Virus record (IMG/VR): IMGVR_UViG_3300047319_000515
Coordinates: 1-30,732 of that record
Source of the DNA: a virus
Direction: 5' to 3' (one strand)
Length of the DNA stretch: 30,732 bases
The position numbers and the translations under genes were made by a program. Positions 1-30,732 of the stretch are shown in pieces (the stretch's first letter is position 1; each line of letters opens with the position of its first letter). Below the pieces are notes generated by a model. It had not been told where the DNA came from. It searched no databases and saw only the letters and a program-made list of their open reading frames with translations.

Positions 1-279
1 CACCTGCTTGAGCGGGCGAAACTCCGCGCGGATACGTCCGGACGGCTTGAGCCTGTCGTAAAGCTGATACAGCCGGACTTGTAGCTCGCGCTCCCCAGGC
101 GTGTCCCGCACGGGGTAGACGGCGAGAAGCGATCTAAAACTAAGCCCTTGCTCGCCGGCTTCCGTCAAGAGCACAGCCAGGCGGTCCACGGACGGCACAG
201 CGGCAACGGCTCCGGTTGGCTGTTTCGGGTCGGATCGTCGCGCCTGGGGCAACGCTGCGGCGGGGCGGGCGGTTTCCAT
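1..279 (-). CDS. Unknown protein, N-terminal 93 residues (cut by window edge)
   Basis: An open minus-strand frame begins with ATG behind a good ribosome binding site (GAGGAACCGCG) and runs off the left edge without a stop. The first ~30 residues are Pro/Ala-rich and look disordered. From about residue 32 a compact helical region follows (LAVLLTEAGEQGLSFRSLL, then an RLYQLYDRLKPSGRI segment), which resembles a winged-helix fold by eye only. It lies 9 bases after the stop of the preceding gene on the same strand, so it is the distal gene visible in this operon. The function is unknown, and the missing C-terminal part may change any guess. Confidence 0.6.
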   Translation of the reverse strand, partial: METARPAAALPQARRSDPKQPTGAVAAVPSVDRLAVLLTEAGEQGLSFRSLLAVYPVRDTPGERELQVRLYQLYDRLKPSGRIRAEFRPLKQV

Positions 280-288
280 CGCGGTTCC

Positions 289-513
289 TCAATCAAAGAG
301 GGCATCATCTAGGCGCAAGGCAGGGCGCAGGATACCAATGCAGTAGTTGCGACCCTGGAACCGGACTGGCACCACATGCTGTTGCGAACCATTAACAACA
401 GTGCAAGGCATCGCCGGAGCGGTATCGCAGACCAGGAAAACGCAGCGAGTCCCGACAGGAACCGGCCCGGCTGGTAGTGGTCGGTACGCCACACCAGCCG
501 GGCCGGGTTTCAT
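289..513 (-). CDS. Small hypothetical protein, 74 aa
   Basis: Its ATG overlaps the stop codon of the upstream AT-hook gene as TAATG, which suggests translational coupling. The N-terminus is Pro/Gly-rich (KPGPAGVAYRPLPAGPVPVG). The middle has Cys residues and short beta-like stretches (RCVFLVCDTA, then VVPVRFQGRNYCIGIL), and the tail is acidic. The Pro/Gly segment is encoded by the two arms of a 14-bp inverted repeat. I do not recognise a family. The coupling and lack of a gap argue that it is real, but codon usage alone would not prove it. Confidence 0.55.
   Translation of the reverse strand: MKPGPAGVAYRPLPAGPVPVGTRCVFLVCDTAPAMPCTVVNGSQQHVVPVRFQGRNYCIGILRPALRLDDALFD
462..506. repeat. 14-bp perfect inverted repeat (hairpin)
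   Basis: The arms CCGGCCCGGCTGGT (462-475) and ACCAGCCGGGCCGG (493-506) are exact reverse complements separated by 17 bases. The repeat sits just inside the 5' end of the 74-aa gene. On the minus-strand mRNA it forms a GC-rich stem only a few bases after the start codon. It has no adjoining U-run on the minus strand. Its CCGGCTRG core resembles the hairpin at 13877-13908. Confidence 0.6.
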
Positions 514-944
514 TACTTCGCGCGCTTGAGAATGCCAGACGCCATCATAAGCGAAATTGCCAGGCGGAAGTAGGCGCCGGGGTTCGCCTTGACTGCGCTG
601 GCCTTGAGGCGCGGCGGCTTGAATCCGCGCGCCAGGGTTTCGATTGCCGATCCGACAGTACGCGGGCGGGCGAAGGCGCCGACGATGGCGAAGCGGACGG
701 TGCCGGCGCGCGGAGTGCGCTTGCCCGTGCGGACTAGCTTGACGCTGTCGAGCTTGCTCCCCTTGGGCCGTCCGACCTTGGCGCCGGTCTTGCGGCGCGC
801 GTTGTTTACACGCTTCGCCTTCCTGGCCTTGCGCTTGGTCGCAGCCGGACGCTTGGCGGCAGGCTTGCGGACGCGCTTGGGTTTCGTGGTGGAAGCCGGC
901 GCGACGGGCGCAGCCTCCGGAGCAGTTTCATTTTCGGTAATCAT
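513..944 (-). CDS. Lys/Arg-rich AT-hook, histone H1-like DNA-binding protein
   Basis: The 143-aa product is extremely basic. After a short acidic/Ala-Pro N-terminus (residues 1-20) comes a run of Lys/Arg/Ala/Pro repeats (KPKRVRKPAAKRPAATKRK, about 21-45) and an AT-hook-like GRPKGS at roughly 58-63. The C-terminal half looks globular (GTVRFAIVGAFARPRTVGSAI, then MMASGILKRAK). The AT-hook pattern is known for minor-groove binding, so I infer a nucleoid- or DNA-compaction-type role. I chose ATG at 944 over a longer frame starting at 998 because AAAGGG lies about 8 bases upstream of it. Its stop overlaps the next gene (TAATG). Similar histone-like proteins occur in phages, but I cannot name this family. 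Confidence 0.75.
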   Translation of the reverse strand: MITENETAPEAAPVAPASTTKPKRVRKPAAKRPAATKRKARKAKRVNNARRKTGAKVGRPKGSKLDSVKLVRTGKRTPRAGTVRFAIVGAFARPRTVGSAIETLARGFKPPRLKASAVKANPGAYFRLAISLMMASGILKRAK

Positions 945-969
945 TGCGGTATCCCTTTCTGTGAAAGTG

Positions 970-998
970 TGATGGTCTGGAATTTGCGGAAGTGTCAA
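970..998 (-). promoter_or_regulatory. Possible minus-strand promoter upstream of the AT-hook gene
   Basis: A perfect TTGACA -35 hexamer (993-998) lies in the gap between the 48-aa gene and the AT-hook gene. At 17-bp spacing the -10 hexamer would be CCATCA, a poor match, so only the -35 element is convincing. A ribosome binding site and start codon follow about 25 bases downstream. Confidence 0.3.
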
Positions 999-1007
999 GA
1001 GTTTTAT

Positions 1008-1154
1008 TTACCAGTGTCGGTCCATGAAATTGTCGTCTTCCGGCTGGTAGGGCTTTTCCCCTTTTATCAAAACGCAGCCGACCCCAATCAAGCAACCGAA
1101 AAGGATTGCCACGTACAAGGGAAAATAGGAATCGTGGATTAGCGCGGCGATCAT
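1008..1154 (-). CDS. Small single-pass membrane protein, 48 aa
   Basis: A short minus-strand ORF begins with ATG behind GAGG at 10-bp spacing. It encodes a hydrophobic N-terminal segment (residues about 9-30, FPLYVAILFGCLIGVGCVLI) followed by a short charged tail (KGEKPYQPEDD). It therefore looks like one membrane helix with a cytoplasmic C-terminus. Its ATG overlaps the stop of the 31-aa gene upstream (ATGA). The pair of tiny membrane proteins in a row is typical phage small-gene content. The role is unknown. Confidence 0.6.
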   Translation of the reverse strand: MIAALIHDSYFPLYVAILFGCLIGVGCVLIKGEKPYQPEDDNFMDRHW

Positions 1155-1246
1155 TGGTTATTATCCTCAGGTTGTGAAAGCAGGATGCCGAGACAACCAA
1201 GCGCGAAGAGCGCGACGGCGATGGCGATAATTATTACGTATTCCAC
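1151..1246 (-). CDS. Tiny membrane peptide, 31 aa (GTG start)
   Basis: The short ORF starts with GTG about 10 bases after AAAGG and overlaps the end of the 64-aa gene in another frame. Residues 3-23 (YVIIIAIAVALFALGCLGILL) form one strongly hydrophobic helix, and the tail is polar (SQPEDNNQ). The TGA stop overlaps the ATG of the 48-aa membrane protein. I judge it real because of the clean hydrophobic segment and ATGA coupling, but very short ORFs of this kind can arise by chance. Confidence 0.45.
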   Translation of the reverse strand: MEYVIIIAIAVALFALGCLGILLSQPEDNNQ

Positions 1247-1428
1247 GGCGGCGCCTTTGCTGCCCGCATGACGCGGGCAAATTCGTCTTGTGTGTAGTAG
1301 GTCGCTTGCGTGGATTGTCCGTTGTCCGGGTTGGTGTGCTTAGGCACTTCTATCTGGCGAGAACGGCGGAAGCTGAAAGCGCCGGTAAACCGGTAATCGA
1401 CAAAGGCGAGGGTAAAGGCTTCATGCAT
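1234..1428 (-). CDS. Small hypothetical protein, 64 aa
   Basis: ATG at 1428 lies 3 bases after the stop of the metallopeptidase gene. The sequence GGAAAGGG at the end of that gene serves as its ribosome binding site. The product has no membrane segment. It contains a basic patch (FRRSRQIEVPKH), a Gln/Thr/Tyr stretch and a helical C-terminus (QDEFARVMRAAKAPP). I recognise no domain. It belongs to the same minus-strand operon as its neighbours. Confidence 0.5.
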   Translation of the reverse strand: MHEAFTLAFVDYRFTGAFSFRRSRQIEVPKHTNPDNGQSTQATYYTQDEFARVMRAAKAPPWNT

Positions 1429-1431
1429 GCC

Positions 1432-2130
1432 CTAACCCTTTCCGAAAAAGAAGCGATCCAGGCTGGCGATAGCGGACTCCGCTCCGGACTTGGCGGCAGG
1501 CGTCGGCGCGACCACAGCGGCGCGGTTGTCGTCTCCGCCTTCGCCAACGTCTTGCAGGATGAACGCGGCGCCGTCGCAATCAGCATGGGTTGCCTGCAAC
1601 TCCGGATCGCTGCAACGGATTTTCTTTCCGCATTCCTCACACTCGAAAAGCAGTTGCCGATTTTTCTGCGGCTTTTTCATCGTGCTATGGTTCGTGAGCG
1701 GATCGTGAGGCAGCTTACCCAACTTTTCCGCCAGAGCCTTGAGCGTCTTTTGCAATTCCGGCCCGGCTTTGGTGGCGGTCATTTTGCCGGTAAGACCAAC
1801 GGCAAGGGCGACCGTCTTAAAGCTGCCCTTGTGTCCAGCCTTGGGTCCGCAAGCCGCGTGAATCAACTCATGGGTCAGCACGTCCAACACCTTGACCGGA
1901 TCGCCCAAGACCGGCGAAATGAAAATGGCGCACTGCTTCTTGGACTGCTGCGCTTCCGCATACCAGCACTGTCCGATGGTCTGCTTCTTTCCGAAAGCGC
2001 CGTTGTGCGGGAGTCCCATAGACAGCAGCGGCATGGGGAAGGCTGCGGCGCCGGCTTTGGTCAGCATCGCGCAGAGGGTGGGGAGGGCGGCGGTTAACCA
2101 GGCTTCGCGGGTCTTGTGCTTGATGTCCAC
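1432..2130 (-). CDS. SprT-like zinc metallopeptidase with C-terminal zinc ribbon
   Basis: The 232-aa product carries HELIH at residues 87-91 (LDVLTHELIHAACG), the HExxH zinc-protease signature, with H100 in GHKGSF as the likely third ligand. A zinc-ribbon-like Cys cluster follows: C164/C167 (CEECGKKIRC), C173 and C185. This layout matches the SprT/Spartan-like family found in many phages. Cellular Spartan members cut proteins crosslinked to DNA, so a role in clearing replication blocks is an inference. The start is GTG at 2130, chosen because AAGGAA lies 7 bases upstream. The tail (about 195-232) is Gly/Ala-rich. A promoter-like element lies just upstream. Confidence 0.8.
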   Translation of the reverse strand: MDIKHKTREAWLTAALPTLCAMLTKAGAAAFPMPLLSMGLPHNGAFGKKQTIGQCWYAEAQQSKKQCAIFISPVLGDPVKVLDVLTHELIHAACGPKAGHKGSFKTVALAVGLTGKMTATKAGPELQKTLKALAEKLGKLPHDPLTNHSTMKKPQKNRQLLFECEECGKKIRCSDPELQATHADCDGAAFILQDVGEGGDDNRAAVVAPTPAAKSGAESAIASLDRFFFGKG

Positions 2131-2168
2131 GGGGTTTCCTTATGGGCTTGGGTTGGTTGACTGAGGGG

Positions 2169-2196
2169 AGTATTGCTTAAAGGGAAAGGAAGTCAA
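2169..2196 (-). promoter_or_regulatory. Possible minus-strand promoter before the metallopeptidase gene
   Basis: TTGACT (2191-2196) overlaps the TGA stop of the 73-aa gene upstream. At 16-bp spacing there is AATACT (2169-2174), a 4/6 match to TATAAT. The spacer is rich in CTTTCCCTTTAA. The element resembles the one at 8649-8654, which also overlaps an upstream stop codon. About 40 bases separate it from the GTG start. Confidence 0.4.
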
Positions 2197-2414
2197 GCAG
2201 GGAGTTGGGCCGGCTTGGGCAAGTGGCGCTGGTTCAGCAGGAAGCAAACCGATTGCCAATACTGCATACGGGAAGTGGTGCGAGTCCGGCCAAGTTGAAA
2301 GCAGGCGAACGCGAGTGCGCGATTAGCACCGCGTTTCATAAGCCGGCGAGCCATGTATGTCGGTGAACTGAAATCTTGGGCGGGCATGCCGGCGGCCCCT
2401 TTTGTGTTTTCCAT
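2193..2414 (-). CDS. Small basic hypothetical protein, 73 aa
   Basis: I chose ATG at 2414 over one at 2444 because AAGGAAG lies 6-7 bases upstream. The product is basic, with many Arg, Gln and Leu residues (YMARRLMKRGANRALAFA, then a QYWQSVCFLLNQRHLPK segment). It looks helical, with no membrane segment and no recognisable motif. It stands alone between the SNF2 helicase stop (2512) and the metallopeptidase gene, preceded by its own promoter/operator-like sequence. Confidence 0.6.
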   Translation of the reverse strand: MENTKGAAGMPAQDFSSPTYMARRLMKRGANRALAFACFQLGRTRTTSRMQYWQSVCFLLNQRHLPKPAQLPA

Positions 2415-2439
2415 CGTTCTTCCTTGTGGGTTATGCCCT

Positions 2440-2468
2440 AGCATAGATTCGCTTTAAGCGAAAGTCCA
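2440..2468 (-). promoter_or_regulatory. Operator-like palindrome inside a possible promoter
   Basis: TTCGCTTTAAGCGAA (2448-2462) is a perfect 15-bp palindrome around one central base. It lies exactly in the 17-bp spacer between TGGACT (2463-2468, a -35-like hexamer) and TATGCT (2440-2445, a 4/6 match to the -10 box) on the minus strand. This is the usual geometry for repressor control. It would govern the 73-aa gene, whose ATG is about 25 bases downstream. Both hexamers are imperfect. Confidence 0.45.
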
Positions 2469-2511
2469 CAACAATCTTTTGCCCATTCGCAACCAGAGAC
2501 GTGTAAACGAC

Positions 2512-3942
2512 TTATGCCACGCCTTGCCGATAGGCCCGCATCGCCCCAAGCAGCCGGTCTTGCCCTTCGCCTTTCGTCTGAACCGCGTTCCATACCACCA
2601 TGTCTATGGTGCCAGGCGCAACGATATAGTGCGCAATCACCGGGTGCTTTTGCCCTTGCCGACGCAGCCGGCCCGGCAATTGTATAAAACTTTCCAGCGA
2701 CCACGGCAGGGTAAACCACACCAGGATATGCCCACCGTCTTGCAAATTTAAACCGTGCGCGACGCTTGCGGGTTGGACGAATAATAAGGAAATTTTCCCC
2801 GCGCTCCACCGTGCCGCAGTCTCGCTGTTATTTTTTGAGCCTCTACCAATCCAAGGCGTATCTGCAAAGGCTTGACGTAGTCGGACAACATCATGGTTAA
2901 AATCATATCCGACAAGCACGCTTTGGCCGTTTGCGCTTTCCACGATTTCTTTAAGTGCGGCAATCTTTGCATCGTGTATGATTTCAAATTCGTCCGACTT
3001 GTCATGGTATAAAGCCCCGGCGATGATTTGGCGGCACTTGCTCGACTTGCTAGCGGCGGTTCCAGGGTTGACGGCGATTCCGTCAAACTCTGCAAACATT
3101 TTCTTTTCTACTTTCCTATATTCTTCCATCACTTTAGGCGGCAACGTTACTTCTATTTTATTCATAATCAGCGGCGGAAGCTTTAGGTATTCATCCGCGC
3201 GCATGGACAGCGTTATAGGAGCAATCCGCTTTTCGATTAGTGGGCCGGCGCCGGATTTCAGCTTCCACGAAAAGCCCATATAGTCGGCTTTTTCAAAAAA
3301 GGCATCTTTGTAATGGGTAATAAACTTGCCGAGCCTTTGGCCACCATCCAGCAAATAGAATTGACTCCAAAGGTCCAAGTAATTTTGCGGCGCTGGCGTG
3401 GCCGTCAACGTTAGATGCCGCTTGAACCGATGGCGCTGCGGCTTGAATAACTTAAACCGCATGCTTGCCCACGATTTCATTTTGCTAGATTCATCCCATA
3501 TCACCATATCCCACGGCAACACCGGTTGCATTGACATCCAGTCAATCAGCGGCGGCAACAATTCGTAATTAATGAGCGTCACGTCTGCGGCTTGGGTTAG
3601 CAGAAATTCCGCCCAGGGGTCGGCTTTGGTGCGCGTCTCTATTTTCTTATCGCCCACCGTCCGCCATATGGTGCGCGATACCGGGGAACCGTCTATTAAA
3701 TTAATCGACAGATTATTTAAATGGTTCCACTTCGCGCGCTCTTGTCGCCAAACGTCCGTTGCCACAAGCTTAGGCGCGACGACTAGTGCGGATTTAATCT
3801 TATTCGCTTTGATTAGTCTGTCAACTAGCGTGAGCGCGGAGACGGTTTTACCTAGACCCATGTCGAGCCACCACGCGGCGCCGGGATTAGCCCAACCATG
3901 CAGGATGGTCCGGCGCTGGTAATCGTGGGGAACCCAAAGCAT
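2512..3942 (-). CDS. SNF2-family DEAD-like helicase/ATPase
   Basis: The 476-aa protein has the two-lobed SF2 helicase layout. The N-lobe shows Q/motif I (LDMGLGKTVSA, about 26-36), motif II DESS (150-153) and motif III LTATPAPQN (about 179-187). The C-lobe shows the LNLQ-type motif V and motif VI QLPGRLRRQGQ (421-431). The order and the RRQGQ ending are typical of phage SNF2 helicases, which use ATP to translocate on duplex DNA. ATG follows directly on the stop of the VRR-NUC gene (TAAATG). SNF2 and VRR-NUC genes are commonly adjacent in phage replication modules, so the two may act together. Length is normal for the phage form. Confidence 0.9.
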   Translation of the reverse strand: MLWVPHDYQRRTILHGWANPGAAWWLDMGLGKTVSALTLVDRLIKANKIKSALVVAPKLVATDVWRQERAKWNHLNNLSINLIDGSPVSRTIWRTVGDKKIETRTKADPWAEFLLTQAADVTLINYELLPPLIDWMSMQPVLPWDMVIWDESSKMKSWASMRFKLFKPQRHRFKRHLTLTATPAPQNYLDLWSQFYLLDGGQRLGKFITHYKDAFFEKADYMGFSWKLKSGAGPLIEKRIAPITLSMRADEYLKLPPLIMNKIEVTLPPKVMEEYRKVEKKMFAEFDGIAVNPGTAASKSSKCRQIIAGALYHDKSDEFEIIHDAKIAALKEIVESANGQSVLVGYDFNHDVVRLRQAFADTPWIGRGSKNNSETAARWSAGKISLLFVQPASVAHGLNLQDGGHILVWFTLPWSLESFIQLPGRLRRQGQKHPVIAHYIVAPGTIDMVVWNAVQTKGEGQDRLLGAMRAYRQGVA

Positions 3943-4320
3943 TTATTTAATTGCCCGGCGCGGTTCTGGAATGCAAGCGCGTAGCCTAGCGTTTTCTGCC
4001 TCAAGGTCTGCCAGTTGCCGCGCAGTCGGTAGCCGTGCGATGATCGAGCGGATTCTGGCAACTACAAAATCGACAGCGGCATACGAATCAGCGACGGCGA
4101 CGAAAAAGCCTAAAGCCTCAAGTTTCCTCATTTCCGCTATTTGTGTGTCGCTTGGCTTCTTCCCAGGTGCTTTCAATTCAACGAAACAAGTAAAGCCGGA
4201 AGGGAAACAGCAAAGCCGGTCGGGCATGCCGGGATTTCCTGGGCTAACGAATTTGCGGGCGGTTCCGCCGCTGTCGGCAATTCGTTGATTAAAATACTTT
4301 TCAATATCGGATTCTTTCAC
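3943..4320 (-). CDS. VRR-NUC domain nuclease
   Basis: The 125-aa product is a stand-alone VRR-NUC domain, a member of the PD-(D/E)xK nuclease superfamily. The signature is clear: D34 in PGMPDRL, then E48 and K50 in FVELKAPGKKPSDTQ, with Q60. The C-terminal 35 residues are helical and Arg-rich (ARQLADLEAENARLRA, possibly coiled coil). The start is GTG at 4320, overlapping the previous stop as GTGA. Family knowledge suggests a structure-specific nuclease or Holliday-junction-type activity working with the SNF2 helicase encoded immediately downstream; the partnership is inferred from position. Confidence 0.88.
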   Translation of the reverse strand: MKESDIEKYFNQRIADSGGTARKFVSPGNPGMPDRLCCFPSGFTCFVELKAPGKKPSDTQIAEMRKLEALGFFVAVADSYAAVDFVVARIRSIIARLPTARQLADLEAENARLRACIPEPRRAIK

Positions 4321-4802
4321 AACGTTTCCTCCAAAGGGGTTTGACCACGGGTTGACAGATAAAGCTTAGCCATATAGGTGGCATCGTGTCCACGCTTCAT
4401 ATGATTATGAACAGTGCCGGGATTCCATGTCGGGCAAAACCTTTCCCTAAATTCCTGCGCGCTCCAACGCCGATTAAAATAGAAAATACCAACGCGGGAC
4501 TTGCGGTTATTGCAATTGACCGACCGCGTTACGAAACGCAAATTGCCGGGCGTGTATCCCTTTTTATTGTTCTTCCTGTCTAGCTGTAGCTGCGGGTTAT
4601 CCCAACCCGGTTGTTTAACCAGCCATTCCATAAATTCGCGGATGTCCAGGCGCCAAGGTTCATAGACAGCGATTCCTAAAGCCCCATAGGCGGGAAAGTC
4701 TTTGCATTTCGGATCGTGGCAACGGCGCTTCATTTGTTCAAATCGCCCGCGCCAACGCTCGCGCAATTGGTTATCGGGAATTAGATGGCAATAGATTTTC
4801 AT
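4317..4802 (-). CDS. HNH/homing-endonuclease-like phage protein
   Basis: The 161-aa product starts at an ATG overlapping the polymerase stop (ATGA). Residues ~15-100 match a pattern seen in many phage HNH/AP2-associated proteins: an RxRFEQMKRRCHDP segment, YGALGIAVYEPW, then LDRKNNKKGYTPGNLRFVT followed by NNR. The expected first His of a textbook HNH motif is replaced by a Gln-Leu context, so catalysis is uncertain. The C-terminal 50 residues look like a DNA-binding helix pair (RWSAQEFRERF, then GTVHNHMKRGHD). It interrupts the polymerase to VRR-NUC order, consistent with an inserted homing-type gene, but also with a resident structural cofactor. Confidence 0.55.
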   Translation of the reverse strand: MKIYCHLIPDNQLRERWRGRFEQMKRRCHDPKCKDFPAYGALGIAVYEPWRLDIREFMEWLVKQPGWDNPQLQLDRKNNKKGYTPGNLRFVTRSVNCNNRKSRVGIFYFNRRWSAQEFRERFCPTWNPGTVHNHMKRGHDATYMAKLYLSTRGQTPLEETL

Positions 4803-6772
4803 TTTTTGTAATAAGCGCTTGCGAAGCATTCCGCACCTAACGGAAAGTCCAAACCCCAGGAAGGTTTTTCATCTAGGATGGCTTCTAATTCTTTAGACTT
4901 ATCGGTATCTGTTTCGCAAACTAGCTCATCGTGAATGCTCATACACACCGGCAACCCGCGCGCTTCGCACTTGAGCATTGCGGCGGCGATCAAATCACGG
5001 CAGACAGCTTCCGTTAAATTCTGTGCGATGATTGAGCCGTATAAATGTGTCCGGGTCCAGGTAGTACCAAGGGCCTTATAGCACCACATCACTGGTTTAA
5101 GATAGCCCCACTTGTTTTTAATCATTTGACAGCCGGCGAAGGGAAACCAAAGGCGCCGACCACTTGGGATTTTAATAGTTAAGAAATGGTCTACCATTTC
5201 CATTGTAACTTTATTCACCGTCTGAGGCTGGCGGGTTAGGATGCACTTACCTGCGGCTGCATCCAGCGCATACCAAAATTGCACGGTAACGCGATGCCTG
5301 GACCGATAGGCATTAAAAGCCCTAAGTAGGATTTCGTAGGGTTGGGTAATACCGTTATTTTTGCAATAGTTGAGAAAGCCCCCAGGGGTATCAAAGCCAG
5401 CGCCATATTGCAATTGCAGAATCGACACTTTGCCAAGCTGTCTTTCATCGCTTTTCTTTCCTTTGGCGACAATTTCCGCATAGGTTTTGCCGTAAGTAAC
5501 GGCGGCAATTTCGCAGTACAAGTCACGCTTGTCGCGGTAGGCATTCAGATAAGCCGGATCGCCGGCTAGCCAGCCAATCCCCTTTGGCTCAATCGCGGTT
5601 AAGTCGCCAACCGTTAAAACTTTTCCGTTAGGTGCAATAACAGCGTTGCGGATCGCATCGCGGAGCACAATCATAACATCGTCATACAGAATCGACAATG
5701 CGGCGGAGTCTCCGCGCCGGATGTCCGCGCGGTCTGCGTCGGTGATTTTGAGCACGGGCCGGGGGATATTCTGGAATTGCACAAACCGACCCGCCCACCG
5801 TCCGGGCCGCGCGCCGTGATACTGCGCTATGCCTCTGACCCGATCATCGGAAGGGCTAGCGCAATCTAGCATTTTCTGATATTTGGCGATGGCAACACCC
5901 GCCAAACCTTGCCGGATTTCCAGCACGCGCCGGGCTTCCGGGGCAAGGGCGGACATATCGGCTAGCGCGGCTTCTACCGCGTCGGCATCGGTTGACGCTA
6001 ATTCCCCGCCGCGCGCGTTGCAGAAAGCTTTTATTTTCGCGTGTTGGCCGGCGCTGGTTATTTCGCCGTTGGTTACTTTAATTAATTCCCGCGTAAGCTC
6101 GCCGGTCATTTCGGAGGCAATCTTAATGGCGCCTTGGCAGAGCTTGCGGTCTATTTTAATTCCGCGCCGGTTGATATTTGAATCGGCTTCCCAAACTTTT
6201 TGTTCCATGCCCGGCAACTCTTTGATTGGCAACTTTTCCCAAACCGCCCTTTCGGTTTCGACATCCCGGCAACAGTATTCTCGAAACTCTGCCGCTTCCT
6301 GCGGCTTATCGGAAAAGAATATGCGGGGAAATTTCTTGGTCGGCATGCAGAAAACGCGGATTAGAGCCTTGCCGCGTTTGTCTTTCTGCTTGTCGGCAGG
6401 CAGTTGCAGCACTTCCGCGACCTTGCCGAGACTCGCCGGGAGCGCACACATTAAGCACAGTGCTTGCGTGTCGCGCCACTGGTCAACGCGCGGGATTGGC
6501 ATACCCCATTGACGATGCGCGACCAATTCCGTTATTGCGCGCTCAAAGGCGCCAAAGCATTTAACAGGCTCGCCCGCTCTAATGCGTGTAAACAACTCTA
6601 TAAAATTGCCGTGCGTTATTTCTTTATCATTTCCGTAAATCACGCCAGCGGGCCGCTTGTCAAACGCAAAGCCGATGCAGAGCACTACCGTAGACGGGTC
6701 GGCTGCGTAGCGCCAATGCCCGTGTGCTTTAAGGTCCAGCTTTGAATAAGATTCAAAGTCTAAATGGATCAT
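4799..6772 (-). CDS. Family A DNA polymerase with 3'-5' exonuclease domain
   Basis: The 657-aa protein is the replicative polymerase of the phage. An N-terminal DnaQ-like exonuclease shows D5/E7 in HLDFES and an ExoIII-type YxxxD (YCCRD, about 166-170). The polymerase part has RPGRWAGRFVQFQN (about 323-336), motif A VGDLTAIEPKGIGWLAG (388-404), a motif-B-like helix RQLGKVSILQLQYGAGF and motif C SIHDEL with H614-D615-E616. All key residues are present. I start it at 6772, where ATG overlaps the previous stop (ATGA), instead of 39 bases upstream. This compact exo-pol form without a 5' nuclease is typical of siphophages with DUF2800/DUF2815 genes. Confidence 0.93.
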   Translation of the reverse strand: MIHLDFESYSKLDLKAHGHWRYAADPSTVVLCIGFAFDKRPAGVIYGNDKEITHGNFIELFTRIRAGEPVKCFGAFERAITELVAHRQWGMPIPRVDQWRDTQALCLMCALPASLGKVAEVLQLPADKQKDKRGKALIRVFCMPTKKFPRIFFSDKPQEAAEFREYCCRDVETERAVWEKLPIKELPGMEQKVWEADSNINRRGIKIDRKLCQGAIKIASEMTGELTRELIKVTNGEITSAGQHAKIKAFCNARGGELASTDADAVEAALADMSALAPEARRVLEIRQGLAGVAIAKYQKMLDCASPSDDRVRGIAQYHGARPGRWAGRFVQFQNIPRPVLKITDADRADIRRGDSAALSILYDDVMIVLRDAIRNAVIAPNGKVLTVGDLTAIEPKGIGWLAGDPAYLNAYRDKRDLYCEIAAVTYGKTYAEIVAKGKKSDERQLGKVSILQLQYGAGFDTPGGFLNYCKNNGITQPYEILLRAFNAYRSRHRVTVQFWYALDAAAGKCILTRQPQTVNKVTMEMVDHFLTIKIPSGRRLWFPFAGCQMIKNKWGYLKPVMWCYKALGTTWTRTHLYGSIIAQNLTEAVCRDLIAAAMLKCEARGLPVCMSIHDELVCETDTDKSKELEAILDEKPSWGLDFPLGAECFASAYYKK

Positions 6773-6960
6773 GGCGCAGTTTTCAAAGTTGGCGGCTTGC
6801 AGATTGGGCAATAATCTTTTCCGTTTGCCATCGTCCAGCCAGTCAAGCGAAGTAAACGGCGAACCTCATTAAGCGCGCTTGCGTCCATATTTTTAATAAT
6901 GAGGCACCCCGGCTTATCGCCATCACAAGCAAATTGCACTTCGACTTTAATAACGCTCAT
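6769..6960 (-). CDS. Small hypothetical protein with CxxC, 63 aa
   Basis: The product starts at ATG 2 bases after the previous stop and ends inside the polymerase start (ATGA). It has an N-terminal beta-like segment (VIKVEVQFACDGDKPGCLII), a helix (SALNEVRRLLRLTGW) and a C-terminal CPIC. Together with the two earlier Cys residues this could bind one zinc ion. Tight coupling to the polymerase suggests co-expression with replication proteins. No family is recognised. Confidence 0.65.
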   Translation of the reverse strand: MSVIKVEVQFACDGDKPGCLIIKNMDASALNEVRRLLRLTGWTMANGKDYCPICKPPTLKTAP

Positions 6961-6962
6961 GG

Positions 6963-7217
6963 TTAGACTAGCCTTGTGTCCAAGCCAACGACAGGGTGCG
7001 ACGGTCCATAGACATACAGATAAACTTTACCAGTCTTGACTACGTCGGCAATTTCCGCTTCCGTCAACTGCCAGCATGAAACGTTAAAGCGCACTCCGCC
7101 CGCTTCGCCTCGGCAAACGTGCAAGTCTCCGCAGTCTGTCATAGGCGTACCCGTCTCTGGATCGGGCGGAGCTTTATAGACAAAATTCGCTTCTTTGAAA
7201 TGGCAGGGGTTAGCCAT
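6963..7217 (-). CDS. Small hypothetical protein, 84 aa
   Basis: I start it at ATG 7217, inside the last codons of the upstream gene, not at the far longer frame opening at 7376, which would overlap that gene heavily. The product is soluble with four Cys residues (NPCHFKEANF, DCGDLHVCRGE, SCWQLT) and a beta-rich middle and end (GGVRFNVSCW, GKVYLYVYG). Its function is unknown. It sits in the polymerase operon. Confidence 0.6.
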   Translation of the reverse strand: MANPCHFKEANFVYKAPPDPETGTPMTDCGDLHVCRGEAGGVRFNVSCWQLTEAEIADVVKTGKVYLYVYGPSHPVVGLDTRLV

Positions 7218-7578
7218 GCTCGCGGTTCTTTTCGTCGGCAGGTTTTTCCGGATCGTGGTAGAGCGTAGCCTCCCCGGTTTCGGTATTGATATGGACCATA
7301 TAACCAGCCGCGCGCATTTTCTCGACCGATTGGAAACCGGCTTCCCAGGCTGCGCGCTGGTGGAGCTTGGCGGCAAGGTCTTTTCCGCGTTCCTTGATTT
7401 CGTGCAAGTTGAATTGCGCGTGTATCGTCAACTGCGCGGCTTCCTTGGCGAGCGCGAAAAGCTCGACCGTGTCGGCGGACAGCGGCAGGGTCCGCACTAC
7501 CGTTAGCGGCTGCAACATCCCATCTATCTGCAACTGCGCAGCCTCCACCATTTTGGTTTTATATTCTTGGAAATTCAT
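7210..7578 (-). CDS. Hypothetical protein, 122 aa
   Basis: ATG at 7578 has AAAGGCGG 5-6 bases upstream, a much better start than the one at 7632. The product is mostly helical and charged. A long amphipathic stretch spans about residues 1-90 (NFQEYKTKMVEAAQLQIDGM and LFALAKEAAQLTIHAQFN), followed by a beta hairpin (YMVHINTETGEATLYHD) and a charged tail. No motif is recognised. It is the first gene of the polymerase operon after a ~350-base gap, so the operon promoter probably lies upstream of it. Confidence 0.6.
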   Translation of the reverse strand: MNFQEYKTKMVEAAQLQIDGMLQPLTVVRTLPLSADTVELFALAKEAAQLTIHAQFNLHEIKERGKDLAAKLHQRAAWEAGFQSVEKMRAAGYMVHINTETGEATLYHDPEKPADEKNREHG

Positions 7579-7932
7579 AGGTCCGCCTTTCGTTAAAAAA
7601 GTGCCGCTACTTTCCCGGCTGGTCACTCCCAAGGGTTCGGAGAATCATCTAGCCTTGTTATCGCATTTCGGACCCGCCTCCTATTCGGATGGCGCGGGTT
7701 AACACGTTGGAAGACGGGCTAAATCGCCAGGTGTTGTTATATCCACAACACCTAAAAAGATCACAGTGCAATGTGCCGGCGCTGCAACCGGACGGCTTGT
7801 CAATCAAAGCCGCAAACTGTAAATTAAAGCCGGTTTTAAGCGATCCGGCAAACGTCGCTCCGATGATACTCGCGCATCGGCTCACTAGGAAGTTTTAAGG
7901 TTATTAAGCCTGGTAACACTTCCAACCCATAA
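7579..7932. other. 354-base stretch without a confident gene
   Basis: Two competing ORFs cross this region: plus 7689-7898 (69 codons) and minus 7658-7885 (75 codons, GTG start). Neither has a ribosome binding site, a recognisable fold or coupling to a neighbour. The stretch holds a perfect 9-bp inverted repeat in its middle and lies just upstream of the polymerase operon. It most likely contains that operon's control region or a decayed gene. Confidence 0.5.
7729..7753. promoter_or_regulatory. 9-bp perfect inverted repeat, operator-like
   Basis: Arms AGGTGTTGT (7729-7737) and ACAACACCT (7745-7753) are exact complements around a TATATCC centre. No U-run follows on either strand, so this is not a normal terminator. 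It sits about 150-175 bases upstream of the first gene of the polymerase operon, in the largest gene-poor gap of the minus-strand arm. That position and the 16-bp centre-to-centre arm spacing suit a dimeric repressor site. Confidence 0.5.
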
Positions 7933-8586
7933 CTAAAGGTCCGCCAACGGGTCGGCTTCCGCGCCTCCGCCAAGATCGCCCAGCAAGTCTCCGCCCGCAT
8001 CGCCAGCCGGCGCGGCGCCGAGCAAATCCTTAAAATCATCCTCGGCGCTTGGCCGGGACGTGATCTTTTCATCATCCTTGGCTTTCATCACATTGCAGAG
8101 CGACAGCGATACACCCTTGCCAAAGCTGTTATTCCAGAAAAACGGCTGGAAGCTGGCATAGTACCAGGCACCGGAATAAAGGGCTTCTGGATCAATGATG
8201 GTCTGCCGATTCATGTCAATACAGGTGGGGCGGTAACTATTCGCCATTTTGAAAAAATACGATCCGGCAAGGTAGGGATTTTCCTTATCGTCCACGTCTC
8301 CCTTTTTGTCTCCGTCTTGGATCGGATAATCCTTGCACTGCGCGGGAGTGAGCGGCTTACCGAAACCGTTAAGCGCGGCAGTCGCAAGCGCAGCCATTAC
8401 CTTTTTGATAAACGGCGCGGTCGCCGGGTCTTTCTTGGGGAAGACGGCGGTAATGCTGTACTTGCCTTCCTTGCCTGGTTCCAGGCTGTGCGGAGTCGTC
8501 AAGTGGACGTAGCTACCACGAAAGAGCGGGGTAACAATCGTCGGTTCATAAGCAGTCTTTTTCTTAGCGGCGGGAGCGGGAGGCAT
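7933..8586 (-). CDS. DUF2815 single-stranded DNA-binding-like protein
   Basis: The 217-aa product matches the DUF2815 (phage gp2.5-like ssDNA-binding) pattern. It opens with TPLFRGSYVHLTTPHSLEPG, then a YSITAVFPKKDP strand, an NPYLAGSYFFKMANSYRP segment and ALYSGAWYYASFQPFFWNN. The last ~40 residues are disordered and strongly acidic (DDFKDLLG, GDLLGDLGGG, EADPLADL), as in SSB-type proteins that recruit partners through an acidic tail. AAAGGAA precedes the ATG. In related phages this gene accompanies DUF2800 and a family A polymerase, as here. Role: coating ssDNA during replication or recombination, known for the family and not proven here. Confidence 0.88.
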   Translation of the reverse strand: MPPAPAAKKKTAYEPTIVTPLFRGSYVHLTTPHSLEPGKEGKYSITAVFPKKDPATAPFIKKVMAALATAALNGFGKPLTPAQCKDYPIQDGDKKGDVDDKENPYLAGSYFFKMANSYRPTCIDMNRQTIIDPEALYSGAWYYASFQPFFWNNSFGKGVSLSLCNVMKAKDDEKITSRPSAEDDFKDLLGAAPAGDAGGDLLGDLGGGAEADPLADL

Positions 8587-8625
8587 GAGCGGGATTCCTT
8601 TCGGTTCGGGTTGTGGTGATTGGGC

Positions 8626-8654
8626 TAGACTGATTCGGTTAAAAGGAAAGTCAA
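8626..8654 (-). promoter_or_regulatory. Possible minus-strand promoter before DUF2815
   Basis: TTGACT (8649-8654) overlaps the TGA stop of the upstream gene. It is followed by a TTTCCTTTTAACCGAATC spacer that shares most positions with the element at 2446-2468. The -10 hexamer at 17 bp (AGTCTA) is weak. The start codon of DUF2815 is about 40 bases downstream. The recurrence of the same layout supports a phage-specific promoter type. Confidence 0.35.
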
Positions 8655-9007
8655 GAGGGAAAGACGGAACGCGGCGGACTCGTTTTAATTCGTCGGACTT
8701 TTTGGAATACGCCTTGGTGGTCTTGTTCTTCTACCCATTCCACTTCCGGGCATTTCCAGTATTTACGCGGGTAAAGCGTTCCGCCATTTTCACCGGAAAT
8801 ATATTTGCGGTGCCAACCCCAGGATTGCCCGCATTTCCCGCAATAGCCATCTTCCGTATATTCGCTCGCATCACCGAAAAGCCAACCCCAACTGGCAAGG
8901 AATAAATTTCCCAACCAACAAAGGATGGAACCGCCAAGCAATCCGGCGCCGATGAATAGAAACGCAATCAAGAAATTGCCGGCTATTTCCATAATAAAGG
9001 CTTGCAT
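8651..9007 (-). CDS. Membrane-anchored zinc-ribbon-like protein, 118 aa
   Basis: The ATG overlaps the stop of the DUF2800 gene (TAATG). Residues ~6-42 form one or two hydrophobic helices (AGNFLIAFLFIGAGLLGG and CWLGNLFLASWGWLFG). A soluble domain follows with CGKC at about 56-59 and a further Cys near KYWKCPEVEW, suggesting an incomplete zinc ribbon exposed to the cytoplasm. The tail is basic. The function is unknown. It is expressed with the nuclease and sits upstream of the ssDNA-binding protein. Confidence 0.65.
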   Translation of the reverse strand: MQAFIMEIAGNFLIAFLFIGAGLLGGSILCWLGNLFLASWGWLFGDASEYTEDGYCGKCGQSWGWHRKYISGENGGTLYPRKYWKCPEVEWVEEQDHQGVFQKVRRIKTSPPRSVFPS

Positions 9008-10248
9008 TAAATATCCTTAAAGTCTTCCGCTGCGGCATTGATCGCCGGACGCGGGTCGGTGATTGGCGTAATCGTCGGGGCGCCGGGCGGCTTGACAACG
9101 ACAGGCGACAGGAATTTATCGCGCGCTTTCTTATCCATTTTCATTCCTGCCAAAAGTTTTTCCATTTCCGTAATGCCGATCATGCGGCGCGGCGCATACG
9201 CACCCGGCTTCAAATCCCGACCGGCAGAGCGGGCAATATATTGCATGGCTTCTAGTTCATCCTTCCATCGCCGGTTGCTCTTGCCGCGTACCAGCTTAAG
9301 CCCCAGCAATTCCCCGCCGCCTTTCTTGAGCGCGAGCAATACGGACGATTTAATAACTTCCGCAATATCCGATAAAATCCACAGATTGTCCCAGGCTTGG
9401 CGCAGCGTTTGAGCGGTCCAGGTTATGCCGATCAACGGTGGCGGGTTGTCGCCCTTCCGAATTTTGGTGGTTGTAAAATCGGCAAACGTGGTGCGAGCAA
9501 CGGCTAAACCTTTATTCATAAACTCCGGACAAAAGGGTTTCGCCTGGCACCATTTGCATTGCGTTTCACCTGGCACGCGCGGCGCCTTGGGGTCCAACGT
9601 TGCCAGGAATTTCCCGCGCGACTCTGTTTCAAATTTCGCTAATTCGTCGGCGCTTATTTCCCATCGGCTTGAAGGCTGCCCGTCTTTGCTGCGCGGTTGG
9701 ATGATGTGCAAGACGATGGTTTTATATTCGTAAAGAGACAATGCCTGGACGCCAACGGCATAGAGAAGCATTTGCTTATTGCGCTCTGCCGATACCGGGC
9801 CGGTTCCGTTTTTGAAATCAAATATATGGAGCACTCGCGCGCTCTGCCCGATTACCATAACGTCCAGCGTTCCGCCTTCGCCGATTTCGCCGGGCGGGTT
9901 CAAGGTCCATATTTGCACGTATTCTTCACTGCGCGCGGTTACGTTAAATTCCTGCGCGATTTCTTCCACATAGTCTAGCGCGTATTCGACAGCATCCATT
10001 ATTTCCGCGTCTACGGCAATATCATTAAACCGTTTGCCTTTGAATGCGACTGGCGCCTTGCCGGATTTTAGGCAGGCTTCTAGGAGCGCGTGCGCAGCCG
10101 TACCGCGCGCGGAGTCAAGCGACGTTGTATCGTGAATTTTCCGCGCAGCTTTTAGCTCGCGCAGTAGCCGGACAGAGCCGGGGCAATCAAACCACCTGTC
10201 GGCATTGGACGGGCTGGCATCGCTATGTTGTTTCTCGGCGGCATTCAT
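9007..10248 (-). CDS. DUF2800 RecB/Cas4-like nuclease with Fe-S-type cysteines
   Basis: The 413-aa product has the DUF2800 form of the PD-(D/E)xK nuclease fold. Visible are GTAAH (H53), D129 in GTLDVM, D144/K146 in HIFDFKNG, and Q159/Y163 in NKQMLLYAVG, the RecB-type QxxxY motif. One Cys near the N-terminus (C22, DCPGS) and a C-terminal C231-x2-C234-x5-C240 cluster reproduce the AddB/Cas4 pattern that holds a 4Fe-4S cluster. The start at 10248 overlaps the previous stop (ATGA). Inferred role: DNA end processing for recombination or replication, with DUF2815. The last ~50 residues are Pro-rich. Confidence 0.88.
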   Translation of the reverse strand: MNAAEKQHSDASPSNADRWFDCPGSVRLLRELKAARKIHDTTSLDSARGTAAHALLEACLKSGKAPVAFKGKRFNDIAVDAEIMDAVEYALDYVEEIAQEFNVTARSEEYVQIWTLNPPGEIGEGGTLDVMVIGQSARVLHIFDFKNGTGPVSAERNKQMLLYAVGVQALSLYEYKTIVLHIIQPRSKDGQPSSRWEISADELAKFETESRGKFLATLDPKAPRVPGETQCKWCQAKPFCPEFMNKGLAVARTTFADFTTTKIRKGDNPPPLIGITWTAQTLRQAWDNLWILSDIAEVIKSSVLLALKKGGGELLGLKLVRGKSNRRWKDELEAMQYIARSAGRDLKPGAYAPRRMIGITEMEKLLAGMKMDKKARDKFLSPVVVKPPGAPTITPITDPRPAINAAAEDFKDI

Positions 10249-10460
10249 TTCTTTTCCGTATCTATATCGCCCGTTACTTCCCCCGTAAATGGATTCCATT
10301 TAACGGAACCTTTTACTATTTGCCCAAACGGCGTCGGCGCGCAGCCTGGCCCCTTTAGCGAAACGGAATGCCCGCGTGCGTTGAAATCGGCAACGGCGGC
10401 GAGGCATAGCGCGGAATTAAATTCCGCAGTGGCGCGAATTAATGTGGCTTTGATTATCAT
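10245..10460 (-). CDS. Small hypothetical protein, 71 aa
   Basis: This gene is coupled on both sides by ATGA overlaps. The product starts with a helix (IIKATLIRATAEFNSALCLA) and continues with a short basic middle (GHSVSLKGPGCAPTPFGQIV) and a beta/acidic end (KWNPFTGEVTGDIDTEKK). Its role is unknown. Coupling to the DUF2800 nuclease is the only functional hint. Confidence 0.6.
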   Translation of the reverse strand: MIIKATLIRATAEFNSALCLAAVADFNARGHSVSLKGPGCAPTPFGQIVKGSVKWNPFTGEVTGDIDTEKK

Positions 10461-10696
10461 GGCGCGGCGATCCTGGCAAGCTGGACGCGGAGCATAGCGG
10501 CAAGCGCGGTTGCGCCTTTAATCGAAAAGACTATGTTCAGGGATTCGCCCCGGATATTGGTTAGCTGGGTATAAACACCTGCCTCTTTCGGAAAATGCTC
10601 ATGCTTAGGGCAAATGTGCGTGCTTATGGATCGCTGTCCGCCTGGCAGTTTCGCTACCATGAGCGTTAGCGGGCCGGTCTGGAATTTCTTAGCCAT
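10457..10696 (-). CDS. Small hypothetical protein, 79 aa
   Basis: I use ATG 10696 (AKKFQTGPLTLM...), since the longer frame at 10732 would begin inside a hairpin. GGGA lies about 10 bases upstream, a modest ribosome binding site. The product has a beta-rich core with one Cys-His pair (STHICPKHEHFPKEAG) and ends with a helix (ALAAMLRVQLARI). It is the first gene of the DUF2800 operon. No family is recognised. Confidence 0.55.
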   Translation of the reverse strand: MAKKFQTGPLTLMVAKLPGGQRSISTHICPKHEHFPKEAGVYTQLTNIRGESLNIVFSIKGATALAAMLRVQLARIAAP

Positions 10697-10710
10697 GTGT
10701 TGATTCCCAT

Positions 10711-10736
10711 AAAAAGCCGGCCCGACTTTCACGGGC
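10711..10736 (-). terminator. Weak terminator or leader hairpin
   Basis: On the minus strand GCCCG and CGGGC (10732-10736 and 10720-10724) pair around a 7-base loop. CGGC and a TTTTT run (10711-10715) follow. The stem is short and the U-run is offset by four bases, so termination would be partial. It lies between the AT-hook gene stop (10855) and the next start (10696). The remaining ~120 bases of that gap show no gene. Confidence 0.3.
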
Positions 10737-10854
10737 AGTAATCTTTAGCTAACCTTTTACCGGCGAAGGCTTGCCGCTCTTTTCAGAGTTAAAGCAGACG
10801 CTTGGATTTACGTAGGCGCGATAGATTAGCGGCAGGATGGTTGCAGCGTGTAAA

Positions 10855-11322
10855 CTATTTAGCCTTCGCCTTGGCGACTTCCACCTTCACGGCGGCAATC
10901 ACCTTGGCATAGCTTTCCGGCTTGATTTCCGACAGCTTGGCGACCTTGCAGCGGGCAAGGATCGCCTGCGCAGCGGGCTTGCCGTGCTTGTCCACCAGTG
11001 CGCGGAAGGCCAGGTGCAAATCTTCCACGGTCGCACCAGCCGGCGCGGTAGGCTTGGGCGGCGGAGTCGGTTCAAGCTCTGCCAGCATATCGCCATCGTC
11101 GGCGGGAGCATCGTTGCCAAGGTCCAGCGATTCCTGGGCCGGCGCCTCGGCAGGCGGCGCGGCATTCTTGGGCGGGCGACCGCGACCGCGCTTGACCGGA
11201 TCGCCAGCGGCAGGCGTGGACGGGATGTCTGGCGCTGCGGCGACGTTGTCGGCGCTGTCGTTGGCGTCCGCAAAGGCTGTGAGGTTGAGCGCGATAGCGC
11301 GGGCTAGCTGTGACAGATTCAT
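10855..11322 (-). CDS. AT-hook protein with conserved C-terminal helical domain, 155 aa
   Basis: ATG at 11322 is preceded by AGGAG. The product has a short helix (residues 1-20), a disordered Ala/Pro/Asp-rich linker with an AT-hook (KRGRGRPPKN, about 44-53) and an acidic patch. The C-terminal ~55 residues (DLHLAFRALVDKHGKPAAQA, then CKVAKLSEIKPESYAKVIAA) resemble a domain that recurs at the C-terminus of phage accessory replication proteins. It probably binds DNA through the AT-hook. A perfect TTGACA element lies about 80 bases upstream of the start, so it may be transcribed from its own promoter. Confidence 0.7.
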   Translation of the reverse strand: MNLSQLARAIALNLTAFADANDSADNVAAAPDIPSTPAAGDPVKRGRGRPPKNAAPPAEAPAQESLDLGNDAPADDGDMLAELEPTPPPKPTAPAGATVEDLHLAFRALVDKHGKPAAQAILARCKVAKLSEIKPESYAKVIAAVKVEVAKAKAK

Positions 11323-11351
11323 GGGCGGGACTCCTAGAGGTTGGGACGGTT

Positions 11352-12338
11352 TTAGATATTCTGGAACGCAAGGGTATGCTTAGGGTTTCCGGAAACTTTG
11401 TCAAGCAACCATTTCGCAAAAGCGCGGGCTTCGCGCAAGCAGTCAATGGCGTAGGCGGACGGTTGTGTAAACAATCCGGCACGGTCGCATTTCGCATAAA
11501 ACGCTGGCGCGAAATCTGGATTATCCAAGCAGTCGGAAATTTTCTCCATTGCGTATTGTGTGGCTTGTGTGCAAGCCGGGGTCCAATTAACAAAGCCGGC
11601 GACTTTCAAGAGCGGGATTATTCGCTTATCCCAATTCGCGGCGCTGGAATTTCTGTTATCGTAAGTGACGGTCAACCGGAAAACGTTAGTGGGAAGCTCC
11701 GGTGGTTTATGGCCGGTAATATCGTCTAAAAAGTCCTGCAAATCTGCAAGCATGCCGCGCGAGGAAATAGAGGTTGTCCCAAACCGGATAAATTTTTGGT
11801 TCATTTCGTCCGTAGCGATGATGCGCGGCGGCTTGACATATTTCGCCGTCCACTCGCGGAGCGCGTCTTGCATATCCGCCTTTAGGCTTGTGCCGGCGCG
11901 TTCTTGGTAGCGGTCGTTCATTTCTTGCAAATCGTCCACCATGCCAAGCGTTATTTCCATAGCGGTATTTTCCTTAATTGGTTCGCGGTTGAAATTGAGT
12001 TGTCGCCATTCCGGATAAAGCTTGCTCGCGTTAGGGTTAAACGGCCAATCGCTAGCCGGGCAGTCTCGCCAAGGCGTACTTACGCAGATAGTAACGCGTG
12101 GCTCGCTGTATTTCACTTTAAGCGAATATATTAAACCAATCATGCGCGCGAATGAGTGTTGATAGCACTCCGACCCGGCAAGCATGCAGCTTAGGCAATC
12201 GCGTTGCTTGCCGAAAGGCGCGGACTTTTCTAGTGCGCTGTTAAACGTCTTAAAGTCTGCAATACTGTCATTGGCTCGCGCAACCGCATATGCTAGGCAA
12301 TCAACAGCGTCATTGCGGTACAGGTCTGCGGTTCTCAT
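11352..12338 (-). CDS. Hypothetical protein, 328 aa, with a possible internal restart
   Basis: The ATG overlaps the previous stop (ATGA). The first ~125 residues are Cys-rich (DCLSCMLAGSECYQHSFARM), which could hold a metal or Fe-S site, and include a YRNDAVDCLAYAVA helix. At 11960 an in-frame ATG (MEITLGMVDDLQEMNDRY) follows a strong AAGGAAAA site. A second product of about 202 aa is therefore possible. That second part is charged and mixed alpha/beta (ALREWTAKYVKPPRIIATDE, FRLTVTYDNRNS, then FAKWLLDKVSGNPK). I recognise no family in either half. Confidence 0.7.
   Translation of the reverse strand: MRTADLYRNDAVDCLAYAVARANDSIADFKTFNSALEKSAPFGKQRDCLSCMLAGSECYQHSFARMIGLIYSLKVKYSEPRVTICVSTPWRDCPASDWPFNPNASKLYPEWRQLNFNREPIKENTAMEITLGMVDDLQEMNDRYQERAGTSLKADMQDALREWTAKYVKPPRIIATDEMNQKFIRFGTTSISSRGMLADLQDFLDDITGHKPPELPTNVFRLTVTYDNRNSSAANWDKRIIPLLKVAGFVNWTPACTQATQYAMEKISDCLDNPDFAPAFYAKCDRAGLFTQPSAYAIDCLREARAFAKWLLDKVSGNPKHTLAFQNI
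11376..11404 (-). promoter_or_regulatory. Possible minus-strand promoter inside the 3' end of the 328-aa gene
   Basis: A perfect TTGACA (11399-11404) is followed after 17 bp by AAGCAT (11376-11381), a 3/6 match to TATAAT. It lies in the last codons of the upstream gene. The next start codon (11322) is about 55 bases downstream of the -10 position. The spacer contains TTTCC-GGAAA, a short dyad. Confidence 0.35.
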
Positions 12339-12559
12339 TTCGGCAACCACCAGCGCACCAGGCTGCGCATGAGTAGACGCGAGCTACCGCAGACCGGGCA
12401 GAGCCAACCGCCAAACTTGACGGAGCACAGAATCCAGAATGGTAGCCACAGACCCGCAGTAAAAATGGTTGCGACCAAGTGGAGCAAATGCGGAGTGCTC
12501 GCGCGCTCTGCCCTTACGCGGCGGTCACAATCGCGGCAAAATGCTTGTGCATGTTCCAT
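12335..12559 (-). CDS. Small zinc-ribbon membrane protein, 74 aa
   Basis: The ATG overlaps the previous stop (TAATG). Two CxxC pairs flank a hydrophobic segment: CRDC at about 8-11 and CPVC at about 54-57, with LVATIFTAGLWLPFWILCSV between. This is a zinc-binding pair whose middle is either a membrane hairpin or a buried core. Small proteins of this layout occur in many phages without known function. The tail is Arg/Trp-rich. Confidence 0.65.
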   Translation of the reverse strand: MEHAQAFCRDCDRRVRAERASTPHLLHLVATIFTAGLWLPFWILCSVKFGGWLCPVCGSSRLLMRSLVRWWLPK

Positions 12560-12762
12560 TAGAAAAAGTCCTTTCGTACCGGCGCGGTTTCTGGTGTGAG
12601 CCATTCAAAGGCGCCGGTCTGCGGGTTGTATTGGCCGGCGCCGTGGTCAATCGCGCGCTTTTCCCAAACACTTGGATGCTTCATTCCACTAGCCGCTAAC
12701 AGCACTGCCAGCAACATAGCGCCAACAATCGCACCAAAGAAAAAATATCCTATATTATCCAT
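12559..12762 (-). CDS. Small membrane protein, 67 aa
   Basis: The ATG directly follows the stop of the HTH gene, with GGGGA as ribosome binding site. Residues ~3-25 (NIGYFFFGAIVGAMLLAVLL) form one transmembrane helix. The rest is a short soluble tail (GAGQYNPQTGAFEWLTPETA). The stop overlaps the next start (TAATG). Its function is unknown; tail first or tail in cannot be decided. Confidence 0.6.
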   Translation of the reverse strand: MDNIGYFFFGAIVGAMLLAVLLAASGMKHPSVWEKRAIDHGAGQYNPQTGAFEWLTPETAPVRKDFF

Positions 12763-13073
12763 TTATTCCCCGATCAAATGCGCGGCGGAAACGCCAAGCG
12801 CGCGGCAGAGTTTCAAGAGCGTGTAAACGCACGGGCATTTTCGCCCGTGGTAGTAATCGCCTATTACCTGTCGGGACTGTCCGCTGGCCTTCGCCAATTG
12901 GTTTTGGTTGAGTAGCGACTTTGCAACGATGGCGCGGAAGCGTCGGGCGAAATCCACACGCCAGGCAAGCTTGGCGGCACGCTCCGCGACTCGCGCTTGA
13001 AACGCTTTCGATTCCCGCGCCAGGATTTCCTTAAATGGAGTCGTGTTGCGGAAGTTGATGGGCTTGGCTTTGC

Positions 13074-13077
<4 letters not shown>
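12763..13077 (-). CDS. Cro/CI-type HTH transcription regulator, 104 aa
   Basis: The start is GTG at 13077, with AAAGG about 8 bases upstream and a GTGA overlap with the previous stop. The C-terminal ~60 residues form an XRE-type HTH: FRAIVAKSLLNQNQLAKASG then QSRQVIGDYYHGRKCPCVYTLLKLCRAL. The N-terminal ~40 residues are basic and helical. There is no peptidase domain, so it resembles Cro-like or small repressors. It is placed next to the divergent control region, so it probably regulates the early/replication operons. Operator candidates are the dyads at 2448, 7729, 13877 and 16293. Confidence 0.78.
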
Positions 13078-13781
<704 letters not shown>

Positions 13782-13787
13782 GCCCGC

Positions 13788-13816
13788 AGACACTAGACGC
13801 TGGCGGCGGCTGTCAA
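13788..13816 (-). promoter_or_regulatory. Possible promoter for the leftward control/replication operon
   Basis: A perfect TTGACA (13811-13816) lies about 30 bases upstream of the ATG at 13781 on the minus strand. The -10 hexamer at 17 bp (GTGTCT) is poor; TAGTGT at 15 bp is a 3/6 match. Transcription starting near here would give almost no leader. Confidence 0.3.
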
Positions 13817-13876
13817 CACAAAATCCGCTGGACGATTCCGCGCAGTCGCGTAGGGTCGGCACTCTACCGACAAAGA

Positions 13877-13908
13877 ACCCCGGCTAGCCATCCCTGTCTA
13901 GCCGGGGT
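13877..13908. promoter_or_regulatory. 11-bp perfect inverted repeat in the divergent intergenic region
   Basis: Arms ACCCCGGCTAG (13877-13887) and CTAGCCGGGGT (13898-13908) are exact complements around a 10-base loop. On the minus strand the stem is followed by TTCTTTG. On the plus strand it would form a hairpin in the 5' leader of the primase-helicase mRNA, about 37 bases before its ATG. It lies between two divergently transcribed operons, so it may be an operator, a leader hairpin or a block to readthrough. Confidence 0.55.
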
Positions 13909-13944
13909 CCACAACACGCCTCGCATCCCTAAGGAATCAACCAC

Positions 13945-16218
13945 ATGCCATCCTATCCTATCCGTGCGGCGCTCCTGTCTAGCGAAATTTCCTACTACCA
14001 AAGCGCGCGGGATAGAACCGGAAAAAAGTATAAAATTGCCGATATTCTCCGCGTTATCCGCGACGGCAAGAATCTAGCGCAGTTGACTGCGGACGTGCGC
14101 AATCTATCCGGCGAGGCGCAAGCAGCCGCGAAGGAAGCGTTGCCGGCTGTCACTTGGTCCGGATTGTTTACACAACGCAGAGCGGATTTACTGGCGCGGC
14201 ATTCATCGCTGGTCTGCCTGGACGTGGACCATTTGCCTAAAGACGGTGTAAACAATGCGAAAGACTGGATTGCCACAAGCCCGCACGTTGTGGCAATTTT
14301 CATTTCGCCCCGTGGCGCTGGCCTAAAGGTCTTGATCGCTGTGGCATTCCATGACGGCGCTGCGCTGGCGCATGGCGCAGCCTGGCAGACGTGCGCGAAT
14401 TACCTTAAAGACGAATATGGCTATACCGCCGACCCGTCTGGCAAAGACGTGTGCCGGCTGTGCTTCCTATCGAGCGATCCAGGCTTGTACGTGGCTACGG
14501 ACGTGGAACCGCTGGCGGTTGATCCGCGCGCAGCCGGCGCCGTGATGCTCGCGCCAGCGTCCGGCCCGCTCGACTCGCCGGAAGCGATAGAGACGGCACT
14601 CCGCCAAGGTCCGCTGGTGTTGCCGGACATCACACTGGACAAGGCGGCGCAGGTGTTGGGCTTCCTTACTCCCGATTGCCCGCGCGGCGAATGGATCACG
14701 GTTGGCCTTGCGCTTAAAACGCAATTCCCCGATGATCCAGACGGCGCGGCGGGGTTATTTGACCGATGGTCTAGCGGGGAATTGTGGAAAGGCGAACCGC
14801 TAGTAACGGACTTCTACCCCGGCGCGGAGGCGGTGCTAGCCGAGTGGGCGACATTTTCCGATCCGACCCGCCGCGCGCATCCCGTGCGCTTCCGTACCGT
14901 GCTGGCGAAGGCGTTGCAGTCGGGCCGCTTCAAAATGACGGATATTACCGACCCCGGAAGCGCCACCAATGCGCAATTTATATGGCTCAAGGAACAGTGC
15001 GAGAAACACCTGGCGATGCGCGGGCTTACGCTCAATGCCGCTAACGCGCTGTGCTACGCAGAGAAGCCGGCGCAGTTGATCCGGCTAACAACTGAGGAAT
15101 TGGCGGCAGAGCTTGCCCACGAATTTAACCACCATCAGAAAGGCTTGACGATCCAGAAAGTTAAGGAAACCATAGACGCGATTCTCAAGCCTTACGGGTT
15201 CGCCCGGCGCATGGCGATGATGCGCGACCTCTGCGGGAAGCCCGGCGACTTGCGCGGCGCGGCGGAGGCTCGCAAGTGGCTGCGTGCGTTGACTGGCACA
15301 GAGCGCGAGTCGGACCTTATGGCGCTTGGGCATTGGCTTTGGTCGGTGAAAGTCAAGCAGACCGGTGGCGTGGGCGATCATCACTTAATGCCGATCCTGT
15401 ATGGCGTGTTGCAAGGCGCAGGCAAAAGTACGGCGGTCAAAATGCTCTGCGCTCCCTGGGCGGAGTTGCAAACGCAGATAACGGCGGAGCATTTTGACCC
15501 GCGATCCGCGCCGACCTTTTGCAATTACGCCATTGGCGTGTGGGATGAAATGCAGGGTATTGCTAAAACGGAAGTCGGGCGGCTTAAAAATATCCTCACG
15601 GCTGCGGCAACGTCATACCGCCCCATGCGCAGTAATGAAAATAAGGATATTCCCGTGCTTATGTGCTTCATCGGCACCAGCAATAAGACGGTTGCCACGA
15701 TGATTCGGGACGATTCCGGCTCGCGGCGGTTTTATCAAATCGACTGCGCGGACACGGTAGACCAGGCGGCGATTAACGCTATTGATTATCGGTTATTGTG
15801 GTCTTGGGTTTCCGAGCTTGAACCGTCGCCTATGACCAAGGAATGCCGGGAGCGCATGCGGGTTAAGCAAAACCTGGACGGCTATAAGGATTCTGTCGAG
15901 CGTTGGCTGGCGGAAGAGGAATGGGGAGACGCGCAGGTTTTGAACCCGGCTATGGGTAGCAGCACGATTCTAACCAAGTCCGACCCTGCCGGATGGATTA
16001 GCACGGAGGAAATGTTTTTACGTTACGGGCATTGGTGCCGCAGTGCGGGCGAGCCGACACAGTCGCGGGAATCAATGGGGCGAAAATTGAAGGAATTAAA
16101 ATGGGAATCGGTACAAATGCGCTCCGGTATTAATCGCGGAAAAATGGGGTATGTTAATAAAATGGCAAGACAGGAAAATACGTGGAAAGGCGTAAATAAA
16201 TATGGTATTCCAATTTAA
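13945..16218 (+). CDS. Primase-polymerase / SF3 helicase (VapE/VirE type)
   Basis: The 757-aa protein starts behind AAGGAATC. The N-terminal primase-polymerase-like domain shows the acidic motif LVCLDVDHL with D93/D95, then ISPRGAGLKVLIAV (120-133) and YGYTADPSGKDVCRLCFLS, as in VirE-N/BT4734-type domains. A PriCT-like segment follows (LTPDCPRGEWITVGLALK, about 241-258). The C-terminal VapE-type SF3 helicase has Walker A GVLQGAGKST (487-496), Walker B IGVWDEM (530-536) and the sensor/arginine part FIGTSNKTVATM then DDSGSRRFY. It probably makes primers and unwinds DNA for the family A polymerase. It is the only replication gene on the plus strand. Confidence 0.9.
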   Translation: MPSYPIRAALLSSEISYYQSARDRTGKKYKIADILRVIRDGKNLAQLTADVRNLSGEAQAAAKEALPAVTWSGLFTQRRADLLARHSSLVCLDVDHLPKDGVNNAKDWIATSPHVVAIFISPRGAGLKVLIAVAFHDGAALAHGAAWQTCANYLKDEYGYTADPSGKDVCRLCFLSSDPGLYVATDVEPLAVDPRAAGAVMLAPASGPLDSPEAIETALRQGPLVLPDITLDKAAQVLGFLTPDCPRGEWITVGLALKTQFPDDPDGAAGLFDRWSSGELWKGEPLVTDFYPGAEAVLAEWATFSDPTRRAHPVRFRTVLAKALQSGRFKMTDITDPGSATNAQFIWLKEQCEKHLAMRGLTLNAANALCYAEKPAQLIRLTTEELAAELAHEFNHHQKGLTIQKVKETIDAILKPYGFARRMAMMRDLCGKPGDLRGAAEARKWLRALTGTERESDLMALGHWLWSVKVKQTGGVGDHHLMPILYGVLQGAGKSTAVKMLCAPWAELQTQITAEHFDPRSAPTFCNYAIGVWDEMQGIAKTEVGRLKNILTAAATSYRPMRSNENKDIPVLMCFIGTSNKTVATMIRDDSGSRRFYQIDCADTVDQAAINAIDYRLLWSWVSELEPSPMTKECRERMRVKQNLDGYKDSVERWLAEEEWGDAQVLNPAMGSSTILTKSDPAGWISTEEMFLRYGHWCRSAGEPTQSRESMGRKLKELKWESVQMRSGINRGKMGYVNKMARQENTWKGVNKYGIPI

Positions 16219-16241
16219 CTCTTTTAATAGGCATATGTTAA

Positions 16242-16258
16242 CACTATTGGAAATAGTG
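16242..16258. repeat. 7-bp inverted repeat
   Basis: CACTATT and AATAGTG are exact complements around GGA. The palindrome lies 24 bases after the primase-helicase stop codon in AT-rich DNA. No U-run follows on the plus strand. It could be an operator half of the control region. Confidence 0.4.
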
Positions 16259-16292
16259 GAAAGAGTAAAAAGAATAAGTAAGTATATAGCGG

Positions 16293-16321
16293 TATACTCC
16301 TACTATAATGGTAGGAGTATA
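16293..16321 (+). promoter_or_regulatory. 11-bp hairpin with TATAAT in its loop, abutting a Shine-Dalgarno
   Basis: Arms TATACTCCTAC (16293-16303) and GTAGGAGTATA (16311-16321) are exact complements. The 7-base loop contains a consensus -10 box TATAAT (16304-16309), but the hexamer 17 bp upstream (AGTATA) is not a good -35. Directly after the right arm comes GGAGG, the ribosome site of the 25-codon ORF. It may be an operator over a promoter, or an RNA stem beside a translation start. Confidence 0.5.
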
Positions 16322-16329
16322 GGAGGAAT

Positions 16330-16407
16330 ATGCTGATACCCCTGCCAACCCTTGCACCCTTGCCAAAGTGGCCTGCCACAGTCATAGGAAGCCACTTCCC
16401 TATTTAA
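16330..16407 (+). CDS. Possible 25-aa leader-type peptide, Pro-rich
   Basis: ATG follows AGGAGG by 3 bases, the best ribosome binding site in the window but with short spacing. The product is 25 residues with a Pro-rich first half (MLIPLPTLAPLPKWP) and a short polar end. It ends 29 bases before the next gene. A hairpin abuts its ribosome site. Such an arrangement suits a leader peptide, but the reading could also be an accident of the repeated CCCTTGCCAA units that encode most of it. Confidence 0.35.
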   Translation: MLIPLPTLAPLPKWPATVIGSHFPI

Positions 16408-16418
16408 ACCCTTGCCAA
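16337..16418 (+). repeat. Three CCCTTGCCAA-like direct repeats
   Basis: ACCCTTGCCAA occurs exactly at 16356-16366 and 16408-16418, and as ACCCCTGCCAA at 16338-16348. A partial CCCTTGC lies between the first two. AAGTGGC and GCCACTT also pair across about 21 bases within the block. Short spaced direct repeats next to AT-rich DNA resemble iterons, but three copies are few. Confidence 0.45.
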
Positions 16419-16436
16419 CTTAATTAAGGAGTAATT

Positions 16437-16673
16437 ATGGACGAAAACACTATTAAATCAGATAATAAACCGCGCTGCGGTAATTGCCGGTATTATTTAC
16501 CGCCAATTAAAAGGCTTGGCCCTACGGGTATTGATTTAAGTGGGCAATGCCGGATTCGCGCGCCATCGGCAGTCGGCGGCTTCCCGCTGGTACAGGCAAT
16601 CCAGTGGTGCGGCGAGCATTCACCGACCGGCCCGGACCTAACCACCATCGCAACAAATATGGAAAGGAAATAA
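16437..16673 (+). CDS. Small Cys-rich protein, 78 aa
   Basis: ATG is preceded by AAGGAG at 6 bases, an excellent site. The product has CGNC (about 15-18), a single Cys in GQCRIRAPS and WCGEH near residue 60, a four-ligand pattern suited to one zinc ion. Similar short CxxC-x-n-C-WCG(E/D)(H/Y) proteins are common in phages and of unknown function. It opens the rightward late region. Confidence 0.75.
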   Translation: MDENTIKSDNKPRCGNCRYYLPPIKRLGPTGIDLSGQCRIRAPSAVGGFPLVQAIQWCGEHSPTGPDLTTIATNMERK

Positions 16674-16678
16674 ATTAT

Positions 16679-17275
16679 ATGCTTATCAACACTGGAATAA
16701 AGCTATTAGGCCGCGCACTCTGGATTGAGGTAGACGACGCAGAGCCGTTCCCGATGGAAGCGGCAAAGCGAACGCAAATAACGCTGGACGCGATGGCGAG
16801 GAAATTTAGCGAAGCAATGGCGCAACAGGTTTTGGAAATTTCGTTAAAAGACCACAAGCCCACAGTGGAACAAACGCGAGCACAAATAAAGAAAATCGTG
16901 GATGGTCTTAACCAACCGCTAGACGTCCAAAGCTCTGGCAAGTGTGCAAAGTCCGGCGACAGCTTCCACGATTTCGACGTTGCGGGATTTTGCAAATTCT
17001 GCGGGAGTGCGGAGCAACGCAGGGGCGGGAGCATTCCGATTATTCCCATTCAATCGCCAGAAACTCCGGACTTGCCTTGCAGCACTGCGGACGGTGTGAA
17101 ATGCGAGCATTCATTTATTCCTAAACGTTTCGGTTATTTGGGCGGAAAAATGATATGCACGCGTTGCGGCATTGAAGAACCACAGCCGATTAGCGTGGAC
17201 ATGAACATGGCTTTTCCTGTAACCAAGGCGCCGGCAATTCCTCCTATGCAACTGCCGGAATCGCCGGCAGGTTGA
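16679..17275 (+). CDS. Hypothetical protein with two zinc-type motifs, 198 aa
   Basis: I start it at ATG 16679, 5 bases after the previous stop; the longer frame from 16547 would overlap the 78-aa gene. AAAGGAAA lies upstream at loose spacing. Residues ~1-75 are helical (GIKLLGRALWIEVDDAEPFP, then LDAMARKFSEAMAQQVLEIS). Two similar Cys/His clusters follow: KCAKSGDSFHDF...FCKFCG, and VKCEHSF...MICTRCG. They look like a duplicated C-x-n-H-x-n-CxxC unit. The C-terminus is Pro-rich. I recognise no family. It lies just before the terminase genes. Confidence 0.7.
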   Translation: MLINTGIKLLGRALWIEVDDAEPFPMEAAKRTQITLDAMARKFSEAMAQQVLEISLKDHKPTVEQTRAQIKKIVDGLNQPLDVQSSGKCAKSGDSFHDFDVAGFCKFCGSAEQRRGGSIPIIPIQSPETPDLPCSTADGVKCEHSFIPKRFGYLGGKMICTRCGIEEPQPISVDMNMAFPVTKAPAIPPMQLPESPAG

Positions 17276-17305
17276 TTTACCAACACCAACGGATAGGCTG
17301 CAATC

Positions 17306-17785
17306 GTGACCCCATACCCGACTAAGCCGGTAAAGCTGAAACCGCACGTATTCAATGTGGAAATGCGCGGCAGAATCCGCACAACGCTACAGACTGGTGT
17401 GCCGTGGCGTTGTGCGGCTGTGGCGGCTGGGGTAAGTGCGGATGTGTTTGGGAAGTGGCGCAAGCGCGGCGGCGACATACGCAAAGTCATAGACGCGACT
17501 GGCGACTATCCGGAGGATATGGCGTCCATAGATTACGGCTATTTGTGGCTGTGGGATTTGCTGGAAGAACTAAACGCGAAAGTAGTGGTCCGCCTGGTGG
17601 GACGTGTAAACAAGTCGGCTAAGTCCGACTGGCACGCGGCGGCATGGCTGCTTGAGCGGAAGGCGCCAGCGGATTTCGTTAAATCGCCATTGACGGTCGC
17701 AGCATCCAGCAAGCCAGGCGAAGGCGGCAACGTTTCAGTAACCATCCAATTACCGGACAACGGTAGGAGTTTGATAACGCCATGA
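17306..17785 (+). CDS. terS: Terminase small subunit
   Basis: The 159-aa product begins at GTG 17306, with GGATAGG about 10 bases upstream. The N-terminal part is an HTH (about 22-55: RIRTTLQTGVPWRCAAVAAG, then VSADVFGKWRKRG) that would bind the packaging site. A helical middle follows (LWLWDLLEELNAKVVVRLVG), then SDWHAAAWLLERKAP.DF, typical of phage small terminases. The C-terminal ~30 residues are flexible and would contact the large subunit. Its place before the large terminase supports the call. Its stop overlaps the next ATG. Confidence 0.82.
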   Translation: MTPYPTKPVKLKPHVFNVEMRGRIRTTLQTGVPWRCAAVAAGVSADVFGKWRKRGGDIRKVIDATGDYPEDMASIDYGYLWLWDLLEELNAKVVVRLVGRVNKSAKSDWHAAAWLLERKAPADFVKSPLTVAASSKPGEGGNVSVTIQLPDNGRSLITP

Positions 17786-18369
17786 CAGCGCAAACCATGA
17801 GAGAGCAACGCAAAGCCCAAGGCATCACGCTAGGCGAGGAAGCCAAGCGGCGAGGCATTACCGTAACCGAGCTTAACCGATTGGAGTTTGCGGAAATTCA
17901 GCACAAGTTGGAAACGGAAAAAGGTACGATATTTGACGGCATGGGTAGACCAATATGGAATAATGAATTGCCCAAGCAAGAGCCGTTTAAGGAAGTGCTG
18001 GGCTTTAAGGTCCACCCCGTACAGGAAAATGGCGAGCAACTTTGTAGCGGCGAAATTAAATTTGTTAAGGGTGGGATTGACAAAGTCGCAGAGAATATGC
18101 TTAAAGCCGCCAATCCGGATTTGCCCGGCTTGACGTACAAGCAAGGCGTTGTGCGTATTCCCATAAAAACCACAGTTAAAAACGATAGCGTGCGTGAGAA
18201 AATAACCAGGCAGCGCCATAAGCTGCGGCAGAGCGCGAAACGGCATGAGCGGCGCCGGGCTAAATTTGCCGCGCGACTCGCAACAATTACCGAATTTTGG
18301 AATAAGCAAATGGCGCATGAGACGGCGGAAATCGCGCGCATTAACGCAGAGCGGGACGCGCTGGCCTAA
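17782..18369 (+). CDS. Hypothetical protein between the terminase subunits, 195 aa
   Basis: Both ends overlap neighbours: its ATG overlaps the small terminase stop (ATGA), and its stop overlaps the large terminase start (TAATG). The first ~30 residues resemble an HTH (REQRKAQGITLGEEAKRRG, then ITVTELNRLE). The middle is mixed (GFKVHPVQENGEQLCSGEIK), and the last ~65 residues are a long charged helix (KITRQRHKLRQSAKRHERRR, then EFWNKQMAHETAEIARINAE). It may help assemble the packaging complex; this is inferred only from position. Confidence 0.65.
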   Translation: MTAQTMREQRKAQGITLGEEAKRRGITVTELNRLEFAEIQHKLETEKGTIFDGMGRPIWNNELPKQEPFKEVLGFKVHPVQENGEQLCSGEIKFVKGGIDKVAENMLKAANPDLPGLTYKQGVVRIPIKTTVKNDSVREKITRQRHKLRQSAKRHERRRAKFAARLATITEFWNKQMAHETAEIARINAERDALA

Positions 18370-19754
18370 TGGTTGCAGCAACGCCAGCACTAGCGCGCGT
18401 GATCCGTTTACACGATGGACCGCAAACCATATTCGGTGGTAGCTCTGCGGATATTGCGATATATGGCGGCGCGGCATTTAGTGGAAAGTCTGTTGCACTT
18501 ATCCTAGACCCGCTGCGTTACGTCAAGCGCAAGGGTGTAGAATGCGTTATGTTTCGGAAAACCTATCCGCAGATCATGGCGCCGGGCGGGCTGTGGTCTA
18601 CGTCGGAAATGTTTTACGGCGACTGCGGCGGCGCTGCCAAAATGGGAGCGTGTGAATGGGAATGGCCGGACGGCGGACTCCGTGTTATGTTCCGGCATTT
18701 GCAGCATGAGAAAAACAAATTCGATTGGCAGGGGGCGGCGGTTCCCCTAATGTTTTTCGACGAATTAACACATTTCACGCGCGGCACTTTCTTTTATATG
18801 TTGTCGCGTAACCGCTTGTCCAAAGATTGCGGAATCAAGCCGTATATGCGCGCGACGTGCAACCCTGCCTCTGATTCATGGGTTGCCGATTTCCTGGCGT
18901 GGTGGATTGATCCGATTAGCGGCTTTCCAATTCCCGAAAGGTCGGGCGTGCTGCGTTGGTTCATTCAAGACGAAGGCGATAAACTTGTGTGGTCGGACAA
19001 TCCGGCAGACCTACCGCAGAAACCGGGCCGCATTCCCAAGTCGGTTACTTTTGTTAGCGCAAAGATTACGGATAATCCGACCGGGCTTAAAATGGACCCC
19101 GGATATTTAAGTAATTTGCACGCTTTGCCACTCTTTGAGCGCAGCCAACTGCTAGATGGAAACTGGAACGTGCGACCGGTCGCCGGTATGTTCTTCCAGC
19201 GCGGTTGGTTTGAAATTATCGAAACAGCGCCGGCCGACGTTATTAAGACTATTCGTTATTGGGATAGAGCGGCAACGGAAGCAACGGAGCGCACTAATCC
19301 AGACTGGACAGTTGGCCTTAAAATGTCGAAAGACCGGCACGGCTTTTACTATGTGCTGGATGTGGTACGCTTTCGCGGCAGACCGGCAGAGGTTCAGAAA
19401 CAGATAAAGAATATTGCAATACAAGACGGCTATACGACTGCCATATATTTGGAAGAAGACCCGGCGCAGGCAGGCAAGGCAGACGTTGATAATCTGATGA
19501 AAGACTTACAAGGCTGGGAGGTTCGGGCTAATCGCGTTGCGGTTGATAAAGTCACTAGAGCACTGGCGTCTAGCGCACATTCAGAGCGCGGCAACATTAA
19601 ACTTGTTAGGGGGCGGTGGAATGATACACTGCTGCGAGAATTGGACGGCTTTTGCGACCTAGACGCTTTGCCTCTGGATTTAAGACCCTCGGAAACTCCC
19701 AAGGACGATCAAGTAGACGCCTTTTCTGGCGCCTTTAATATGCTAAATCGCTAG
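18369..19754 (+). CDS. terL: Terminase large subunit (packaging ATPase-nuclease)
   Basis: The 461-aa product has an N-terminal ATPase with Walker A GGAAFSGKS (33-41) and Walker B MFFDE (128-132, catalytic E132), and the coupling motif ATCNP (about 162-166). The C-terminal RNase H-like nuclease shows D299 in RYWDRAAT, an acidic LEEDP (about 361-365) and D447/D450 in KDDQVDAFSG. All catalytic residues are present and the length is usual. It pumps DNA into the prohead and cuts it. RFRG-x-P in the nuclease domain matches HK97-like/terminase_6-type sequences. It has a short 14-base gap to the portal gene. Confidence 0.93.
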   Translation: MVAATPALARVIRLHDGPQTIFGGSSADIAIYGGAAFSGKSVALILDPLRYVKRKGVECVMFRKTYPQIMAPGGLWSTSEMFYGDCGGAAKMGACEWEWPDGGLRVMFRHLQHEKNKFDWQGAAVPLMFFDELTHFTRGTFFYMLSRNRLSKDCGIKPYMRATCNPASDSWVADFLAWWIDPISGFPIPERSGVLRWFIQDEGDKLVWSDNPADLPQKPGRIPKSVTFVSAKITDNPTGLKMDPGYLSNLHALPLFERSQLLDGNWNVRPVAGMFFQRGWFEIIETAPADVIKTIRYWDRAATEATERTNPDWTVGLKMSKDRHGFYYVLDVVRFRGRPAEVQKQIKNIAIQDGYTTAIYLEEDPAQAGKADVDNLMKDLQGWEVRANRVAVDKVTRALASSAHSERGNIKLVRGRWNDTLLRELDGFCDLDALPLDLRPSETPKDDQVDAFSGAFNMLNR

Positions 19755-19768
19755 AGTTTAGGGAAATA

Positions 19769-21244
19769 ATGGGCATTTTGCAGAGCGTTTTTAGGAAAGC
19801 TTTTCCTGCCTGGTTTGAAAGTAAGTTGTCCGAGACTGCGCCACTTTTCGCTAAATTCATGCGACTAGGCGAGCCGGTCTGGACCGAGAATACTTACGAA
19901 GCCTACGCTAAGGAAGGCTATAAGAAAAACGCCATCGTATTTCGCTGCATTGATATGATAGCGAAAGGCGCGGCTTCCGTTCCTTGGGAAGTGTGGAGCA
20001 AGCCGAAAGACCAAGGCGGCAAGTTGGTGCCGAATCACAAAGCGTTGGCGCTGTTGAGCAAGCCTAATCCATCGCAAGGCGGACACGATTTTATTCGTAA
20101 TTTCGTTTCCTTTCTTTTACTGCGCGGCGATTCGTATATGGAAGGCGTTGGACCTAAGCAAATCGGCAAGACGCCTGTACCGCCCACAGAGTTGTATATC
20201 CTCCGCCCGGATCGCATGACGATCATCCCCGGCAATATGGGAATTGTCGGCGCGTATCGGTACAAGTTGGGCGATTACGAAAAAACCTGGCAGGTTGAGC
20301 AATTGACGGGTCGCAGTCCCATCCTTCACTGGAAAACATTTAATCCCCTGGACGATTGGTACGGGCTTAGCCCCCTCAGTGCTGGCGCAATGGCGACAGA
20401 CCAGCACAACGGCGCGGGCGCGTGGAATAAAGCCCTTTTAGATAATAGTGGCGCACCGTCTGGTATTTTCACTTATAGCCCGGAAGGTCGGGCCGGCGAT
20501 ACGATGCCGATTACGTCGCGGCGCCAGCTTGAGCAAGACATAGAAGACAGAGCGACAGGCGTAGCTACGGCGGGCCGTCCATGGATCGTTGACGGCGGCA
20601 TTTCCTGGCAACAGCTTGGTATTTCCCCGCGCGAGGCGGAATGGCTGGCCGGTAAGAAAGTATCCGCCCAGGAAATTTGCGCCGTCTACGGCTGCGCAAC
20701 GCAGTTGCTTGGGTTGGAAGGTTCTCAGACTTTCGCAAATTATGCAGAGGCGCGCATGTCGCTGTATGAGGATGTGGTTATGCCACTTCTCGACTGCATT
20801 GCAGATATGCTGAACGTTTGGCTTATGCCGCTGTATGGTGACGGCGCGATATTGGTGCCAAATACGGAAAATCTGCCGGCGCTGCAACCCAAGCGCGAGA
20901 AGCAATGGGCGGCAATCACTGGCGCAACGTGGCTCACGCCTAACGAGAAGCGCGAAGCGGTAGGCGAAGAACCTTACACCGGGAAAAATGACGACGGGTC
21001 GGAAATCACCAACCCTGCGGACTTGCTCTACCAGCCTGCCGGGCAGAGCGTGCTTGGCACTCCCCCGCCCGCGCCGGTATTGCCCGGCGATCCAGCGGCG
21101 ATGGATAAGCCGGCGACTCCCGATGCGCTGGCGAAGGAATTGGAACGCGCAGGCGTCCGCAAGTCAAAGATTAAAGAAATGGTGGCACTTGCCTATGGCG
21201 AAGAGAAGCCGATTAACGGGCGGCACCTTGGGGTAGTGAAATGA
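19769..21244 (+). CDS. Portal protein (HK97 type)
   Basis: The 491-aa product follows AGGGAAATA. Features of the HK97 portal family include IDMIAKGAASVPWEVW (about 53-68), NPSQGGHDFIRNFVSFLLLRGDSY, LYILRPDRMTIIPG, and SPLSAGAMATDQHN. The clip/stem-related part (FANYAEARMSLYEDVVMPLL) is also visible. It is longer than the usual ~400-430 residues owing to a C-terminal extension (Pro-rich linker then a charged helix ELERAGVRKSKIKEMVALAY). It forms the dodecameric ring at the capsid vertex and meets the terminase. Confidence 0.92.
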   Translation: MGILQSVFRKAFPAWFESKLSETAPLFAKFMRLGEPVWTENTYEAYAKEGYKKNAIVFRCIDMIAKGAASVPWEVWSKPKDQGGKLVPNHKALALLSKPNPSQGGHDFIRNFVSFLLLRGDSYMEGVGPKQIGKTPVPPTELYILRPDRMTIIPGNMGIVGAYRYKLGDYEKTWQVEQLTGRSPILHWKTFNPLDDWYGLSPLSAGAMATDQHNGAGAWNKALLDNSGAPSGIFTYSPEGRAGDTMPITSRRQLEQDIEDRATGVATAGRPWIVDGGISWQQLGISPREAEWLAGKKVSAQEICAVYGCATQLLGLEGSQTFANYAEARMSLYEDVVMPLLDCIADMLNVWLMPLYGDGAILVPNTENLPALQPKREKQWAAITGATWLTPNEKREAVGEEPYTGKNDDGSEITNPADLLYQPAGQSVLGTPPPAPVLPGDPAAMDKPATPDALAKELERAGVRKSKIKEMVALAYGEEKPINGRHLGVVK

Positions 21245-21486
21245 ACGCAACCGGGCTTGCGGAATTTCTGGCGATACTGGAAAAGGAATTTCCTTTTTCG
21301 GGCGAGTCCACACACGCGCCCCATTTGGCCTTGCGCGAGGGGCAGCTAACACTTTACGTTTTCATTAAGCGGCAATGGGTTTCGTTTAAGATAGACGACG
21401 GCGATTTGCAAATGTCACCACAGCAACTTGCAGGCGACATTATCGCGCTTCTACAGGCGCCAACCAATTCCGGAATGGATGGCTAG
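21241..21486 (+). CDS. Small hypothetical protein, 81 aa
   Basis: The ATG overlaps the portal stop (ATGA). The product begins with a helix (GLAEFLAILEKEFPF), then two beta strands (QLTLYVFIKRQWVSFKIDD) and a C-terminal helix (SPQQLAGDIIALLQ). It is a compact soluble protein. Small proteins between portal and head morphogenesis genes are common in this phage type, but I know no function. Confidence 0.7.
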   Translation: MNATGLAEFLAILEKEFPFSGESTHAPHLALREGQLTLYVFIKRQWVSFKIDDGDLQMSPQQLAGDIIALLQAPTNSGMDG

Positions 21487-21488
21487 CC

Positions 21489-22298
21489 GTGCTGTGTAAA
21501 CAACACTTACCCAAGACGCCAGCGGAGCGGCAAGCGGAATGGCGGGCGCAACAGGATTTACGCGCGGCATTTCAGAAACTCTTTACGGAGCAATTGACCC
21601 ATGAGTTTACTATCGCGGGCCAGCAAGCGGCAAATGCGTATATTGACCATGGGCAAGGGGCGGAAACCGCAGCAATCCGGCAACACGCAATACGTTTACA
21701 CGCGCTCATTAAACGGCTGTACCTGTCGGTTGGTAGAGCCTTCGCAGAGCGAAGCCGCGACAGTATACAGACCGAAATTAGTAAAGGTTACAGAGCGGTA
21801 AGCGAAATAAAGACCGGTTGGACCGAGCAAGAGCTAATGGACTATCTTGGGAATTGGGCGGACAAATGGGCAGCCAAGAAAGTTACGCAAATTAGCGGCA
21901 CTACGGAAGCGCGGATTAACGCAGCCATCGTTAATGGTTTGCAGAATCCCGACGCCACAACGCAGAGCATTGCGGACGATATAGAGGCGACAACTGGCGG
22001 GCTTATCGGGCCTTATCGTGCGCTGTTGATCGCCACCACGGAAACGCACAGCGCGGCGAACGAAGGAAATTTTGCCGGCGCGCAATCGCTTGGACTTAAT
22101 TTGCAAAAATTCTGGATCGCTACAGACGACGATCATACGCGCGAAGACCATGCGGATGTTGACACAGACCCTATCAATATGGAAGACACGTTTACCGTTG
22201 GCGAAGACGAATTACTTTACCCCGGCGACCCGTCAGGGAGCGCGGAAGAAATTATTAACTGTCGTTGCGTATTAGGTTACGCGGAGGCTGCCCAATGA
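21489..22298 (+). CDS. Mu F-like / SPP1 gp7-like head morphogenesis protein
   Basis: The start is GTG at 21489, 2 bases after the previous stop. The N-terminal ~120 residues are helical and charged (ERQAEWRAQQDLRAAFQKLF). The C-terminal half has the family pattern: IATTETHSAANEG (about 182-194), FWIATDDDHTREDHADVD, a VGEDELLYPGDPSGSA stretch and the ending INCRCVLGY. This family (minor head protein) is ejected with or sits inside the prohead near the portal, as in SPP1 gp7; the gene order portal-MuF-protease-capsid agrees. There is no added toxin domain, unlike some larger Mu F proteins. Confidence 0.85.
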   Translation: MLCKQHLPKTPAERQAEWRAQQDLRAAFQKLFTEQLTHEFTIAGQQAANAYIDHGQGAETAAIRQHAIRLHALIKRLYLSVGRAFAERSRDSIQTEISKGYRAVSEIKTGWTEQELMDYLGNWADKWAAKKVTQISGTTEARINAAIVNGLQNPDATTQSIADDIEATTGGLIGPYRALLIATTETHSAANEGNFAGAQSLGLNLQKFWIATDDDHTREDHADVDTDPINMEDTFTVGEDELLYPGDPSGSAEEIINCRCVLGYAEAAQ

Positions 22299-22876
22299 CC
22301 ACTAAAGCCATTATTCTTGAGCATAACATTGCGACAAATGTTTTTATGGAAGAACCTACCCGGAAGGATCGTAGTCTCGTGGACCTAGTGCTTGCCAATG
22401 AGTCGGCAATTGCGGCTTTGCAAGCGGCTGTAGTGGTCTTGCCATCCGGTACAGTCTTGCAGTACAAGAGGCAGGTTGGTGCTTCCGCCGATTTCGACGT
22501 TACCGGAACAACGTACCTGGATACCGGCTTTTCCGTGGCTCTGCCCAACGCATTGGCGGCGGCGGGGAATAAGGTCCGCATTCGCGTGCAATTCGCCATT
22601 GAGTTTTTTTACGATCCGCCTTTGCACGTATTTTCCTTTACGCTCAAGCGCGGCTCTACTGATTTGACTCCCGCGCAAGGCGCAATGGTAGTTGTTAAGG
22701 AAGGCGCGACGGCGGCGGATCAAATATTGTGGATTACGTTTGAATGGGAAGACGCGCCAGGCGCCGTTGGCGTTAATACCTACAAGCTTTTTGGCAAATG
22801 CGACGGCGGGCAAAAGGTAACGATTGTGGGAACCCAAGCACCGGTTGTTATGATTGCAGAAGAAATCAAGGCGTAA
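22295..22876 (+). CDS. Probable jelly-roll structural protein (head fibre or decoration)
   Basis: ATG 22295 overlaps the Mu F stop (ATGA). The first ~60 residues contain a helix (LVDLVLANESAIAALQAAVV). The remaining ~130 form a beta-rich domain with the spacing of phage C1q/TNF-like jelly rolls: TTYLDTGFSVAL, KVRIRVQFAIEFFYDPP, FSFTLKRGSTDL, ILWITFEWEDAPG, and VMIAEEIKA. Domains like this usually sit on tail fibres or head decorations. Here it lies between the Mu F and protease genes, which points to the head. The fold assignment is by pattern only. Confidence 0.6.
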   Translation: MTTKAIILEHNIATNVFMEEPTRKDRSLVDLVLANESAIAALQAAVVVLPSGTVLQYKRQVGASADFDVTGTTYLDTGFSVALPNALAAAGNKVRIRVQFAIEFFYDPPLHVFSFTLKRGSTDLTPAQGAMVVVKEGATAADQILWITFEWEDAPGAVGVNTYKLFGKCDGGQKVTIVGTQAPVVMIAEEIKA

Positions 22877-22886
22877 AGGAAACAAT

Positions 22887-23570
22887 ATGGCTTTAAAGAT
22901 TATTCAAATTCCGGAAGCCGAGCAAAAGCGTGTGGTTGTCCATAGGGCTTTTGAAATTAAGGAAATTAAGGACGACGGCACTTTTGCCGGCTATGGCTCG
23001 ACTTTTGGAAACATTGACCAAGGCGGCGACATTTGTGCGCCCGGATGTTTTGATGAAACGTTGACAGAGTACAAGCAAGCCGGGCTCATGCCTCATATGT
23101 TCTTTTCCCACAATATTTATGAGCCCGTGGGCGATTATACGAAATTGGAAACTGACCAGAAAGGTTTGTATTGCGAAGGCAAGCTGTGGCTTGGCGACGG
23201 TATCCCTAAAGCGCAGCAGACTTATAGAATGCTTAAAAGCAAAACCGGGAAGGGTCTGTCTATCGGATATTCCACCAAAGAATACAGCATGGACGAAGAG
23301 ACAGGCATTAGGACCTTGCTCAAGGTGAAACTGCATGAAATCAGCCCCACACCGTTCCCCATGAACGAAAAGGCGGAAATTACCGCAGTAAAAACAATGT
23401 TGCTTTGCAAGGATAAACTTGGTATAAGAGAGGCAGAGGAAATCCTACGGGACGTAGGACTTTCGCACACAGAGGCAAAGCGTTTTCTCGCTTTACTCGC
23501 AACCGGTCTTAAAGAGTCGTGGGACGCGACGCGGGACTTGGTAGATGTTTGCAAAAGTCTTACACGTTAA
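22887..23570 (+). CDS. Prohead maturation protease (HK97/U35 type)
   Basis: I start it at 22887, behind AAAGGAAA, giving 227 residues. The first strands FAGYGSTFGNIDQGGD (33-48) and the catalytic residues fit the U35 prohead protease family: H75 in MFFSHN, S125 in GKGLSIGYS and E151 in HEISPTPFPMN. The last ~60 residues are a helical extension (EAEEILRDVGLSHTEAKRFL) that often serves as a scaffold part. It cleaves the capsid delta domain and then itself. It directly precedes the capsid gene, as usual. Confidence 0.9.
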   Translation: MALKIIQIPEAEQKRVVVHRAFEIKEIKDDGTFAGYGSTFGNIDQGGDICAPGCFDETLTEYKQAGLMPHMFFSHNIYEPVGDYTKLETDQKGLYCEGKLWLGDGIPKAQQTYRMLKSKTGKGLSIGYSTKEYSMDEETGIRTLLKVKLHEISPTPFPMNEKAEITAVKTMLLCKDKLGIREAEEILRDVGLSHTEAKRFLALLATGLKESWDATRDLVDVCKSLTR

Positions 23571-23582
23571 AGGGATTTTCAC

Positions 23583-24857
23583 ATGGACGCAGCCGATTTG
23601 AAACTGGTTAAGGAGTCTATCGAGACTCTAGGCCGAGCTTGGGAAGAGTACAAGCCGACGCTCAAGGCGATCAAGGAAGGCACCTACAAGGGCCAGGCTA
23701 CCGACGAATTGCAGACCAAGCTTAACAAGCTGGACGCTGCGCTCACAGATGCCCAGGCGGTCAAGGGCCGGCTGGAAGCCATCGAGACAGCGCTTAACCG
23801 CACTGGCGGCGGCAATGGCGGCGCGGCGCCGATCATGGTCAAGGATTGCTACGGCGGCGAGTGGGAACAGCCCGCCGACCACAAGGCTTTCCGCAATCGT
23901 TTCGCTAAATTCATCCGCAAGGGCGAAGAGGGCGTTACGACTGAGGGCCGCCAGGTGTGGACTCCGAGTGATGCCGACCGCAAGAGCCTGTCGGTTCAGT
24001 CGGACCCGGACGGCGGTTACACGGTTATTGCCGATATGTCGGGCCGCGTGATCCGTCGCGTGTTTGAGACTTCGCCCCTTCGCGCGCTTGCCAGCGTCCA
24101 GAATATTTCCAGCGATGCGCTAGAGGGTCTGTACGACGACAACGAAGCCAGCGCCGGTTGGGTTTCGGAAGCCGGCACTCGTTCTAGTTCCAGCACTCCG
24201 CAGATTGGCAAATGGCGCATTCCGGTTCACGAAATGTATGCCATGCCCGCCGCTACGCAGCGCATTCTTGACGATAGCAATATCAATATTGAGCAGTGGC
24301 TTGCGCAAAAGGTGGCGGATTATTTCGCCCGTTTCCAGAATACTTCTTTCGTCACTGGTACGGGCATCGGCAAGCCTCGCGGCTTCCTGACCTACACCGC
24401 TGGTACTACTCTGCGCACTACGGTTCAGCAGGTTGCTTCCGGCACTTCCGCCGTCTTCACCTATGCGGGTCTGGTTTCGCTGGTCTATGCGCTCAAGGCG
24501 GACTACCGCCAGCGCGCATCGTTCGGCATGAACCGCACCAGCATTTCGGCGGTGCGTAAGATCGTGGACGGCCAGCAGCGCCCGCTGTGGGAGCCGTCGC
24601 TTCAGGTTGGCGAGCCTATGCGCCTGCTTGGCTACGCGGTCAATGAGCTTAACGACATGCCGGACCCGGCTGCGTCGAGCCTGTCGGCTGCGTTTGCCGA
24701 TTGGAAGGAGTTTTATCAGATCGTGGACCGTCAGGGTCTGCGGATTCTGCGCGACCCGTACACCAGCAAGGGCTTTGTTCTCTTCTATACGACTGCCCGC
24801 GTGGGCGGCGATGTTCTCAACACTGAGGCTGGCAAGATTCAGGTTCTTTCGACTTGA
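23583..24857 (+). CDS. Major capsid protein (HK97 fold)
   Basis: The 424-aa product follows AAAGGGA. Residues ~1-75 are a helical delta/scaffold domain (LVKESIETLGRAWEEYKPTL), likely removed by the protease upstream. The mature part shows family features: DADRKSLSVQSDPDGGYTVI (about 124-143), spine/A-domain strands (MSGRVIRRVFETSPLRALA), WVSEAGTR, FVTGTGIGKPRGFLTYTAG and AASSLSAAFADWKEFYQIVD near the end. Codon use is noticeably more GC-rich and regular than in neighbours, which fits high expression. It forms the icosahedral shell. Confidence 0.95.
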   Translation: MDAADLKLVKESIETLGRAWEEYKPTLKAIKEGTYKGQATDELQTKLNKLDAALTDAQAVKGRLEAIETALNRTGGGNGGAAPIMVKDCYGGEWEQPADHKAFRNRFAKFIRKGEEGVTTEGRQVWTPSDADRKSLSVQSDPDGGYTVIADMSGRVIRRVFETSPLRALASVQNISSDALEGLYDDNEASAGWVSEAGTRSSSSTPQIGKWRIPVHEMYAMPAATQRILDDSNINIEQWLAQKVADYFARFQNTSFVTGTGIGKPRGFLTYTAGTTLRTTVQQVASGTSAVFTYAGLVSLVYALKADYRQRASFGMNRTSISAVRKIVDGQQRPLWEPSLQVGEPMRLLGYAVNELNDMPDPAASSLSAAFADWKEFYQIVDRQGLRILRDPYTSKGFVLFYTTARVGGDVLNTEAGKIQVLST

Positions 24858-24921
24858 GCCTAACGGTTTAAGCGAAATCACCCGTACAGCTTGCTCCCTT
24901 AAGTGGGGAAGGATTCAAAAA

Positions 24922-25350
24922 ATGCGTTCTCTTCTCAATTCGGTAGACTGCAAGGCGGCGATCATTCCGCAGACGCAGACCAATGCCGACACTGCCATCG
25001 TTGGCGCAATCATTGATCGGCTGGGCTTTGAATCCCTGCTTTTCGTGATCGTGACCGGCGCCCTTACCGACGCGGACGCGACTTTTGCGGTCACGCTGGA
25101 AGAGGGTAACGATTCGGGCCTTTCGGATACTGCGGCGCCTGCGGCTGCGGACCTGGACGGCACGCTCGCGCTCGCCGGGTTTACTTTCGCCAACGATTCG
25201 CTCTGCCGTAAGATCGCCTATTGCGGGCAAAAGCGGTATGTGCGTCTGACTATCACCCCGACCGGCAATAACAGCGGCGCTGCGCCTCTGGCGGCTGTGG
25301 CGATCCTGGGGCATCCGTCGCGCCGTCCGACTGCCAACCCGCCTGTCTAG
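24922..25350 (+). CDS. Phage structural/decoration-like protein, 142 aa
   Basis: ATG 24922 follows GGGGAAGGA. A longer frame open from 24607 only overlaps the capsid gene and is not the real start. The sequence RSLLNSVDCKAAIIPQTQT, IDRLGFESLLFVIVTGALTD, FAVTLEEGNDSGLSD and ITPTGNNSGAAPLAAVAILG resembles small beta-sandwich proteins often found right after capsid genes. I infer a shell-decorating or auxiliary role from position. Codon use resembles the capsid gene, suggesting strong expression. Confidence 0.75.
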   Translation: MRSLLNSVDCKAAIIPQTQTNADTAIVGAIIDRLGFESLLFVIVTGALTDADATFAVTLEEGNDSGLSDTAAPAAADLDGTLALAGFTFANDSLCRKIAYCGQKRYVRLTITPTGNNSGAAPLAAVAILGHPSRRPTANPPV

Positions 25351-25382
25351 TAGGCGTTTCCGAAAAACTAAATAGAACCTGG

Positions 25383-25411
25383 AACCCTCCGCGTATCGTG
25401 CGCGGAGGGTT
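25383..25411 (+). terminator. 11-bp hairpin after the capsid block
   Basis: Arms AACCCTCCGCG (25383-25393) and CGCGGAGGGTT (25401-25411) are exact complements around a 7-base loop. No U-run follows (ACAGCG), so strong intrinsic termination is unlikely. It sits in the 134-bp gap after the capsid and decoration genes. It may act as an attenuator or as an RNA-stability stem that keeps the capsid message high relative to the downstream connector genes. Confidence 0.5.
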
Positions 25412-25484
25412 ACAGCGTCGAATGCGTACCGGGCTTTATAAACCGCTGCTTGCCCGCGCAGCACAAAGAGCAGAGGAAAACCGC

Positions 25485-25778
25485 ATGCCTCCGATGGACT
25501 TGGAAAACGAAAAGACCGGCGCCCCGACCGATACCGACCGCGATATCCGCGTGACATTTGCCCAGGAATGGGCCTACGCCTATGCTGGCGTGGAAGTGGT
25601 GCGCTTTGCCAAGGGTGAAGTCGCGGACATTTCCAAAACCTGCCAGGCAGTTGCGGAAAAAGAGGGAATCAAATTCAAGGCTTCGCCGGACGAAAAGGAA
25701 ACGTGGGCCGGCAAGGCGCGGCGCTTGGATGATGAACGCAAGGCGGCTGCGGCTGCGCGTGCGCGCGGGAATCGCTAA
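25485..25778 (+). CDS. Small hypothetical protein, 97 aa
   Basis: I start it at 25485 because GAGGAAAA lies about 8 bases upstream, rather than at 25398, which falls inside the hairpin. The product has a charged N-terminus, a central beta-helix part (DIRVTFAQEWAYAYAGVEVV, then FAKGEVADISKTCQAVAEKE) and an Ala/Arg-rich helical tail (AAAAARARGNR). Its position between the decoration protein and the first connector is typical of small neck-region or head-completion proteins, but I cannot assign it. Confidence 0.6.
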   Translation: MPPMDLENEKTGAPTDTDRDIRVTFAQEWAYAYAGVEVVRFAKGEVADISKTCQAVAEKEGIKFKASPDEKETWAGKARRLDDERKAAAAARARGNR

Positions 25779-26420
25779 ATGATTCCGCGCGTTGAAATCG
25801 TAAGCATCGCCGGGACGGAGCCGGTAACAGCCGCTCTACTCAAGGCGCAGCTGCGTATCACCAACGCGCAAGAGGTTGATTTACTTGCCGGCATCGGCAA
25901 GGCGGCACGGACCAAAGCGGAAAATTACACCGGGCGGACGATTATAAAAAAGACGCTGCGTATGTGGCTGGATCGTCCGCCTGGTGGGAAATCGCGTTGG
26001 TTTAACGGAACGCGGCAAGCGCCAATTTCCAGCGTCGAAAATTCCGGTGTTGTGGAAATTCCGTCTAGCCCGGTTCAGTCTGTGGAAGCGGTAAAATCGT
26101 ACTCCAATACTGATGTTGCCACCACTGCCGACGTTTCGCAATACTACCTGGACAACGTGGACAGCATGCGACCTGCGCGGTTGTGTCTCCGTCTTGGCGC
26201 CATTTGGCCTATCGCCATTCGCCTGCATAATGGGTTTTCCGTGGATTATACGGCGGGCTATGCCGATGGCGCAGTGCCGGACGATTTGCAAGACGCCTTG
26301 CAGAAATTGGCGGCTTGGTTGTTTACCCATCGCGGCGATTATACCGATGAAAAAGCAATCAGAGACGCGGGCGCCTATGCGGGTCTGGACGATTACGTTT
26401 TTAGGAAAATCACGGCGTGA
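25779..26420 (+). CDS. Head-tail connector protein (gp6-like)
   Basis: ATG follows the previous stop without a gap. The N-terminus LKAQLRITNAQEVDLLAGIG, then KAARTKAENYTGRTIIKKTL is the classic helical start of gp6-like connectors. A long beta region follows (PISSVENSGVVEIPSSPVQS, SVDYTAGYADGAVPDDLQDA). The product is 213 aa, within the family's longer class. It would form a ring below the portal. Gene order in the neck region supports the call. Confidence 0.85.
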   Translation: MIPRVEIVSIAGTEPVTAALLKAQLRITNAQEVDLLAGIGKAARTKAENYTGRTIIKKTLRMWLDRPPGGKSRWFNGTRQAPISSVENSGVVEIPSSPVQSVEAVKSYSNTDVATTADVSQYYLDNVDSMRPARLCLRLGAIWPIAIRLHNGFSVDYTAGYADGAVPDDLQDALQKLAAWLFTHRGDYTDEKAIRDAGAYAGLDDYVFRKITA

Positions 26421-26785
26421 AACAATCCAAGTCAAATATAGCGGCGGGCGATCTTAAAGACTTTGGCTACGTCGAAAAGTTTGTCGGGGTTGCGGACGAT
26501 ACCGGCGGCGCACCAGACGATTGGACAGCGGTTACGGAAGCGTGGGCGAGAATTACGCCTTATCGCGGCGGCGATCCGCGCATAGGACAACAGCTGCAAT
26601 CACAGACCACGCACGTTATAGACGTGCGCTATGATCCGCGCATCGTTGGCGAAATGCGTTACAAGCTTCCCGTTTCCATTCCAGGTAGAACGGCCCGCCT
26701 TTTCAAAATCGTATACGTTTCCGATATTGAGGAACGGCACGAATTTATGAGCTTGTTTTGCGAGGAAGGCGGGCATACAAACTAA
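26417..26785 (+). CDS. Head-tail adaptor/closure protein
   Basis: The start is GTG, overlapping the previous stop (GTGA). The 122-aa beta-rich protein shows the stopper-family layout: WTAVTEAWARITPYRGGD, SQTTHVIDVRYDPRIVGEMR and ARLFKIVYVSDIEERHEFMS. This is typical of SPP1 gp16 / phage head-tail joining proteins, which close the DNA channel after packaging. Its stop overlaps the next ATG (TAATG). Confidence 0.82.
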   Translation: MKQSKSNIAAGDLKDFGYVEKFVGVADDTGGAPDDWTAVTEAWARITPYRGGDPRIGQQLQSQTTHVIDVRYDPRIVGEMRYKLPVSIPGRTARLFKIVYVSDIEERHEFMSLFCEEGGHTN

Positions 26786-27255
26786 TGCCAGTTGCCGTCC
26801 AAGTCGTTGTGATGGGATTGGAAAAGCTCAAGGCACGCCTTGAGAAACACAGCGCAGCCGTTAACGCAGCCGTTGCCAAGGAAATCCGCAAAGGTGCGAT
26901 TGCCATAGAGACAACGGCGAAAATGCTTATAGCCAATTCCCCGCGCGGCGGTCGGACGTACAATCTTAAAACGCGCAAGGGTAATGCCTCTGTGCATGTC
27001 GCATCCGCACCAGGCGAACCGCCAGCAACCCGCCCTAGTGGTGTGGGCGGCGGGCAGTTGGTGCGCGGTATCAATACGGTAATTGACCCGCGCGACCCGC
27101 GCATTGCCTACGTGGTTTCCCGCGCGCCTTACTCATTTTGGTTGGAGTTTGGCACTAAGCGTATGGGCAAGCGTCCGTTTCTCAAACCCGCAGAGCGCGA
27201 GCACCGCGCGGCGATTTCCAAAAACATCCGCGATGCTTGTCGCGGACTTGCATAA
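26785..27255 (+). CDS. HK97 gp10-like tail-completion protein
   Basis: ATG 26785 overlaps the previous stop. The 156-aa product begins with MGLEKLKARLEKHSAAVNAA and ends with the family hallmark APYSFWLEFGTKRMGKRPFLKP (split here by a short turn). The middle is a basic loop (SPRGGRTYNLKTRKGNASV). HK97 gp10-like proteins join the tail tube to the connector. I used the internal start; the longer frame at 26758 overlaps the adaptor gene. Confidence 0.85.
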   Translation: MPVAVQVVVMGLEKLKARLEKHSAAVNAAVAKEIRKGAIAIETTAKMLIANSPRGGRTYNLKTRKGNASVHVASAPGEPPATRPSGVGGGQLVRGINTVIDPRDPRIAYVVSRAPYSFWLEFGTKRMGKRPFLKPAEREHRAAISKNIRDACRGLA

Positions 27256-27267
27256 AGGTTAATTCCC

Positions 27268-27636
27268 ATGACTGAGACTGCCCAATCTATTCTAGTGGTT
27301 GCGCCTGCGGGGCTCGACATTTCGGACGCAGCGCTTACCCAAGCCGTTACTGGCGGGCATACGTTTGCCAATAACGGTAAGCAATATCTGATTGTCCAGA
27401 ATGGCGATAGTGGAAGCACCATTGCGACCATTGTCACCCAAGGCGTTGCCGACGCGGATAGTGCTCTGGCGGTTGCAGATCGCGCCGTAACCGTGCTTGC
27501 CGGTAAGCGAAAGATTATCGGCCCGTTCAAGCCGAGCCTTTACAATGACGCCAGTGGGCTTGTGCATTTCACACTCTCAGACTTTGCAACTGGCGTGCTG
27601 GTGGGAGTTATCCAGGCGACTGCGGACGCGGGCTAA
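27268..27636 (+). CDS. Small beta-rich structural-type protein, 122 aa
   Basis: ATG follows AAAGGTTAATT. The product has the strands HTFANNGKQYLIVQNGDSGS, ATIVTQGVADADSALAVADR and KRKIIGPFKPSLYNDASGLV. Similar sequences occur in phage tail-completion regions as small beta-sandwich proteins. Its exact job is unknown. It lies between the gp10-like and DUF3168 genes, so I infer a minor structural role. Confidence 0.65.
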   Translation: MTETAQSILVVAPAGLDISDAALTQAVTGGHTFANNGKQYLIVQNGDSGSTIATIVTQGVADADSALAVADRAVTVLAGKRKIIGPFKPSLYNDASGLVHFTLSDFATGVLVGVIQATADAG

Positions 27637-27642
27637 GCAGTC

Positions 27643-28092
27643 ATGGACGATCATGGTTTCGCTTTAATCGACATACAAAAGGCGGTTTATTCCGTCTTGT
27701 CGGGCGACTCTGTGCTTGCCGGGCTTACGCTCAACCCTGGTACGTCTTGGAAAATTCACGATTTCGTGCCAATGCCGGAAGTGTATCCTTACATTGTAAT
27801 GGGTGACGATGCGTCAGACGTGATAGACGTAAAAGACGATGGCGACCATGAGCAAATGGAACAGACGGAATTGACGATTCACTTTTATAGCCGATACCGT
27901 GGAAACCAGGAAGCAAAACTAGCCATGCAAAGAGTCCACGCGCTGCTTAACGGGCGCGAGGAATCCATGAGCGTTCCGTTTCAGGAAGTAGTCGTATTTA
28001 TGCGGACAACGGCGGCTTGCTACAGGGAGCCGGATGGAAAAACAATCCACGGCATTTTGAAATTCACAGCAACGACAGCGACAGGGGGATAA
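27643..28092 (+). CDS. DUF3168 tail-terminator-like protein
   Basis: The 149-aa product fits DUF3168: a helix IDIQKAVYSVLSGDSVLAGL, then YPYIVMGDDASDVID, ELTIHFYSRYRGNQEAKLAM and HALLNGREESM. This family caps the tail tube at the head-proximal end in siphophages. It is encoded directly before the tail tube gene, as usual. There is no clear Shine-Dalgarno, so it may be translated by coupling with the gene before. Confidence 0.85.
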   Translation: MDDHGFALIDIQKAVYSVLSGDSVLAGLTLNPGTSWKIHDFVPMPEVYPYIVMGDDASDVIDVKDDGDHEQMEQTELTIHFYSRYRGNQEAKLAMQRVHALLNGREESMSVPFQEVVVFMRTTAACYREPDGKTIHGILKFTATTATGG

Positions 28093-28095
28093 GTC

Positions 28096-28512
28096 ATGGC
28101 TTACGGCAAGGGAAAATCTTTTCTGGTGAAGCGGGAGACTAGCACGCCTGGCACCTATGCCACGGTTGGCGGCATGAAATCAAACGGCATGCAGATTAAT
28201 AACAAGCTTATCGACGTTACCGATAAGGACCTTCCGGACTGGATGCAGCAGATTTCAGGCGGTATCAAGTCTATGTCTCTCACGCTGTCGGGCGTGATGA
28301 AAGACAATGCGCAACTCGTCGCGCTCATGGCGGCGGTTGTGGCGACGGATGGAACGGACATTCAGAATTTCCAGCTTGTGTCGGCGCTTGGTTATAAGTT
28401 TCAAGGACCATTCGCCATTGAAGATTTTTCAGCCAATGGCGATGTTGGCAAGGAAGAGTCTTACACGCTCAAGCTGTCCAGCGCTGGCAATATCACGTAC
28501 ACTCCGGCCTAA
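28096..28512 (+). CDS. Major tail tube protein (TP901-1 type)
   Basis: ATG is preceded by GGGGGATAAGTC. The 138-aa product matches small TP901-1-type tail tubes: GKGKSFLVKRETSTPGTYAT, a QINNKLIDVTDKDLPDWMQQ segment, SLTLSGVMKDNAQLVALMAA and FQGPFAIEDFSANGDVGKEE. All parts of the compact beta-sandwich with its helix are present. It polymerises as hexameric rings around the tape measure. A non-contractile tail is inferred, since no sheath gene is seen. Confidence 0.87.
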   Translation: MAYGKGKSFLVKRETSTPGTYATVGGMKSNGMQINNKLIDVTDKDLPDWMQQISGGIKSMSLTLSGVMKDNAQLVALMAAVVATDGTDIQNFQLVSALGYKFQGPFAIEDFSANGDVGKEESYTLKLSSAGNITYTPA

Positions 28513-28522
28513 AGGGTAGCAC

Positions 28523-28708
28523 ATGGGCAACGCATCCGCTCCCGATTTCGACGAAAATTTCGCGCGCCAGCAAGTGACCAACTGGCGCGCGAAATACGAA
28601 GCGGCGCGCGCTGCGGGCAATTCCGGCGATGCCGTCAAGGCGGCTGCGAGCGTGGACGCGGCGGAGACTCGTTTAAACGAAATCACCAGAAAGAACAGAG
28701 GCAGGTAA
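28523..28708 (+). CDS. Small helical protein, 61 aa
   Basis: AAAGGG precedes the ATG by about 7 bases. The product is one charged helix pair (EDNF-like start, then RQQVTNWRAKYEAARAAGNS, GDAVKAAASVDAAETRLNEI) ending in basic residues. It lies between the tail tube and chaperone genes. No family is recognised. Confidence 0.55.
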   Translation: MGNASAPDFDENFARQQVTNWRAKYEAARAAGNSGDAVKAAASVDAAETRLNEITRKNRGR

Positions 28709-28712
28709 AACC

Positions 28713-29099
28713 GTGGACGACAAAACCGCAGAGAAGCCGGACGAATCCGGCTTGCTTATTTTGGACATCGCCGGCAACAAATGGCCGGCAAAGCTCACAC
28801 TCAAGGAATGGCGCATTGCCGAAAAGCTTTTAGACAAACCCTTGCACCGCGTCTTAGAGCGCATGCTTCCCGGCAACGGGGTGATGGGCGAATTTTTCGT
28901 AGACGAAATGGCTACGATTTTTCGCGGCTGCATTCGCGGCGCAGGCGAGAAAAATCCGCCGACCGTGGACGCCATTGCGCAGGAAATCGCAGAGCGTGGG
29001 CAATCCAAGTTTATCCCGGCTTATATCGCCATCGTATGGGGAGCCCTCAAGGGCAGGGAGGAACCGGCAACGGGGGAAGCGACGGCGAGCAAGGGATAG
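28713..29099 (+). CDS. Tail assembly chaperone, short product (gpG-like)
   Basis: The 128-aa product starts at GTG 28713. It has a beta strand (GNKWPAKLTLKEWRIAEKLL) and a helical core (FFVDEMATIFRGCIRGAGEK, then SKFIPAYIAIVWGALKGREE). This resembles the GTA/HK97-type tail assembly chaperone. The TAG stop is near a second open frame (-1) that continues to 29302, as in the lambda gpG/gpGT pair. It precedes the tape measure gene, its expected client. Confidence 0.72.
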   Translation: MDDKTAEKPDESGLLILDIAGNKWPAKLTLKEWRIAEKLLDKPLHRVLERMLPGNGVMGEFFVDEMATIFRGCIRGAGEKNPPTVDAIAQEIAERGQSKFIPAYIAIVWGALKGREEPATGEATASKG

Positions 29100-29302
29100 A
29101 ACCGGGCGACCTTTGCTTAGCCTTCCATTCCGCCCTTGTCTGTAATTTCCAGGTGCAACCGTCCGAGGCTTGGGATTGTACTCCCCAGGATTTTTGGCGG
29201 TTCAGCAAATGGAAGGAAGACCTGGACACGGACGCCAAGCGCGGCGGCAAGCCAATGTCGCGCGCAGAGTTTGTAGCCTTAGAGAAACGCTTTCCGGACT
29301 GA
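29036..29302 (+). CDS. Tail assembly chaperone, T-part in -1 frame (frameshift or separate ORF)
   Basis: The frame is -1 relative to the chaperone gene and stays open past its TAG. Beyond the Gly-rich start (GSPQGQGGTGNGGSDGEQG) it encodes a conserved-looking domain (DLCLAFHSALVCNFQVQPSE, DFWRFSKWKEDLDTDAKRGG and SRAEFVALEKRFPD). A run GGGGG at 29072-29076, in frame as ACG GGG GAA, is one place where the peptidyl-tRNA could slip back one base. It has an in-frame ATG at 29036 but no clear ribosome site. Either a fusion product or a separate 88-aa protein is possible. Confidence 0.6.
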   Translation: MGSPQGQGGTGNGGSDGEQGIEPGDLCLAFHSALVCNFQVQPSEAWDCTPQDFWRFSKWKEDLDTDAKRGGKPMSRAEFVALEKRFPD

Positions 29303-29312
29303 GGGAACGATC

Positions 29313-30732
29313 ATGGGCGCCGGCGATACCGTACTAGAAAGTTTGTTGGTTAAACTTACTGGCGATGCCAGCGGTTTAATAACTGAATGGAAACGCGCCG
29401 ATGCAGAGGGGCAACAGATCATCCAAAAAATGGGTGCGAATCTGACCAACCAAGTTGCCGCAGGTTTCATTAAAGCACAAGTTGCAATTTCCATTTTTAC
29501 GGAAGCCCTTAAATTTCTCAAGGCGTTTACACTAGATGCCGTGAAGGGGCAGCTTGAGCACATTTCCAGCCAAGCGCGGCTGGCGGATCGTATCGGTATC
29601 ACCACGGAAGCGCTGGAAATTCTAGCGGCTTCCGCCAGTCGCGCGGGTATCGGCCAAGACCAGTTGACTGGATCGGTCCAGAAAATGTCCCGCGCTATCG
29701 CGGAAGCGTCGGACGAAACCAGCAAGCAGGCGCGGGCAATTCGTGAATTGGGCTTGAGTGTTGCCGACTTGCAAGCGTTGACTCCGGACAAGCAATTTGC
29801 GGAAATCGCGGAAGCGATGTCCCACCTACGCGACCAATCAGAGAAAACGCGCCTTGCCGTGGAATTGTTCGGGCGCGGCGCCTATGATATTATTGGCGTA
29901 TTGAATGCCGGTAAAGCCGGGCTGGATCAATCCGCGCACAGCGTGGAAGGATTCGGGCTCGCGCTGGATCGTGTGGACGCACAAAAAGTGCTGGATGCTA
30001 ATAAGGCAATTCACGAATTCGACAAAGTAATTAAAGGAATTACCACACAACTTACTGCGGAGCTTGCTCCATATCTTACCATTGTTACGCAGCATATCGC
30101 GGACATGGGGCGGGAGTCGGGCGGCTTTCGCGAGCAGATCAAGAAAGCCGTTGAGACTGGCGTTTATGGTCTTGGCGTGCTTGCCGACGCCACACGAATT
30201 TTGGAATTGGGGTGGAAGGGTTTTAAGATTGTTGTTTTGGAATTGGAAGGCGCGGCAGTCGGTGCGTTTATCGCAATTGGTAATTGGATACAGCGCACGG
30301 TTGAGGATATTCGCCTAGCCGGCAAAGTCATGGGCGCGCTGTGGGATTTGCTGTGGAACGGCGTTAAAGCTGGCGGCATTGGCGTACTTTCCTTTTTTGA
30401 AGGTTTCGTGCATACCACAGAGGAATTGCTAGCCGGCATGGTGGACGGCATTGCGGATGCTGCGGGTTATGTGAGTGCGGACCTAGAGGAAAGTTTGCGC
30501 GGTGTGTCAAAAGGTATTTACGAAAGTACCAAAGACGCCAGCGATGCGACCGCAAAACAAATGGACAAAGCGGCGGCGGATATGCAAAATTCCGCGCAAG
30601 CTGTGGGCGATGCTTGGCGCGAAATGCTGGACCCTCTGCGGGATGCCGGCGAGAATACGCCCCCGGCAATTGCCGGCTGGCAACGGTCGGTAACGGACGC
30701 GACCGCCAACGCAAAAGCCGATTTTGACGCGC
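29313..30732 (+). CDS. Tail tape measure protein, N-terminal 473 residues (cut by window edge)
   Basis: ATG 29313 lies 10 bases after the previous stop, with GAGGGAA upstream. The open frame reaches the right edge. Its N-terminal ~110 residues are helical. An IGITTEALEILAASASRAGIGQ segment then a QLTGSVQKMSRAIAEASDET segment (about 98-138) match the repeated helical pattern of tape measures. Hydrophobic stretches occur around 300-360 (TVEDIRLAGKVMGALWDLLW, then GIGVLSFFEGFV). Long helical, Ala-rich composition and position after the chaperones fix the call. It sets tail length. The full length is unknown here. Confidence 0.88.
   Translation, partial: MGAGDTVLESLLVKLTGDASGLITEWKRADAEGQQIIQKMGANLTNQVAAGFIKAQVAISIFTEALKFLKAFTLDAVKGQLEHISSQARLADRIGITTEALEILAASASRAGIGQDQLTGSVQKMSRAIAEASDETSKQARAIRELGLSVADLQALTPDKQFAEIAEAMSHLRDQSEKTRLAVELFGRGAYDIIGVLNAGKAGLDQSAHSVEGFGLALDRVDAQKVLDANKAIHEFDKVIKGITTQLTAELAPYLTIVTQHIADMGRESGGFREQIKKAVETGVYGLGVLADATRILELGWKGFKIVVLELEGAAVGAFIAIGNWIQRTVEDIRLAGKVMGALWDLLWNGVKAGGIGVLSFFEGFVHTTEELLAGMVDGIADAAGYVSADLEESLRGVSKGIYESTKDASDATAKQMDKAAADMQNSAQAVGDAWREMLDPLRDAGENTPPAIAGWQRSVTDATANAKADFDA

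Follow-up and report, generated by a model that had tools for sequence, protein, structure and literature searches.

SaPI Rep uses its C-terminal domain to recognise iterons that immediately follow its own gene, and Cch2 of SCCmec similarly binds direct repeats downstream of its own gene; only three iterons are present in this instance, and binding depends on the direct repeats but does not require the inverted repeats (PMC7581432). The PICI rep-ori drives plasmid replication, and an iteron origin directly behind the initiator gene has been presented as a PICI hallmark that occurs in 'no other known bacterial replicon' (PMC6092414). A different arrangement is found in pRN1, where a stem-loop behind the primase-helicase gene orf904 is the origin itself, and according to the authors of that work a similar stem-loop is present in phage BIP-1 (PMC4234260). 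Here we analysed a 30.7-kb stretch of a virus record (the whole of which is referred to as the window), with emphasis on the 218-bp region at 16219-16436, for which a preliminary description had offered three readings, namely a replication origin, a late promoter under repressor control or a leader-peptide attenuator. The replication origin is the best supported of the three, as an AT-rich trough and direct repeats are located directly 3' of a VapE gene and arrays are likewise placed at many other VapE loci, and we put at roughly 60% the probability that the region represents the iteron-type replication origin of this phage, or the core of that origin, behind its VapE gene.

The VapE gene and the AT-rich trough

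The rightward arm of the window comprises, in order, the primase-helicase gene (13945-16218, + strand), the 218-bp region, two small ORFs, TerS, TerL, portal and head genes, while leftward genes on one side specify a DNA polymerase, a helicase, an HNH endonuclease, an exonuclease, a single-strand binding/annealing protein and an HTH regulator; the preliminary description likewise places the region between a replication gene and the late genes. The primase-helicase (757 aa) contains BT4734_N, PriCT_2 and VapE domains (Pfam matches PF08800, 1.5e-26; PF05272, 4.4e-17; PF08707, 8.6e-5), and its VapE region matches PDB entry 7pds, 'Similar to D. nodosus vapE', in a phmmer search (1.9e-5), the PF05272 and 7pds matches identifying a Rep-type helicase such as serves as the initiator at a SaPI/PICI rep-ori. 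In a helicase tree the VapE of the window forms a very long branch that settles neither with nor away from the iteron-bearing groups, and the AF2 model of its residues 640-757 has a pLDDT of 39, which is too low to be used for a C-terminal DNA-binding domain. The first gene past the region encodes a 78-aa ORF (16437-16673, + strand) with a weak match to a PHROG of unknown function, and is preceded by its own Shine-Dalgarno sequence, AAGGAG, at good spacing (16426-16431). Searches by DNA and by protein retrieved no close relatives of the window, TerL relatives showing at most 48% identity. MW202897 is the only relative with VapE, TerS, TerL and portal in common, and displays a leftward early block followed by rightward VapE, TerS, TerL and portal, with no gap after VapE. 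Elsewhere in the window, dense GGC/GTC triplet repeats were observed at 13137-13316 within a minus-strand ORF (13074-13862), where they probably represent a coding low-complexity (Ala/Asp-rich) segment.

The GC content of 16219-16436 is 39.4% as compared to 54.5% for the window, with 0.6% of 218-bp segments being equally low, which bears out the preliminary description of an AT-rich region, albeit in part, as the trough starts inside the primase-helicase gene and the repeat-bearing part does not belong to it. The lowest-GC 218 bp begin at 16070, within the 3' end of this gene, and the lowest 150 bp of the window are found at 16141-16290 (29.3% GC, the next trough being at 39.3%), representing an AT-rich meltable region of the kind that is characteristic of a SaPI/PICI rep-ori. 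The AT-rich part thus runs from the last portion of the primase-helicase gene into the gap, of which it takes up the first 70 bp. As a whole, the trough (16070-16290) is the GC minimum of the window and a proposed DNA unwinding element. The repeat segment at 16338-16418 has a GC content of 54% and is located on the downstream side of the trough. The GC-skew analysis that had been suggested as a check revealed no switch at the region, in a measure that is confounded by gene direction.

Direct repeats, hairpin and mini-ORF

The individual elements previously listed for the region (a 7-bp inverted repeat, an 11-bp hairpin with TATAAT in its loop, AGGAGG, a mini-ORF and direct repeats) were all confirmed, in sequence as well as in position. 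The direct repeats form a cluster (ACCCTTGC, three times, and CCCTTGCCAA) of three to four imperfect copies on one strand only, consisting of the iteron-like repeat CCCCTGCCAAC, which includes CCCCTGCCAA (16339-16349), a partial iteron ACCCTTGC (16348-16355), the iteron-like repeat CCCTTGCCAA (16357-16366) and the iteron-like repeat CCCTTGCCAAC, which includes CCCTTGCCAA (16409-16419), all on the + strand. The first two full repeats are spaced 18 bp apart, and the first of them is located 120 bp past the VapE stop, directly 3' of the putative initiator gene as in a SaPI/PICI rep-ori. In 0.15% of dinucleotide shuffles of the 218 bp, an 8-mer with three or more copies was accompanied by a 10-mer family of three or more members, so that the iterons, with three exact 8-mers, exceed chance as do those of a SaPI/PICI rep-ori, albeit at a low copy number. 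When a repeat matrix built from ten other loci was scored over all positions of the 30.7 kb, the copies at 16409, 16339 and 16357 were ranked first, third and ninth in the window, ranks that involve some circularity, the window itself having been the starting point of the motif search. A second iteron set flanking the AT-rich region was not found, the best opposite-strand candidate, at 16157, being ranked 324.

These figures bear on the explanation that the region is no more than an ordinary AT-rich spacer between genes, where a hairpin and a few repeats coincide by chance. Such a coincidence would be consistent with there being only three to four repeat copies, with the absence of the gap from MW202897, the one phage with the same gene order, and with the whole-window shuffles, 6 of 60 of which contain a perfect stem of 11 bp or more. 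However, the repeats are locally improbable, they occupy the usual position of such arrays and adjoin the window's GC minimum, and their core is common to arrays beside other VapE genes (see below), and we therefore regard a chance spacer as decidedly unlikely.

The region contains two dyads, the 7-bp inverted repeat CACTATT-GGA-AATAGTG (16242-16258) and the perfect 11-bp hairpin TATACTCCTAC-TATAATG-GTAGGAGTATA (16293-16321), the loop of which carries TATAAT at 16304-16309. A perfect stem of this length or longer was obtained in 0.2% of local shuffles, and the hairpin thus exceeds local chance. The hairpin spans 29 nt, or 54 nt when counted with a predicted outer RNA stem (16281-16287 paired with 16328-16334) that extends it and pairs the AUG of the mini-ORF. 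On a rival explanation, the main role of the region is to serve the late (packaging/head) transcript as promoter and 5' leader. The hairpin would then be either an operator over a -10 box or, as RNA, an element for the stabilisation or processing of the leader, and the CCCTTGCC repeats would be incidental. The central position of TATAAT in a perfect dyad, the strong predicted RNA fold of 16240-16336 (z = -6.8 as compared to shuffles) and the location upstream of the small ORFs and terminase genes are in agreement with this explanation. Against it, no -35 partner is present at 16-18 bp from TATAAT, and the + strand promoter scan gives no site ending there. Phage operators are often repeated, whereas the half-site TACTCCTAC has no other mismatch-free copy in the window, and long perfect stems (at least 11 bp) occur at three further places in it (28557, 25383 and 13877). 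A repressor-controlled late promoter, as envisaged in the preliminary description, is consequently weakened, and we consider a region devoted mainly to the late transcript to be rather unlikely. An Rfam search of the region returned nothing, while the exact hairpin-type pattern was found in four stretches on three viral contigs, which in those read had no context in common with the window.

The other stems are of some note in their own right. The longest hairpin of the window is a perfect 14-bp one at 28557-28595 (ATTTCGCGCGCCAG, an 11-nt loop, CTGGCGCGCGAAAT); the perfect 11-bp hairpin at 25383-25411 (AACCCTCCGCG, a 7-nt loop, CGCGGAGGGTT) is a possible terminator without a T run; and that at 13877-13908 (ACCCCGGCTAG...CTAGCCGGGGT, 11 bp, perfect), which is located between the divergent starts of a leftward ORF and vapE, is a candidate operator or control site. 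In addition, the first leader hairpin has a GGA in its loop that recurs in the SD-like AGGAGGA (16242-16326), a combination reminiscent of CsrA/RsmA binding sites.

The sole + strand copy of AGGAGG in the window (16321-16326) precedes a Pro-rich mini-ORF of 25 codons, MLIPLPTLAPLPKWPATVIGSHFPI, which extends from an ATG at 16330 to a TAA at 16407. It is conceivable that translation of this mini-ORF governs the 78-aa ORF and late genes through the hairpin, as the near-perfect Shine-Dalgarno sequence, the open 25-codon frame and the predicted pairing of its AUG by the outer stem would allow. The Shine-Dalgarno sequence is however located only 3 nt from the AUG, which is a short spacing. In the + strand leader scan no intrinsic terminator was found after vapE, the hairpin being trailed by GGAGGAAT and not by a T run, and the half of the region that holds the repeats and the mini-ORF is unstructured (16340-16436, z = -0.1). 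The proline codons, moreover, are present because the repeats spell them, the peptide PLPTLAPLP consisting of in-frame repeats in which PLP, TLA and PLP correspond to CCCCTGCCA, ACCCTTGCA and CCCTTGCCA, and the next gene possesses a Shine-Dalgarno sequence of its own. The mini-ORF is probably a non-functional by-product of the repeats, and a leader-peptide attenuator, for which neither terminator nor antiterminator was detected, appears highly improbable.

Repeat arrays at other VapE genes

Viral contigs were scanned for two copies of the repeat core TTGCCAACC at a spacing of 0-2 bp, resulting in 40 stretches, and when these were pooled with those of the first repeat scan a VapE domain was present in 15 of 43 records. 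The copies adjoin the VapE frame in 13 of these 15, being located downstream of it in nine and just upstream in four; in a fourteenth record (L048) they are found ~0.4 kb past the VapE domain by record coordinates, and in L050 they are at the far contig end and would adjoin VapE only if the genome were circular. Two candidates from the first repeat scan appeared by eye to be coding or unrelated, L036 resembling a pentapeptide-repeat gene and L037 being located just ahead of a gene start. The tandem TTGCCAACC pairs just upstream of a VapE frame are those at L040:7976-7993, L042:9364-9381, L066:1641-1658 and L070:3055-3072. The TTGCCAACC iteron beside VapE was furthermore observed in L039, L044, L053, L064, L068, L075, L087 and L097, the VapE genes of which belong to separate branches of the helicase tree and have close relatives that use other words; the code may be of common or of convergent origin.

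For an assessment free of any motif, a collection of 84,980 species genomes of bacteria and archaea was searched at the protein level for VapE genes (44 loci), and it was determined whether the most repeated 8-mer within 350 bp reached at least four copies. This was the case downstream of VapE at 22 of 43 loci, as compared to 0 of 43 upstream and 10 of 859 elsewhere (Fisher 8e-25); shuffled downstream DNA gave 0 of 430, and 21 of the 43 loci were without a downstream array at the four-copy level. For the best 80 viral-contig loci, at least four copies were present downstream in 24 of 75, upstream in 0 of 71 and elsewhere in 2 of 1208, and at least three copies were observed downstream in 67 of 75 as compared to 86 of 1208 elsewhere. 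The loci are related to one another, and the counts do not represent independent events. Since a top count of exactly three is the commonest in viral contigs (43 of 75), the three copies in the window are not unusual.

The repeated word varies by lineage (TTGCCAACC, GTGAACCCA, GTCGTCACA, GTCGGAACC, GTCCAACC, GTGACAACC), and several loci are laid out alike, with a low-GC stretch that is surrounded by 9-bp tandem pairs and inverted copies. VapE loci with many downstream TTGCCAACC copies carry these on both strands, as do most of the related arrays, often around an AT-rich stretch, whereas the window has copies on one strand. Arrays were located downstream of VapE in the named phages Marinobacter PS3, Staphylococcus SAP11, Pasteurella PMP and Corynebacterium Lederberg, with a weaker array in the Streptococcus satellite Javan56, and none was found behind the VapE/primase gene of phi46:1, KPhi1, Mano, Persinger, BcepNY3, SFCi1, BC679P3 or MW202897, where phi46:1 and MW202897 represent the closest relatives by domain make-up (BT4734 type). 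Among the helicase-domain relatives found, the nearest (L136, 34% identity) harbours three same-strand direct repeats with a period of 18 directly after the gene. At the level of sequence, the support for an origin that is free of circularity thus comprises the shuffles, the GC minimum, the position of the repeats and those of L136, while the low copy number, the single strand and the lack of a second set speak against it, as do the two relatives of like domain make-up, which have no arrays.

A putative origin as compared to known modules

By analogy with SaPI Rep and Cch2 (PMC7581432) and with the PICI modules (PMC6092414), VapE would be the initiator that binds the downstream repeats, and the bound protein would then load as a hexamer, melt the AT-rich stretch and prime there. 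The hairpin between the AT-rich trough and the repeats may aid strand opening or primase loading, a role that is possible because the pRN1 stem-loop behind a primase-helicase gene is itself an origin; alternatively, it may belong to the downstream transcript as an RNA element unrelated to the origin. If the origin reading is right, it provides a testable origin for an uncultivated phage.

The general pattern across phages is of greater interest than the assignment made for the window. We tentatively suggest, at somewhat below even odds, that iteron origins directly behind VapE-type genes are common in ordinary phages and prophages, a feature that no paper in the library searched was found to describe; the window would then represent a reduced, one-sided version with a short iteron row and a hairpin. 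As the iteron words differ by lineage, the sequence itself could serve to locate origins and to decode initiator specificity. This would make origin finding simple in many VapE-encoding phages, whose annotation usually marks no origin, would tie ordinary phages to the replication modules of satellites (PICI) and SCCmec, and would supply natural initiator/iteron pairs for the study of specificity change.

Among the known systems, pRN1 resembles the window in that the latter also has a hairpin downstream of a primase and helicase gene. However, the origin of pRN1 lacks iterons and consists of a stem-loop of 100 nt, a length that the much shorter hairpin of the window does not reach. The phage P4 alpha protein, in so far as it is portrayed in PMC4234260, is likewise a primase-helicase that binds origin repeats via a winged-helix domain, and differs in having a Toprim primase. 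SaPI/PICI modules share with the window repeats and AT-rich DNA immediately 3' of a VapE-type initiator helicase gene, but a PICI is a satellite with two iteron sets flanking the AT-rich region, whereas the window belongs to a virus with head and packaging genes and has one set on one strand. The origin proposed in the preliminary description is supported by the trough, the repeats and the arrays at many VapE loci, and the strict two-set PICI layout was not found, the region probably belonging to the broader class of repeat origins behind an initiator helicase gene. The putative origin at SCCmec cch2 likewise follows the gene of a self-loading helicase and comprises short direct as well as inverted repeats. 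Although Cch2 is a D5_N/Primase_Cterm helicase with the iteron AAGTG, the layout of this putative three-iteron origin comes, among those published, closest to that observed in the window.
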